A program made the translations under genes and the position numbers. From Desulfovibrio sp. A2 (GTDB lineage: Bacteria > Desulfobacterota > Desulfovibrionia > Desulfovibrionales > Desulfovibrionaceae), in assembly GCF_000226255.1 (NCBI RefSeq), contig NZ_AGFG01000015.1, positions 1 through 54,844 on the forward strand: DNA of 54,844 nt, written 5' to 3'. Shown one piece after another: positions 1 to 54,844 of this stretch (within the stretch, counting starts at the first letter, position 1; every line of letters starts with the position of its first letter). The notes beneath the pieces are model-generated. The model was not told the origin of the DNA. It did no database searches and worked only from the letters and a program-made list of their open reading frames with translations.

Positions 1-615
1 TGCAGCCCCGGTTGCCGTACCGGACGCGGCGTTCAGGAAGTTCGCGTCCACGCCAAGGGGTATGCGCTCGACATGCGGCGCGGGGTGGGTTTCCTCGTCC
101 AGCCCGTAGACGCGGCGCAGGTGCTCGAACATGCGCAGCACCACCGTTTGCCCGGCGGTGGAGGTGGCCACCACGGCGTCGCGCGCGGTGGTGCCTGGCC
201 ACAGGTGCGCCAGAAACCGTGCGGGATAGCGGGCGTAGCTGAGCGAGTGGGTGACCCCGGTGACGGGAAACAGCACCGGAGCGTGCGCGTTGCGCAGCCG
301 GGCCACATGAGGCTGGTCCGTCACGCTGTCGGACAGGTGGAAGCAGTGGTAGGGCTTGCGCGCCAGCATCCACGCCAGTTCGTTGCGGGTGGTCACCCTG
401 AACCCGTTGCGCGAGACGATGGAGGGAAACTCCTCGCGCAGGCGGGCTTCCGTGGCCCTGGCCACGTCGTGGCCCGGCAGGAAGAAATGGTACTCCGGAA
501 AGGGGTCGGCGCGCAGCAGCGCCCGCAGAAAGCCCGCATTGGCCACGGGCCGTCCCATGATGTCGCCGGTTTCAAGAAAGGGGTGCAGGGTGCCCCAGGC
601 GCGCTTGGTGCTCAT
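1..615 (-). CDS. Glycosyltransferase family 4/1-like protein, 3' end outside window
   Basis: Open reading frame running off the left edge on the minus strand; about 205 N-terminal residues are visible, starting MSTKRAWGTLHPFLETGDIM. The translation resembles the N-terminal Rossmann half of a GT-B glycosyltransferase: a short helix-rich start, an HLSDSV segment, a PVTGVTHSLSY segment, then DAVVATSTAGQTVV, and near the edge RIPLGVDANFL, which matches the linker motif (ipnGVd) before the nucleotide-sugar-binding C-terminal half. The likely role is sugar transfer from an NDP-sugar to a surface glycan or protein. The ATG at 615 is the first in-frame start I see; it has no clear Shine-Dalgarno sequence. 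Donor and acceptor cannot be told from this part. The 340-base gap to the next gene holds no other gene I can support. Confidence 0.6.
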   Translation of the reverse strand, partial: MSTKRAWGTLHPFLETGDIMGRPVANAGFLRALLRADPFPEYHFFLPGHDVARATEARLREEFPSIVSRNGFRVTTRNELAWMLARKPYHCFHLSDSVTDQPHVARLRNAHAPVLFPVTGVTHSLSYARYPARFLAHLWPGTTARDAVVATSTAGQTVVLRMFEHLRRVYGLDEETHPAPHVERIPLGVDANFLNAASGTATGAA

Positions 616-816
616 GATGCAGCAAAGACACAACTTGTCGAGGCTGTCAAACCAACCGGAAACACCGGGCGCGTCCCGCCCGCGCGACGTGCGCCCCCCT
701 CCTGCCCTTGCGCATCCCCCCTGCGCTCTCCCGCCGCGTCCCGCTCGCGCCGGGCAGGCGGCAAACCTTGCCGCCGCGCCAGGTTGCGGTGCATCCACAC
801 CGCGCCAAAGGCCACA

Positions 817-832
817 TGGACCACTTCTTGCT
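817..832 (+). promoter_or_regulatory. Candidate sigma-54 (-24/-12) promoter for the GGDEF gene
   Basis: TGGACCACTTCTTGCT has the GG and GC dinucleotides exactly 12 bases apart, as in sigma-54 promoters, and a good TTGC element, but only partly matches the -24 box. It lies about 125 bases before the GGDEF start codon. Suggestive only. Confidence 0.25.
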
Positions 833-955
833 TATTCCGCGTGGAAGCGTCGTGTTTTCGACGCCCTGCCGGCGTTCCGCAACGGGTAACCCGGCACGCC
901 CAGCGCGGGCCGACACCGCCCACGCGCCCGCATATCCCCGGGGGGAGACCGGACC

Positions 956-2452
956 ATGAAGAAGACACAACAGCACACCATGTGGACCATGGGCCTTTCA
1001 GAGGCCGCGGCGGGGTTGCTGGCCGCGCACGCGGGCAGCGACTACCGCATCATCGCCCTGCCTCCGGGACACGCGCCGTCGGCCCTTGAAATGGAGCGCG
1101 ACGACCCATGCCTGTTCTGGCTCACGTCCGAAGCGTGGAACGCCATCGCCAGCCAGCGCGAAGGCAAGTCGCAACACCTCGACCTTGTCCCGCGCGTGCT
1201 GGTGCTGGAGCCCGGCTACTCGCGCGACGAGATAGAACGGGCGCTGGACAGCAGCTTCACCGACGTCATCAAGCCGCCGCTCACCCGGGCCCGCGTGCTG
1301 GACGTGCTGCGCCGCGCCGTGGAAACGCGCAACCTCTACCACGACATCCTGCGCATGACGCGCGAGATTTTTCTCGAACGGGAAATGCTGGCCCGCAAGA
1401 ACGACACCCTGTCATTCCTGGTCACCTTTCTGACCCGGGCCACGGAAAGCCTGGACCCGGCCGACATCCTGGGCAAGGTGCGCGAAGACCTCGCGCTGCT
1501 GCTGCCCGTATCGGCCGTGCACGGCATCTTTTGGCCCCCGGTGGCCGAAGGGGGCGCGCTGGAGGCGGAACTGTTCGTGGCCACATCGCCCGACTGCCCG
1601 GTGAACGTGGAATGGGTGGACCTGCTGCTGGAATCGGCCCGCCGCCTGGGCAACGCGCCGGTGGCGGGCTACCGCGTCACCCACGTGCCGGGCATGGCGG
1701 AGGTGCTGGACGCGGCCGGTTGCGCCATGGAGGCCCCATCCGGCCCCCTGCCCGGCCGGGTGATCCTGATGCCGCTGCGCACCGGCACCGAAGCCATGGG
1801 CGCGCTGGCCATCCTGACCGACGGCAGTCAGTCGCTGGGCAAGGACCAGGCCCAGGCCCTGGATTCCGCCATGAAGCACCTGGCGCTGGCGTTGAAGAAC
1901 GCCATGATCTACCGCGAGGTGAAGCTGCAGGCCGACCACGACGCCCTGACCCGGCTGCACAACCGGCGCAGCCTGGACGAGCGGCTGCGCACCGAGTTCG
2001 AGCGGCACCGCCGCTACGGGCACTCCATGAGCCTGCTGTTGCTGGACCTGGACCATTTCAAAGCCATCAACGACACGTACGGCCACCAGGCGGGCGATGC
2101 CGTACTGCGCGAACTGGCCGACGTGCTGCGCCACGGCATCCGCGCCACCGATTTCGCGGCCCGCTACGGCGGCGAGGAATTCGTGGTCATCCTGCCGCAT
2201 ACGGAAGAGGCGCAAGGCCACATGCTGGCCGAAAGGCTGCGCCACCGCATCGAGCAATGCCGGGTGACGCACCACGGCGTGCAGCTTTCCGCCACGGTGA
2301 GCATAGGCGTGGCGGGCTTTCGCCCCGGCGCGTTCGCCAACGTGGAGGAACTTGTGCGCGAGGCCGACCGGGCGCTGTACCTGGCCAAGGCCAACGGCCG
2401 CAACGTGGTGTGCACCATGTCCGGCTGCGAGGACGCCAAGGCCACCGGCTAG
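956..2452 (+). CDS. Diguanylate cyclase: REC-like, GAF and GGDEF domains
   Basis: 498 residues that should make cyclic di-GMP from two GTP. Residues ~20-125 look like a degenerate receiver domain (VIKPPLTRARVLDVLRR resembles the end of a response-regulator fold) but I find no convincing phospho-acceptor aspartate. Residues ~130-150 form a charged helix and ~155-320 fit a GAF domain. Residues ~328-490 are the GGDEF domain, with DHDALTRLHNRRSLDE at its start, the active-site variant GGEEF at 405-409 and a canonical product-inhibition I-site RATD at 396-399, five residues upstream. There is no membrane segment, so it is cytosolic. GGGGGAG precedes the ATG. A strong terminator follows. The signal is unknown; the GAF domain is the likely sensor. 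Confidence 0.9.
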   Translation: MKKTQQHTMWTMGLSEAAAGLLAAHAGSDYRIIALPPGHAPSALEMERDDPCLFWLTSEAWNAIASQREGKSQHLDLVPRVLVLEPGYSRDEIERALDSSFTDVIKPPLTRARVLDVLRRAVETRNLYHDILRMTREIFLEREMLARKNDTLSFLVTFLTRATESLDPADILGKVREDLALLLPVSAVHGIFWPPVAEGGALEAELFVATSPDCPVNVEWVDLLLESARRLGNAPVAGYRVTHVPGMAEVLDAAGCAMEAPSGPLPGRVILMPLRTGTEAMGALAILTDGSQSLGKDQAQALDSAMKHLALALKNAMIYREVKLQADHDALTRLHNRRSLDERLRTEFERHRRYGHSMSLLLLDLDHFKAINDTYGHQAGDAVLRELADVLRHGIRATDFAARYGGEEFVVILPHTEEAQGHMLAERLRHRIEQCRVTHHGVQLSATVSIGVAGFRPGAFANVEELVREADRALYLAKANGRNVVCTMSGCEDAKATG

Positions 2453-2477
2453 CCGGGCAAGTGACTGTCGAAATGAT

Positions 2478-2505
2478 GCGGGGCGCTCCTTTTGGAGCGC
2501 CCCGC
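2478..2505 (+). terminator. Terminator after the GGDEF gene
   Basis: Perfect 12-bp GC-rich stem (GCGGGGCGCTCC / GGAGCGCCCCGC) with a TTTT loop, 26 bases after the stop codon. The following T-tract is weak (TTGCGTT). Confidence 0.75.
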
Positions 2506-2652
2506 TTGCGTTCAGCCATTCCCCCTGCCGCACGGCTCCGTCTGCGCGTCAGGGTGACGTGCGCACAGCGCGTACACGACGGCGCAGTGCGTCAATGATC
2601 GAATGCCCCGAATCAAAGGCCTCCTGAATCTCCGACCCGATCAGTCCGTCTG

Positions 2653-3159
2653 TCACTCCTGCCTACGAGGCGTTTCCGGCAACCGGGAGGCGGAGCACCC
2701 GCAGGCGCAGCTGCCGGGGCCGTCACAGGCGGTAGCTTCGCCTTCCGCCTCCAGCAGCCGAGCGGCCACGCGCCCCGCCACAGTGGCCGTGAACCGGATG
2801 CACGCCGCCATGCCCTGCTGCTCGCCAAAGGCATCCAGCAGATCGGCGCACCGCGTGCTGCCGCAGGTCGCAAGGGCGTCATTGCGCACGGCCCGCGCCA
2901 CCTCGGCGGCCGTATCCCAATCGGCCCCGGCGCGGTCACGCCCGTGCAACGCCCCCACGGCCAGCACGCCACCCGCGACGGCCCCGCACATCTCCTCCTT
3001 GCACCGCCCCACGCCGCCGCCAAAGGCGGTGGCCAGCCGCGCCTGTTCCGGCGCGTGATGGCCGAACGCCTCGGTGACGACAAGAAATACCGACTCGGCG
3101 CAATTGAATCCCGCCTCGAAACGTTCCCGCACCTTGTGTTCGATAGCGCTGATATCCAT
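2653..3159 (-). CDS. C_GCAxxG_C_C family redox-type protein
   Basis: 168 residues. The hallmark is the spaced cysteine pattern of the C_GCAxxG_C_C family: GFNCAESVF near the N-terminus, then FGGGVGRCKEEMCGAVAGG in the middle and a later Cys in the ALATCGSTRCADLL helix. The family is small, widespread in anaerobes, and thought to be a redox or metal-binding protein, but no reaction is established. The C-terminal tail (residues ~145-168) adds an extra cysteine cluster, CDGPGSCACGCSAS. The gene is divergent from the LysR gene, with a 161-base shared promoter region, so that LysR protein is the natural candidate regulator. Function is inferred from family only. Confidence 0.8.
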   Translation of the reverse strand: MDISAIEHKVRERFEAGFNCAESVFLVVTEAFGHHAPEQARLATAFGGGVGRCKEEMCGAVAGGVLAVGALHGRDRAGADWDTAAEVARAVRNDALATCGSTRCADLLDAFGEQQGMAACIRFTATVAGRVAARLLEAEGEATACDGPGSCACGCSASRLPETPRRQE

Positions 3160-3256
3160 GGATATGTCTCCTGCTTCAGGGTGTTGCCGACCAGGTCCGG
3201 ACCATCCGGATGCCCCGCCCGGCAGTATCTAAAGCACTGCATACGCATTGCTCAAA

Positions 3257-3271
3257 ATCGAATCCAACGAT
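3257..3271. promoter_or_regulatory. Candidate LysR box between the C_GCAxxG and lysR genes
   Basis: ATCGAATCCAACGAT is an ATC-N9-GAT inverted repeat containing the LysR-type T-N11-A motif. It lies 50 bases before the lysR start and about 98 bases before the divergent gene. AACGATACGTT overlaps its right edge as a second short palindrome. Confidence 0.4.
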
Positions 3272-3320
3272 ACGTTTCGATGCGGGTAATCGCGGTTTCC
3301 GAACGATAACGAGGACGGCC

Positions 3321-5345
3321 ATGGAGCTTCGCGATCTGAGGACCTTTGCGGCAGTGGCGCGCCTGCTCAGTTTCCACCGCGCGGCGGCGGAACTGAACGC
3401 GGCGCAGTCCACGGTTTCCGCGCGCATCGCCGCGCTGGAGACGGAACTGGGCGTCCGGCTGTTCGAACGGCTGGGCCGCCGCGTGGCGCTGACCGACGCC
3501 GGTGAACGGCTGGTGCAGTACGCGGCCAAGCTCATCGACGTGGAGGACGAGGCGCGCGCCTGGGTCACCGGCGAATCGCGCCTGCGCGGCCTGCTCACCG
3601 TGCGGGTGCCGGAATCGCTGTGCGCTTACCGCCTGCCCCCGGTCATCGCGGCGTTCCGCCGCCGCCACCCGGAGGTGGCCCTGCACCTGACGGCCTGTAC
3701 CCTGAACGGGCTGGAAAAGGACTTGCGCCAGGGCATAACCGACCTCGCCTTCGTCATGACCGACAGCGTGCGCGGCGGCGACCTGGTGGTGGAAGCCCTG
3801 GGCGTGGAGCCGCTTGTGCTGGTGGCGGCCCCGCATCACCCGCTGGCGGGCCGCGAAGCATTGTCCGCGCGCGACCTGCACGGCGCGACGCTGGTGCTTT
3901 CCACTGCGGACTGCTCGTACCGCGCGGTGATCGAGGATGCCCTGGCCGCCGAAGGGGTGCAGCTTGCGGCGGGGCTGGAATTTTCCAGCGCGGCGGCCCT
4001 GCGCGGCTGCGTGGCATCGGGCGTGGGGGTGACCCTGCTGCCCGGCGCCGCAGTGCGCGACGAACTGGGCGCGGGCACCCTGCGCGCGCTGGCGTGGACG
4101 GACCAGCCCTTTGAAACCGCCGTGCTGATGGTGCGCCACAAGGGCAAGTGGGTGTCGCCGTACATGGACACGTTCATGGAACTGTGCCGCGCCGCCTACG
4201 CCGAAACGGACGGCGGCAGCGCCAGGGCTGACGGAGCCTGGGACTTTCCGTGCCCCATGGCGGACGTGGCCACCATCCTCGTGCCGGCCGGCGCCGCACG
4301 GAACGCCGCACCCGTGGCCTGTTGCGGGGGCGGGCAACGCCCGGCCGCACCCGGCGATGCCGGGACGTTTGCCGCCGCCGAAGCCGAAGGCAACACGCAG
4401 GCCGCGACCGGCCACGCGCCCGAGGCCTTTACCGTGCCGGAGTTCCCTCCTTCGTCCCCTGCGGACGCCGCCCCCATGGCCGGAGACTACGACCAGTCCC
4501 CTGCGGATGCGGAATCTGCCGCCCCCGAAGAGCATGCGGAGCACGGCGGTGACGAAGCCTCCGGCCCCGACGTCTGGAATGACGTCCGGAATGACGTCCG
4601 GGAAGACGGCCGGGCAGACGTCCAGACAGACAACGTTGGGGACGACGCCTGGGACTGCCCGGAAACAGCATGTTCCGACGTCGGCGGCCTTGCCGACTTC
4701 AACGGCCCGGATGCGGACATGATGACCGTTTCTCCCGACGCGTCTGCCCCTGGCGACACGTTCTTCGAGGCGTCCTTCATGGAGCCGGAAACGGTCTGGG
4801 GCAACGCCTTGGACATGGAGCCGGAATTCGAGCCGGGCATGGCCCATGCCGGGCCGGACCATATGGCGGACGACGGAATGGATGCCGACGCGGGCGACAT
4901 GCCCCCCTACCTGCACGAAGATCCGGTGTTCGATGCCTCACGGCCTGAACATGAGGCCGCAGCGCCCGACGCCGGAAATGAAGCCGCCCTTCATGCGGCT
5001 CCGCAGGCCGCGCCTGAAATCGAGCCCGGCAGGGGGCCGTCCGCCGGGCTGCCCGATGCGCCCTCCGCCCCCTCCGCTCTGGAGGAAGACCGCCACTACT
5101 CGTTGCGGGACACGCCGGAACAGGAAACGGGCGAGCCGGAACCGCCCGCGTTCCCCCCGGCAACTTCCGGAAACAGCCCCGAAGGTGTTCTCACCGACGC
5201 CCCGGCCCCTGCTCCAGAACAGCCTCCGGCCCAGTCCGACGCATCCCCGGCTGCGCCAACCGGCCGCCCCGCCGCCGCCCAGCGCACGCCGGACCCCGCG
5301 CCCGAGTCGGCGCAATGGCTGTCGCTGCTGCCCCCCAAACGCTGA
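3321..5345 (+). CDS. LysR-type regulator with ~380-residue acidic disordered C-terminal extension
   Basis: 674 residues from the ATG at 3321, chosen because it is preceded by GAGG and begins MELRDLRTFAAVARLLSF, the standard LysR start; the frame is open further upstream but without family similarity. Residues 1-60 are the winged-helix DNA-binding domain (AAAELNAAQSTVSARIAALE), and ~90-290 the periplasmic-binding-protein-like effector domain. A normal LysR protein would end near residue 295. Here the same frame continues for about 380 residues rich in Asp, Glu, Ala and Pro, with a degenerate DV-x-x-D repeat (WNDVRNDVREDGRADVQTD) and no recognisable fold. No membrane segment is evident. It ends SLLPPKR before a terminator. 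Effector unknown. Confidence 0.85.
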   Translation: MELRDLRTFAAVARLLSFHRAAAELNAAQSTVSARIAALETELGVRLFERLGRRVALTDAGERLVQYAAKLIDVEDEARAWVTGESRLRGLLTVRVPESLCAYRLPPVIAAFRRRHPEVALHLTACTLNGLEKDLRQGITDLAFVMTDSVRGGDLVVEALGVEPLVLVAAPHHPLAGREALSARDLHGATLVLSTADCSYRAVIEDALAAEGVQLAAGLEFSSAAALRGCVASGVGVTLLPGAAVRDELGAGTLRALAWTDQPFETAVLMVRHKGKWVSPYMDTFMELCRAAYAETDGGSARADGAWDFPCPMADVATILVPAGAARNAAPVACCGGGQRPAAPGDAGTFAAAEAEGNTQAATGHAPEAFTVPEFPPSSPADAAPMAGDYDQSPADAESAAPEEHAEHGGDEASGPDVWNDVRNDVREDGRADVQTDNVGDDAWDCPETACSDVGGLADFNGPDADMMTVSPDASAPGDTFFEASFMEPETVWGNALDMEPEFEPGMAHAGPDHMADDGMDADAGDMPPYLHEDPVFDASRPEHEAAAPDAGNEAALHAAPQAAPEIEPGRGPSAGLPDAPSAPSALEEDRHYSLRDTPEQETGEPEPPAFPPATSGNSPEGVLTDAPAPAPEQPPAQSDASPAAPTGRPAAAQRTPDPAPESAQWLSLLPPKR

Positions 5346-5399
5346 CATCCCCTGCCCCTCGCCCGCCAAACGCCAGCCAGACGAATTCAGACGACCTAC

Positions 5400-5442
5400 G
5401 CGAAAAAAGGCCGGTTCTCCCACGGAGCCCGGCCTTTTTCGC
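5400..5442. terminator. Bidirectional terminator between convergent lysR and gntR genes
   Basis: Inverted repeat with AAAAAAGGCCGG on the left arm and CCGGCCTTTTT on the right, extended by GCG/CGC; the A-run and T-run allow it to work in both directions. It sits between two convergent stop codons. Confidence 0.85.
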
Positions 5443-5480
5443 GTGCGTTGTCCCCTGCCCGCAGGCATGGCGGGACGCGG

Positions 5481-6311
5481 TCAGCCTTCCGCCTGCCCCC
5501 CCTTGCCGCCCGAGCCCGCCCCGCCGTTTCTGGCGGGGTCCACCAGCACTCCCGCAAGGGGAACCTGCCCCGCCTTGCCGTCCTTGTCGTACACGTAGCC
5601 GCCAATGGCGCAGCGGAAGCGGTACTTGTCGCCCCGGTGCAGGGCGCGGCTGAATTCCACGGCTCGGCCCGTATCGGTGTAGACCACGCTCTCCACCCAG
5701 ATGCACGGACAGTTGTCGCCGATCTTCAGGTACTTGCGCTCGCTCTCGGTGGGCATTACCGCGCCCAGTTCCTGCCGCGAATGCAACAGGCGCATGCCGT
5801 AGTCCTCGTGCAGCACCTTGTAGAGAACGGTATCCAGCTTCTTTTCCAGAAAGCCGGGCACCAGGTCGGTGGGCAGGATGGAGCGCTCCAGCACCAGCGG
5901 CACGCCGCTGGCCAGCATCAGTCGGTACAGGAAGATCACCGGCTGGGTCACGGCGATGTTCAGGTGGGCGGCCACCTCGGCGTCGGCAAATTCGATGCCC
6001 GCCGCGATGGTCCGGTAATGCGGCTCAAGCCCGGCGCTGACGATGTCGTCGTAATAGGTGGTGATGCTTTCGAGCGAACGGGTGAGCACCGGGCTTTTCT
6101 CGGAAAGCAGAAAGGTGCCCTTGCTGCGCTTGCGCACCAGCATGTGGTCGTTGACCAGCTTGTCGATGGCCTGGCGCACCGTCATGCGATGCACGCCGAA
6201 CATGGCGGCCAGCTCGTTCTCGTTGGGAATCTTGTCCCCGGGCTGGTACACCTTGTTGCGTATCTGCTCGGAAAGCCATTCGTAAATGACGAGATACTTG
6301 GATTTGCCCAT
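5481..6311 (-). CDS. GntR family (HutC/UTRA) regulator of the sulfonate island
   Basis: 276 residues from the ATG at 6311 (MGKSKYLVIYEWLSEQI), preceded by GGGAAGGG. Residues ~1-70 form a GntR winged helix (PNENELAAMFGVHRMTVRQA), and ~95-240 match the UTRA ligand-binding domain of the HutC subfamily (LFYRLMLASGVPLVLERSIL is typical). HutC-type proteins bind GT-N-TA-N-AC palindromes; such a site, TGTCTAGACA, is the centre of the palindrome at 9562-9581 between xsc and tpa, so this protein is the likely local repressor. Effector is plausibly taurine, sulfoacetaldehyde or a related C2 compound (inference). The Gly/Ala-rich tail after residue ~255 is probably disordered. Confidence 0.85.
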   Translation of the reverse strand: MGKSKYLVIYEWLSEQIRNKVYQPGDKIPNENELAAMFGVHRMTVRQAIDKLVNDHMLVRKRSKGTFLLSEKSPVLTRSLESITTYYDDIVSAGLEPHYRTIAAGIEFADAEVAAHLNIAVTQPVIFLYRLMLASGVPLVLERSILPTDLVPGFLEKKLDTVLYKVLHEDYGMRLLHSRQELGAVMPTESERKYLKIGDNCPCIWVESVVYTDTGRAVEFSRALHRGDKYRFRCAIGGYVYDKDGKAGQVPLAGVLVDPARNGGAGSGGKGGQAEG

Positions 6312-6515
6312 ACCCTTCCCGTGGCTGCGCGCGGTGCGCCACCGCACCGGCACGCGTTTCCCTTTCGTTCTCCCCGCCACGAGGGCGGACCGGCCCACGG
6401 CCGCCTCTGCCGGAGGCAAAAACCCGCACCATCGGGCCATGCCCGCGTACCACGGACGCGCGCGACAGGCCAGCCCTCCGTGAACATTCCGCCCAGCTTC
6501 GCGCTGTGGGCGGCA

Positions 6516-7358
6516 TCAGACCGGGTACGGCGACTCGCCCCGGGCAAGGCGCGCCTCGATGGCCTCGATGACGGCAAAGCAGTCAGCGATGGAATCCACC
6601 ACGTAATGCGCCCCGGCATCGCGCAGCCGCGCCCCGGCGGATGCCGCCAGAACGGCCAGACGGTCGGGGGCCATGCGCGCCGCGTCCGCCTCGGAAAGGC
6701 CCACGTCGTTGCCGGTGCGCACCACGCCCACGGTCCACATGCCCGCGTTGCGCCCTTCGTGCACGTCGGCCACTGTGTCGCCTATCTTGACCATGGATTC
6801 CATGGGGTGCACCCCCAGCCGCATGGCGTTCAGGTAGCACATCCACGGGTACGGTCTGCCCGCCGGAACCTCGGAGGCGTGCACCACCACGTCGGGGCTG
6901 TAGCCCTGGCGGGCCGCCTCGGGCGCCAGCACCTCCATCATGGGGCCGGTGTAGCCGGTGCACGAGCCAAGGCCCATGCCCCGGCCGCGCACCCGGTCCA
7001 CGAATTCCGCAAGGCCGGGCACCGGCGCGGCATGGGCGGCGATGGTTTGCAGCATCAGCGGCTCCACGTCGCGGTACACGGCGTCCACGTCCGCCTCGCC
7101 GGGCGCGCGGCCATGCGCGGCGCGCCAGCGGGCCGCCACGGAATCCATGCCCAGCATGCGGCGCACGTGCTCGCGCTTTTCGCTGCCCATGGGCTCGCGC
7201 GCCTCGGCCACGCTCACCTCCACGCCATGCAGGGCGAAGGCCCGGACGAACACGGCGGCGGGCCCAAGGCAGCCGTGGTCAACGGCCGTGCCCGCCCAGT
7301 CCAGCACCACGGCCCGCACCGGGCCCTGGTACACGCGGGTGCGAAGAAAGGGATTCAT
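6516..7358 (-). CDS. phnX: Phosphonoacetaldehyde hydrolase (phosphonatase)
   Basis: 280 residues from the ATG at 7358, preceded by CAGGTGA. This HAD-superfamily enzyme cleaves phosphonoacetaldehyde to acetaldehyde and phosphate through a lysine Schiff base and an aspartate nucleophile. The catalytic set known from the Bacillus enzyme is visible in order: nucleophile loop DWAGTAVDHGC, Schiff-base segment MGSEKREH (Lys and His), GSCTGYT, VPAGRPYPWMCY with the phosphonate-binding Arg, and metal-binding GDTVADVHEGRNAGMWTVGV. Nothing appears missing, so it should be active. It lies downstream of xsc on the same strand, after a 334-base hairpin-rich gap. Its presence beside taurine genes is unusual, because taurine breakdown does not need it. 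Confidence 0.88.
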   Translation of the reverse strand: MNPFLRTRVYQGPVRAVVLDWAGTAVDHGCLGPAAVFVRAFALHGVEVSVAEAREPMGSEKREHVRRMLGMDSVAARWRAAHGRAPGEADVDAVYRDVEPLMLQTIAAHAAPVPGLAEFVDRVRGRGMGLGSCTGYTGPMMEVLAPEAARQGYSPDVVVHASEVPAGRPYPWMCYLNAMRLGVHPMESMVKIGDTVADVHEGRNAGMWTVGVVRTGNDVGLSEADAARMAPDRLAVLAASAGARLRDAGAHYVVDSIADCFAVIEAIEARLARGESPYPV

Positions 7359-7506
7359 ATTCACCTGCCCATGCGTATGGTGGGTACCGCCCGAATGGCG
7401 TGCCCCGGCGTGTGCCAGGCCGAAGCCGTGGCTGCCAGGCGCACGCCGATCGACCGTTCCGGTTCCCGCACGCAAACCGCCCCCCGAAAGAGAACAGCCA
7501 CCAGAC

Positions 7507-7604
7507 CCTGCCGCCACCCTGCAAGGGGGCGGCAGGCGTCGCTCGTGCGGGGGGGCAAGCCCCCGTGTTTCCGTCTTGCTTTCAAAAGGCGCGGGCGGCG
7601 CGCC
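7507..7604 (-). terminator. Cluster of three hairpins between xsc and phnX
   Basis: Three consecutive stem-loops: CCTGCCGCC/GGCGGCAGG (7507-7536), CGGGGG/CCCCCG (7548-7565), and, reading the minus strand, GGCGCG-CCGCC-CGCGCC followed by TTTT (about 7584-7604), which resembles a rho-independent terminator about 90 bases past the xsc stop. They may separate xsc from phnX expression or protect the xsc transcript end. The rest of the 334-base gap shows no gene. Confidence 0.5.
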
Positions 7605-7692
7605 CGTTCCGTGCATCAGCCATGACCTGTCCGGGTTCACTCTCGTGCACCGTCGGGCGCGCCGCCCTTGCCGTATCGCAGTTTGGCGGCGG

Positions 7693-9435
7693 CTACTTGG
7701 GGAAGTGCCGCTTGTCCAGATGGTCGTACTTGGGCAGATGCCGCGTGGGCAGCGCCAGGGCGTCGCGCCGGAACGGCGGGGCCAGGCGCGTGCCGTCGGT
7801 CATGATTTCGATGACCGAGGGCTTGCGGCTCTTGCGGGCGGCGTCCAGGGCGTCGGCCAGGTCGGCCTGGGTGTTCACCTTGTAGCCCACCGCGCCCATG
7901 GCCTCCGCGATGGCCGCGTAAGAGTTGGACCAGATGTCCGCGCCCACGAAGCGGTTGTTGTAGAAGTCCACCTGGTTCTTCTTTTCCGCGCACCATGCCC
8001 CGTTGTTGTACACGGTGGCGATGACCGGCAGGTTGTACTGCACGGCGGTGGGCACCTCGAACAGGCTCATGCCCCACGCGCCGTCACCCACGATGGCCAC
8101 CACGGCGTCCTCGGGGCAGGCCAGCTGCGCGCCCAGGCCCGCCTGATAGGCGAACCCGGTGTTGCCGAAGGTCAACGTGGCCACCGAACGCTTGGCGTTG
8201 CGGAAGCGCAGGTAGCTGTTGGCCGTGGAAGAGGTGTTGCCGATGTCGGTGGTGGCGATGGCGTTGTGCGCGGTGACGAAGCGGCCCACCACCTCCAGCG
8301 CCTTGCGCGGGTGCATGCGGCCTTCCTGCACCGGCTCGTCGGCGATGGCGGCGATTTCCTTGTACCAGTCCTCCAGCTCGGCCTTGACCATGGCGTACAC
8401 GGCATCGTCGCGCTTGGGGTTGGGAATGGCCTCGCGGACGCGGGCCAGCAGTTCCACGGCGGCGTCCTTTGCGTCGGCGCACAGGCCCACGGCCACGGGG
8501 TGGGTCTTCGCGATATGGCGGGGGTTGATGTCGATCTGGACGATCTTCGCGGTCTTGGGGAAGTAGTTGATGTCGTACTGGGGCAGCGTGCCGAAGTAGG
8601 ACAGCCGGGTGCCGATGGCCAGGATGACGTCGGCCTGCTGCAGGATGCGCATGGCCGCCTTGGAACCCATGTACCCGATGGGGCCGGTCCACAGCGGATG
8701 GTCGCAGGGGAAGGCGTCGTTGTGCAGGTAGGTGCAGGCCACGGGGGCGTTGAGGTGCTCGGCCAGGGCCTTCACCGTTTCCAGCGCGCCGGAATCCACC
8801 ACGCCGCGCCCGGAGACGATGACCGGCCGCTTGGCGGCCTTCAGCACTTCCACCGCGTCGCGGAACTGCTCGGGGTTGCCGATGCCGCCGGGGGCCACCC
8901 GGTACTGCGAGGGGGCCAGGATGTCCTCGTCCAGTTCGCCGTAGAAGAAGTCGCGCGGGATATCCACCAGCACCGGTCCGCGTTCGGCGTAGGCGATGCG
9001 GAAGGCAGTGCGCAGTATGTCGGCCGCGCGCTTGGGGTGCGGCACGCGGAGTGACGCCTTCGTGATCGGCTTGAACATGTTCCAAGTGTCACATTCCTGA
9101 AAGCCGTCCCACCCCACCGAAATGCTGCCAGCGCTGGGCGAAATGAGCACCATGGGCGTGTGGGCCATGTTGGCCGTGGCCACGGCCGTGGCGTAGTTGG
9201 TGATGCCAGGCCCGTTCTGGCCGATGCAAACACCTGCCCTTCCAGTCATTCTCGTGAAGGCGTCCTCCATGTGGCCCGCCGTCTGTTCGTGGCGCACCGA
9301 TATGAAATCGATGCCCGCCGCCGGAAACAGGTCCAGCAGGTCCATGAAAGCGGAGCCGAGAATGCCGCTGACATGGGTGACGCCTTCCTGCACCAGCACT
9401 TCCGCCATTGCTTCACTGGGGGTCATCTTGGGCAT
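7693..9435 (-). CDS. xsc: Sulfoacetaldehyde acetyltransferase
   Basis: 580 residues. The thiamine-diphosphate enzyme converts sulfoacetaldehyde and phosphate to acetyl phosphate and sulfite. Fold and length fit the ThDP family: the N-terminal pyrimidine-binding domain has the conserved activating Glu at residue 50 ([14 protein letters not shown]), a central domain follows, and the C-terminal domain carries the GDG...NN cofactor motif (GDGAWGMS at 450, NN at 477-478). The overall sequence reads as Xsc rather than acetolactate synthase. GAGGAGG lies about 8 bases before the ATG. It is transcribed divergently from tpa; promoter boxes lie at 9500-9528. In a sulfite-respiring organism both products are valuable: acetyl phosphate for ATP, sulfite as electron acceptor. 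Confidence 0.93.
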
Positions 9436-9499
9436 GTCGAAGCCTCCTCAGAGGGGTGTGCCGCGCTGTCATTTCATGATGTTGCGTGGCGTTGAAGTT

Positions 9500-9528
9500 A
9501 TTTTACGGCAGGTTCCCGCCCGTCGCAA
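9500..9528 (-). promoter_or_regulatory. xsc promoter
   Basis: On the minus strand TTGCGA (9523-9528), a 17-base spacer and TAAAAT (9500-9505), a good sigma-70 match, about 65 bases before the xsc start codon. Confidence 0.7.
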
Positions 9529-9535
9529 AAAACGC

Positions 9536-9541
9536 TTGACA
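9536..9541 (+). promoter_or_regulatory. Candidate -35 box for tpa
   Basis: Perfect TTGACA on the plus strand, 20 bases before the palindrome at 9562-9581. No good -10 box is seen at 16-18 bases, so the promoter assignment is tentative; if correct, the palindrome would cover the -10/start region. The leader to the tpa start codon would be about 190 bases. Confidence 0.35.
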
Positions 9542-9561
9542 AAAAAATAGCAAAGTCTCAT

Positions 9562-9581
9562 CGCTATGTCTAGACAAAGCG
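9562..9581. promoter_or_regulatory. HutC-type GntR operator in the xsc-tpa divergent region
   Basis: CGCTATGTCTAGACAAAGCG is a 20-bp palindrome with a single mismatched pair. Its centre TGTCTAGACA fits the GT-N-TA-N-AC operator pattern known for HutC-subfamily GntR proteins, the subfamily of the regulator at 5481-6311. It lies 34 bases upstream of the xsc -35 box and 20 bases downstream of the putative tpa -35 box. No second copy was found by eye in the island's other gaps. Confidence 0.75.
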
Positions 9582-9762
9582 AAAAAAGAAGGCGGAAGGC
9601 CTTCACGGATTTTCGCAGATTCCCTTGGATTTTCTGGAGGACCGCCCGGAACACCGACACTTGACGGATCACATCCGCATCATTCCCGCCCGGAGGTTGC
9701 TCCCCGCGGTCCGCATCACGGAAGGCATCATCGTTTTTCCTGACAACCCCAAGGAGCAGGAC

Positions 9763-11142
9763 ATGAGCCCCAGTCTGAAGCAAGACCCAGCGGCATACGC
9801 GGCGGCCGACCTGGCCCACGTGTGGCATCACCTCGTCCAGCACCAGGCCCTCGCCGGAAAAGGCCCCATGATCGTGGTCGAAGGCGAAGGACTGAAGTTG
9901 CGGGACATCAACGGCAGGGAATATCTGGACGCCACCTCGGGCGGCGTGTGGTGCGTGAACGTGGGCTACGGCCGTGAACGCATCGCCCGCGCCGTGTACG
10001 AACAGATGAAGGCCATGCCCTACTATGCGGCCACGGCGGGCAACATCCCCTACATCGAGTTCGCCGAAAAGCTGCTTGCCCACATGCCGGGGCTGACCCG
10101 CGCCTACCTTTCCAACAGCGGGTCCGAGGCCAACGAAAAGGCCTACAAGATGGTGCGCGCGCTGGCGCATCTTTCCGGCAATACCGCCAAGAAGAAGATA
10201 CTGTTCCGCGCCCGCGACTACCACGGCACCACCCTGGGCGCGCTCAGTTCCACCGGCCAGGCCGAACGCAAGGAATGGTTCGGCCCGCTGGTGCCCGGCT
10301 TCGTCGAATTTCCCCACGCCTGCTGCTACCGCTGCGCCTTCGGCAAGAGCTACCCCGGCTGCGACATCGACTGTGCGCGGGCGGTGGAGCGGATCATCGA
10401 GATGGAAGGTCCGGAAACCGTGGGCGGCCTCATCGTCGAGCCCATCACGGCGGGCGGCGGGGTCATCCCGCCGGTGGCGGAATACTACACCGTGCTGGCC
10501 GACATCTGTCGCCGCCACGGCGTGCTGCTGATCATGGACGAAGTGGTCTGCGGCATGGGTCGCACCGGAACCATGTTCGGCTACCAGCACTACGGGGTCA
10601 CCCCCGACATCGTGACCATGGCCAAGGGCGTCGCCAGCGCCTACATGCCCATCTCGGTCACCGCCACCACCGAGGCGGTCTTCAACGCCTTCCTGAACGA
10701 CCCGGCCGACAAGATGGCCTACTTCCGCGACATCAGCACCTACGGCGGGTGCGCCGCCGGGTGCAGCGCCGCACTCGAGAACATGGCCATCATCGAGGAG
10801 GAAAAGCTGCTCGATAACGTGGTGGCCATGGGCGACTACCTGCTGGCGGGCCTGCGGGAACTGGCCGCTCTGCCCTATGTCGGCGACGTGCGCGGCAAGG
10901 GCCTTCTGTGCGGCATCGAACTGGTGCAGGACAAGGCCAGCAAGAAGCCCGTGGCCGAGGGCAAGGTCATCCAGGTGGTGGGCGAAATGGCGGCCAACGG
11001 CGTGCTGGTGGGACGCACCAACCGCAGCCTGCCCGGCTACAACAACATCATCAACATCGCCCCGGCCTACGTGGTCACCAGGGGCGACATCGACGTCATC
11101 CTCCGCACCCTGCGTGCGGCCCTTGAAAAGGTGCTCGGCTGA
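9763..11142 (+). CDS. tpa: Taurine--pyruvate aminotransferase
   Basis: 459 residues, class III PLP aminotransferase. It transfers the amino group of taurine to pyruvate, giving sulfoacetaldehyde and alanine. The start is the ATG at 9763, with AAGGAG seven bases upstream; the frame is open further left but without family similarity. Visible landmarks are [14 protein letters not shown] (residues ~117-130), [32 protein letters not shown]-ring Asp259 in LIMDEVV and the Schiff-base Lys288 in [13 protein letters not shown]. The sequence resembles Bilophila-type Tpa. A Cys-rich patch, [16 protein letters not shown] (~185-200), is conserved in related class III enzymes. First gene of the plus-strand operon, 26 bases before ald, which regenerates its pyruvate. 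Confidence 0.92.
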
Positions 11143-11168
11143 TACTCCAACCCGCAAAGGAGCATCCC

Positions 11169-12278
11169 ATGCAGGTCGGCGTTCTGAAAGAGATCAAGGT
11201 GCTGGAGAACCGCGTGGCCATGACGCCCGCGGGCGTGGTGGCGCTGCGCGCGCACGGGCACTCGGTGCTGGTGGAAACCGGGGCGGGCGCGGGCGCGGGA
11301 TTCGACGACGCGGAATACGTGGCCGCCGGAGCCGTCATGTCCGACGCGCGGACCATCTTCGCCGAGTGCGGCATGGTCATGCACGTCAAGGAGCCGCAGC
11401 CCTCGGAATACGGCATGCTGCGCAAGGACCAGATACTGTTCACCTACCTGCACCTGGCGGCCGACGAGGAGCAGACCCACGCCCTGACCGCCGCGCGCAA
11501 CGTGAACATCGCCTACGAAACCATCCAGAAGGCGGACGGCTCGCTGCCGCTGCTCACCCCCATGTCCGAGGTGGCGGGGCGCATGGCCATCCAGCAGGCC
11601 GCCAAGTACCTGGAAATACCCACCGGGGGCATGGGCAAGCTGATGGGCGGCGTGCCCGGCGTGGAACCGGCCGTGGTGGTGGTCATCGGCGGGGGCACCG
11701 TGGGCATCAACGCGGCCAAGATGGCCTGCGGGCTTGGCGCCACGGTGTACCTGCTGGACAAGAACCTGGACCGGCTGCGCTACCTCAGCGACGTGATGCC
11801 CCCCAACTGCATCACCATGATGTCCGGCCCCTACGCCATCCGCAAGCTGCTGCCCCAGGCGGACGTGGTCATCGGGGCGGTGCTGGTGCCGGGGGCCAAG
11901 GCCCCACACCTGGTCACCCGCGAAGACCTGAAACTGATGCGCAAGGGCTCCATCCTGGTGGACGTGGCCATCGACCAGGGCGGCTGCTTCGAGACCTCGC
12001 GGCCCACCACCCATGCCGACCCGGTGTACGTGGTGGACGGCGTGAGCCACTACTGCGTGGCCAACATCCCCGGCGCGGTGGCCATGACCTCCACGGCCGC
12101 GCTGACCAACGCAACCCTTCCCTACGCCCTGACCATCGCGGACCTGGGGTGGAAGGAAGCCTGCCGCCGCCACGCGGACATCCGCAAGGGGCTGAACGTG
12201 GTGGACGGCAAGATAACCTACCCGGCCGTGGCCGAGGCCTTCGGGCTGCCGCACGTGCCGGTGGAAGAGGTGCTGTAG
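11169..12278 (+). CDS. ald: Alanine dehydrogenase
   Basis: 369 residues, full length for the family. It oxidises alanine to pyruvate and ammonium with NAD+, recycling the amino acceptor consumed by Tpa and supplying NADH. Sequence evidence: N-terminal [17 protein letters not shown], catalytic Lys74 (MHVKEPQ) and His95 (YLHLAAD), Rossmann GGGTVG at ~174-179, and [19 protein letters not shown] near the C-terminus. AAAGGAG precedes the ATG. The tpa-ald pairing is the standard arrangement in taurine-degrading bacteria. The 178-base gap that follows contains a hairpin but no gene. Confidence 0.95.
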
Positions 12279-12293
12279 ACGGGGAGTTCCGGG

Positions 12294-12325
12294 TCCGGCC
12301 GGCCTCCGCGCGGGGGTCGGCCGGA
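12294..12325 (+). other. Stem-loop between ald and the ABC genes
   Basis: Perfect 8-bp arms TCCGGCCG and CGGCCGGA with a 16-base GC-rich loop, 15 bases after the ald stop. No T-run follows, so it is more likely a partial attenuator or processing site than a full terminator. Confidence 0.4.
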
Positions 12326-12456
12326 TACGCCCGGCCCCCGCAGTCATGACGACGACGCGGAATCCGCCGCCTCCGACAACGCGGTGGCCCGGCCTTCCAC
12401 CCCCCGGCAAAGCCGGACGGGAAGAGCCGACCGCCCCCGGCCGATGGAGCGTACCC

Positions 12457-13212
12457 GTGCAAGACGCCGCCAGACCACGGACCAAGATCGAAGTATGCAA
12501 CCTCACCAAGCGGTTCGGTGAACTGCTGGTTCTCGACGACATCTCCTTCTCGGTGGCGGAGGGCGAATTCGTGGCCATCGTCGGCCCCACGGGCTGCGGC
12601 AAGACCACTTTCCTCAACGCCCTGTCCTGCCTGCTGCCCGCATCGGGCGGCCAGATACTCATCGACGGCACGCCCGCCAACCCCAAGCGCCACAACATCT
12701 CCTACGTCTTCCAGGAACCCACCTGCCTGCCCTGGCGCACCGTGCGCGAAAACGTGGCCTACGGCATGGAGGTCAAGGGTCGCCCGCAGAAGGAGATCGA
12801 CGAGCGGCTCGACCACATCCTGGACCTGGTGGGGCTGACCCAGTGCGCGAACCTGTACCCCAACCAGATATCCGCCAGCATGCAGCAGCGCATCGCGGTC
12901 TCCCGCGCGTTCGCCGTGGACCCGGACCTGCTGCTGATGGACGAGCCGTACGGCCAGCTGGATGTGAAGCTGCGGTTCTACCTGGAGGACGAACTGGTGA
13001 ACCTGTGGCGCAAGCTGCAGAGCACGGTGCTGTTCATCACCCACAATATCGAGGAGGCGGTCTACGTGTCCGAGCGCATCCTCGTGCTGTCCAACAAGCC
13101 CACGCGCATCAAGGCCGAGGTTCGCGTGGACCTGCCCCGCCCGCGCGACTTCATGGACCCGGAATTCGTGCGCATCCGTGAACACGTCACGGACCTCATC
13201 AGATGGTGGTAA
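12457..13212 (+). CDS. Sulfonate ABC importer ATPase 1 (degenerate signature motif)
   Basis: 251 residues from a GTG at 12457, chosen for GGAG seven bases upstream; an in-frame ATG at 12346 has no ribosome site and would add a Pro-rich stretch. TauB/SsuB-type ATPase: Walker A GPTGCGKT (43-50), Q-loop VFQEP (84-88), Walker B LLLMDEP (158-164) and switch His196 (FITHNIEEAV) are intact. The ABC signature, normally LSGGQ/LSGGM, reads ISASMQQR (138-145), losing both glycines. Its partner ATPase at 16185 has the complementary defect, so the pair probably forms one active and one degenerate ATP site. Gene order is ATPase 1, binding protein, permease 1, permease 2, ATPase 2. Confidence 0.88.
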   Translation: MQDAARPRTKIEVCNLTKRFGELLVLDDISFSVAEGEFVAIVGPTGCGKTTFLNALSCLLPASGGQILIDGTPANPKRHNISYVFQEPTCLPWRTVRENVAYGMEVKGRPQKEIDERLDHILDLVGLTQCANLYPNQISASMQQRIAVSRAFAVDPDLLLMDEPYGQLDVKLRFYLEDELVNLWRKLQSTVLFITHNIEEAVYVSERILVLSNKPTRIKAEVRVDLPRPRDFMDPEFVRIREHVTDLIRWW

Positions 13213-13289
13213 CCCCGCAAGGGAACTCGCAATGGCAAGAACATACGCCCCAGACAGTCTACCGTAACCTGCTTCAAGGAGGTCTGACC

Positions 13290-14354
13290 ATGCTCCAGAT
13301 GAAACGTTGGGTTGGATTTGCGGCTGCCGTGATGGCTCTTCTTGCCATGGCGGCAACGGCCCTGGCTGCGGAAGTGAAGGCCCTGGACACCACCTGGCAG
13401 GCCGAACACGAAACCTTCGTGCCCTGGTACGCCAAGCAGAAGGGCTGGGACAAGGCCGCCGGGTTCGACTTCAAGATGCACATGTTCGATTCGGGCATGG
13501 CCCAGATCGAAGCCCTGCCCGCCAAACAGTGGGTCGTGGGCGGCACGGGCGGCGTGCCCATGATGTTCGGCGCGCTGCGCCAGAACGCCTACCTCATCGC
13601 CATCGCCAACGACGAGTCGGTGACCAACGCGGTGCTGGTGCGCCCGGACAGCCCCATCCTGAAGACCAAGGGCTTCAACCCCAAGCACCCCGAGGTGTTC
13701 GGCTCGCCTGAAAGCGTCAAGGGCAAGACCATCCTGGCCACCACCATCTCGTCCGGCCACTACGCCATGAGCCTGTGGCTGAAGGCGCTGGGCCTGACCG
13801 ACAAGGACGTGACCATCAAGAACATGGACCCCGCCCAGTGCGTGGCCGCGTTCGAGAAGGGCATCGGCGACGCGGTCGTGCTGTGGGCCCCGCAGATGTA
13901 CAACGGCCTCAAGAAGGGCTGGAAGGTCGCTTCCGACGTCAAGACGGCGGGCGGCTTCGTGCCCATCGTGCTCATTGGCGACAAGGACTACTGCGACAAG
14001 AACCCCGAGGAAGTCGCGCGCTTCCTGAAGGTGTACTTTCAGGGCATCGACGCCCTGCGTTCCGAAGGCGTGAAGCTGGCCCCGGAATACGCCAAGTTCC
14101 TGAAGTGGGCCGGGCTGAACATGTCCGAGGAAGAAGCGAAGATGGACCTGGAGCTGCACCCGGTGTTCACCCTGCAGGAACAGCTGAAGATGTTCGACGC
14201 CTCGGCCGGCGAAAGCCAGGTGCAGGCATGGCAGAAGGACCTGGTGAAGTTCTTCACCGAACTCGGCAAGCTGAAGCCCGCCGAAGGCGAAAAGCTGCTG
14301 ACCGGCTACTACATCACCGACAAGTTCCTGAAGCTGGTGCCCACCGTCAAGTAG
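13290..14354 (+). CDS. Sulfonate/taurine ABC importer substrate-binding protein
   Basis: 354 residues starting at the ATG at 13290, six bases after AAGGAGGT. A Sec signal peptide covers residues 1-26 (hydrophobic core, cut after ALA), so it is periplasmic. The mature protein fits the nitrate/sulfonate/taurine (SsuA/TauA) binding-protein family: a GGTGGVPMMFGALR loop, PESVKGKTILATTISSGHYA hinge region, and a second lobe with VLWAPQMYNGLKKG. The taurine assignment comes from its place between tpa-ald and the permease genes; the ligand could equally be another small sulfonate or 2-aminoethylphosphonate. The strongest ribosome site in the operon fits the usual excess of binding protein over membrane parts. 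Confidence 0.85.
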   Translation: MLQMKRWVGFAAAVMALLAMAATALAAEVKALDTTWQAEHETFVPWYAKQKGWDKAAGFDFKMHMFDSGMAQIEALPAKQWVVGGTGGVPMMFGALRQNAYLIAIANDESVTNAVLVRPDSPILKTKGFNPKHPEVFGSPESVKGKTILATTISSGHYAMSLWLKALGLTDKDVTIKNMDPAQCVAAFEKGIGDAVVLWAPQMYNGLKKGWKVASDVKTAGGFVPIVLIGDKDYCDKNPEEVARFLKVYFQGIDALRSEGVKLAPEYAKFLKWAGLNMSEEEAKMDLELHPVFTLQEQLKMFDASAGESQVQAWQKDLVKFFTELGKLKPAEGEKLLTGYYITDKFLKLVPTVK

Positions 14355-14423
14355 CGCTTACGCGCAGCGCCCGCCCCGCCCGGGGCGGGCGCCCCTTCCC
14401 ACCCGCCGACACCGGAGGCCCGC

Positions 14424-15221
14424 ATGACCGCGTATCGCGAGGTAGTCGTAAGAACACCGCTGGCGCTGAAGATACTGCCCATTCTCAGCGTGGCCACGTT
14501 CTTCATCGCATGGGAGATCGTCGTGCGCACCGGGGTCGTGCCGGACACCATGCTGGCCGCGCCCACAACCGTGACGCAGCTTCTGTTCGACAAGTTCACC
14601 AACATCGACCCCGACGGCGCGCTGCTGTACGAGCACGCCTGGGTAAGCATCCAGGAAGCCTTCTGCGGCTATTTCCTGGCGCTGGCCGTGGGCCTGCCGC
14701 TGGGCCTGGCCATGGGCTGGTTCAACGTGGCCGAGGGGCTGGCCCGGCCCATCTTCGAGATCATCCGGCCCATCCCCCCGGTGGCGTGGATACCCCTGAC
14801 CATCTTCTGGTTCGGCATCGGGCTGCCCGGCAAGATATTCATCATCTGGCTGGGGGGGCTGGTGCCCTGCGTCATCAACGCCTACGTGGGCGTCAAGATG
14901 ACCAACCCCACGCTCATCCAGATGGCCCGCACCTACGGGGCCAGCGACTGGCAGATTTTCAAGCAGCTGTGCATCCCCTCGGCCCTGCCCATGGTCTTCG
15001 GCGCGCTCCAGATCGCGCTGGCCTGCTGCTGGACCAACCTGGTGGCGGCAGAACTGCTGGCAGCCGACGCGGGCCTGGGGTTCATGATCACCATGGGCCG
15101 CCGCCTGGCCATGCCCGAAATGGTGGTGCTGGGCATGTTCATGGTGGGCCTGACCGGCGCGTTCATCGGCGTGATCATCGACAGGGTGGAAAAGCGGCTG
15201 CTGGCCGGAATCAGGAGGTAG
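14424..15221 (+). CDS. Sulfonate ABC importer permease 1
   Basis: 265 residues with about six hydrophobic helices, BPD_transp_1 (TauC/SsuC) type. The ATPase-contact EAA loop is visible as GASDWQIFKQLCIPSALPMV. CGGAGG precedes the ATG. The stop is followed after three bases by the next permease start, so the two are translationally coupled. Sulfonate importers normally use one permease gene as a homodimer; two adjacent, clearly different ones imply a heterodimeric channel matching the two different ATPases. Confidence 0.88.
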   Translation: MTAYREVVVRTPLALKILPILSVATFFIAWEIVVRTGVVPDTMLAAPTTVTQLLFDKFTNIDPDGALLYEHAWVSIQEAFCGYFLALAVGLPLGLAMGWFNVAEGLARPIFEIIRPIPPVAWIPLTIFWFGIGLPGKIFIIWLGGLVPCVINAYVGVKMTNPTLIQMARTYGASDWQIFKQLCIPSALPMVFGALQIALACCWTNLVAAELLAADAGLGFMITMGRRLAMPEMVVLGMFMVGLTGAFIGVIIDRVEKRLLAGIRR

Positions 15222-15224
15222 ACC

Positions 15225-16103
15225 ATGTCGCAGGAAGCCACGTGCACCGCCGCAAGCTCTTCCATCGCCAACGAAACCGTGGGCCAGGTGGTGGACCACG
15301 GCCCCCTCAGCCTCGTCCGCATCCTCACCAACCGCTGGTTCCTGCACACCGTGTCCATCGTGGCGTTCTTCTGGACGTGGGACTGGCTGGCCGGTTCCAA
15401 CGTGCTGGGCGGCGGCAGCAGCGCCCTTGCCCGCCCGCACGAGGTGCTGGAACAGCTGGTGGTGCTTGCCCGCGAGGAACTGGCGGAACTGACCCTGTGG
15501 GGCCATGTGTGGGCCAGCACCCGGCGCGTGGTGACGGGCTTTTCCATCGCCGCCGCCATCGCCGTGCCGCTGGGCCTGTTCATGGCCCTGAACCGCTATG
15601 TCAACGCCATCGTCAAGCCCCTGTTCGACCTGCTGAAGCCCATGCCCCCCATTTCGTGGATATCCATCTCCATCCTGTGGTTCGGCATCGGCGAGACGTC
15701 CAAGGTGTTCATCATCGTGCTGGGCACCTTCGTGCCCTGCCTGCTCAACGCCTACAACGGCGTGCGCCTGGTGGAGCCGGAATTGTACGACGTGGTGCGC
15801 ATGCTGGGCGGCAAGCGGCGCGACGAAATCCTGCACGTCTGTTTTCCCGCCTCGTTCCCGGCCATCTTCGCGGGCTTGCAGATATCGCTCAGCATCGCCT
15901 GGACCTGCGTGCTGGCGGCGGAACTGGTCAGCGCCCGCTCGGGCCTGGGGTACATCATCGTGCAAGGCATGAACCTGTCGCAACCGGCCATGGTCATCGG
16001 CGGCATGGCGGTCATCGCGGCGGCGGCGTGGGGCACCACGCTGCTGGTCACCGCGCTGGAACGCAAGCTGTGCCCGTGGAAGCGCAAGATCGCCGGGCTG
16101 TAG
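15225..16103 (+). CDS. Sulfonate ABC importer permease 2
   Basis: 292 residues, second TauC/SsuC-type permease, with a longer N-terminal cytoplasmic segment (~45 residues) before the first helix. The EAA loop reads GGKRRDEILHVCFPASFPAI. AGGAGG spans the end of permease 1 just before its ATG. It differs from permease 1 through most of its length, so it is not a recent tandem copy. The 81-base gap to ATPase 2 shows no gene. Confidence 0.88.
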   Translation: MSQEATCTAASSSIANETVGQVVDHGPLSLVRILTNRWFLHTVSIVAFFWTWDWLAGSNVLGGGSSALARPHEVLEQLVVLAREELAELTLWGHVWASTRRVVTGFSIAAAIAVPLGLFMALNRYVNAIVKPLFDLLKPMPPISWISISILWFGIGETSKVFIIVLGTFVPCLLNAYNGVRLVEPELYDVVRMLGGKRRDEILHVCFPASFPAIFAGLQISLSIAWTCVLAAELVSARSGLGYIIVQGMNLSQPAMVIGGMAVIAAAAWGTTLLVTALERKLCPWKRKIAGL

Positions 16104-16184
16104 CCCGTCCCGGCTCACTCGGACAGCCCCTGCCTACTCCCGCAGCCCGCAGCAATCGCACACCCGAAAGGAAGGGACGACGCC

Positions 16185-16934
16185 GTGATCGAATGCCGCA
16201 ACGTGAGCAAGACCTTCATCCAGAAGGGCAGTCAGGAAGTGCCGGTGCTCGATGACGTGAGCATCGACGTGCAGGCCAACGAATTCGTGGTCATCCTGGG
16301 CCCCGGCCAGAGCGGCAAGAGCACGCTGCTGCGCATCATCGCCGGGCTGGAAACGCCCACCACCGGTTCCGTGATCCTGGACGGGGAGCCGGTGACCGGG
16401 CCGGGGGCCGACCGTGGACTGGTGTTCCAGGGGTACATGCTCTTTCCGTGGAAGACCGTGCTCGGCAACGTGGAAATGGGGCCGAAACTGTGCGGCCTGC
16501 CCAAGGACGAGTGCCGCGACATCGCCATGCACTACATCGACCTGGTGGGGTTGAAAGGCTTCGAGAAGCACTACCCGCACCAGCTTTCCGGCGGCATGAA
16601 GCAGCGCGTGGGCATTGCCCGCGCCTACGCCAACAAGCCCCGGGTGATGCTGCTGGACGAGCCCTTCGGCCAGTTGGACGCCCAGACGCGCATCTTCATG
16701 GAGCAGGAAACCGAGCGTATATGGCAGACCGACAGGCGCACCGTCATCTTCGTCACCAACAACACCGACGAGGCGCTGTTCCTGGCCGACCGGATCGTCA
16801 CCATCGAGGGCAAGCTGCCCGGCCGGGTGCAGCGCACCTACACCGTGGACCTGCCCCGCCCGCGCGACCTGACGGGCAAACGCTTTCTGGAGATGCGCCG
16901 CGAGATCATCGACGCCTCGGTGCTCACCCTGTAG
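16185..16934 (+). CDS. Sulfonate ABC importer ATPase 2 (H-loop His replaced by Asn)
   Basis: 249 residues from a GTG at 16185, with GGAAGG upstream. Walker A is GPGQSGKST (39-47), signature LSGGMKQR (134-141) is canonical, and Walker B is VMLLDEP (154-160) with the catalytic Glu. The switch histidine that normally follows (VTHD) is replaced: the sequence is FVTNNTDEAL, with Asn192 at the His position. In the expected head-to-tail dimer this altered site faces the degenerate signature of ATPase 1, while the intact site of ATPase 1 faces this intact signature. Last gene of the operon; a strong terminator follows. Confidence 0.88.
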   Translation: MIECRNVSKTFIQKGSQEVPVLDDVSIDVQANEFVVILGPGQSGKSTLLRIIAGLETPTTGSVILDGEPVTGPGADRGLVFQGYMLFPWKTVLGNVEMGPKLCGLPKDECRDIAMHYIDLVGLKGFEKHYPHQLSGGMKQRVGIARAYANKPRVMLLDEPFGQLDAQTRIFMEQETERIWQTDRRTVIFVTNNTDEALFLADRIVTIEGKLPGRVQRTYTVDLPRPRDLTGKRFLEMRREIIDASVLTL

Positions 16935-16970
16935 CCTGCGCGACGGCGGGCTGCCGCACCGAACGGCCAA

Positions 16971-17007
16971 GGGCCGGTCCCACCATGGGGGACCGGCCCT
17001 TCTTGTT
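16971..17007 (+). terminator. Terminator of the tpa-ald-ABC operon
   Basis: Ten-base perfect stem GGGCCGGTCC / GGACCGGCCC with a 9-base loop, followed by TTCTTGTTT, 36 bases after the ATPase 2 stop. Confidence 0.9.
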
Positions 17008-17057
17008 TGCAGTAGAGTGTCTCTTTCTCTGTACGTTGGAGGAGCGCCCAACGATAC

Positions 17058-17259
17058 GTGGCGTCGCTGCAAGGAGGATATTTGTTCTCTGCCAAGGAAG
17101 AATGCCTTTTCATGGAGGGAGTGCGCCGTTGCCGTTAGGCGAGCGCGTAGCGCGAGTCTTACGGATGGCGACCGCAACGCGTACTCTTGCGTACTCGACC
17201 GGAATGAAAAGGCGTTCTGACGCAGGCAGAGGGCAAAAGGCCCCTTGCTGCGACGCCAC
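17058..17259 (-). repeat. Long inverted-repeat element, copy A (mgtE 3' flank)
   Basis: Two 56-base arms (17058-17113 and 17204-17259) are imperfect inverted repeats, nearly perfect at both ends: outer GTGGCGTCGC-x-GCAAGG and inner GAAYGCCTTTTCAT. The centre holds GGAGGGAGTG (17114-17123) and GTACTCTTGCGTACTCGACC (17181-17200); both recur in copy B at 43021-43053. The right arm ends at the base before the mgtE stop codon. The centre also holds GACCGCAAC, whose minus-strand form GTTGCGGTC recurs in the arms of copy B. A 67-codon frame through the element is not supported as a gene. Confidence 0.7.
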
Positions 17260-18657
17260 TCAAAACAGAACCAGTGTCGCCAACCCCAAAAAGATGAAGA
17301 ACCCCGCGCCGTCGGTGATGGCGGTCAGGAATATGCTGGACGCCTGCGCCGGGTCGCGCCGCAGCGCGCGCAAAATGAGCGGTATGGACGCCCCGGCCAG
17401 CGCCCCCAGCAACATGTCCAAGAGCAGCGCCAGCGACATCACGGCCGCCAGCTTCCATGACCCGGCAAACGCCCACACCGCGCACAGCACCAGCAACGCG
17501 ACAATGGCCCCGCTGGACAGGCCGATCTTGGCCTCGCGCAGCACGGCCCACCACGCCTTGCGCCGGTCGAACCGCTCCACCGCCAATTGCCGGATCATCA
17601 CCGCCAGCGCCTGCTGTCCGGTGTTCCCCGCCTGGTTGGCCACCATGGGCATCAGCACGGCCAGCACCGCCATCTGTGCGATGGACCCCTCGAACATGTA
17701 GACAACGGACGCCGACACGGCCGAGTTCAGCATGTTGATGACCAGCCACGGCAGCCGCTTCAGCACCGATTCGTGCCACGGCGTGTCCACGCTTTCGTCC
17801 GTGCCCGCGCCCACCATGCCCAGCATGTCCTCGGACGCTTCGTCGTGGATGATGTCGATGATGTCGTCGTGGGTGACCACGCCCAGCAGGCGGCCCTCGT
17901 AGTCCACCACGGGCATGGCCATGAAGTTGTAGTGGCCCAGCAGATGCGCCACGTCTTCCTTGTCCTGGTCGAACAGCACGGAAATGAGGCCCTGGCCGCG
18001 CACCTCGTCCCGCAGCTTGTTGCCGGGCTTGCAGAGCATGATGTCGCGCAGCGACAGCACGCCCACAAGGCGGTCCTGCTCGTCCACCACGTAGGCGTAG
18101 TAGGGAATTTCCTTGTCCTCGATCTCGGCGCGGATCTGCGAGATGGCCTGGTCTGCGGTCAGGCCGTGATCAAGGATGATGATCTCGGTATTCATGACCC
18201 CGCCCGCGGTATCCGGGTCGAAGGCCATGAGGTGGCGAATTTCCTCGGCGTCCTCGGTTTCGAGGCTGCTCAGCAGGACGTCGCGGTGGTCCTCGTCCAG
18301 TTCGTCCAGCACGTCGGCCGCGTCGTCGGGCGACATTTCGGACAGGATCTGGGCGGCAACGTCGGCGTCGAGGTTTTCCAGCAGGTCGACGCGCACGTGT
18401 TCGTCAAGTTCGGCCAGGGCGTCGGCGGCATCCTCGGCGGGCAGGTGGCGCAGCATGCACACCTGGCGTTCGAGCGAAAGATTTTCCAGGTGGTCGGCAA
18501 CGTCGGCGGGGTGGGCGAACTCGGCGTCTTCGCCCGGCGTGTCGGGGTCGCGGCATTCTTCGGGCAACACGATGGTGCGGCAGGCGTCCCCGTCGTCGCG
18601 GGGTGCGCCGTCCACACATTCGCGGTCGTGCTCGTGCCCGTGTTCCTGCCCGGCCAT
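17260..18657 (-). CDS. mgtE: Magnesium transporter MgtE
   Basis: 465 residues from the ATG at 18657 (MAGQEHGHEHDRECVDG), with AAGGG upstream; the frame is open further but unlike the family. MgtE forms a homodimeric Mg2+ channel gated by cytosolic Mg2+. An acidic superhelical N domain (~50-175, repeated LAELDEHVRVDLLENL-type helices) is followed by a CBS pair (~180-305, with VMNTEIIILDHGLTADQAI and MPVVDYEGRLLGVVTHDDI) and a five-helix channel domain (~335-465) with PMVANQAGNTGQQALAVMIR, the pore/metal region. The His-rich start is not universal. It is convergent with the ABC operon and divergent from nadC. No riboswitch was recognised upstream. Confidence 0.93.
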   Translation of the reverse strand: MAGQEHGHEHDRECVDGAPRDDGDACRTIVLPEECRDPDTPGEDAEFAHPADVADHLENLSLERQVCMLRHLPAEDAADALAELDEHVRVDLLENLDADVAAQILSEMSPDDAADVLDELDEDHRDVLLSSLETEDAEEIRHLMAFDPDTAGGVMNTEIIILDHGLTADQAISQIRAEIEDKEIPYYAYVVDEQDRLVGVLSLRDIMLCKPGNKLRDEVRGQGLISVLFDQDKEDVAHLLGHYNFMAMPVVDYEGRLLGVVTHDDIIDIIHDEASEDMLGMVGAGTDESVDTPWHESVLKRLPWLVINMLNSAVSASVVYMFEGSIAQMAVLAVLMPMVANQAGNTGQQALAVMIRQLAVERFDRRKAWWAVLREAKIGLSSGAIVALLVLCAVWAFAGSWKLAAVMSLALLLDMLLGALAGASIPLILRALRRDPAQASSIFLTAITDGAGFFIFLGLATLVLF

Positions 18658-18933
18658 GAAATACCCTTGTTCCCTGGTCTGTGAACCGCGTAACTGCGTG
18701 AATCGTGTGGAAAGCGGAAGAATGGATGCCCTGCCCGGCCTGTCTGCTCTGTCCGGCTTGTACGGGCGGCCCGTCGAACATGCCACCCCACATGCCCGCC
18801 CCGTGTGGCGGAACGGCGGCGTCGGCTTGACGAAAGCGGGGCAGCCTCCTACTACACGGCAAGCACCCTCTCCGCCGTTGCCAGCGCCACGCGCAGGCGC
18901 TGCGCGGGGCACCCTGCGTGTACCATCTAGCCA

Positions 18934-19857
18934 GTGACGGCACAATCCATGTCATCGCATACCGTACCGGATTTCGACGCCTTCTTCGACGGGCAGGCCC
19001 GCGAGCACCTGCTGGCCGCCATCGACCTGGCCCTGACCGAGGACGGCCCCGACCTGACCAGCGACGCCGTGTTCGGCCCAGTGGACCGGCTGGCGGCGGT
19101 CATCGTGGCCAAGCAGCAGACCCTGGTGGCCGGGCTGCCCATTGCCCCGCTGGTCATGGAGCGCTGTGCCGCCCTGCTGGAAAGCCCGGTGGTGGGCGGC
19201 TGGACGTGGACCCCCCACACCGCCGACGGCGACGAACTGCCGCCCGGCTTCATCGCCGCCGACATCGAAGGCCCGGCACGGCTGGTGCTGAAGGCGGAAC
19301 GGGTCATCCTGAACTTCATCTGCCACCTGTCCGGAATCGCCAATCTCACCCGCCGCTACGCGCGCGAACTGGAGGGCACGGCCACCCGCCTGCTGGATAC
19401 GCGCAAGACCCTGCCGGGGCTGCGCTTTCCCGAAAAGTACGCGGTGCTTGTGGGGGGCGGGCAAAACCACCGCCGCACCCTGGCCGAAATACTGATGCTG
19501 AAGGACAACCACATCGACGCGGCCGGGTCTATCACGGCCGCCGTTGCGGCGCTGCGCGCCGCCTACGCGCCCTGCCCGCCCATTGAGGTGGAATGCCGCA
19601 CCCCCGACGAGGTGCGCGAGGCCGTGGCCAGCAAGGTGGACCGCATCATGCTGGACAACATGGACCTTGCGCTCCTGCGCGAATCGCTTACCCTCGTGCC
19701 CCCCGGCATCGAAACCGAGGCCAGCGGCGGCGTCACCCTGGAAACGCTGCGCCAGCTGGCAGAGGCATCCCCCCACGGGCCGGATTTCGTCTCCGTGGGC
19801 AGGCTCACCCACTCCGCCCCGGTGGCGGATTTCAGCATGCGCATACGCAAGGCATGA
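18934..19857 (+). CDS. nadC: Nicotinate-nucleotide diphosphorylase (quinolinate phosphoribosyltransferase)
   Basis: 307 residues from a GTG at 18934; an ATG at 18949 is an alternative and neither has a clear ribosome site. It converts quinolinate and PRPP to nicotinate mononucleotide, CO2 and PPi, the third step of NAD synthesis from aspartate. Type II PRTase landmarks: LNFICHLSGIANLTRRY, the active-site TRKTLPGLR with GGGQNHR, LKDNHI, VECRTPDEVREA, IMLDNMD and the ASGGVTLE phosphate-binding loop. First of three NAD genes; its stop is one base from nadA. Confidence 0.95.
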   Translation: MTAQSMSSHTVPDFDAFFDGQAREHLLAAIDLALTEDGPDLTSDAVFGPVDRLAAVIVAKQQTLVAGLPIAPLVMERCAALLESPVVGGWTWTPHTADGDELPPGFIAADIEGPARLVLKAERVILNFICHLSGIANLTRRYARELEGTATRLLDTRKTLPGLRFPEKYAVLVGGGQNHRRTLAEILMLKDNHIDAAGSITAAVAALRAAYAPCPPIEVECRTPDEVREAVASKVDRIMLDNMDLALLRESLTLVPPGIETEASGGVTLETLRQLAEASPHGPDFVSVGRLTHSAPVADFSMRIRKA

Positions 19858-19858
19858 C

Positions 19859-20908
19859 ATGACCGCACAGCCCTCCCAGAAAGAGCGCATCGCCGCGCTG
19901 CGCGCCGCGCTCGGCCCCAACCTGACCATCATGGGGCACCACTACCAGCACGAATCGGTCATCCGGCACACCGACCTGCGCGGCGACTCGCTGGAACTGG
20001 CCCGCCGCGTGTCCACAACGGACGCCGCCAGCATCGTGTTCTGCGGGGTGTACTTCATGGCCGAATCGGCCGCCCTGCTGGCGCGCCCCGGCCAAAAGGT
20101 GTACCTGCCCGAGCATTCCGCCAACTGCGTCATGGCCCAGATGGCCCCGGCCGAACGGGTGGACGCGGTGCTGCGCGCCCTTCAGGCCGATGGCCGCAAG
20201 GTGGTGCCACTGGCCTACGTGAATACCTCGCTGGCGGTAAAGGCCGTGGTTGGGCGGCACGGCGGCGCGGTGTGCACATCCGCCAACGCGCGCACCATGC
20301 TCGAATGGACCCGCAAGCAGGGCGATGCCGTGTTGTTTCTGCCGGACAAGAACCTGGCCCGCAACACCGCGAACCTGCTGGGCATTCCCGACGGCAAGCG
20401 CCATATGCTCGACGTGCGGGCCGCCAGCTTCGGCACGGACGTGCTGACCGACGAGGCCCGCCGGGCGGAACTGCTGATCTGGCCCGGCTGCTGCGCCATC
20501 CACGCGCGGTTCAACCTGCGCCAGATGGAAACGGCCCGCGCCGCGCACCCCGGCTGCCGCATCGTGGTGCACCCGGAATGTTCGCCAGAGGTGGTCAACG
20601 CCGCCGACGCCGCCGGGTCCACCACCACCATCATCCGCTTTGCAGACGAGGCCCCGGACGGCTCCACCGTCATCGTGGGCACGGAAATCAACCTCGTGCG
20701 GCGGCTGGCCCGCCAGCATGCCGGGCGGCTGACCGTGCTGCCCCTGCTGGAAAGCGCCTGTTCGCACATGGCCCGCGTGACCGAGCCCAAACTGCTGTGC
20801 ACCCTGGAGGGCGTGGCGGCGGGCACGGAAACCCCGGTCACGGTGCCCATGGACCTGCACGAACCCGCCAAGGCCGCCCTGCAACGCATGCTGGACGCCT
20901 GCGCCTGA
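19859..20908 (+). CDS. nadA: Quinolinate synthase
   Basis: 349 residues, start ATG at 19859, one base after the nadC stop, implying translational coupling. This [4Fe-4S] enzyme condenses iminoaspartate with dihydroxyacetone phosphate to quinolinate. Family landmarks: IMGHHYQHESVI, FCGVYFMAESA, then the cluster cysteines in AVCTSANA, WPGCCAIHARF and LESACSHM, with VHPECSPEV between them. The oxygen-labile cluster suits an anaerobe. It follows nadC directly and precedes nadB after a 225-base gap holding a hairpin. Confidence 0.95.
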   Translation: MTAQPSQKERIAALRAALGPNLTIMGHHYQHESVIRHTDLRGDSLELARRVSTTDAASIVFCGVYFMAESAALLARPGQKVYLPEHSANCVMAQMAPAERVDAVLRALQADGRKVVPLAYVNTSLAVKAVVGRHGGAVCTSANARTMLEWTRKQGDAVLFLPDKNLARNTANLLGIPDGKRHMLDVRAASFGTDVLTDEARRAELLIWPGCCAIHARFNLRQMETARAAHPGCRIVVHPECSPEVVNAADAAGSTTTIIRFADEAPDGSTVIVGTEINLVRRLARQHAGRLTVLPLLESACSHMARVTEPKLLCTLEGVAAGTETPVTVPMDLHEPAKAALQRMLDACA

Positions 20909-20930
20909 GCAGGCGTAGAGATTGACGGAC

Positions 20931-20971
20931 GGCCCGCGCGACGCCCGCCGACACGGGGCATCGCGCGGGCC
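20931..20971 (+). other. Stem-loop in the nadA-nadB gap
   Basis: Perfect 11-bp arms GGCCCGCGCGA and TCGCGCGGGCC, loop 19 bases, 22 bases after the nadA stop. There is no T-run. It could be an attenuator or RNA-stability element; the remaining gap to nadB shows nothing recognisable. Confidence 0.45.
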
Positions 20972-21133
20972 GACCAGCATCCTGCGCCCGGCTTGCCCAA
21001 TCAGGAGACGGCTTTTCTCCGCCCGCGCCAGCCGCCCCTTCCGCCACCGGGAATGCCCCTGCCAACCGGAAGGCCCGGCGCACGGGCAGCGCACCATATC
21101 CCCCCACGCCCGCCACTTCTCAAGGGACGCGTC

Positions 21134-22726
21134 ATGAACAATTCCACCTACCGCCTGCACACCCCGGTCCTGGTCATCGGTTCGGGCATCGCCGGGTGCA
21201 CCACCGCGCTCACCCTGGCCGACCAGGGCATCGACGTCACGCTCATCAACAGCGGCCAGCACCTGGACAGCGGCAATTCCGCCCTGGCCCAGGGCGGCAT
21301 CGTGTTCCGCGCGGGCGACGGCGACCCCCGCCAGCTCGAAACCGACATCCTCATCGCCGGGCACCGCCACAACCACCTGCGCGCCGTGCGCCACATCGCC
21401 CGCAGCGGCCCCAAGGCCGTGCAGGACATCCTTGTGGACCGCCTGCACATTCCCTTCGCCAAGGGGCGCACCCCCGAATGCGAATGGGACCTGACCATGG
21501 AGGGCGGCCACGGCGCGCACCGCATCCTGCACTGCGCCGACTACACCGGCCGGGCCATCATGGACGGGCTGATGGCGGCGGTGAACGCCGCGCCCAACAT
21601 CCGCGTGCTGTCCGAGCGCACCGCCGTCGACCTGCTGACCAGCCACCACCACGCGCGCAACAACGAATTCCGCTACCAGCTCAACAACCAGTGCGTGGGG
21701 GCCTACGTCTTCAACGAGCAGTTGCGCCGGGTGGAAACCATCCTCGCCGACGTCACCGTGCTGGCCACCGGCGGCATCGGGCAGGTGTACCTGCACACCA
21801 CCAACAGCCCGGCCTCCATCGGCTCTGGCGTGGCCATGGCCAGCCGCGCCTTCGTGCGCACCGAGAACCTGGAATACGTGCAGTTCCATCCCACCGCCCT
21901 GCTGCACCGCAGCTCGCGCCGGTTCCTGGTCACCGAGGCCATGCGCGGCGAAGGCGGGCGGCTGGTGAACGGCAGCGGCGAGCACTTCATGGAACGCTAC
22001 GACCCCCGTGGCGACCTGGCCCCGCGCGACATCGTGGCCCGGTCCATCGTGGAGGAAATGCTGCGCAACGGCGAGGAATGCGTGTACCTGGACGCCCGCC
22101 ACATGGAGCAGGACCCCTCGGAACGCTTTCCCACCATCTTCGCCCGGTGCATGGAACTGGGCATCGACATCCGGCGCGACCTGATCCCCGTGGTGCCCGC
22201 CGCGCACTACTTCTGCGGCGGCATTCTTACCGACCTCGCTGGCCGCACCACCCTGGAACGGTTGTACAGCGTGGGTGAATGCAGCTGCACCGGCGTGCAC
22301 GGGGCCAACCGCCTGGCCTCCACCTCACTGCTCGAAGCGCTGCTGTGGGGGCGCGCGGCGGCGGAAGACATCGCCAGCCGCGCCGGGGCACGACGCGGCC
22401 TTGGCAAGCGCCTGCGCGACTCCATCCCCGACTGGCAGTCCTCCGGCGACGAACGCAACGACGACCCGGCCCTCATCGCGCAGGACTGGGCCACCATCCG
22501 CCACACCATGTGGAACTACGTGGGCATCACCCGCACCCGCAGCCGCTTGCAGCGCGCCTTTGAAGACCTGCGCGACCTGTCGCGCCACCTGCACGACTTC
22601 TACAAACGCACCCCGCTTTCCAAGCCGCTGGTGGACCTGTTCCACGGCTGCCAGACCTCGTACATGGTGACCATGGCCGCGCTGCGCAACAAGCAGAGTC
22701 TGGGGTGTCATTACCGGGTGGATTAG
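21134..22726 (+). CDS. nadB: L-aspartate oxidase
   Basis: 530 residues from the ATG at 21134 (MNNSTYRLHTPVLVIGSG), preceded by AAGGG; the upstream open frame is Pro-rich and not conserved. This FAD enzyme oxidises aspartate to iminoaspartate for NadA. Landmarks: FAD-binding GSGIAGCTTALTLADQG, SGNSALAQGGIVFRAGDGD, HRILHCADYTGR, TGGIGQVY, QFHPTAL, the EAMRGEGGRL active-site loop, and SVGECSCTGVHGANRLASTS near the end, then the C-terminal helical domain. In an anaerobe fumarate is a likely electron acceptor. It completes an aspartate-to-NaMN set with nadC and nadA. Convergent with larB. Confidence 0.95.
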   Translation: MNNSTYRLHTPVLVIGSGIAGCTTALTLADQGIDVTLINSGQHLDSGNSALAQGGIVFRAGDGDPRQLETDILIAGHRHNHLRAVRHIARSGPKAVQDILVDRLHIPFAKGRTPECEWDLTMEGGHGAHRILHCADYTGRAIMDGLMAAVNAAPNIRVLSERTAVDLLTSHHHARNNEFRYQLNNQCVGAYVFNEQLRRVETILADVTVLATGGIGQVYLHTTNSPASIGSGVAMASRAFVRTENLEYVQFHPTALLHRSSRRFLVTEAMRGEGGRLVNGSGEHFMERYDPRGDLAPRDIVARSIVEEMLRNGEECVYLDARHMEQDPSERFPTIFARCMELGIDIRRDLIPVVPAAHYFCGGILTDLAGRTTLERLYSVGECSCTGVHGANRLASTSLLEALLWGRAAAEDIASRAGARRGLGKRLRDSIPDWQSSGDERNDDPALIAQDWATIRHTMWNYVGITRTRSRLQRAFEDLRDLSRHLHDFYKRTPLSKPLVDLFHGCQTSYMVTMAALRNKQSLGCHYRVD

Positions 22727-22731
22727 AGAGT

Positions 22732-22921
22732 GTTTTTTTTGTACGCCTCCGGCGGGCAGGGGGTTAGCACCCCCTGCACCCCCAAAAATGATATTGCGAG
22801 ATATCAGTGGATCAGAGGCTGCTCTTATCCGCAAAACAGAAAAACCGCCCAATTGGGCGGTTTTTCTTGTTAAAGGGGTGCAGGGGGAGAATCCCCCTGC
22901 CCGCCGGAGGCGCAAAAAAAC
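22732..22921. repeat. 190-bp inverted repeat filling the nadB/larB convergent gap
   Basis: The left arm (22732-22788) and right arm (22872-22921) are inverted copies over about 48 bases: GTTTTTTT, then CGCCTCCGGCGGGCAGGGGG, a short variable loop, then CCCCCTGCACCCC. Each arm can also fold on itself (GCAGGGGG/CCCCCTGC). The 83-base interior holds a perfect bidirectional terminator (22839-22866). It begins five bases after the nadB stop and ends about 14 bases before the larB stop. No transposase is encoded. Confidence 0.85.
22839..22866. terminator. Bidirectional terminator inside the nadB/larB repeat
   Basis: GAAAAACCGCCC-AATT-GGGCGGTTTTTC: a perfect stem with an A-run on one side and a T-run on the other, serving both convergent genes. 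Confidence 0.92.
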
Positions 22922-22935
22922 GCTCCCCTCCACAC

Positions 22936-23691
22936 CTACTCCGCAAACAGATTGTTGATGCGGCACGCCGCGCAGGCCGCGCCGAACCCGTTGTCGATGT
23001 TGACCACGGTGATGCCGCTGGCGCACGAGGTGAGCATGCCGAGCAGCGCTGAGAGCCCGCCGAAGTTGGCCCCGTACCCCACCGAAGTGGGCACGGCGAT
23101 GAGCGGCTGCGAGACAAGGCCGCCCACAACGCTGGTGAGCGCCCCTTCCATGCCCGCCACCACGATGAGCACACGGGCCTTGCGCAACTCGTCCAGCCGG
23201 TCGAACAGGCGATGCACGCCCGCCACACCCACGTCGGAAATGACCCACGCCCTGCTGCCCAGCATCTCGCAGGTCACGCGGGCTTCCTCGGCCACGGGCA
23301 GATCGGAGGTGCCTGCGGTGATGATGCCGATCTCGCCCGGCTTGAAGGCCAGTTCGCCGTGCAGCATGATCAGGGTGCGGCCAAGGGGGTTGTAGCTGGC
23401 CTCCGGGCAGGCGGCCAGCACGTGCTCCGCCATTTCCGGCGAAACACGGGTGGCCAGCACGTGGCTGAGGCCGCGCAGCCGGGTGAAAATCTCCGCCACC
23501 TGCTCCGGCGTCTTGCCCGCGCCGTAGACCACCTCGGGAAAGCCGTTGCGCAGCTTGCGGTGCATGTCGAAGCGGGTGTGGCCCATTTCCAGGTACGGCA
23601 GATCGCGCAGTTGCGACATACCCTTGTCCACATCAATGCTGCCCGCGCGGATGCCTTCCAGCAGGTCGCGCAGGGCGTCTGTCCTGTCCAT
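22936..23691 (-). CDS. larB: LarB, nickel-pincer cofactor biosynthesis carboxylase/hydrolase
   Basis: 251 residues from the ATG at 23691; the ribosome site is weak. LarB carboxylates and hydrolyses nicotinic acid adenine dinucleotide to pyridine-3,5-dicarboxylate mononucleotide, the first step of the lactate racemase nickel-pincer cofactor. The C-terminal half resembles PurE, as known for LarB: GIITAGTSDLPVAEEA, VISDVGVAGVHRLF, VVAGMEGALTSVVGGLV and PTSVGYGANFGG. An N-terminal segment typical of LarB (MGHTRFDMHRKLRNGFPEVV) is present. It follows larC on the same strand after 76 bases. larE and larA are not in the window. It sits beside the NAD genes, whose product is the LarB substrate source. 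Confidence 0.92.
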   Translation of the reverse strand: MDRTDALRDLLEGIRAGSIDVDKGMSQLRDLPYLEMGHTRFDMHRKLRNGFPEVVYGAGKTPEQVAEIFTRLRGLSHVLATRVSPEMAEHVLAACPEASYNPLGRTLIMLHGELAFKPGEIGIITAGTSDLPVAEEARVTCEMLGSRAWVISDVGVAGVHRLFDRLDELRKARVLIVVAGMEGALTSVVGGLVSQPLIAVPTSVGYGANFGGLSALLGMLTSCASGITVVNIDNGFGAACAACRINNLFAE

Positions 23692-23767
23692 GTCGTCGTC
23701 CGTCGTTGCGGCGCGCCGTGTGGGCGCTGCCGGTATGCCTTGAAGGCTGTTCTGAAAGGTACAGCCC

Positions 23768-25171
23768 CTAGTTACGCGCTTTGCCCACGGCCAGATACAC
23801 ATCGGCCAGGGGAATGGAATGCTGGCGCGCCAGCGCCTTGCAGTCTTCCAGTTCCGGTTTGGCGCGCAGCACCTCGCCGTCCAGCAGGGCCAGCTTCATG
23901 GTCACCGGCCCCAGCGGGGTTTCCAGCCGCTCGAAGCGCGTTTCCAGCATCAGCTTGTCGATGGGCACGCTCTTGATGCCCAGCGTGGTGGTGTGCCGGA
24001 ACAGCAGCCGCGCGAAGCGCTCCTGCTCGCCCCGGGCGCAGAGCAGCGAAACGCAGGTGGCTGGCCGCCCCTTCTTCATCGTGATGGGGGTGAAGTGCAC
24101 GTCCATGGCCCCCTCTTCCATCAGCAGTTCCATGGCCACGGCCAGTTGCTCGGCGGTCATGTCGTCGATGTTGCATTGCAGCAGGCGCGCGGGCTCCGTG
24201 GGCAGCCCTGCGGGATGCGGCATTGCGGCGTCTGCCGCCGTGCCCGAATGCGTCTCGTCCACCTCGGCCAGATGCACCCGCAGCAGGTTGGGCAGTTCGG
24301 TGTCGCGGTGGCCGATGCCGTAGCCGGTGCGCAGCACGGCCATGCGCGGCGCGGCGGTGAACCGGCGCACCAACGTGGCCAGGATGGCAGCGCCCGTGGG
24401 GGTGGTGGTCTCGTGCGGGCTGGCCCCGCGCGTTGTGGGAATGCCCGACAGAGTCTCCACCGTGGCCGGGGCGGGCACGGGCATCAGCCCGTGGGCGCAA
24501 CGCACGAACCCGCCGCCAAGTTCCACGGGCGAGGCCCAGGCCGCGTCCACGCCCAGGCGATGGTAGCATATGGCCGCGCCCACGATGTCCACGATGGAGT
24601 CGGTGGCGCCCACCTCGTGAAAGTGCACCTCGTGCACCGGCTTGCCGTGCACCGTGGCCTCTGCCTCGGCCAGCCTGCGGAAGATGGCCAGGCTGGTGCG
24701 CCGCACGGGCTCGGGCAGCGTGCTGGCGGTGATGATGGCCTCTATGTCCGGCAGGTTGCGGTGCGGAGGGTGATGGTGGTCATGCGCATCAGCATGGGCA
24801 TGATGGTGGTCGTGGTGCTCCCCATGGTGGCGCCCGTGATGATGGGCACCATGTTCGTGACGCGCGTGATGATGACCATGCCCGTGATCCTTGTCCGCAT
24901 GCCGACCGTGCCCGTGCGGATGGTCATGATCGTGCCCGTGCCCATCGTCCTGCCCGCAATCCTGACCCTCGTGCGGCAGCACAACGTCCACCCGCAGGCC
25001 CGCAATGCCCTTGCACATGTCGGGCGTCACCCGCAACTCGAATTCGTGGTCCAGCCCCAGCTTCGAAAGCTCGGCCCGCAGGTAGTCGGGCTCCACGCCA
25101 AGGGACAGCAGCGCGGCAAGGTGCATGTCGCCGCTGATGCCCGCGAAGCAATCGTAGAACAGTATCTTCAC
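23768..25171 (-). CDS. larC: LarC, nickel insertion protein with a very His-rich loop
   Basis: 467 residues from a GTG at 25171, with GGAGGG nine bases upstream. LarC inserts nickel into the pincer cofactor in a CTP-dependent reaction. It begins MKILFYDCFAGISGDMHLAA, the conserved LarC start, and includes VHFHEVGATDSIVDIVGAA, RCAHGLMPVPAPATVE and, near the C-terminus, CNIDDMTAEQLAVAMELL. Residues ~71-140 form a low-complexity segment with about 30 histidines plus Asp and Gly, presumably a nickel-storage or delivery arm. In some species larC is made by a frameshift joining two frames; here it is one continuous frame. Confidence 0.93.
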   Translation of the reverse strand: MKILFYDCFAGISGDMHLAALLSLGVEPDYLRAELSKLGLDHEFELRVTPDMCKGIAGLRVDVVLPHEGQDCGQDDGHGHDHDHPHGHGRHADKDHGHGHHHARHEHGAHHHGRHHGEHHDHHHAHADAHDHHHPPHRNLPDIEAIITASTLPEPVRRTSLAIFRRLAEAEATVHGKPVHEVHFHEVGATDSIVDIVGAAICYHRLGVDAAWASPVELGGGFVRCAHGLMPVPAPATVETLSGIPTTRGASPHETTTPTGAAILATLVRRFTAAPRMAVLRTGYGIGHRDTELPNLLRVHLAEVDETHSGTAADAAMPHPAGLPTEPARLLQCNIDDMTAEQLAVAMELLMEEGAMDVHFTPITMKKGRPATCVSLLCARGEQERFARLLFRHTTTLGIKSVPIDKLMLETRFERLETPLGPVTMKLALLDGEVLRAKPELEDCKALARQHSIPLADVYLAVGKARN

Positions 25172-25365
25172 GCCGGGTATCCCTCCGGTCGGCGTAGGCC
25201 GTCGCTGCCCGCACGGAACGGGCGGTGCGACACGTGTTGCGCATCAAAATCCGGGTCTGAAGCCTGTCCCACGTCCAGCAGAAGTGTATCCGGGGGCCGA
25301 GGTGGATGGTCCGCCCCGGCCTGCCCGGCTCATTCTATCCAATTCTGTCCGCCCTGTCCGGCAAC

Positions 25366-26568
25366 CTACGCGGTGCGGCGCAAGAACTGCCGCCCCGCCT
25401 CCTGCAGTTGGGCAAAGTCCGGCCCTTCCAGTTCGGCCGCCAGTTCGGCCAGCACATCCGGAATGGCGATGTGCTGCGGACAGTTTTCCACGCACTGGCC
25501 GCAGGCCACGCACTGCGAGGCGTAGCCGGGGCCCTCGCCGCCGATCTCGCCGCTCATGCGCAGGGCGTACAGGAACTTGCCTTCCTCGATGTTACCGAAC
25601 ATGTGCATCTTGTTGTAGGTCTCGAAGCACATGGGAATGGAAACGCCCATGGGGCACGGCATGCAGTAGCCGCAGCCGGTGCAGCGCACCTTCATCAATT
25701 CGCGATACTTGTCGCTGACGCGGGCCACCAGTTCCAGTTCCTGCGGGGTCATGGACCCGGCCCGGGCCGAACCGGCAATGGCCAGGTTCTCGGCGATGTG
25801 CGCCTCCTCGTTCATGCCGGACAGCACCACGGTCACTTCCGGGTGGTTCCATATCCAGCGCAGCGCCCATTCCACCGGGGTGCGCCGCACGGGCGACTCG
25901 TCCCAGATGGCCTGCACGGCGGGGGGCGCGGTGATCAGCCCCAGGTTGCCGCCGCGCAGCGGCTCCATGATGATCACCCCGATGTCCTTGCCCGCCGCGT
26001 AGCGCAGCCCTTCGGTGCCCGCCTGGTAGGTCTCGTCCAGATAGTTGTACTGGATCTGGCAGAACACCCAGGGATAGGCGTCGATGATGCGCCTGAAGTC
26101 TTCCGCCAGCCCGTGGAACGAGAACCCGGCGTTGGCGATGCGCCCATCGGCCTTGGCTCCATCCAGAAATTCCAGCACGCCCAGGCCGTGCACGGTGTCC
26201 CACAGGGGGCCGTCCAGCGCGTGCACCAGGTAGTAGTCGATGCACGTAACCCCAAGGCGCTCCAACTGCGCATTCAGGTAGCGGTCCATGTCGGCGCGGT
26301 CCTGCACCAGCCACGAGGGCAGCTTGGTGGCCACCTTCACCTTCTCGCGGTAGCCGTCGCGCAGGGCCTTGCCCAGCACGATCTCGCTCTCGCCGTGGTG
26401 ATACGGCCACGCCGTGTCCACGTAGTTGACGCCGCCGTCGATGGCGCTGCGGATCTGCGCGATGGCGCGGGCCTCGTCCACCTTGCCGTCCAGCATGGGC
26501 AGGCGCATGCAGCCGAAGCCCAGCGCGGACAGCGTGTCACCGTTCTTGGGCATGGTTCTGTACAGCAC
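25366..26568 (-). CDS. Aldo/keto reductase with C-terminal 2x[4Fe-4S] ferredoxin domain
   Basis: 400 residues from a GTG at 26568 with AAGGAG seven bases upstream. Residues 1-~290 form an aldo/keto reductase barrel: GFGCMRLPM, YVDTAWPYHHGESE with the catalytic Asp/Tyr, VATKLPSW with the Lys, and LVHALDG with the His. Residues ~300-385 add two ferredoxin motifs, CTGCGYCMPCPMG and CVACGQCVENCPQH. This fused type is common in anaerobes and often called a predicted oxidoreductase of the aldo/keto reductase family; substrate is unknown. The cluster domain suggests ferredoxin rather than, or as well as, NADPH as electron donor. It is divergent from an AraC regulator with a 300-base shared gap. Confidence 0.88.
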   Translation of the reverse strand: MLYRTMPKNGDTLSALGFGCMRLPMLDGKVDEARAIAQIRSAIDGGVNYVDTAWPYHHGESEIVLGKALRDGYREKVKVATKLPSWLVQDRADMDRYLNAQLERLGVTCIDYYLVHALDGPLWDTVHGLGVLEFLDGAKADGRIANAGFSFHGLAEDFRRIIDAYPWVFCQIQYNYLDETYQAGTEGLRYAAGKDIGVIIMEPLRGGNLGLITAPPAVQAIWDESPVRRTPVEWALRWIWNHPEVTVVLSGMNEEAHIAENLAIAGSARAGSMTPQELELVARVSDKYRELMKVRCTGCGYCMPCPMGVSIPMCFETYNKMHMFGNIEEGKFLYALRMSGEIGGEGPGYASQCVACGQCVENCPQHIAIPDVLAELAAELEGPDFAQLQEAGRQFLRRTA

Positions 26569-26782
26569 GTCTCGCTCCTTCGGTGCCGGGCGCGGTGCGC
26601 CCGTTCACGGTTTCGCGGTCGGCGGCCTTTCCGTCGCGTGCGGGGCCGCCGCTGCGCCATCCGCCCGGGTCGGGGTTCCGTTCTGTTGGTCCGGACCGGC
26701 GCGGGGAATGTTCGATGCTCCGGTGAATACCCAGACCGTGCCCGGAAGAGAAGGCACATTCCTGCCGATATCTTGCCTGATC

Positions 26783-26798
26783 CTGCCAGCGGTGGCAG
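26783..26798. promoter_or_regulatory. Inverted repeat in the AKR-AraC divergent gap
   Basis: CTGCCA-GCGG-TGGCAG, a perfect 6-bp inverted repeat 71 bases before the AraC start codon. A possible operator; nothing else stands out in this 300-base gap. Confidence 0.3.
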
Positions 26799-26868
26799 AA
26801 ACGCGTCAGAACTGTTACCACCGCTTCAAACAGCGGGCACCCCAGCCCCGCTTCGGAATGGAGGACGG

Positions 26869-27747
26869 ATGCACGAAATCGCGGAGCTCATGAACAGGCT
26901 TGCCGTCGGCGAGGGCAAGACGGAAACCGGCCTGCCCGGCGTGGGGGTGTACAGAACCTCCGGTTCCATCCACCGCACGCCGCTGCTGTACAAGCAGGGG
27001 CTGGTCATTCTCGGCCAGGGGGCCAAGCTGGTGCACTTCGGCGGGCGGGTCTACCAATATGACGAGGACCACTACCTGGCCCTCAGCGTGCCCATTGCCG
27101 CCGAATGCGAGGCCGTGGCCACGCCGGAAAAGCCGCTGCTGTCCCTGGTGGTGGACATTGACCTGGGCGTGCTCAACCAACTCATAGATCAGATAGAAGA
27201 CCGTATCGACTACCGGTCGCTGACGCAAGGGTGCACCCATCAGGGGCTGTTTCTGGCCAGGGCCGACACGGCCTTCAAGAACACGGTGCTGCGCTTGCTG
27301 TGGGCGTTGACCTGCCCGCTGGAAAGCCAGGTGCTGGGGCCTGGGCTGGTGCGCGAATTGCTGTTCCGGGTGCTGTGCGGCGAGAACGCGGCTGCGCTGC
27401 ATGCCCTTGTCACCAAGAACACCAACATGTCACGCATCGAAAAGGCCCTGAAGCAGATCCACGGCAACTTTTCGGAGCCGTTCAACGTGGACCAGTTGGC
27501 CGGTTTCGTGAACATGAGCCCGTCCACGTTCCACCGGGCCTTCAAGGACGTGACCTCGTTCTCGCCCATCCAGTACCTGAAGCGGGTGCGCCTGAACAAG
27601 GCGCGCAGTCTGCTGCGCGAGGAAGGCGTGCGCGCCAGCGAGGCGGCCCGCATGGTGGGTTATGAAAGCGTTTCGCAGTTCAGCCGGGAATTTCGCCGGT
27701 ATTTCGGCATCAGTCCCAGCCACGCGGGAGGGATGGCGGCGGAATGA
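26869..27747 (+). CDS. AraC family regulator (AraC_N type)
   Basis: 292 residues from the ATG at 26869, with GGAGGA five bases upstream; the open frame extends far upstream but without similarity. Residues ~20-170 fit the AraC_N sensor domain (LLYKQGLVILGQGAKLVHFGG, LSVPIAAECEA). Residues ~190-290 carry two helix-turn-helix motifs: FNVDQLAGFVNMSPSTFHRA and ASEAARMVGYESVSQFSREF, followed by RYFGISPSHAGG. This subgroup often controls a neighbouring aldo/keto reductase or alcohol dehydrogenase in response to aldehydes; here the divergent Fe-S aldo/keto reductase is the obvious target. Effector not determinable. Confidence 0.9.
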   Translation: MHEIAELMNRLAVGEGKTETGLPGVGVYRTSGSIHRTPLLYKQGLVILGQGAKLVHFGGRVYQYDEDHYLALSVPIAAECEAVATPEKPLLSLVVDIDLGVLNQLIDQIEDRIDYRSLTQGCTHQGLFLARADTAFKNTVLRLLWALTCPLESQVLGPGLVRELLFRVLCGENAAALHALVTKNTNMSRIEKALKQIHGNFSEPFNVDQLAGFVNMSPSTFHRAFKDVTSFSPIQYLKRVRLNKARSLLREEGVRASEAARMVGYESVSQFSREFRRYFGISPSHAGGMAAE

Positions 27748-27802
27748 TCCGCCCAGCCCCCTGCGTCCCCTCCCCCGCGCCCCGCCAAGGCTGCCCATGT
27801 AA

Positions 27803-27848
27803 GACAAAAAATACCCGGCGCGGCAGTGGTCGCCACTGCCGCGCCGGG
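27803..27848 (-). terminator. Terminator at the end of the oxidase operon
   Basis: Perfect 15-bp arms CCCGGCGCGGCAGTG and CACTGCCGCGCCGGG (27814-27828, 27834-27848). Reading the minus strand they are followed by TATTTTTTGTCTT, so this ends the operon whose last gene stops at 27873. Confidence 0.93.
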
Positions 27849-27872
27849 CGCAAAGATTCAGCACAATCCTGG

Positions 27873-28295
27873 CTACAGCAGATAAACGCGCACCACCACG
27901 ATGCCCGTCCACAACTGCCACAGGGCAAGCACCACCAGCAGCAGGTTGTTCGCGCCGTGCAGCAGCGGCAGCAGCTTGCGGCGCTTCTTCACCACGTCCA
28001 TGCGCTGTCCGGTCAGGTAGCCCACGGCGCACAGGGGCACCATCAGCAGGCCCACCCATGCGTGCGCGCCGGTGATGAACACGCTGGACCACGCCAGCCG
28101 GGCCACGGCCAGCCCCAGCAGCGAACCCGCCGCCCATACGCCCAGGGCCACGGTGCCCCACTTCACGTGCGGCTTCCACGGAAAGACCATCTTGCGCCCC
28201 ATGTGGGCGGCTTGGAAACGGACCCAGCCCAGATACATGGCGTACAGGCCGATGAGCGTGGCGACGAACTGCAGGACGGGATGAATCCAGACCAT
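27873..28295 (-). CDS. Four-helix membrane protein at the end of the oxidase operon (DUF4079-like)
   Basis: 140 residues from the ATG at 28295. Four hydrophobic helices (~4-24, 46-66, 72-94, 115-136) with histidines H5, H43, H78 and H113, one near each helix, a layout suggesting heme b ligation as in cytochrome b561-like proteins. The pattern (HP start, YLGW, KPHVKWG, GAHAWVGL, LLHGANN, LWTGIVVV) reminds me of DUF4079; family assignment is from memory. It follows ctaB by 49 bases and precedes a strong terminator, so it is co-transcribed with the oxidase. It could be an assembly factor or a quinol-linked cytochrome; neither is shown. Confidence 0.6.
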   Translation of the reverse strand: MVWIHPVLQFVATLIGLYAMYLGWVRFQAAHMGRKMVFPWKPHVKWGTVALGVWAAGSLLGLAVARLAWSSVFITGAHAWVGLLMVPLCAVGYLTGQRMDVVKKRRKLLPLLHGANNLLLVVLALWQLWTGIVVVRVYLL

Positions 28296-28344
28296 GTGCG
28301 GCTCCCGAGGGCGGATGTGGAGAGGCTGAGGATGTTCTTTCAGT

Positions 28345-29322
28345 CTAGAATAAAGGCAGCACCCGGTCCAGCAGCAACAGCAGCATGAGCGCGGGCATGG
28401 CCGCGTCCGCGACGCGCAGGGCCAGCCCTTGCCCCTCGGGCGTTCCGCCCCTCTTGGCGCGGCGCGGCAGGGCTGCCGCCGCGAGCAGCGCCACGCCAAG
28501 CCCCACCACCCCGGCGCGGGTCAGCGGGTCGCGCAGCAGCGGGAACACCGGCAGCATCAGCACGGCCACGGCGTAGGCGTGGTACCACACCCGCAGCAGC
28601 CTGCCGTAGCGTTCGGCCGCATACTGGGCGGGCGGCACGGGCAGACCGGCGCGGGCGTAGTGGATGCTTTCACGCTGGGCACGCAGCCAGAAGTGGGGCA
28701 CCTGCCACAGCACGTACACGCCGTACAGCAGGATGGTCACGGGGTCGGCCGGGTCGCCGCCAGCCGCCATCCAGCCCAGCAGGGGCGGCATGGCCCCCAC
28801 CAGCGCCCCCGGCAGCAGGGCGAAGGCCGTCACCCGTTTCAGGGGGGTGTACGCACCGTTGTAGACCACGGCGATGGCCGCGCCCACCAGGGCAAGGCGC
28901 AGACCGGACACCGGGAACGCATCGGCGGGCAAGCTGCCGAAGGCCGAGGGCTGGTCCACGGGCGGTGCGAACGCCCCGGCCGTGAACAGGCAACCCAGCG
29001 CCCCCACGAACAGCAACGCCCCCAGTCCCACGGCCGTGCCTGGCGTCATGCGCCCGGCGGGCAACGGCCGCCCCGCCGTGCGGGGCAGCAAGGCGTCGAT
29101 GTCGCGCTCCTGGGCCTGATTCCACGCGGAACACGCCGCCGCGAGCAGCATGGCCCCGGCCACCACGCAGGCCAGCGCAACCGGCGTCCCCCCACGCGCG
29201 CCAAAGGGCAGCGGCACGGCCAGCAGAAAGCCGAAGGCCGTAGCCGCGCCCACCATCAGCGTCACGTTCAGGCGCAGCAACAGGCGAAGGTCATGCAAGG
29301 TGGGCATGCGGACCTTGCGCAT
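28345..29322 (-). CDS. ctaB: Protoheme IX farnesyltransferase (heme O synthase)
   Basis: 325 residues from the ATG at 29322, which shares a base with the coxB stop (TGATG); a second in-frame ATG at 29307 has AAGG upstream and is a possible start. UbiA-family membrane enzyme that farnesylates heme b to heme O. About eight or nine helices; the prenyl diphosphate motif is seen as NQAQERDIDALLPRTAGRPL, and a second loop as YNGAYTPLKR. No ctaA (heme A synthase) accompanies it here, so the oxidase may carry heme O rather than heme A. Confidence 0.9.
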   Translation of the reverse strand: MRKVRMPTLHDLRLLLRLNVTLMVGAATAFGFLLAVPLPFGARGGTPVALACVVAGAMLLAAACSAWNQAQERDIDALLPRTAGRPLPAGRMTPGTAVGLGALLFVGALGCLFTAGAFAPPVDQPSAFGSLPADAFPVSGLRLALVGAAIAVVYNGAYTPLKRVTAFALLPGALVGAMPPLLGWMAAGGDPADPVTILLYGVYVLWQVPHFWLRAQRESIHYARAGLPVPPAQYAAERYGRLLRVWYHAYAVAVLMLPVFPLLRDPLTRAGVVGLGVALLAAAALPRRAKRGGTPEGQGLALRVADAAMPALMLLLLLDRVLPLF

Positions 29323-30545
29323 CAATGTGCGTGCTCGCCAAGAGACTTGATATACTCCACCATGGCCCCCAACTGTTCCGGCGTCAGGTGCTCGTATGGC
29401 GGCATCATGGGGTCGTAGCCCTTCACCGTGCCCAGCGACGGCGCATTGGCGATCTTGGCGCGCAGGTACACCTCGTCGGCGGTGACCTGTTGTTCCTTGC
29501 CGTCCCGCAGCACGGTGGTGGGCGCGTTCCACAGCCCCTTCAGGCTGGGCCCGGCGATGATCGACCCGTCGGTGGAATGGCACGAGATGCAGCCCTCGGC
29601 CTCCATCAGCCGCCTGCCTTCCTCGCGCCCCACTTCGTTGCCGTGCATCAGCCAGGCCAGCATCTGCTCCATGTCCTCGTTCGGCACCATGCCCTCGGTG
29701 GACGGCATGATGGGGTCGTAGCCGACAACCAGTTCGCCGTTGGGGTCGGTGAAGGCGCGGCGCAGGTAGCCTTCGTCGGCGAACACCTTGCGTTTCGTGC
29801 CGTCGGGCAGGGCCACCTCGCGCTCGGCCCCGTACAGGTCCTTGAAGGTGGGGCCCACGCCGGGCGTTCCGTCCAGCGAATGGCACGAGATGCAACCATA
29901 GGTGTCCATCAGCGCCCTGCCCTTGCCGCCGGGCGCATCCGTGCTGGCAAGCCACGCATCAAAGGCGGCCTTGTCCACCACCTTCACCGTGGTGATCATG
30001 TTGGCGTGCTTAAGCCCGCAGTACTCGGCGCACAGCAGGTCGTACTCGCCGGGGCGGTCGGCCTTGAACCAGGCGTAGGTTTCCATGCCGGGCACGGTGT
30101 CCATCTTGATGCGGAAGGCAGGCACGTACAGGCTGTGCAGCACGTCCACGCTGGTCATGCGCAGCTTCACCGGGGTGTCCACGGGCGCCACCAGCACGCT
30201 GCCCCGCTTGCCGCCGGGGTACTCGAACACCCACGACCACATGCGGGCGGTCACCTTTATCTCCATGGCGCCCTCGGGCACGGTGCGCAGGGCCTTGTAG
30301 CCCTCCCAGCCGTAGTAGAACAGCCCCATGACGATGATGGAGGGTATCACCGTCCATGCGATCTCGGCGGGCACGTTGCCGGAAAACTGCGCGGGCACCG
30401 GGTGGCGCGATTCATGGTAGCGCCACACGAACCACAGCATGGCTGCGGTGATAACCAGCAGCACGAACACCGAGAACCCGAAGATGATGATGAACGCAAG
30501 GTCCACCTGCTGCACGGGCGTCAATGATTGCGGATACATGGGCAC
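29322..30545 (-). CDS. coxB: Cytochrome c oxidase subunit II with CuA site and two heme c domains
   Basis: 407 residues. Two N-terminal helices (~17-41, 62-80) anchor a periplasmic cupredoxin with a complete CuA set: H137 (VLHSLYVP), then C172, E174, C176, H180 and M183 in CAEYCGLKHANM. Two cytochrome c domains follow, each with CISCH (C218-H222 and C319-H323) and a downstream Met (PIMPS, PMMPP) as likely axial ligand. One fused heme c domain is the common caa3 form; two is less common, though a cc-type oxidase is known in D. vulgaris. The c553-like cytochromes upstream are the natural donors. One base separates it from coxD. Confidence 0.93.
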   Translation of the reverse strand: MPMYPQSLTPVQQVDLAFIIIFGFSVFVLLVITAAMLWFVWRYHESRHPVPAQFSGNVPAEIAWTVIPSIIVMGLFYYGWEGYKALRTVPEGAMEIKVTARMWSWVFEYPGGKRGSVLVAPVDTPVKLRMTSVDVLHSLYVPAFRIKMDTVPGMETYAWFKADRPGEYDLLCAEYCGLKHANMITTVKVVDKAAFDAWLASTDAPGGKGRALMDTYGCISCHSLDGTPGVGPTFKDLYGAEREVALPDGTKRKVFADEGYLRRAFTDPNGELVVGYDPIMPSTEGMVPNEDMEQMLAWLMHGNEVGREEGRRLMEAEGCISCHSTDGSIIAGPSLKGLWNAPTTVLRDGKEQQVTADEVYLRAKIANAPSLGTVKGYDPMMPPYEHLTPEQLGAMVEYIKSLGEHAH

Positions 30546-30872
30546 CTACCTGTAGGCCACGTCGAAGAAGGTGAACCCGATGGCTATGGCAAGAATGACG
30601 AAGGCCGTGAACACCATCAGCCGGATGACCCTGCCCTCGTAGCGCAGGTGCATGAACCACAGGATGACCAACCCGGCCTTTGTGGTGGCCACGGTCAGCG
30701 CCACCACCACGTTCAGGAAGCCGAAGTCGAAACTGGTCACCCCCACGGTGATGGCGGTCAACGCCATCAGCGCCGCCCACACCAGCAGGTTGATGCGCAA
30801 GGGGACGGCATGGTGCCCGGTGTCATGCCCCATGTCGGGCCCGGTATCGTAATTGACGTCGTGTCCGGTCAT
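30546..30872 (-). CDS. coxD: Cytochrome c oxidase subunit IV (CoxD-type)
   Basis: 108 residues with three hydrophobic helices after a His/Asp-rich cytoplasmic start. It fits the prokaryotic subunit IV family: LLVWAALMALTAITVGVTSF, ATTKAGLVILWFMHLRYEGR and a final helix. A small structural or assembly subunit. It lies between coxC and coxB, directly abutting the latter. Confidence 0.85.
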   Translation of the reverse strand: MTGHDVNYDTGPDMGHDTGHHAVPLRINLLVWAALMALTAITVGVTSFDFGFLNVVVALTVATTKAGLVILWFMHLRYEGRVIRLMVFTAFVILAIAIGFTFFDVAYR

Positions 30873-30882
30873 GCTGGCCCCC

Positions 30883-31479
30883 TTAGACTACCAGGTAGAA
30901 GAGCGGAAAGAGGTAGATCCACACAAGGTCCACCAGGTGCCAGTACAGGCCGCCGTTTTCCAGGAACACGAAGTGCTCCGGGGTCACCCGGCCCGCACGC
31001 ATCAGGTGCCAGCCATACAGCAGCACGGCCCCGCCGATGATCACGTGGATGCCGTGCAGCCCGGTCATCAGGTAGTACAGGTTGAAGAACACCATCTCGC
31101 CGGGCGGCAGCTTGAGCAGCGCGGGGCTGTCGGGGTAGATGCCGTGGCTTATCTTGGCGCTCCACTCGAAGAACTTGTTCACCAGGAACACCCCGGCCAG
31201 GGCCACCGTAAGCAGCACAAGCCGCTGCGAAAGCAGCACCTTGCCGCGTTGCAGCGCGCTGATGGCCAGCGCCATGAACAGCGAACTGGTGATGAGCACG
31301 ATAGTGTTGGCCGTGCCGAAGATGCGGCTCAAATCCTTGCCCGCCGCATGGAATTCCGCCGGGTAGCGGTGCAGATACACGGCATAGAGCAGGAACAACC
31401 CGCCGAACAGCAGCACTTCCGTAAACAGGAAGAGCCACATGCCTATCTTGGCCCCTTCGTAGTCGCGGTGCTCATGCAT
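30883..31479 (-). CDS. coxC: Cytochrome c oxidase subunit III
   Basis: 198 residues, five hydrophobic helices, the short form of subunit III. Landmarks: KIGMWLFLFTEVLLFGGLF, LITSSLFMALAISALQRG, YYLMTGLHGIHVIIGG and the terminal GGLYWHLVDLVWIYLFPLFY. It carries no metal centre and stabilises subunit I. Its start overlaps the coxA stop by eight bases. Confidence 0.93.
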   Translation of the reverse strand: MHEHRDYEGAKIGMWLFLFTEVLLFGGLFLLYAVYLHRYPAEFHAAGKDLSRIFGTANTIVLITSSLFMALAISALQRGKVLLSQRLVLLTVALAGVFLVNKFFEWSAKISHGIYPDSPALLKLPPGEMVFFNLYYLMTGLHGIHVIIGGAVLLYGWHLMRAGRVTPEHFVFLENGGLYWHLVDLVWIYLFPLFYLVV

Positions 31480-33097
31480 CGGGCTTCACCCCCGTGTAGT
31501 CGTAGGGGCCATGCGTCACCACGGGTTCGGCGTCGAAGTTGTGGTGCGGCGGCGGGGAAGGCACCATCCATTCCAGCGTGGCCGCGCCCCACGGGTTGCG
31601 CCCCACTGGCTTGCCGTGGCGAATGCCCCGCCACAGGTTCCAGAACATCAGCAGCAGCCCCGCCGCCAGCACCCACGACCCCATGGTGGAGATGAAGTGC
31701 CCCTCGGCGTACTTGGGCAGGTAGTCGTAGTAGCGGCGCGGCATGCCCTGCAACCCGATGATGAACATGGGAAAATACAGGATGTTGAAGCCCACGAAGG
31801 CGATGAGGCACGACCAGTTGGCGATGCGCTTGTCGTACATCCGCCCGTAGACCTTGGGGAACCAGTAGTGCATGGCCCCGAACAGGCCGAAGCCGAGCCC
31901 CCCGAAGATCACGTAGTGGAAATGCGCCACCACGAAGTAAGTGTCGTGCACGTGCACGTCGGTGCCAGCCGAACCCAGCACCAGGCCGGTCAGCCCGCCG
32001 ATGGAGAACAGGAAGATGAACGCCAGGGCATACCACAGGGGCGGCTCCACCCGGATGGACCCCTTGTACAGCGTGGACACCCAGTTGAAGACCTTGATGG
32101 CCGAGGGAATGGCCACCACGAAGGTCAGGAACGAAAAGACCATGACCGCCGTGTCGCTCATGCCGCTGACGAACATGTGGTGCGCCCACACCAGGGACCC
32201 GGCGAAGGCGATGGCGAGGCTGGAAAAGGCGATCATCTTGTACCCGAAGATGGGCTTGCGCGCGAACACCGGCAGGATTTCGGAGATCACGCCCATGGCG
32301 GGCAGGATCATGATGTACACGGCCGGATGCGAATAGATCCAGAACAGGTGCTGGTACAGGATGGGGTCGCCCCCGCGCGAGGGGTCGAACAGCCCCACGC
32401 CCAGCACCCGCTCGGCAAAGATGAGCAGCACGGTGATGCCCAGCACCGGCGTGGCCAGCACCTGAATCCACCCGGTGGCGTACAGCGACCAGCAGAACAG
32501 CGGCAGGCGCGTCCAGGTCATGCCGGGGGCGCGCAGACGGTGTAGCGTGGTGATGAAGTTCAGCCCGGTAAGGATGGACGAGAAGCCCAGGATGAACACG
32601 GCCACGACAGCCACGTCCACGTTGGTGGTGGTCACGGCGCTGAAGGGCACGTAGAAGGTCCAGCCGGTGTCGGGCGCGCCCTTGCCGGTGACCAGCGACA
32701 CCACGGCCAGCACCGCCCCGGTGACGTACAGCCACCACGAGAAGATGTTCAGCCGGGGAAAGGACACGTCCTCTGCACCGATCTGGATGGGCAGGAAGAT
32801 GTTGCCGAACGCGGCGGGAATGCTGGGGATGACCACCAGGAAGATCATCACCACGCCGTGCAGGGTGAACAGCGCGTTGTAGGTCTGCGGCCCCATGATG
32901 GTGCGGCCCGGCGCGATGAGCTCCAGCCGGATCAGGAAGCCCAGCGTCAGCCCCACCAGGAACATGGCGACAATGCAGTACAGGTACAGCATGCCGATGC
33001 GCTTGTGGTCGGTGCTGAAGATCCACGAGGCAATCCCGCCCTTCGTGCCGGGCTGCGGCTGGAAAAAGTTTGGGTGGTCGTGCGCGTCTGCGCTCAT
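31472..33097 (-). CDS. coxA: Cytochrome c oxidase subunit I, A2-type
   Basis: 541 residues, twelve helices, with AGGAG before the ATG. It reduces O2 to water and pumps protons. Ligands are complete: H80 (FTLHG) and H394 (AHFHYV) for the low-spin heme, H392 for the high-spin heme, and H257, H306 and H307 for CuB, with cross-linking Tyr261. The helix-VI motif reads YSHPAVY (255-261), not GHPEVY, so the glutamate of A1 oxidases is replaced by the Tyr-Ser pair of the A2 class. It is the core of the operon. In a sulfate reducer its job is probably oxygen removal or microaerobic energy gain. Confidence 0.95.
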   Translation of the reverse strand: MSADAHDHPNFFQPQPGTKGGIASWIFSTDHKRIGMLYLYCIVAMFLVGLTLGFLIRLELIAPGRTIMGPQTYNALFTLHGVVMIFLVVIPSIPAAFGNIFLPIQIGAEDVSFPRLNIFSWWLYVTGAVLAVVSLVTGKGAPDTGWTFYVPFSAVTTTNVDVAVVAVFILGFSSILTGLNFITTLHRLRAPGMTWTRLPLFCWSLYATGWIQVLATPVLGITVLLIFAERVLGVGLFDPSRGGDPILYQHLFWIYSHPAVYIMILPAMGVISEILPVFARKPIFGYKMIAFSSLAIAFAGSLVWAHHMFVSGMSDTAVMVFSFLTFVVAIPSAIKVFNWVSTLYKGSIRVEPPLWYALAFIFLFSIGGLTGLVLGSAGTDVHVHDTYFVVAHFHYVIFGGLGFGLFGAMHYWFPKVYGRMYDKRIANWSCLIAFVGFNILYFPMFIIGLQGMPRRYYDYLPKYAEGHFISTMGSWVLAAGLLLMFWNLWRGIRHGKPVGRNPWGAATLEWMVPSPPPHHNFDAEPVVTHGPYDYTGVKPDA

Positions 33098-33247
33098 GCG
33101 ATGGTCTCCTGTGTCTGGTGCGGGCTGCGGAAGGGGCCCGTGGGGAGGCGGAATGAACAGGCGAAGGAGGCGGCGGTCCGGTTCGACACGCGCAACCTGC
33201 GTCCGGCTGAAACAGAAGGATCAGGCGAAACAGGCAAAACGCACGGG

Positions 33248-34447
33248 CTACCCAGGGGGAGAACCCGGCGGGGGCGTGCCTCCCGGGGGCGTGCCTCCCG
33301 GACGCTTTCCTTCCTTCCTGCGCGGGCCGCCCCGCACCAGCACGAACAGCAACACCGCCGCGCCGAACAGGATGATCAGCCCGGCTATGCGCATGAAGTC
33401 GAACACGTAGCGCCGCCCTTCCGGGTCGTAGGTGAAGCAGTACGACAGCACGCGCTTCACCGACAGGCCGATGGTGCCGTGCGAGGCCTCGGTGACGGCC
33501 ATGGTCAGGTCGAAGGGCATGAAGTTCTGGCCGTACAGATAGCGCACCACCTTGCCCCCCGGCGCGGTGACCACCAGCACCACGGGGTGGATGAAGTCGC
33601 GCCCTTGCCGGGTGAACCGGAATCCGATGGCGTCCATGAACCGGTTGATGCTGTCGAGGTCGCCGGACAGGAAGCGCCAGCCGTCTTCCGGATAGGCGAA
33701 ATTCATCGCCGCGAAATAGTTCTGCTTCTTGCGCGCGGCCAGTTGGAAGGTGTCCGTCTCGTCAAAACTCACGGACAGCACGCGATAGTCCTTGCCCGGT
33801 TGCAGCGACATCTGCGGCAACACCCGCGCCAGCGAGCTTTGCAGCATGTTGCACACGGTGGGGCAGGAATAATAGATGGGCGCGATGATCACCGGCACGT
33901 CCATCAGGGTGCGCGGGTCGATGGGCTTGCCCGACTCGTCGCGCAGCAGGATGCCTTCGGGGATGATCTCGCCGAGGTGCTCGTCCACCCCCGCCAGGGA
34001 AGGTTGGGCTCCTTGGGGCGGCTGGCCGGTTTGGGTGGTCTGGCCGGACTGGCCTGTGGGCGTTGGCTGGCCGAGTTTGCCCGTGGTGGGCGGGGGCACC
34101 GGGTGCACGTGCTCCGCCGGGGCCTGACCGGCGTCGGCCGCGCCGTGGCCAGCATGAGCATCCTTGGCAGGTGCCGCAGTGGCCGGGGCGTGGCCCGCAG
34201 GCCCCGCAGGACCGTCGGTCAAGGTGGCGCTACCCGGCCCGGCATGTCCGTTATGTCCGGCATGCCTGGCATCGCCCGGCACAGCCGGAGACTCCTCGGT
34301 GGCGGCCATGAAAACGGGGGCATGGCCGACGGCCGGAACCGTCGCCCACGCCCCCGTGGCGCACGATGCGATCAAAACGAGCAGCGAAGCCGTGGCGACA
34401 AGCGCGCGCACGCCGGAAACCGTCAGGACATGAAGGCGGACGCGCAT
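33248..34447 (-). CDS. Sco1/SenC-type copper chaperone with His-rich linker and C-terminal anchor
   Basis: 399 residues, AGGAG before the ATG. A signal/anchor segment (~12-36) leads into a 115-residue linker rich in His, Ala, Pro and Gly (~40-155), then a thioredoxin-like Sco domain with copper-binding IYYSCPTVC (C195, C199) and H287 (DFIHPVV). A C-terminal helix (~352-371) and a Gly/Pro-rich tail follow. Sco proteins deliver copper to, or reduce, the CuA site of subunit II, which fits its place immediately before coxA. The His-rich linker could hold extra copper (inference). Confidence 0.88.
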   Translation of the reverse strand: MRVRLHVLTVSGVRALVATASLLVLIASCATGAWATVPAVGHAPVFMAATEESPAVPGDARHAGHNGHAGPGSATLTDGPAGPAGHAPATAAPAKDAHAGHGAADAGQAPAEHVHPVPPPTTGKLGQPTPTGQSGQTTQTGQPPQGAQPSLAGVDEHLGEIIPEGILLRDESGKPIDPRTLMDVPVIIAPIYYSCPTVCNMLQSSLARVLPQMSLQPGKDYRVLSVSFDETDTFQLAARKKQNYFAAMNFAYPEDGWRFLSGDLDSINRFMDAIGFRFTRQGRDFIHPVVLVVTAPGGKVVRYLYGQNFMPFDLTMAVTEASHGTIGLSVKRVLSYCFTYDPEGRRYVFDFMRIAGLIILFGAAVLLFVLVRGGPRRKEGKRPGGTPPGGTPPPGSPPG

Positions 34448-34457
34448 CGCCGGGCTC

Positions 34458-34766
34458 CTACAGCTTGGACATGTAATCGGCCATGGCCTTCATTTCTTCG
34501 TCGGAATAGCGCTTGACGAGGTTGGTCATGACGGCCTTCTTCTCGCCGCCGTAGCTGCCGTCGGCGTAGCCCTTCAGCTTCTTGAACAGTTCGTCGGCCT
34601 TCTGGCCCTTCACGGGCTGGCCCACGCCCATGGCCTGCTTGGCGCCGTCGGCCCCGTGGCAGCCCACGCACGACTTGTACAGCGCCGCGCCGTCGGCGGC
34701 CACGGCGGCGGAAATGCCGAAGGCAAGGGCGGCACAGATGCTCATGATCACAAGAATGCGTTTCAT
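34458..34766 (-). CDS. Periplasmic monoheme cytochrome c553-like protein 1
   Basis: 102 residues: signal peptide (~1-23, cut after AVA), heme motif CVGCH, and a C-terminal domain with [12 protein letters not shown] and [20 protein letters not shown] containing the likely Met ligand. Small soluble class I cytochrome, a probable electron donor to the diheme subunit II. AGGAG precedes the ATG; its stop is 10 bases before the Sco gene. It resembles its neighbour at 34853-35185. Confidence 0.9.
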
Positions 34767-34852
34767 GCGAGTTCTCCTGTTCTTGATGATGCCTGTTTCA
34801 CCGGACCGTTAGCCGGGCGAGCCCCGCAGGCGTGCCCGTGCGGCGGTCGGCC

Positions 34853-35185
34853 CTAAAAGGAGGCCATGTGCGCGGCCAAGGCCCGCATGTCCTCGTCCGA
34901 AAGCTTTTTGGCGACCCCCGCCATGACGGCCTTTTTCGACCCGCCGTAGCTGCCATCGGCATACCCCTTGAGCTTGCCGTACAGGGCTTCGGCGGTTTGC
35001 CCCTTCACGGGGCGCGCTGCTCCAAGGGCCGCCTTTCCACCGTCATCGCCGTGGCAGCCCGAACACTGCGCGTACAGCGCAGCGCCGTCCGCCGCCAGGG
35101 CCGGAACAGCCGGGACCGTCATGGCCCCCAGGGCCGCCCCGGCCAGCAGGGCAGCCAACGCCCCGCCCGCAACGATTGCTTTCAT
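34853..35185 (-). CDS. Periplasmic monoheme cytochrome c553-like protein 2
   Basis: 110 residues from the ATG at 35185 with GGAGG just upstream. Signal peptide (~1-32), heme motif CSGCH, then [20 protein letters not shown] and a Met-containing end. It is a tandem paralogue of the preceding cytochrome: both share the QxVKGQ and [12 protein letters not shown] segments. First gene of the oxidase operon, so the promoter should lie in 35186-35330, where I see no strong consensus boxes. Confidence 0.88.
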
Positions 35186-35335
35186 GTCGCCTCCACGGGA
35201 CAAAAACGATTGCAAGTACCCGTAGGATAACGCCTGAACACGGAAAAAAGCAACCGCCATCACGCCTTGGGCGGCAGCCCGGCGCGATTTCGTTCCCCCA
35301 TGCCGCATCGGACGGCGATTTGGGATGATAACATG

Positions 35336-35373
35336 AAAAACGGGCGGCACCTGCGCGCCGCCCGTCCCTTTTT
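35336..35373 (-). terminator. Terminator downstream of secF
   Basis: CGGGCGGC / GCCGCCCG stem, flanked by an A-run (35336-35340) and a T-run (35369-35373), so it can work in both directions; in the minus direction it ends the yajC-secD-secF set. Confidence 0.85.
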
Positions 35374-35394
35374 GCAATGAACCGGAAAGGCCGC

Positions 35395-36480
35395 CTACAC
35401 GGCCCCTTCCTGCCCCACGCGGGGCGCGGGTTCCTTCTCTTCCTCGGGCATGCCGAAGTGCAGCAGCACCGGGCTCGCCACGAAGATGGAAGACAGGATG
35501 CCCACGAACACGCCCACCAGCATGGTCAGCGCGAAGTCGTGGATGACCCCTCCGCCCAGCACGAACAGCGCCAGGATGACCACCAGCGTGGTGCCGCCCG
35601 TCAGGATGGTGCGGCTTAACGTCTGGTTGATGCTGGCGTTGATGATGTGCGCGTAGCTCCATTCCTTGCGGTGGGTGCGCAGCGTTTCGCGGATGCGGTC
35701 GTAGACGATGATGGTGTCGTTCAGCGAGTAGCCCACCAGGGTCAGGATGGCCGCCACGATGTTCAGGTCCACTTCCTTGTCCAGCAGGGAGAGCACGCCC
35801 AGGGTGATGAGCACGTCGTGCACCAGCGCCACGATGGCCCCCAGGGCGAAGTTGAGCCGCAGCTTCCAGCACAGCACCATGGTGAGCACCAGCGAGAACG
35901 GCACCAGCCACAACCGGGGCACGCCGATGAGACCCAGCAGGTACATGCCGCCCGCCAGGGTGCCCGCCATGACGGCGGACGCCATCCAGCGGCGCTCGAA
36001 CCGGCCGGAAATGTAGATGGCGATGAGCAGCACCGCGTAGTACAGCGCCTCCACCGCCTTGCTCTTCAGATCCGCGCCCACCTTGGGACCGACCATTTCA
36101 AGGCGCTGCACCTCGAAGCTGGCGTCCTTGATGTTGGCCTTCAGCGCCTCGGTGACCGCCGTGCGGATGACATCCGTCGATTCGTCGGAGTTCGAGATGC
36201 GGATCAGGTAGTCGGTCTCGCCCTCGCCGAAGCGCTGCACGGCAAGGCCGGGCAGGTTGGCGCCTTCCAGGCTCTTCTTCAGGGTGTCGTCGGCCACGGG
36301 CCGGTCGAACTTCACCTGCACGATGGCCCCGCCCGCGAAGTCGATGCCGTAGGTCAGCCCGCCCTTGAAGGCGATGGACAGCAGGCCCACGAGGATGAGC
36401 ACGATGGAAAGCACGTACGCCTTGTGGCGCATGCCCACGAAGTCGACGTTGGTGTCATGCCGGATGAACGAGAAACCCAT
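35395..36480 (-). CDS. secF: Protein translocase subunit SecF
   Basis: 361 residues, GGAGGAG before the ATG. Six-helix RND-like partner of SecD that uses the proton gradient to help pull proteins across the Sec channel. Landmarks: N-terminal [13 protein letters not shown], the [15 protein letters not shown] and [15 protein letters not shown] helices and [12 protein letters not shown]. It starts 15 bases after secD stops. Confidence 0.96.
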
Positions 36481-36495
36481 TGTGGTTCTCCTCCG

Positions 36496-38094
36496 CTATA
36501 TGCTGAGGCGTTTGTCGCCCGAACCGCCCTTCCAGGCCTGGAAGACCACGCGCGAGACGAAGATGGCGGTGAACATGGACGCGATGATGCCCAGCGACAG
36601 CGTGACGGCAAAGCCCCGCACCGGGCCGGTGCCGAACTGGTACAGGATGGCCGCCGCGATGATGGTGGTCAGGTTCGAGTCGGTGATGGCCAGCGTGGCG
36701 CGGTCGAAACCTTCATGGATGGCGGAAAGCACCGTGTGCCCCTTGCGCAGTTCCTCGCGGATGCGCTCGTAGATCAGCACGTTGGCGTCCACCGCCATGC
36801 CCAGGGTCAGCACGATGCCCGCAAGGCCCGGCAGGGTCAGGGTGGCCCCGAAGGCGGCCATGCCCGCCAGGATGAGCAGCACGGTGAAGCACAGCATGAC
36901 GTCGGCGATGAGGCCGGACACGCCGTAGTACACCACCATGAACAGCATCACCGCCGCGCCGCCGACAACGGCGGCCATGATGCCCTTGTCGATGGATTCC
37001 TGGCCCAGCGAAGGACCGACGGTGCGTTCCTCGAGCACGCTCACCGGCGCGGGCAAGGAACCCGCGCGCAGCACGATGGCCAGGTCCTGCGCTTCAGCCG
37101 TGGAGAACTTGCCGGTGATGCTGGCGCGGCCCCCGCCGATCTTTTCCTGGATGACCGGCGCGGAGTACACCTTGCCGTCCAGCACGATGGCCAGGCGCTT
37201 GCGCACGTTTTCCTGGGTGATGCGCTCGAACATGGCCGCGCCGCGGCTGTTGAAGGTCAGCATCACGTAGGCCTGGTTGAAATTGTCGAAGCCGGGCCGC
37301 GCGTCGGCCACGTATTCGCCGGTGAGCACGGCTTCCTTGTCCACCACCAGGGGCAGTTCGGACTGGCTGCCATCGGCCCCGCGCCGGACCATGGGCCGCA
37401 CTTCGGTGCCGGGCGGCACGATGCCGCGCGCGGCCTTTTCCGCGTCCACGTCATCGCGCACGATATGGAATTCCAGGTGGGCCGTCTGGCCGATGATCTG
37501 GATGGCGCGCTGGGTGTCGTGCAGGCCGGGCAGCTGGATCTGGATGCGGTTGTCCTGCTGCTTGCGGATGTCCGGTTCGGCCACGCCGAACTGGTCGATG
37601 CGGTTGCGAATGGTCTTGACCGCCTGCTCCAGCGCCATGTCGCTGATGTTCTTGCGATATTCCGGCTTCATGGTGGCCACGTAGCGCAACTGGCCGTCAT
37701 CGGTGGTCTGCGGCGCGGCAACGCTGAGCTGCGGGAACTGCTTGGCCAGCAGTTCGCCCAGCACCTCGCGCTGCTCGGCCTTGGCCAGCACGAACTCGAT
37801 GCGGTCGCCGGGCAGCACGCGGGGGCGCAGCACGAAGGCGTCCTTCTCGCGCGCCATGGTGCGGATATCCTGGCCCATCTGGGCCAGCGAGTTTTCCACG
37901 GCCTTGTCCACGTCAACGCCGAGCGTCAGGTGGATGCCGCCCATGAGGTCGAGCCCGAGGCTGATGGTGCTGTCGGGCAGAAACCGCCCCAACGGCGACG
38001 ACTTGACGCCCGGCAGGCTCGGCAGCACGTAGGCCGCGCCGAACAGCAGCACGGCCAGCACCACGGCGAGTCTCCAGCGGAAACCCTCTTTCAT
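36496..38094 (-). CDS. secD: Protein translocase subunit SecD
   Basis: 532 residues, AGGAG before the ATG. Landmarks: LGLDLMGGIHLTLGVD after the first helix, a large periplasmic P1 domain, GKFSTAEAQDLAIVLRAGSLPAP, LGMAVDANVLIYERIREEL in the transmembrane core, and FGTGPVRGFAVTLSLGI. With SecF it forms the accessory Sec motor. The 124-base gap to yajC has no gene. Confidence 0.96.
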   Translation of the reverse strand: MKEGFRWRLAVVLAVLLFGAAYVLPSLPGVKSSPLGRFLPDSTISLGLDLMGGIHLTLGVDVDKAVENSLAQMGQDIRTMAREKDAFVLRPRVLPGDRIEFVLAKAEQREVLGELLAKQFPQLSVAAPQTTDDGQLRYVATMKPEYRKNISDMALEQAVKTIRNRIDQFGVAEPDIRKQQDNRIQIQLPGLHDTQRAIQIIGQTAHLEFHIVRDDVDAEKAARGIVPPGTEVRPMVRRGADGSQSELPLVVDKEAVLTGEYVADARPGFDNFNQAYVMLTFNSRGAAMFERITQENVRKRLAIVLDGKVYSAPVIQEKIGGGRASITGKFSTAEAQDLAIVLRAGSLPAPVSVLEERTVGPSLGQESIDKGIMAAVVGGAAVMLFMVVYYGVSGLIADVMLCFTVLLILAGMAAFGATLTLPGLAGIVLTLGMAVDANVLIYERIREELRKGHTVLSAIHEGFDRATLAITDSNLTTIIAAAILYQFGTGPVRGFAVTLSLGIIASMFTAIFVSRVVFQAWKGGSGDKRLSI

Positions 38095-38218
38095 TGCGAC
38101 TCCTGGAGTTGCGGTATGTCACTCGGGTGCGGCGCGCGGCCGCATTCACGGCAAAAAGGCAAGCAGGCGCAATCCGCCGTGGCGGCGCGCGTGCTTGCCC
38201 ATGCCGGTGGAAACGGGG

Positions 38219-38605
38219 CTACTTCTGCCCGTCCTTCCCGTCTTCCTTCTTGTCCGCGCCCTTGGCGGGCTTCTTGTCGTCCTTCTTCGCCTTGGGGTCG
38301 ATGACCGCGCTGACGAAGGAACGGCCCACGCGGACCTTGGTTTCGCCAAGGTCGAGCACCAGCACGTCGTCCTGCACCTCGAACACGCGGGCGTACAAGC
38401 CGCCAGCGGTCACCACGTTGTCGCCCTTCTTGATGGCTTCCAGCATGGCCTTGTGTTCCTTGGCCTTCTTCTGCTGGGGACGGATCAGGAGAAAGTAGAA
38501 AATGGCGAACATGAGAATCAGCGGCACGAAAGACGCGATGGGGTTGGCCCCGCCGCCGGCCGGCTGCCCAGCGCCCATGGCGTACGCCACGTTGGTCCAG
38601 AGCAT
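38219..38605 (-). CDS. yajC: Preprotein translocase accessory subunit YajC
   Basis: 128 residues with AAGGAGG before the ATG. One helix (~24-42, SFVPLILMFAIFYFLLIRPQ), then the typical GDNVVTAGGLYARV domain, and a Lys/Asp-rich tail (KKDDKKPAKGADKKEDGK). YajC binds SecDF. First gene of the yajC-secD-secF set. The 196 bases upstream hold no recognised element. Confidence 0.95.
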   Translation of the reverse strand: MLWTNVAYAMGAGQPAGGGANPIASFVPLILMFAIFYFLLIRPQQKKAKEHKAMLEAIKKGDNVVTAGGLYARVFEVQDDVLVLDLGETKVRVGRSFVSAVIDPKAKKDDKKPAKGADKKEDGKDGQK

Positions 38606-38801
38606 GATGCCTCCTTGAAGGTTACGCCCCCGCAGGCGAGGGCGTTATGGTCGCAAAACGTGACATACCTACCTGCCACGGCCGTTTTTTTCAACGCTTT
38701 TCTGTCCGGGGAACCGCGCGCGCCAAGCGGCGCGGGCCTTCCGGCCGGTGCGGCCGGGTACGGCAGGGTGCGGCGCAACCGGACGCCGACACGCCGTGAA
38801 T

Positions 38802-40604
38802 TCAGCACCATTCCTCACGGATGCGGCGGCGCTCGGCGTCCACCTGTTCGTCGGTGGCGCCCAGTTCACGCAACAGAAAGGTGGACAGGGACAGCGCCAC
38901 CGCGCCCTCGCCGGAAAAGACCACTTCCGCCCCGCCCGCGCGCAGGGCCTCGGCCTCGCGCAGGTAGGTGGTGTGGATAAGGATGCGCGCCCTGGGGTTC
39001 ACCCCCCGTGCCACCTCGATGATCTCGCGCGCGGGCGCGGTAGCCGTGGAGATGATCAGCGCCTCGGCCTGTTCGAGCCCGGCGTGGCGCAATATCTCGG
39101 CCTGGGTGGCGTCGCCGTGCACGGCCGCAAGGCCATGCCCGTCATGCCCGTCATGCGGGGCAGGGGCGGAGCCGTCGGCGTCGCCGCCCTCGCCTTCCGC
39201 CGCCTCGCGCGCGGCCTGCGCTCGCAGTTCGCGCACGGTGTCGATGTTCATCTCCACCACCACCACGTCCATGTCGTTGTCACGCAGGATGCGGGCAATG
39301 GCCCGGCCCACGGGACCGTACCCGATCAGCACCACGCGGTGGGCGTTGTCGCCGGGCGGGGGAACGGGCATGCCGCCGTCGCCCCCGGCGCGGACCACGC
39401 CGATGCCCCGGCGCGCCAGCGCCTTCATCAGGGGATCAATGCCCTTGTACAGCAAGGGGTTGATGGTGATGGACAACACCGCGGCCACCACCATGGCGTT
39501 GCCCGCCTCCGGCGGCAACACTCCCAGCGCGGTGCCCATGGAGGCGAGAATGAACGAAAATTCGCCGATCTGCGCCAACGCCACGGCCACGGAGACAGCC
39601 TTGCGCAGCGGGTGCCCCAGCCCCAGCACCACCAGCAGCGCGGCCAGCGGCTTGCCCACCAGCACGATGCCCAGGGTGACCAGCATCAGCGGCCAGCCGG
39701 TGGCCAGCGAGGCGGGGTCGAACAGCATGCCCACGGACACGAAGAACAGCACCGCGAAGGCGTCGCGCATGGGCAGCGCCTCGGCCGCCGCGCGGGCGCT
39801 GAAATCGGATTGGCCGACGACCATCCCGGCGAGGAACGCCCCCAGCGCCATGGACGCGCCGAAAAACTCCGCCGCGCCCACGGCAATGCCAAGGGCCAGC
39901 ACCAGCACGGCCAAGGTGAACAGGTCTCGCGTGCCGGTGCGGGCCACATAGGAAAGCAGCAGCGGAATCAGCCGTTGCCCGGCCACCAGCGTGAACACCA
40001 CCAGCGCGCCCAGCTTGAGGGTGGTCATGCCCAGGGTTACCCACACGGACCCTGTCGCCCCGGCGGCCGCACCGGCAGCGGCGGGCGGGAACAGCGCGGG
40101 CAGCAGCACCAGCACCAGGATGGTGAACAGGTCCTCCACCACCAGCCAGCCGATGGCCACATGCCCCACGGGGGTGTGCATGGCCCGGTTGTCGGACAGC
40201 ACGCGGGTGAGAACAACCGTGCTGGCAACGGAAATGGCCATGCCGAACACGGCCCCCGCCGTCCACGACCAGCCGAAGAAATGCGTGGCCAGCATGCCCA
40301 GCACCGTGGCGGCGGCGATCTGCACGATGGCCCCCGGCACGGCCACGGAACGCACGGCCATGAGATCCTTGAGATGGAAATGCAGCCCCACCCCGAACAT
40401 CAGCAGGATGACGCCCAACTCCGCGAACTGGGTGGCCGTGTCCGCGTCGGCCACGAAACCGGGGGAATACGGCCCCACCACCATGCCCGCCAGCAGGTAG
40501 CCCACGATGGGCGAAAGGCGCAGCTTCTGGGTGATGAAGCCAAGGGCCAGCGCGGCGGTAAGTCCGCCCGCCAGGGTGAGGATGAGGTCGATGTTGTGCG
40601 GCAT
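38802..40604 (-). CDS. CPA2 cation/proton antiporter with TrkA-N domain (Kef/YbaL type)
   Basis: 600 residues, GGAG before the ATG. About twelve helices (1-~390) with LRLSPIVGYLLAGMVVGP and GWLVVEDLFTILVLVLLPAL, the region of the ion-binding Asp, and the later VALAQIGEFSFILASMG. A cytosolic TrkA-N nucleotide-binding domain follows (~425-570, VVLIGYGPVGRAIARILRDN, HGDATQAEILRHAGLEQA). A Gly/Asp/His-rich insertion (EGEGGDADGSAPAPHDGHDG) interrupts that domain, an unusual detail. Predicted K+/H+ or Na+/H+ antiport regulated by nucleotide; the ion cannot be read from sequence. Confidence 0.9.
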   Translation of the reverse strand: MPHNIDLILTLAGGLTAALALGFITQKLRLSPIVGYLLAGMVVGPYSPGFVADADTATQFAELGVILLMFGVGLHFHLKDLMAVRSVAVPGAIVQIAAATVLGMLATHFFGWSWTAGAVFGMAISVASTVVLTRVLSDNRAMHTPVGHVAIGWLVVEDLFTILVLVLLPALFPPAAAGAAAGATGSVWVTLGMTTLKLGALVVFTLVAGQRLIPLLLSYVARTGTRDLFTLAVLVLALGIAVGAAEFFGASMALGAFLAGMVVGQSDFSARAAAEALPMRDAFAVLFFVSVGMLFDPASLATGWPLMLVTLGIVLVGKPLAALLVVLGLGHPLRKAVSVAVALAQIGEFSFILASMGTALGVLPPEAGNAMVVAAVLSITINPLLYKGIDPLMKALARRGIGVVRAGGDGGMPVPPPGDNAHRVVLIGYGPVGRAIARILRDNDMDVVVVEMNIDTVRELRAQAAREAAEGEGGDADGSAPAPHDGHDGHGLAAVHGDATQAEILRHAGLEQAEALIISTATAPAREIIEVARGVNPRARILIHTTYLREAEALRAGGAEVVFSGEGAVALSLSTFLLRELGATDEQVDAERRRIREEWC

Positions 40605-40744
40605 GAAAAACTCCCGTCGGGGTGAAGGCGCGGCGCACCTGGCGACGCCGGAAACGAGGAAATGCGGACCAATGCCTAACTATGCGCACTCCGGCCATGC
40701 CGCGCAACCCCCGGCGCGCCCCGAACAACGCGCAGCAACGGCGA

Positions 40745-40777
40745 AAGGCCCCGGCGATCTCGCACGCCGGGGCCTTT
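40745..40777 (-). terminator. Terminator of the split glutamate synthase operon
   Basis: Perfect 11-12-bp stem AAAGGCCCCGGC / GCCGGGGCCTTT, 80 bases past the last gene's stop in the minus direction; A/T ends allow either direction. Confidence 0.85.
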
Positions 40778-40856
40778 AGATATTCTGTTTATGTTCAATA
40801 TTCCGTGCCGTTGCCGATGCGGCCAACGGGCGAAAGGACTATTTTGGAAACAGCTC

Positions 40857-41702
40857 CTAGTTCGTCCCCACGTACATGTTACCGTAGGGGCGGTGCGAGA
40901 AGGGGCGTATCTTCACGAACGGCTCCGACAGGATGGCATCGGTCAGCGTCGCGGCATCGGCGGGTTCATCGCCCACTGCCCCGAACTCGCCCGCGAACTC
41001 GGCGGCAAAGTCCGCCACATGGCCGCGCAAAAAGTCCATGTCCGCCTCGTCCACCGGCTCCATGGCCAGGCCCGGCCCAAGCTGGTATTCCGGCACCCGG
41101 CCGCGCAGGTAAATGACCCCGCCGTGCATGCCGGTGCCCAGATTGCGCCCGGTGATGGGCGCATCGGCCATGCCGGAATGCATGCCCAGCAGGATGATGG
41201 CCCCGCCCGCCATGTATTCGCCCAGAAAGTCGCCCGCCTTGCCCCCCACCACGATGACCGGCACGCGGTCCATGTAGGCCTTCATGTGGATGCCCACGCG
41301 GTAGCCCACGTCGCCGCGCACCAGGATGCGCCCGTCGCGCATGGCGTAGCCCAGCACGTCGCCCGCCATGCCGTGGATGACGATGCGCCCGCCGTCCATG
41401 GTGTTGCCCACACCGTCCTGCGCGTTGCCGTACACGTGGATGGTAGGCCCGCGCATGAACGCGCCCAGGTCCTGCCCCGGCACGCCTCGCACGGTGAAGT
41501 GCACGTCGCCCTCCACGGCGGTGGCGATGTAGCGCTGCCCGCGCACCTGCACCACCTCGATGTCGGTCACGCCGTGCTCCAGCGCGGCGCGTATCTGCTC
41601 ATTGAGCTGGCGATAATAGACCCCGGTGGCGTCGATGACGCACCGTTCGCCCTCGCGCTGCACGCAGAAGCCCTTTTCGTCGCACATCACGTCCCCGCTC
41701 AT
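40857..41702 (-). CDS. Split glutamate synthase, GXGXG (structural) subunit
   Basis: 281 residues, corresponding to the C-terminal right-handed beta-helix of the large glutamate synthase subunit, shown by the glycine-rich turns IHVYGNAQDGVGNTMDGGRI, IHGMAGDVLGYAMRDG and GGVIYLRGRVPEY. In archaeal-type enzymes this is a separate protein that helps form the ammonia tunnel. Its ATG overlaps the stop of the amidotransferase gene by four bases, so the two should be made in equal amounts. Confidence 0.88.
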   Translation of the reverse strand: MSGDVMCDEKGFCVQREGERCVIDATGVYYRQLNEQIRAALEHGVTDIEVVQVRGQRYIATAVEGDVHFTVRGVPGQDLGAFMRGPTIHVYGNAQDGVGNTMDGGRIVIHGMAGDVLGYAMRDGRILVRGDVGYRVGIHMKAYMDRVPVIVVGGKAGDFLGEYMAGGAIILLGMHSGMADAPITGRNLGTGMHGGVIYLRGRVPEYQLGPGLAMEPVDEADMDFLRGHVADFAAEFAGEFGAVGDEPADAATLTDAILSEPFVKIRPFSHRPYGNMYVGTN

Positions 41703-42808
41703 GCGGCACCCCCCTGCGGCAGGTAGTCTACGGTCACGGGCTGGCCCGCCTTGGGCGCCCAGACCCGGTCAAGGTCGCGGCATACCTCGCGGATGGAGCT
41801 TTCCTCGCTGGACATGAACACCCGGTCGCCCTTTTCGGCCACCACCAGCGGGCGCAGCTTGACCCGGTCGTTGAGGCCCATCATCCCGTTGGAATCGGTC
41901 ACCAGGATGGCGAACGGGCCGTTGAGCAGGGCCGAACCGTAGACCATGCGCAACGCCTTGAAGGCCTCGCGCTCGGCCTCGGGCATGCGGTCCACCTCGT
42001 CCCAGAACGGCGGCGCGAACACCCAGCTGGCCTCGCGCTTGGTCAGGCCGTGCTTGCGGATCAGAAGGTCGATCAGATAGGCCACCACCTCGGTGTCGGT
42101 CATCAGGGTGCACTCGTAGCCGTGCTGGCACAGGTAGCGCTTGTTGATGCCGTAGGACGAGATTTCGCCGTTGTGCACGATGGCCCAGTCCAGCAGGGTG
42201 AACGGGTGCGCCCCGCCCCACCAGCCGGGCGTGTTGGTGGGAAAGCGGTTATGCCCGGTCCACATGTGGGCATGGTATTCATCCAGCCGGAAGAAGTCGG
42301 CGATGTCCTCGGGAAAGCCCACGCCCTTGAAGGCCCCCATGTCCTTGCCGCTGGAAAACACGAACACGCCGGGCACCTTGGTGTTGATGTGCATCACCGT
42401 GCCCACCATGTAGTCGGCCTCGTCGCCGGTGGCCCAGGCGGGCCGGTTGGCCTTGGGCGTGACGAAGAAGCGCCAGACCACGGGCGGGTTCTTCACGCTG
42501 GCCACCTTGCGGGTGGGGATGGGCTCGGAATGGCGGATGTCGTGGAACTGCTTGATGACGCCTTCCGCCCGTTCCAGCGCATCGCGGTCGTCGCACATCA
42601 GGTGGAAGGCGTACCAGTCCGCCCGGTCCGGGTAGATGCCGTAGGCCGCGAAGCCGCCGCCCAGGCCGTTGCCCCGGTCGTGCATGGTGCACATGGCCGC
42701 GATGGGCTCCGACCCCGGTATGAGCCGCCGCGCCCGGTCGATGACGCCGAACACGCCGCAGCCGGAAATGTCCTTCTCGAAATGCCAGAAATCGCGTGGA
42801 GCCTGCAT
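41699..42808 (-). CDS. Split glutamate synthase, class II glutamine amidotransferase subunit
   Basis: 369 residues. It hydrolyses glutamine to provide ammonia to the FMN subunit. The nucleophile motif is CGVFGV, with Cys at residue 17; class II enzymes need the Cys at the N-terminus, so a 16-residue propeptide (from MQAPRDFWHF) must be removed, or a later start used, though no start codon is seen next to the Cys. Other motifs: GHNRFPTNTPGWWGGAHPF, WAIVHNGEISSYG and TDTEVVAYLID, typical of the family. It is followed by the GXGXG gene and preceded by the FMN subunit across a 300-base gap containing a repeat. Confidence 0.88.
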   Translation of the reverse strand: MQAPRDFWHFEKDISGCGVFGVIDRARRLIPGSEPIAAMCTMHDRGNGLGGGFAAYGIYPDRADWYAFHLMCDDRDALERAEGVIKQFHDIRHSEPIPTRKVASVKNPPVVWRFFVTPKANRPAWATGDEADYMVGTVMHINTKVPGVFVFSSGKDMGAFKGVGFPEDIADFFRLDEYHAHMWTGHNRFPTNTPGWWGGAHPFTLLDWAIVHNGEISSYGINKRYLCQHGYECTLMTDTEVVAYLIDLLIRKHGLTKREASWVFAPPFWDEVDRMPEAEREAFKALRMVYGSALLNGPFAILVTDSNGMMGLNDRVKLRPLVVAEKGDRVFMSSEESSIREVCRDLDRVWAPKAGQPVTVDYLPQGGAA

Positions 42809-42960
42809 GGCTTCTCTCCGTGGTGTCAGTGGGCCACACCGACTTCAAGTTCTTCTTTAATTCTTCAGCCCGCCGTACCCGGCACAACCCCGGTGGGGCG
42901 CAGCGTGGGTGATGGCGGCACTCTGTCTTTAGCCGCCCGGAGCCACCGAGACCTGTGCGC

Positions 42961-43111
42961 AGTTGCGGTCAGGAAAGGGCCAGAGCGTGCGGCAAGGGCA
43001 AGGAAAACCGTTTTTTTTGCGGAGGGAGTGTACTCTTGCTGTACTCGACCGGAGCAAAAAAACGGTTTGACGCCGCCATTGCCCACGAAATGGTCGTTTC
43101 CGACCGCAACT
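42961..43111 (-). repeat. Long inverted-repeat element, copy B (within the glutamate synthase operon)
   Basis: Arms 42961-43020 and 43054-43111 are imperfect inverted copies: outer AGTTGCGGTC, inner AAACCGTTTTTTTGC. The loop 43021-43053 carries GGAGGGAGTG and GTACTCTTGC-T-GTACTCGACC, matching the two halves of the copy A centre, which in copy A are separated by 57 extra bases. The right arm overlaps the stop codon of the FMN subunit by two bases. Bases 42809-42960 show nothing recognisable. Confidence 0.7.
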
Positions 43112-44633
43112 ACAGCCCCGCGTGCTTGATGCCAAGAACACCGAGTTCCACCTCATTCAGCCCCACGCCCCGCAACTTGTCGCGGTTGCCGCGCAGGCTC
43201 TCGATGGAGTTCAGCCCCATGCCGCCCAGCATTTCCTGGATCTCGTGGCCCCAGGCCCGCACCAGGTTGGCCATGCGTTGCGCTGCCACGTCCGGGTTCT
43301 GGCGCTTTTTGAGCTGCGCGGCGTTGGTGGCGATGCCCCACGGGCACTTGCCGGTGTAGCAACGGCCGCACAGGGTGCAGCCCACGGCCACCAGCGCGGC
43401 GGTGCCGATGTACACGGCGTCGGCCCCCAGGGCGATGGCCTTGACCACGTCGGCGCTGCACCGCACGCCCCCGGCCACCACCAGCGAGGCATGGTTGCGG
43501 ATGCCCTCGTCGCGCAGGCGATTGTCCACCGAGGCCAGGGCCAGTTCGATGGGAATGCCCACGTTGTCGCGGATCATCGTGGGCGCAGCGCCCGTGCCGC
43601 CCCGGAAGCCGTCGATGACCACGATGTCCGCCCCGGCGCGCACGATGCCGGACGCGATTGCCGGGGCGTTGTGCACCGCCGCGATCTTCACGGCCACGGG
43701 CACGCGGTAGCGGGTGGATTCCTTGATGGCGTAAATGAGCTGGAGCAGGTCTTCAATGGAATAGATGTCGTGGTGCGGCGCGGGCGAGATGGCGTCGGAG
43801 CCCTGCGGCACCATGCGGGTGCGCGAGACTTCCTCGTCGATCTTCTCGCCCGGCAGGTGGCCGCCAATGCCCGGCTTGGCCCCCTGCCCCACCTTGATCT
43901 CCACGGCGGTCCCGGCGTTCAGGTAGTCCTTGTGCACGCCGAACCGGCCGGAGGCCACCTGCACGATGGTATTGGCCCCGTACTGGTACAGGTCCGGGTG
44001 CAGGCCGCCTTCGCCGGTGTTGTAGCAGATGCCGAGCTGCGTGGCGGCGCGGGCCATGGCCACGTGCAGGTTGAAGTTGATGGCCCCGAACGACATGGCC
44101 GCGAACATGATGGGGTATTCCAGTTGCAGTTGCGGGGGCAGGGGCTGCTTCAGGCGCGGACCTTCGGGGGTATGGATGAACTCCACGGCGTCGGGCTTGG
44201 CTCCCAGAAAGGTGCGCAGTTCCATGGGCTCGCGCAGCGGGTCGATGGAGGGGTTGGTAACCTGGCTGGCGTCCAGCAGCATGTTGTCCCAGTATATGGG
44301 CTTGGGCTGCGGGTTGCCCATGCCGGACAGCAGCACCCCGCCGGTGTCGGCCTGCTTGAAGATGTGCTTGATGTACGTGGACGTCCACAGCGAGTTGTCG
44401 CGGAAATCCGAAGGCTTCTTGCGGATGGTCAGGCAACTGGTGGGGCACATGGCCGCGCAGCGATGGCAGCCCACGCAGCGGGCGCTGTCGTGCACCACGA
44501 ACTGCTTGGCCTCGTCCCAGAAGTGGGCCTCGTACGAACACTGCCGCACGCAGACCTCGCAGTTGATGCACCGGGCGCGCTCGCGCTCGATGACGAAGTC
44601 GTTGAAATGCTGGCTGATGGGCTTCACGTGCAC
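43110..44633 (-). CDS. Split glutamate synthase, FMN/Fe-S synthase subunit
   Basis: 507 residues from a GTG at 44633, with AGAGG about ten bases upstream; the frame is open to an ATG at 44717, a possible but less family-like start. It reductively aminates 2-oxoglutarate to glutamate. The N-terminus carries two ferredoxin motifs (CINCEVCVRQC and CVGCHRCAAMCP), then the FMN barrel with AAMSFGAINFNLHVAMARAA, NTGEGG, KVGQGAKPGIGGHLPG and VIDGFRGGTGAAP, and near the C-terminus the cluster loop CTLCGRCYTGKCPWGIA. No GltD is nearby, so ferredoxin may donate electrons directly. First gene of its operon. Confidence 0.9.
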   Translation of the reverse strand: MHVKPISQHFNDFVIERERARCINCEVCVRQCSYEAHFWDEAKQFVVHDSARCVGCHRCAAMCPTSCLTIRKKPSDFRDNSLWTSTYIKHIFKQADTGGVLLSGMGNPQPKPIYWDNMLLDASQVTNPSIDPLREPMELRTFLGAKPDAVEFIHTPEGPRLKQPLPPQLQLEYPIMFAAMSFGAINFNLHVAMARAATQLGICYNTGEGGLHPDLYQYGANTIVQVASGRFGVHKDYLNAGTAVEIKVGQGAKPGIGGHLPGEKIDEEVSRTRMVPQGSDAISPAPHHDIYSIEDLLQLIYAIKESTRYRVPVAVKIAAVHNAPAIASGIVRAGADIVVIDGFRGGTGAAPTMIRDNVGIPIELALASVDNRLRDEGIRNHASLVVAGGVRCSADVVKAIALGADAVYIGTAALVAVGCTLCGRCYTGKCPWGIATNAAQLKKRQNPDVAAQRMANLVRAWGHEIQEMLGGMGLNSIESLRGNRDKLRGVGLNEVELGVLGIKHAGL

Positions 44634-44809
44634 GCTGGTAACCTCTGCTTGGCGAACCTGTGGGAATACGGCCGGAACGGCAGCCCGGTTCGCCTCCCGC
44701 ATAGCATGTTTCCGCACCCGTGTCCGGCGTTTGCCGTCGGAAAGCGGAACGTGCCGCGAGAAGCCGGGAATGCGCCAACGCGATCCCCCGAAGCGTCCGG
44801 CATGATCAG

Positions 44810-44867
44810 AATTTAACGATTCCGTTCAAAATCGTCAATCCCGCCGCAATCACAGGTCGGGATTGAC
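44810..44867 (-). promoter_or_regulatory. Glutamate synthase promoter with overlapping inverted repeat
   Basis: Minus strand: TTGACG (44833-44838), 17-base spacer, TAAATT (44810-44815). A perfect 10-bp inverted repeat GTCAATCCCG / CGGGATTGAC (44834-44843, 44858-44867) overlaps the -35 box, suggesting an operator. The predicted leader to the start codon is about 170 bases. The sequence from here to 44969 is markedly AT-rich and contains no gene. Confidence 0.6.
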
Positions 44868-44969
44868 CGGTCACACAACAGAAACAGTATAATTGTTGCG
44901 GAATATTAGATTGTGAAATTATGCTTTTTTGAGAAAATGGCAAAAAATGCAAAAAATAACATTTTTGTT

Positions 44970-45716
44970 TCAAGAAAAAAGTCCGCACACGAAGTCGCGC
45001 ACGGCACCGCACACCCTGTCGCGGCTTTCCGCGTGGGTGGTGATGACGTGGTGCCCGGCGCGCCTGTCCGCGATGTCGAACAGTTTCAGGGTCACGTCGG
45101 GCGAGCCCACGTGGGCGGCAATGTGCAGGGCGTTGGAGAAATGCACGGTGGCGTCGCCGCGCGCCTGCATGATCAGAAGGGGGGCCGTCACCCGGTGCAG
45201 CCCCCTGCGCACGTCGGCCGCGCCCCTGATCAGGCTGTGCAACTGCGGCAAGGCCGTGGCTTCTTCGTAGCCACGCCACGGGGCCACGGCGCGGGCCGCC
45301 TCGCTGCGCGGGGCGGAGGGCCACACCGGGCGCACGTGGCGCAGCAGCCCCACCAGCGGCAACCGCCAGTCCTTCATGCGCCACGGGACGACGCGATACA
45401 CGTACACGGGCGCGGCCAGCGCCACCACGCCCACCGGCCGGAACACCTGCGCCAGGTGCAGGGCGATGGTGCCGCCCATGGAAAGCCCGATGGGCACCAC
45501 CGCGTCCACCTCTTGCTCCAGCGCGCGGTATTCTTCTTCCGCGTGGGCCACCCAGTCGGCGAACACGGTGCGCCGGAAATCCTCGAACGAGGTGTCGTGA
45601 CCCGGCAGGCGGATGTTGCGCACCTCGCACCCCGCGTCCCGCAACGGTCCGGCCAGCGGTTCCATTTCAAAGGGGGCTCCGGTGAACCCGTGCACCAGCA
45701 GGCATCCCACGCGCAT
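44970..45716 (-). CDS. Alpha/beta hydrolase, carboxylesterase-like
   Basis: 248 residues. Serine hydrolase fold: LLVHGFTGAPFEMEPLA oxyanion region, nucleophile elbow GLSMGG, acid loop QARGDATVHF and a C-terminal HHVITTH with the likely catalytic His. It resembles bacterial monoacylglycerol lipase/carboxylesterase (Est30-type) proteins that act on short acyl esters. No signal peptide, so cytosolic. It is divergent from the amidohydrolase gene (174-base gap). Substrate unknown. Confidence 0.85.
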   Translation of the reverse strand: MRVGCLLVHGFTGAPFEMEPLAGPLRDAGCEVRNIRLPGHDTSFEDFRRTVFADWVAHAEEEYRALEQEVDAVVPIGLSMGGTIALHLAQVFRPVGVVALAAPVYVYRVVPWRMKDWRLPLVGLLRHVRPVWPSAPRSEAARAVAPWRGYEEATALPQLHSLIRGAADVRRGLHRVTAPLLIMQARGDATVHFSNALHIAAHVGSPDVTLKLFDIADRRAGHHVITTHAESRDRVCGAVRDFVCGLFS

Positions 45717-45890
45717 CCTTCGCTCCTTGGCGCTCCCTGGCGCTCATTGCCGCATTCCGCACGCTTGCCGCGCGTCATGCCCTATATTAAAGGAAAATCG
45801 TTTCGCTGCCCGGCCGAAAGCGGCCGGCATCATCCGCGCGCGCACCGGAGCTGACCCGCCTGCCGCACTCCGCCACCCGAAGGAGTCACC

Positions 45891-47213
45891 ATGACACGCC
45901 CCTGCGACATCCTCATACAGGCCGCCTGCATCGTTACACAAGACGGGTTGCGAACCGTCGTCGAAAACGGGGCGCTGGCCGTGGCCGACGGCGTGGTGCT
46001 GGACGTGGGCCCGCGCGAGGCCGTGGCCGCCGCGCATGCACCGGCGCGCGCGCTGGACCTTGGCAATGCGCTGGTCCTGCCCGGCCTGGTCAACGCGCAC
46101 ACCCACGCGGCCATGACCTTTCTGCGCGGCGTGGCCGACGACCTGCCGCTGATGGAATGGCTGACGCAGCACATCTTTCCCGTGGAAAAGCACCTCACGC
46201 CCGACATCGTGGAGGCCGGGGCCCTGCTGGGCTGCGCCGAAATGCTGCGCACCGGCACCACCGCCTTCAACGACATGTACCTGATCCAGGACGCCACCTA
46301 CCGCGCCGTGGACAAGTCAGGCATGCGCTGCCTGGGCGGCGAGGGCATCTTCGGCTTTCCCTCGCCCGCCTACCCCGACGCCGACGCGGGCCTTGTGCTG
46401 GTGCGGCAGATGCACGAGCGCTGGCGGCACAACCCGCGCATCCGCCAGTGCGTTACCCCGCACGCGGTGTACACCACCTCGCCGGAGCTGCTGCAACGCT
46501 GCCAGGCGCTGGCCGAGGAACTGGACCTGCCCCTGCACATCCACCTGGCGGAAACCACCACGGAAACCGCCCAGTGCCAGCAGATGTTCGGACAGCGCCC
46601 CGTGCCCTACTGCCACGGCCTTGGCCTGCTCACCCCCCGCGCCACCGTGGCCCACGCCGTGGACCTGACGGACGACGAAATCGAACTGCTGGCGCGGACC
46701 GGCGCGGCCGTGGCCCACAACCCGGAAAGCAACATGAAGCTGGCGTCCGGGGCGGCCCCCGTGGTGCGCATGCTGCAACTGGGCGTTCCCGTGGGCATCG
46801 GCACCGACGGCGCGGCCAGCAACAACAGCCTGAACATGTTCACGGAAATGACCAGCTGCGCCATGCTGCACAAGCTGCGCTGCATGGACCCCACCTGCGC
46901 CCCGGCCCAGGCCGTGCTGGACATGGCCACCCGTGGCGGCGCGGCCGCCCTGCACTGGCCCGGCCTTGGCCAGCTTGCCCCCGGCTGCCCGGCCGACCTC
47001 ACCGCGCTGGACCTTACCGCGCCCAACCTGCAACCCATGTACAACCCGGCCTCTCACCTGGTGTACGCCGCCACCGGGCACGAGGTGCGCCTGACCATGG
47101 TGGCGGGCGAGGTGCTGTACCAGGATGGCCGGTTCACCCGCTTCGACTACCCCGCCCTGGTGGCCCAGATGCGCGACGTGCGCCGCTGGGTGCTGGACAA
47201 GCTGGGCAGGTAG
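45891..47213 (+). CDS. mtaD: 5-methylthioadenosine/S-adenosylhomocysteine deaminase-like amidohydrolase
   Basis: 440 residues, AAGGAG before the ATG. Metal-dependent amidohydrolase: metal ligands in NAHTHAAMTF, the HIHLAETTTE segment, a later His in VAHAVDLTDDEI, and the catalytic IGTDGAASNNSLNMF. The WLTQHIFPVEKHLTPD segment and length fit the MTA/SAH deaminase group, which turns these nucleosides into inosyl forms for methionine salvage. Related N-ethylammeline or guanine deaminase activity cannot be excluded. A GC-rich hairpin without a T-run follows (47221-47242), then a lipoprotein gene. Confidence 0.87.
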   Translation: MTRPCDILIQAACIVTQDGLRTVVENGALAVADGVVLDVGPREAVAAAHAPARALDLGNALVLPGLVNAHTHAAMTFLRGVADDLPLMEWLTQHIFPVEKHLTPDIVEAGALLGCAEMLRTGTTAFNDMYLIQDATYRAVDKSGMRCLGGEGIFGFPSPAYPDADAGLVLVRQMHERWRHNPRIRQCVTPHAVYTTSPELLQRCQALAEELDLPLHIHLAETTTETAQCQQMFGQRPVPYCHGLGLLTPRATVAHAVDLTDDEIELLARTGAAVAHNPESNMKLASGAAPVVRMLQLGVPVGIGTDGAASNNSLNMFTEMTSCAMLHKLRCMDPTCAPAQAVLDMATRGGAAALHWPGLGQLAPGCPADLTALDLTAPNLQPMYNPASHLVYAATGHEVRLTMVAGEVLYQDGRFTRFDYPALVAQMRDVRRWVLDKLGR

Positions 47214-47263
47214 CCACTGCCGCCCGCCGGGGAGGGCGGGCGTACACCCCACAGGAGACACAC

Positions 47264-47962
47264 ATGTTCACACGCTCGCTTTCGGCCATTCTCGCCTTGG
47301 TGCTGTTGCTGTCGCTTACCGCCTGTGTTGGCCAGCAGAGTGGCCGCACTACCGTCGCGCCCGCTGGTGAATATGCCACCATCAATACGGCACCAGCCAT
47401 GACGCTGATGAAGCGCCTGCATTCCACGTCGGTGAGCACGCGCGACGCGGCCATCAATGAAGTGCTGGCAAAACCCCAGTCAGTGATGCCCACGGTGCTG
47501 TATGCCCTTTCCGCTGCCCTCTTCGCCAAAGGCGAAAAGGACGACGCCGCCTTCTGGTTCTATGCGGGGCAGTTGCGCGCCCGTTACGACGCCAACCGTT
47601 GCGCCGACGTCAGCGCCCGGCAGGCCGTGGCCGTGCTGAACCAGAACTACGGCCCGCCCATCAACCAATATGCCTTCCAGGACATCCCCAAGCTGAAAAA
47701 ACTGATTCCCATGGTAGTGGAATGGGAGGAAAAGACTCCGCACGACTACGACCACCGCTGGATAAACCTGCACGGCATGGGAGCGATGATGCGCTCGTTT
47801 GGCGACGACAAGACGACGAAACCCCTGAGCCTGCCCGAAGCCGACTGGCCGCGCATCGGCATGGAAACCCGCGAGACATACCTGCGCGGGTTCAACGAAG
47901 CCCTAGAGCAGATGGAAGCACGGGCCGCAGCAACGCCTGCCGCCCAACCCGCCGCCAACTGA
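47264..47962 (+). CDS. Lipoprotein of unknown function
   Basis: 232 residues from the ATG at 47264 with AGGAG upstream. Lipoprotein signal: hydrophobic core then lipobox LTAC (Cys at ~21), so it is probably anchored to a membrane. The mature part is mostly helical with MPTVLYALSAALFAKGEKDDAAFWFYAGQLRARYD, which looks like a Sel1/TPR-like helix pair, then YDHRWINLHGMGAMM and an Ala/Pro-rich end. I do not recognise a named family. It is close to mtaD (50 bases) and may be co-transcribed with it. Confidence 0.75.
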   Translation: MFTRSLSAILALVLLLSLTACVGQQSGRTTVAPAGEYATINTAPAMTLMKRLHSTSVSTRDAAINEVLAKPQSVMPTVLYALSAALFAKGEKDDAAFWFYAGQLRARYDANRCADVSARQAVAVLNQNYGPPINQYAFQDIPKLKKLIPMVVEWEEKTPHDYDHRWINLHGMGAMMRSFGDDKTTKPLSLPEADWPRIGMETRETYLRGFNEALEQMEARAAATPAAQPAAN

Positions 47963-47979
47963 CGCGCCCCATTTTCCTG

Positions 47980-48005
47980 TTGACAATCGGGGCGAACTGT
48001 ATAAT
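47980..48005 (+). promoter_or_regulatory. Promoter-like boxes before the PxxKW gene
   Basis: Perfect TTGACA (47980-47985) and perfect TATAAT (48000-48005), but only 14 bases apart instead of 16-18. The leader to the start codon is about 50 bases. Confidence 0.55.
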
Positions 48006-48061
48006 TGGAACCTGCTTTCTGAAAGAACAAACGCGCTTCGCGCGCGACGGAGGATTTCGAG

Positions 48062-48337
48062 ATGAGCGCAACGAGCAACGTCCTTGCTGGTGCCACCAAG
48101 ACGGCCGACGGCGTGGTGATGAACGGCATCGCCATCAAGCCCATCGTCGAACAGTGCGAAGGCTGTGAACGCATTCGCCTTTTCGAAGACGAAAAGTTCT
48201 GCGGCAGCTACCCCCTGCCCGAACGCAAGTGGGTGGGCGGCAAGTGCAACTTCGCCACGCACATCAAGACGCAGGCCGCCGCCGCCGCGAAGGTCAACCC
48301 CCTCAAGGCGTCCAAGCGCGCCGCCAAGGGCCGCTAG
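48062..48337 (+). CDS. PxxKW family cysteine-rich protein
   Basis: 91 residues with GGAGG just upstream. The name motif is seen in YPLPERKW, within a cysteine frame CEGC...CGS...KCNF (Cys ~32, 35, 47, 61) that could bind zinc or an Fe-S cluster. The Ala/Lys-rich C-terminus (AAAAAKVNPLKASKRAAKGR) is basic and may contact nucleic acid. The family is small and found mostly in sulfate reducers; its function is unknown. It has its own promoter-like boxes and a very strong terminator, so it is a single-gene unit, probably well expressed. Confidence 0.88.
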   Translation: MSATSNVLAGATKTADGVVMNGIAIKPIVEQCEGCERIRLFEDEKFCGSYPLPERKWVGGKCNFATHIKTQAAAAAKVNPLKASKRAAKGR

Positions 48338-48357
48338 ACCCTACCTCGACACCACGG

Positions 48358-48393
48358 GAAAGGGCGCGGGCGACCTCGCCCTTTCTTTTTTTT
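48358..48393 (+). terminator. Terminator after the PxxKW gene
   Basis: GAAAGGGCG / CGCCCTTTC stem followed by a run of eight T. Textbook rho-independent terminator, 20 bases after the stop. Confidence 0.95.
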
Positions 48394-48505
48394 CTCCGCC
48401 GCGCGCCAGCCATGGTCATGCCCGGCGGGGCACCCTTCTGACTCGGCGGCCGGGCCGCTTCGTGCGGCAGCGGGCGTCACGCGCCACGCGCACGGGGTTT
48501 GCCGC

Positions 48506-49747
48506 ATGCCGCACCGCATTCTTGCCGGGCTCGACGCCCGCCGCGACGCCGTCATCGAACTGCAGCGCGAACTGACCAGCCGCCCGGCCCTTGGCCCGGA
48601 AAGCGGCGGCCATGGAGAGCGCGAAAAGGCCGACTGGCTGCTCGCCCACCTGCGCGACATGGGCGTGACGGACATCGAGACCATCGATGCCCCCGACCCC
48701 CGCGTGCCCTGCGGCTATCGCCCCAACATCATCGCCCGCGTGCCGGGTGCCTCGCCCCGCACGCTGTGGGTGCTGGCGCACATGGACGTCGTGCCCCCCG
48801 GCGACCCCGCCCTGTGGGACGGCGACCCGTGGACCCTGCGCGTGGACGGCGACGTGCTGTTCGGGCGCGGGGTGGAGGACAACCAGCAGGCCATCGTCTC
48901 CGGCCTGCTGGTGGCGCGCGAACTGCTGGAGCAGGGCATCACCCCCGATCTTTCCCTTGGCCTCGCCTTCGTGGCCGACGAGGAAACGGGCAACACCCAC
49001 GGCATGGCCCACGTGGCCGCCGTGCGGCCCGACCTGTTCCGGCAGGACGACCTCATCGTGGTTCCCGACTTCGGCGACAGCGAAGGGGCCATGATCGAGG
49101 TGGCGGAAAAGAGCATGCTCTGGCTGCGCATCGCCGTCACCGGCAAGCAGTGCCACGCCTCCACGCCGGACGAGGGGGTGAACTCCCTCGCGGCCGCCGC
49201 CGCGCTCATCCTGCGCATCCGCCGCCTGAACGAGCGCTTCCCCGACGCGGACCCGCTGTTCAACCCCGCCACGTCCACCTTCGTGCCCACCAAGAAAGAG
49301 GCCAACGTGCCCAACGTGAACACCGTGCCCGGCTCGGACGTGTTCTACGTGGACTGCCGCGTGCTGCCCCGCTACGACCTGGACGACGTGGTGGCGGCCG
49401 TGCGCGGCCTGGCCGACGAGGTGGAACGCGAATACGGGGCCTCCATCGCCATTTCGCACGTGCTGCGCGAGCAGGCCGCCCCGCCCACCAGCCCCGACGC
49501 GGAGGTGGTGACCCGGCTGCGCGCGGCCATCAGCGGCGTGTACGGCGTCACCGCCCGGCCCGCTGGCATTGGCGGGGGCACCGTGGCCGCCATCGTGCGG
49601 CGCATGGGCCTTTCCGCCGCCGTATGGTCCAAGCTGGTGCCCAACGCCCACGTGCCCAACGAGGCCACGCGCATCTCCTGCAACATCGGCGACGCCAAGG
49701 TCATCGCCACCATGCTGTTCGAGGACGGAAAACAGCCGGGGGCGTGA
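48506..49747 (+). CDS. M20 family metallopeptidase (ArgE/DapE/carboxypeptidase-like)
   Basis: 413 residues. Two-zinc peptidase/deacylase fold: AHMDVVPPGD (first His and Asp), GRGVEDNQQ (bridging Asp), ADEETG (catalytic Glu and ligand), and a C-terminal HVPNEATRI (last His). The dimerisation lid domain is in the middle (LWLRIAVTGKQCHASTP). The family removes acyl or amino acid groups from small peptides; YgeY-type or succinyl-diaminopimelate desuccinylase-like members look similar, and the substrate cannot be told here. No ribosome site is clear before the ATG at 48506. No signal peptide. Confidence 0.85.
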   Translation: MPHRILAGLDARRDAVIELQRELTSRPALGPESGGHGEREKADWLLAHLRDMGVTDIETIDAPDPRVPCGYRPNIIARVPGASPRTLWVLAHMDVVPPGDPALWDGDPWTLRVDGDVLFGRGVEDNQQAIVSGLLVARELLEQGITPDLSLGLAFVADEETGNTHGMAHVAAVRPDLFRQDDLIVVPDFGDSEGAMIEVAEKSMLWLRIAVTGKQCHASTPDEGVNSLAAAAALILRIRRLNERFPDADPLFNPATSTFVPTKKEANVPNVNTVPGSDVFYVDCRVLPRYDLDDVVAAVRGLADEVEREYGASIAISHVLREQAAPPTSPDAEVVTRLRAAISGVYGVTARPAGIGGGTVAAIVRRMGLSAAVWSKLVPNAHVPNEATRISCNIGDAKVIATMLFEDGKQPGA

Positions 49748-49885
49748 CGCGTCCCCCCTTGCGCCCGCCAGCCTCGCGCCTTGCCTCGCCGTCGGGTCGG
49801 GCGCTCCGGCGTTGCCCCGTCGCGTCGTCACAAAGTCACCTTGCCGCCTTCACCGTCACAGCCCCCCAACCCCACGGTACCGCCC

Positions 49886-51784
49886 ATGTCCGCATCCCTC
49901 ACGCCGCGCAAGGCCCCATTTCCCGCCATCTTCGACTGCATCGTGGTCGGGGCGGGGCATGCCGGGTGCGAGGCCGCCATGGCCAGCGCGCGCCTGGGTC
50001 ACCCCACCCTGCTGCTGACCAGCAACGCCGACCGCATCGGCCATCTGTCGTGCAACCCGGCCATAGGCGGGCTTGCCAAGGGGCACATGGTCAAGGAAAT
50101 CGACGCGCTGGGCGGCATGATGGGCCTGTGGGCCGACGAGGCAGGCATCCAGTTCCGCACCCTGAACGTCAGCAAGGGCCCCGCCGTGCGGGCCACCCGG
50201 GCCCAGATCGACCGCGACGCCTACCTGCACGCGGTGCGGCGCGACGTCTTCGCACAGGACAACCTGTGGGTCTGGCAGGACACGGCCGAGGCCATCCTGA
50301 GCGAACAGGGCCGGGCCGCCGGGGTGCGCACCGGCCTTGGGCAGGAATTTCGCGCCCGGTCGGTGCTGCTGACCACAGGCACCTTCCTGTGCGGGCTGAT
50401 CCACGTGGGGCTCACCAACTTTCCCGGTGGCAGGCTGGGCGATGCGCCCGCCGTTGGGCTTTCCGCCTCGCTGCGCGCCCACGGGCTGGAACTGGGGCGG
50501 CTGAAGACCGGCACCACCCCGCGCCTGCTGCGGGCCAGCATCGACTTTTCGGTCATGGAAGAGCAGCCGGGCGACGAACCGCCGCGCCCGTTCAGCTTTC
50601 GCGGCCCCGGCGTGCGCCTGCCGCAGGTGCCCTGCCACATGACCTGGACCAACGAGCGCACCCACGCGGCCATCCGCGCCGGGTTCGACCGCTCGCCCAT
50701 GTTCACCGGGGTCATCACCGGCACCGGGGCGCGCTACTGCCCGTCCATTGAGGACAAGGTGGCCCGCTTCCCCGACCGGGAACGCCACCAGATATTCGTG
50801 GAGCCGGAAGGGCTGGACAGCCCGGAATGCTACCCCAACGGCATTCCCACCAGCCTGCCGCTGGACGTGCAGAAGGCCATGATCGCCACCATTCCGGGGC
50901 TGGAAAACGCCCAGATCGTGCGCCCCGGCTACGCCATCGAATACGACTACGCGGACCCCATCCAACTGCACCCCACGCTGGAAGCCAAGACGCTGCCGGG
51001 CCTGTACCTGGCCGGGCAGATCAACGGAACTTCGGGCTACGAGGAGGCGGCGGCGCAGGGGCTGTGGGCCGCGCTGAACGCCTCGTGCGCGCTGCGCGGG
51101 CTGCCGCCGTTCCTGCCGGGGCGCGATGCGGCCTACATGGCCGTGCTGGTGGACGACCTGGTCACCAAGGGCACACGCGAGCCGTACCGCATGTTCACCT
51201 CGCGCGCGGAACACCGCCTGCTGCTGCGCGAAAACAACGCCGACGCCCGGCTGACCCCCCTGGGTCGCGACCTGGGCCTCGTGGACGACGCCCACTGGGC
51301 CGTGTTCCGCGCCCGCCACGACGCCCTGGCCGAACTCATGACGCAACTGGAGCAGCGCCGGGTGACGCCCGACGCCGCCACCCGCGCCATCTTCGCCGAC
51401 CTGGGCGAGGCCGTGCCCACCCGCGCCGTGTCGCTGGCCGAACTGCTGCGCCGCCCCAGCATGTCGCTGGAACGGCTGCGTGTCTTCTGGCCCGAAGCCA
51501 CGGACCACGCGCCCGAGGTGTGCGAAGAGGCGGAAACCATCATCCGCTATTCCGGGTACCTGGCCCGGCAGGAGGAACTGGTGGAGCGCGCCGCCCGGCA
51601 GGAATCCGCCCCCCTGCCCGAAGACCTGGACTACGGCGCGGTGGCCGGGCTGACCCGCGAGATCGTGGAAAAGCTCACCCGCGTCCGGCCGCGCACCATG
51701 GGGCAGGCATCGCGCATTTCCGGCGTCACCCCGGCGGCGCTGACCTGCCTGGAAATCCACCTGCGCAAGCTGGAACGGGCCTAG
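49886..51784 (+). CDS. mnmG: tRNA uridine-5-carboxymethylaminomethyl modification enzyme MnmG (GidA)
   Basis: 632 residues from the ATG at 49886; the frame is open back to 49781 but that part is Arg/Pro-rich and not family-like. FAD enzyme that with MnmE modifies U34 of tRNAs. Landmarks: [99 protein letters not shown] and, at the C-terminus, a helical tRNA-binding domain ([10 protein letters not shown]). The first Cys of the family's GC motifs is present. The partner mnmE is not in the window. Confidence 0.95.
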
Positions 51785-52002
51785 GCGCGAAACGCCCGGG
51801 CGCGGCGTGCCGCCGCCCCCGCCCCTTTCCTCTTCCCCCTTCGCCTCGCGCTCCGCTTCCCGCCCGCACGACGCCCAAGCTCTAACGTTCCGCCTGTTGC
51901 GACGGAGGCCGTTTGCGGCTACCGTCCAAGATGCGTCCGTCCGGGTTCGCACGCCGCCTGCCGCGCACCCTACGGCGTACACCAACAGTCCGGGGCATCA
52001 TC

Positions 52003-53412
52003 ATGAACAGCGCCGCACCGTTCCTGTCGGACTTCGTCTTCCACGGCTTTGCCCGCACCCTTGCCGAAGCCTTCCTCCTCGGCCTTCCCGCTTCCCCGCA
52101 TGCTTTCCCCCTTCCGGGCGCGGCCAGTTTCCTGGCCGATATTTCGCGCCACTTCGGCGACTACCAGTCCGATTTTTCGCTGGTGCGCGAATTCGTGCTC
52201 ATCGTGGCGGCCATGGCCGCGCTGCTGGCGGCGGTGCTGCTTATCGGCGGGCTGCGCCAGCGAGGCCAGCGCTACACCCCCGAAGGCTGGGTGAACGACC
52301 CGCACGTGATCCGCGAACTGTTCGAGGCCGCCATCCTGCAACGCGGCCGGTTCGAGATGCAGTTCCACGGCCCCACGGGTCGCCGCTCCACCTATTGCAC
52401 CGCCGTGTCGGTGTCGCGCTCGGACCTGACGCTGGAATGCTCGCTGCTGCGCACCGTGCCGGAATCGTGGAAAGGCCGCGAGGTGGACTGCTACTTTCGC
52501 ACCCAGCAGAAACGCATTCAAATCTACTACCAGTTCACCTCAAGGATCATCGGGGCGCACCGCGCCCCCTCGGCCAACCGCGACGCGCCGCGCGGCCCCG
52601 ACGCCACGGCCGACGCGGTCTGGCTGGTGGATCTGTCCCTGCCGGAAAAGCTGGAACGGCGGCAGAAGCGGGCCTTCCTGCGGCTGGACGTGCCGCGCCA
52701 CCTGGTGCTTGGCCTTGCCGCATGGCCCATGGGGCCGGACACGCCAGCCCCTGCCGACGGCCGCAGGCTGGGCACGCCGCTGCTGGCCCTGCCCGACGCC
52801 ACCACCCTGAACAGCTTCACCGCGCATCGGGCCGGACTTGCCGGGGAGACCGCCCTGCCGGAGGACATCGACACCGTGCCGGACGACGACCCCGCCCACG
52901 ACGCGCCACCGTCACGGGACATCCCCCCATCCCACTCCCCGACGCTCAACCCGGAGGCCCCGACCTCCTGCGCTCCCGCCGCCGACGACGATGACATCCC
53001 CCCCATTTTTCCCGACATCAGCGCCGCGCTGCCCGTGGCCCTGCTGAACCTTTCCGGCGGTGGGATGCGCCTGCTGGTGCCGCGCGCCACGGCCCGCTCC
53101 GCCACGGCGCGGGGCATGAACCTGGACGTGGGCGGGCGCTTCGCCGCCCTGCTGGAACTGTACGACCCGCAGCACGACCGCAGCCTGGGCTTCTGGCTGC
53201 ATTGCCGCATTCAGAACCGCTTCGTGGCCTTTGAAACGCGCGACGTGGAACTGGGCGCGCAGGTGCTGGCCTGGGGCCAGGCCCGCCCCGACGCCCCCCA
53301 CATGGCCGACTGGAAGCCCCTGTCCGACGAGGGCGAGGCGGAACCCCTCGGCAACTGGGTAATCCGCCGCCACCTTGAGCTTTACAGGGAAAGCGGGAGC
53401 GATGTAGTGTGA
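52003..53412 (+). CDS. Membrane-anchored PilZ-like protein with a large insertion
   Basis: 469 residues from the ATG at 52003. One clear helix (62-84, REFVLIVAAMAALLAAVLLI) anchors it; the rest is likely cytosolic. Residues ~95-185 resemble the YcgR/PilZN-type N domain (DPHVIRELFEAAILQRGRFE). A PilZ c-di-GMP signature is split: RRQKR at 219-223 (RxxxR) and NLSGGG at 349-354 (N/DxSxxG), normally ~25-30 residues apart, here separated by a 110-residue Pro/Asp-rich insert (~235-343). Downstream, HCRIQNRFVAFE completes the barrel. It may respond to c-di-GMP made by enzymes such as the GGDEF protein of this window (inference). Start codon lacks a clear ribosome site. Confidence 0.7.
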   Translation: MNSAAPFLSDFVFHGFARTLAEAFLLGLPASPHAFPLPGAASFLADISRHFGDYQSDFSLVREFVLIVAAMAALLAAVLLIGGLRQRGQRYTPEGWVNDPHVIRELFEAAILQRGRFEMQFHGPTGRRSTYCTAVSVSRSDLTLECSLLRTVPESWKGREVDCYFRTQQKRIQIYYQFTSRIIGAHRAPSANRDAPRGPDATADAVWLVDLSLPEKLERRQKRAFLRLDVPRHLVLGLAAWPMGPDTPAPADGRRLGTPLLALPDATTLNSFTAHRAGLAGETALPEDIDTVPDDDPAHDAPPSRDIPPSHSPTLNPEAPTSCAPAADDDDIPPIFPDISAALPVALLNLSGGGMRLLVPRATARSATARGMNLDVGGRFAALLELYDPQHDRSLGFWLHCRIQNRFVAFETRDVELGAQVLAWGQARPDAPHMADWKPLSDEGEAEPLGNWVIRRHLELYRESGSDVV

Positions 53413-53621
53413 CGCCGGACCGCAAGCGCCCGTGCCCGCTGGCAACCCCTGCCTGACCACGCGCCGCTCCGCGCCCCTGCCGTGCACGGCGGGCCGCGGG
53501 CATCACCACCGGGTCATGCATGGGGTTCCCGGCATGCCGTGCGCGGCGGCGCACCCGCCAGCCGCCGGTGGCGAATACCGCCCCGCCCCACGGCGACGTC
53601 ACCACAACACAGGAGCCCCCC

Positions 53622-54443
53622 TTGGACGGAGAATCGGGCAGTCCCATCTGGTCGCGCATCACGCGGCTGTTCCATGGCCGCACCAACGACTCGGTGGAAC
53701 AGGCCATCATCGAGGCCCGCGAAGACGGCGAACTGGACGCCGACGAAGGCTCGATGCTGCTGAACATCCTGAGCCTCGACGACACGCAGGTTCAGGACAT
53801 CATGACCCCCCGCACCGACATCGACTGCGTCGAGGTGGACAACCCCCTGGGGGAGGTCATCGAGCGCATCGTCGCTTCCGGGCATTCGCGCATCCCCATC
53901 TACCGCGACAACCGCGACAACATCGTGGGCGTGGTCTACGCCAAGGATCTGCTGCGCTGCTTCGTCGACCCCGCCGGATGCGGAACCCCGGTGGCCGACC
54001 TGATGCGCGAGCCGTACTTCGTGCCCGAGACCAAGAACGTCTACGAGCTGCTCCAGGAATTCCGCAGCCGCAAGAACCACATGGCCATCGTGCTCGACGA
54101 GTACGGCGGCACCTCTGGCCTCGTGACCATCGAGGACGTGCTGGAGGTCATCGTGGGCGACATCGAGGACGAGCACGATGCCCCGCGCGACGAGGACATC
54201 GTGGTGCTGGACGGCGATAACTACCAGCTTTCCGGCCGCGCCCTGCTGGAAGACCTGGAAGAACTGGGCATCAGCCTTGCCTCGGACGAGGTGGACACCA
54301 TCGGCGGCTACCTCAGCATGCTGGCGGGCCACGTGCCCCAGGCGGGTGAAGCCTTTGAGCTGGCCGGACGCCGCTTCGAGGTGGTGGAGGCCGACGCCAA
54401 GCAGATCCGCACGGTGCGCGTGGGGCCCATCGAGGCCGCATAG
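53622..54443 (+). CDS. CBS-pair CorC/HlyC-type transporter-associated protein
   Basis: 273 residues from a TTG at 53622 with GGAG seven bases upstream; the frame is open back to an ATG at 53520, but that part is not family-like. A short acidic N-terminus precedes a CBS pair (~50-185; [40 protein letters not shown]) and a CorC_HlyC domain (~195-270; [12 protein letters not shown]). No membrane helix: this is the soluble YbeX/CorC type, linked to Mg2+/Co2+ efflux. In many bacteria it lies directly before lnt, as here. Confidence 0.9.
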
Positions 54444-54647
54444 CCTGTTCCCCTGTTCCCCGGCCCCGCCCTTCCCTGGCTGCACGTTCACAGGGCCCTT
54501 GGTCACGGCCTCCTGTTCACGGGCCTCCTGTTCACGGCTCGACCCGGCGGCATGGCCGGGCGGTTTCCGCCCCGCCGAACAGCCTCCGCTGCCGCCCCGA
54601 TGCGACCCGGCATGGCTCAATGGCGCGGCACGACGCGCCACGGTGCG

Positions 54648-54700
54648 GCACGGCACGACGGACACGCGCAACACATCCGTCACCGTGCCGTGCTTGACTT
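54648..54700 (+). other. Stem-loop between corC-like gene and lnt
   Basis: Arms GCACGGCACG (54648-54657) and CGTGCCGTGC (54684-54693), extended inward by ACGGA/TCCGT, followed by TTGACTTTT. It resembles a weak terminator or attenuator. Just upstream, CCTCCTGTTCACGG occurs twice in tandem (about 54509-54538). No other feature is seen in this 287-base gap. Confidence 0.45.
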
Positions 54701-54730
54701 TTCCACCCCCAGGGGTTTTCACCTCCGCTT

Positions 54731-54844
54731 ATGCGCAACGCACTCTGCATCCTTCTCGGCGCGGCGGGCCTGTGGCTGGGCTTTCCCAACCCGGTGGCCC
54801 AACTGCCGCTTCTCGCCCTTGCCTACCCCCTGGCCCTGCTGTTG
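54731..54844 (+). CDS. lnt: Apolipoprotein N-acyltransferase, N-terminal fragment
   Basis: Only the first 38 residues are visible before the window ends. They form one or two hydrophobic helices starting MRNALCILLGAAGLWLGFPN, compatible with the first helices of Lnt, the membrane enzyme that adds the third acyl chain to lipoproteins. The call rests mainly on position: a corC/ybeX-type gene followed by lnt is a widespread arrangement. No catalytic residue is in view. Confidence 0.55.
   Translation, partial: MRNALCILLGAAGLWLGFPNPVAQLPLLALAYPLALLL

Follow-up and report, generated by a model that had tools for sequence, protein, structure and literature searches.

A NitT/TauT-type importer with two different ATPases whose altered motifs fall on one composite ATP site

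Gene content of the locus and likely substrate

The window, which is the whole stretch of 54,844 nucleotides analyzed here from Desulfovibrio sp. A2 (contig NZ_AGFG01000015.1), contains an operon that encodes an NMT1/SsuA-type binding protein, BPD_transp_1 permeases, and ABC_tran ATPases, the gene content of a NitT/TauT-type importer (Table 1). The original prediction for this locus, an importer with two permeases and two ATPases in place of one of each, is borne out by these genes; the ATP-binding subunits are referred to below as B1 and B2. B1 has the length of its nearest relatives listed. The start of the binding protein, the gene for which is the only one of its kind in the window, was set at a signal-peptide-like methionine 3′ of an AAGGAGG sequence, within a frame that is open from 13203.

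Table 1. Genes and ATPase motifs at the importer locus, in window coordinates.
Feature	Position	Strand	Basis or remark
Sulfoacetaldehyde acetyltransferase (Xsc), divergent	7693..9435	-	TIGR03457 and NF005713 above cut-off
Aminotransferase class III, probably taurine-pyruvate aminotransferase (Tpa)	9763..11142	+	Profile matches; name from context
Alanine dehydrogenase (Ald)	11169..12278	+	TIGR00518 above cut-off
B1, ATP-binding subunit	12457..13212	+	PF00005 and motif reading; GTG start, 251 aa
B1 Walker A, GPTGCGKT	12583-12606	+	Intact
B1 signature, ISASM	12868-12882	+	Altered
B1 Walker B, LLLMDE	12928-12945	+	Intact
B1 switch, ITHN	13036-13047	+	His kept
Substrate-binding protein, periplasmic, NMT1/SsuA type	about 13290-14354	+	Profile matches
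First permease, BPD_transp_1	14424..15221	+	Profile match
Second permease, BPD_transp_1	15225..16103	+	Profile match
B2, ATP-binding subunit	16185..16934	+	Profile match and motif reading; GTG start
B2 Walker A, GPGQSGKS	16299-16322	+	Second Gly of GxxGxGKS is Gln
B2 signature, LSGGM	16584-16598	+	Intact
B2 Walker B, VMLLDE	16644-16661	+	Glu kept
B2 switch, VTNN	16752-16763	+	His to Asn

Because genes for a Tpa-like aminotransferase, Ald, and Xsc adjoin the operon, taurine is the likeliest substrate on gene context. When we fetched 80 loci around B1 relatives, ranked by identity and not by motif, 42 held at least one member of the Tpa, Ald, Xsc, or Fe-alcohol dehydrogenase gene clusters, and 38 held none from these four taurine-route clusters.

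ATPase motifs and their conservation

As originally predicted, B1 combines a broken signature with intact Walker A and Walker B motifs and a switch histidine. For B2, the intact signature and the asparagine at the switch position stood as described, and a third change, the Gln in its Walker A motif, had been overlooked. With the composite sites made up as in the part of PMC7756269 available, the three changes (B1 ISASM, B2 GPGQSGKS, and B2 Asn) all fall on one site, and the other, which comprises the B1 Walker motifs and histidine with B2 LSGGM, is canonical. Changes in both subunits thus hit a single composite site and leave the second at consensus, and the matching of defects claimed for the pair holds in the motif positions as well as in the relatives. 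That this matching by itself speaks against random decay was a weaker point: three changes share one of two sites by luck one time in four, so we dropped chance matching at one locus as the main argument, and the case rests on conservation.

Among the 120 matches listed for B1, the 114 relatives counted (six ORFs longer than 400 aa were excluded) all carry [VI]S[AS]SM together with the histidine, and LSGGM with Asn is found in 120/120 B2 relatives among the matches listed. At the fetched loci, B1 has an altered signature and a histidine in 80/80, and B2 adjoins it at 70, with LSGGM in every case and a switch residue that is Asn in 67, Ser in 2, and unreadable in 1; at the 10 loci without B2 the contig ends mid-operon, no more than 2593 bases past B1. 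The same gene pair with normal motifs in both ATPases, which had been named as the observation to look for against the prediction, occurs at none of the 70 two-gene loci.

Across the distinct B1 rows aligned, signature position 4 is Ser and the second signature Gly is missing in 98/98, and position 3 varies (Ala in 75, Ser in 12, Val in 10, and Thr in 1). The Walker A Lys and the catalytic Glu are retained in both subunits, the latter in 98/98 rows for B1 and in 82/82 readable rows for B2. This alignment was sorted by the B1 Walker A motif and the B2 switch, and its counts for those two features are partly circular; the 80-locus counts and the similarity searches are free of that circularity. 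The altered site of the window type has its own consensus, consisting of GPG[QR][SC]GK, an Asn switch, and xS-x-S-M. Judged by these motifs, the lopsided ATPase pair is kept in relatives across several phyla.

Other NitT/TauT types were also found to be asymmetric. D-type pairs, identified in four genomes (L240, L244, L270, and L271), are milder but still matched, with SAGM and TH in one ATPase and SGGM and TN in the other, and the C15-type has a matched pattern of SSG and Ser. The types form three grades: D-type (SAG and Asn), C15-type (SSG and Ser), and B-type (SxS, Asn, and GPGQ). We put forward tentatively, as a possibility that we hold at somewhat below even odds, that NitT/TauT importers have evolved a dedicated one-site ATP engine on more than one occasion, in which a hydrolysing site is joined by a second site that holds ATP and is conserved around a consensus of its own. 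If true, one ATP rather than two would be spent per imported sulfonate, which would be valuable to anaerobes living on small energy yields.

Subunit linkage and the proposed ATP cycle

Of the 149 drawn family genomes, 27 carry B1 and 28 carry B2, and all 27 B1 genomes hold B2; in the single genome with B2 but without B1 (G112), the contig is also missing the first part of the binding protein gene. Two gene orders were seen, and in each of them B1 and B2 are linked on the same strand. In trees composed of NitT/TauT-type rows, which place the subunits within that type and not against other importer families, B1 and B2 each form a clade, even with the motif columns removed (100/100 and 98/98), and the joint B1+B2 clade is recovered at 95/83, or 88/88 after removal of these columns. 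When D-type rows were added, DN and DH landed on the B1 side. The two permeases form two separate clades (tree of 36 rows). The correlation between B1 and B2 distances was high (r = 0.918 for 76 pairs, with 0 of 2000 permutations as high), but it is expected because the two genes share descent in one operon, and we dropped it as a sign of contact.

AlphaFold applied to a natural B2-B1 fusion (P0015), using a six-row alignment, returned good domains in an uncertain arrangement (pTM 0.51); an alignment that mixed fused and single ATPases was discarded since its B2 rows fell on the wrong half. Six ORFs are fused (P0014-P0018 and P0069) and P0043 is a partial B1-B2 join. The fused ORFs are few, and some of them look by eye like deletion or frame joins, so all six count little.

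The reading that we favor, with a probability of roughly 0.7 and on the strength of motif conservation, linkage, clades, and gene context, is that the operon encodes one hetero-complex NitT/TauT importer, most likely for taurine, in which one site hydrolyses ATP and the other is non-canonical but conserved. The obligate hetero-complex would be built from two distinct permeases together with a single ATPase dimer of B1 and B2. In a head-to-tail dimer, the Walker motifs and switch His of B1 would face LSGGM of B2 and complete a hydrolysing site, and the Walker motifs of B2, with GPGQSGKS and the Asn switch, would face xS-x-S-M of B1 in the non-canonical site. The latter may bind ATP and clamp the dimer, its hydrolysis being slow or absent, and one ATP per cycle would then reset the importer.

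The non-canonical site had been called degenerate, a term that is conjectural where function is concerned: in the part of PMC7756269 available, ABCC1 with Asn or Gln in place of the site 2 H-loop (switch) His retains wild-type-like transport, and the odd site may therefore still hydrolyse. On this basis, and with the catalytic Glu and Walker A Lys present in both subunits, the heterodimer could be real and both its sites could hydrolyse, with Asn, GPGQ, and SASM as tolerated variants that have no mechanistic meaning. We regard this as unlikely. An altered signature is common to all human degenerate sites described in that part of PMC7756269, and B1 is without the second Gly in all 98 distinct rows; furthermore, one site is altered in three motifs, whereas the other shows no variation at its catalytic residues among the rows read.

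The presence of two permeases with two ATPases at one locus, and an operon in L240 that has one permease gene and two ATPases, could also be taken to mean that one operon serves two separate importers with a homodimeric ATPase in each. Either homodimer would carry two altered sites, however, B1 and B2 occur together in 70/70 loci that reach far enough, two separately conserved permeases stand beside a single binding protein gene in the window, and each entry of the nearest solved relatives contains two distinct ATPase chains, all of which makes such an arrangement very improbable. Separate homodimers, the other observation named against the original prediction, are thus opposed by linkage, co-occurrence, and the two conserved permeases, and the B1-B2 heterodimer is the pairing that these data suggest. 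Decay of a duplicated ATPase, with which the variable position 3 of the B1 signature would agree, is scarcely credible given that the frames are open and the motifs conserved in several phyla, and given a nearly fixed Ser at position 4 and Asn at the B2 switch, and a constrained B1 signature beside a retained catalytic Glu.

The ATP cost per imported molecule is an old question that has been studied mainly in importers with identical ATPase subunits, in which the two sites are indistinguishable. In B1/B2 each subunit bears the catalytic half of one site, so that single mutants would report on single sites, and this importer of anaerobic bacteria would be a good test of one ATP-burning site versus two in nutrient import. 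The family ties the question to the energy economy of sulfonate-respiring bacteria, and the D-, C15-, and B-type series with its canonical neighbors offers a natural evolutionary experiment.

Comparison with known transporters

A ranking against the PDB identified CmpD as the top match of B1 and B2 alike, followed closely by NrtD, CmpC, and NrtC, with two sugar ATPases third and fourth for B1, which places the pair nearest the NrtCD/CmpCD/TauB/SsuB group. The cyanobacterial nitrate and bicarbonate importers NrtC/NrtD and CmpC/CmpD, members of NitT/TauT, likewise have two different ATPase chains per PDB entry. Unlike the window's pair, the three chains read (CmpC, CmpD, and NrtD) show [IL]SGGM at the signature and keep the His of the switch, and their sites look canonical; the CmpC and NrtC chains, at 665-690 aa, are also much longer than B1 and B2. 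E. coli TauABC and SsuABC share family and substrate class with the window importer but have one ATPase gene each, with canonical LSGGQ and TH, which makes their two sites alike. The 20 near outside NBDs, taken as the best match from each of 20 genomes, are all canonical. The importer missed the NCBIfam equivalog cut-offs for TauABC with its ATPases (180.9 and 219.9 bits against 357), its permeases (137.5 and 154.7 of 342 bits), and its binding protein (71.9 of 304.25 bits).

The exporters TAP, TM287/288, TmrAB, the ABCC family, and Pdr5 are described as pairing a consensus composite site with an altered one (PMC7756269 and PMC7756565, in the parts available), and in them the changes are spread over both halves as they are in B1 and B2; these systems move substrate outward, whereas that of the window is an importer. 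Among the alterations of human degenerate sites, a changed Walker B Glu ranks second in frequency according to the same part of PMC7756269, whereas B1 and B2 retain both Glu. IrtAB and E. coli DppDF are treated in the available parts of PMC10246721 and PMC12136057, respectively. Among the titles and abstract openings of the open-licence PMC articles listed, none matched an asymmetric pair of ATPases in importers of the NitT/TauT family or of sulfonates.

Among importers, mycobacterial OppABCD has one degenerate site, and E. coli LivG (LAYGD and His) and LivF (MSGGE and a Gln switch) show a matched pattern as in B1/B2, although identity is only 22-29%, Gln stands in place of Asn, and the Liv Walker A motifs are canonical. 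By the motifs of LivG and LivF, ATPase asymmetry in importers is not unique to the window type.

Motifs of the paired ATPases and their controls

The window corresponds to contig C69 in a genome of 4.15 Mb, and its nearest named relatives, judged by similarity searches with B1, the first ATPase of the importer, are Nitratidesulfovibrio. B1 carries the motifs GPTGCGKT, ISASM, LLLMDE, and THN, and the second ATPase, B2, carries GPGQSGKS, LSGGM, VMLLDE, and TNN; the catalytic Glu and the Walker A Lys are present in both. The broken signature of B1 and the Asn switch of B2 were both read at the locus as the original prediction had described them, although the prediction had overlooked the Walker A of B2, which has lost its second glycine. 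The further claim that the matched defects lie on one composite ATP site is supported, and this third change falls there too. Judged by these motifs, the putative site I (Walker half of B1, LSGGM of B2) is consensus, and the putative site II (GPGQSGKS/Asn half of B2, ISASM of B1) is altered in three motifs. An AlphaFold model of a natural B2-B1 fusion (P0015), built from a six-row alignment, had a mean pLDDT of 83.6 and a pTM of 0.51; its predicted domains appear sound, and their arrangement is left unfixed at that pTM.

Genes of the importer operon and coordinates of further paired-ATPase loci
Feature	Locus	Position	Strand	Remark
Importer operon	window		+	order: aminotransferase, alanine dehydrogenase, B1, binding protein, permease, permease, B2
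Sulfoacetaldehyde acetyltransferase	window	upstream of operon	-	
MgtE gene	window	downstream of operon	-	
C41 pair	L001	823-11043		
C15 two-ATPase importer	L195	3608-8714 (G000:C15 about 101600-106700)		amidohydrolase gene nearby
D-type pair	L240	1835-6760		
LivG/LivF pair	L238	725-2207		

The motifs are canonical in E. coli TauB and SsuB and in the PDB sequences of CmpC, CmpD, and NrtD. In 20/20 ATPases outside the clade (L218-L237), the best matches in 20 genomes of the phylum, one per genome, Walker A is canonical, the signature reads [LI]SGGM, and the switch is His. Across 55 stretches of the window's own genome (78 domain rows, some half domains), the majority of the other ATPases read combine a canonical signature with the switch His; exceptions include the C41, C15, and Liv-like pairs and some halves of two-domain proteins.

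Conservation and co-occurrence of B1 and B2

At least 572 stretches of GTDB species genomes encode some relative of B1, and the best 80 were examined, their ATPases being assigned to B1 or B2 by identity, with motif playing no part. All 80 have an altered signature with His (44 VSASM, 15 ISASM, 8 ISSSM, and 13 others), and the second signature Gly, sought in the 80 B1 genes, was found in none. B2 is present in 70 loci; the other 10 stop within 2593 bases past B1, inside the binding protein or the permeases, and six other ATPases in the 80 loci are unrelated (≤34% identity). LSGGM is invariant in the 70 two-gene loci, and the B2 switch is Asn in 67, Ser in two (L060, L069), and unreadable in one that is cut (L053). 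The two genes always share a strand, in the order B1..B2 in 58 pairs and as adjacent B2-B1 in 12. By NCBI label, 43 pairs are from Thermodesulfobacteriota, 20 from Bacillota, 3 from Myxococcota, and one each from Pseudomonadota, Actinomycetota, and Hydrogenedentota, with one unlabelled; the single-member phyla may be mis-binned, since many loci are metagenome bins.

Among distinct rows from L001-L081, L166-L237, and the window (98 B1, 83 B2), the B1 signature has Ser at positions 2 and 4 in 98/98 and A75/S12/V10/T1 at position 3; LSGGM is found in 83/83 B2 rows, with Q72/R7/L1/N1 at Walker A position 4 in the 81 readable. The B1 switch is His in 98/98 and that of B2 is N80/S2 among 82 rows, the B1 Walker A and B2 switch counts being partly circular because rows were named B1 by Walker A and B2 by switch; the identity-sorted 80-locus count and the similarity searches are free of this. 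Each of those searches scored about 8000 sequences, of which the 120 highest-ranking were listed. Once six ORFs >400 aa are set aside, 114/114 listed B1 relatives show [VI]S[AS]SM with His, and LSGGM with Asn is seen in 120/120 listed B2 relatives (116 TNN, 3 TNS, and P0133 read separately). In fused B2-B1 ORFs of 448-504 aa (P0014-P0018, P0069), several from metagenome sources, both halves show the motifs expected of them wherever the pattern search picked these up; some may be assembly joins.

With cut-offs of E ≤ 1e-80 (B1) and E ≤ 1e-78 (B2), B1 occurs in 27 and B2 in 28 of 149 family genomes, and 27/27 B1 genomes also hold B2. The sole B2 genome without B1 (G112) retains the permeases, but the contig diverges within the binding protein and reaches its end without B1, reflecting either an assembly break or real loss. 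By match (38 B1, 36 B2), three B1 matches have no B2 match: at G062:C23 the partner is truncated by the contig end and shows LSGGM and TNN, and the other two, at G012:C68 and G032:C66, belong to pairs of a further two-ATPase type, the D-type, with SGGM/TNN partners under the B2 cut-off.

In a tree of 20 B1 and 22 B2 rows chosen from the loci, B1 (100/100) and B2 (100/99) each form a clade, also without four motif regions and without TauB/SsuB (100/100 and 98/98). The two permeases, taken from 35 loci (of 37 chosen from the 80) and from the window, separate into two clades with 36 members each (SH-aLRT 100, quick method). The separate clades indicate that the four subunits travelled together as distinct partners, which is what an obligate hetero-complex would predict.

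Further matched pairs in NitT/TauT importers

The window's genome has a second B1/B2 pair, on contig C41, that combines LSASM/TH with LSGGM/TNN; it adjoins SDR, 3-hydroxyisobutyrate-dehydrogenase-like, and aldehyde dehydrogenase genes and a sigma-54 regulator, and perhaps serves a C3-sulfonate importer. A separate pair in this genome, on C15, combines ISSGM/TH with LSGGM/TSE, thus with Ser at the switch, an asymmetry matched in the manner of B1/B2 and retained by relatives: in Cb of 11/11 genomes (L198-L208) and in Ca of the 8/8 loci whose flank reaches it (L201-L208). In the tree, C15-type ATPases group in a single branch apart from that of B1 and B2; support for Ca+Cb is 100/98, with a flag for long branches.

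D-type pairs occur in four genomes (L240, L244, L270, L271), with LSAGM or ISAGM and TH in one subunit (DH) and ISGGM or LSGGM and TNN in the other (DN). Walker A is canonical in both, except GPTSCGKT in DN of L270, and Asn is kept in 120/120 listed relatives of the L240 DN subunit. The L240 operon has one permease gene, from which the asymmetric ATPases may precede the permease duplication; a neighbouring gene resembles nitrilase by eye. In a tree with 15 DN (13 being every ninth of P0252-P0360) and 2 DH, excluding C15-type, TauB, and SsuB, the order is canonical rows (100/97), B2, DN (94/72), then DH with B1 (100/98). This order is compatible with three routes to Asn: an origin ahead of the split followed by loss on the B1 side, two separate origins, or spread by gene conversion.

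Substrate, proposed mechanism, and known systems

Xsc (TIGR03457) and Ald (TIGR00518), both over cut-off, adjoin the transporter genes and, with the Tpa-kind aminotransferase, presumably make up a taurine-to-sulfite route. The window's transporter proteins all score below the TauABC cut-offs. Of the 80 loci, 42 have one or more genes that cluster with Tpa, Ald, Xsc, or Fe-alcohol dehydrogenase, the last cluster's representative scoring 254 bits against SarD, under the cut-off of 700; the other 38 lack any gene of the four clusters, some explained by short contigs. Lachnospiraceae-type loci (L071-L077) have SDR and aldolase genes in place of taurine-route genes, and their substrate may be a sulfosugar or other sugar-like compound; the B1/B2 clade as a whole is therefore probably not taurine-only. 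By eye, several of these loci also have a second aldolase, a phosphofructokinase-like, and a TIM-like gene to the right of B1.

Site II is nearly fixed to its own consensus rather than decayed, which suggests that it has a job. In our best reading, site I would hydrolyse ATP and site II would hold ATP, keeping the dimer partly closed. This division follows heterodimeric exporters, in which one hydrolysis is described as resetting the pump (PMC7756565). A specific benefit would be a cost of one ATP per taurine. Against this reading, Asn can replace His at the switch of ABCC1 site 2 (PMC7756269), and site II may therefore still hydrolyse.

Both the observation and the interpretation of the original prediction are supported. 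The same matching as in B1/B2 is found far off in the ABC family in E. coli LivG (LAYGD and His) and LivF (MSGGE and Gln), and five Liv-like pairs of the window's genome, named from likeness to the E. coli motifs (L130, L139, L144, L145, L149), match alike. These pairs and L238 set an altered signature with His on LivG against a canonical SGGE with Gln at the switch on LivF, and this asymmetry sits in a very common importer family. The general idea is already known from exporters and also legible from LivGF; what is new is that a family of NitT/TauT importers shows a conserved, matched asymmetry, with more than one lineage apparently involved.
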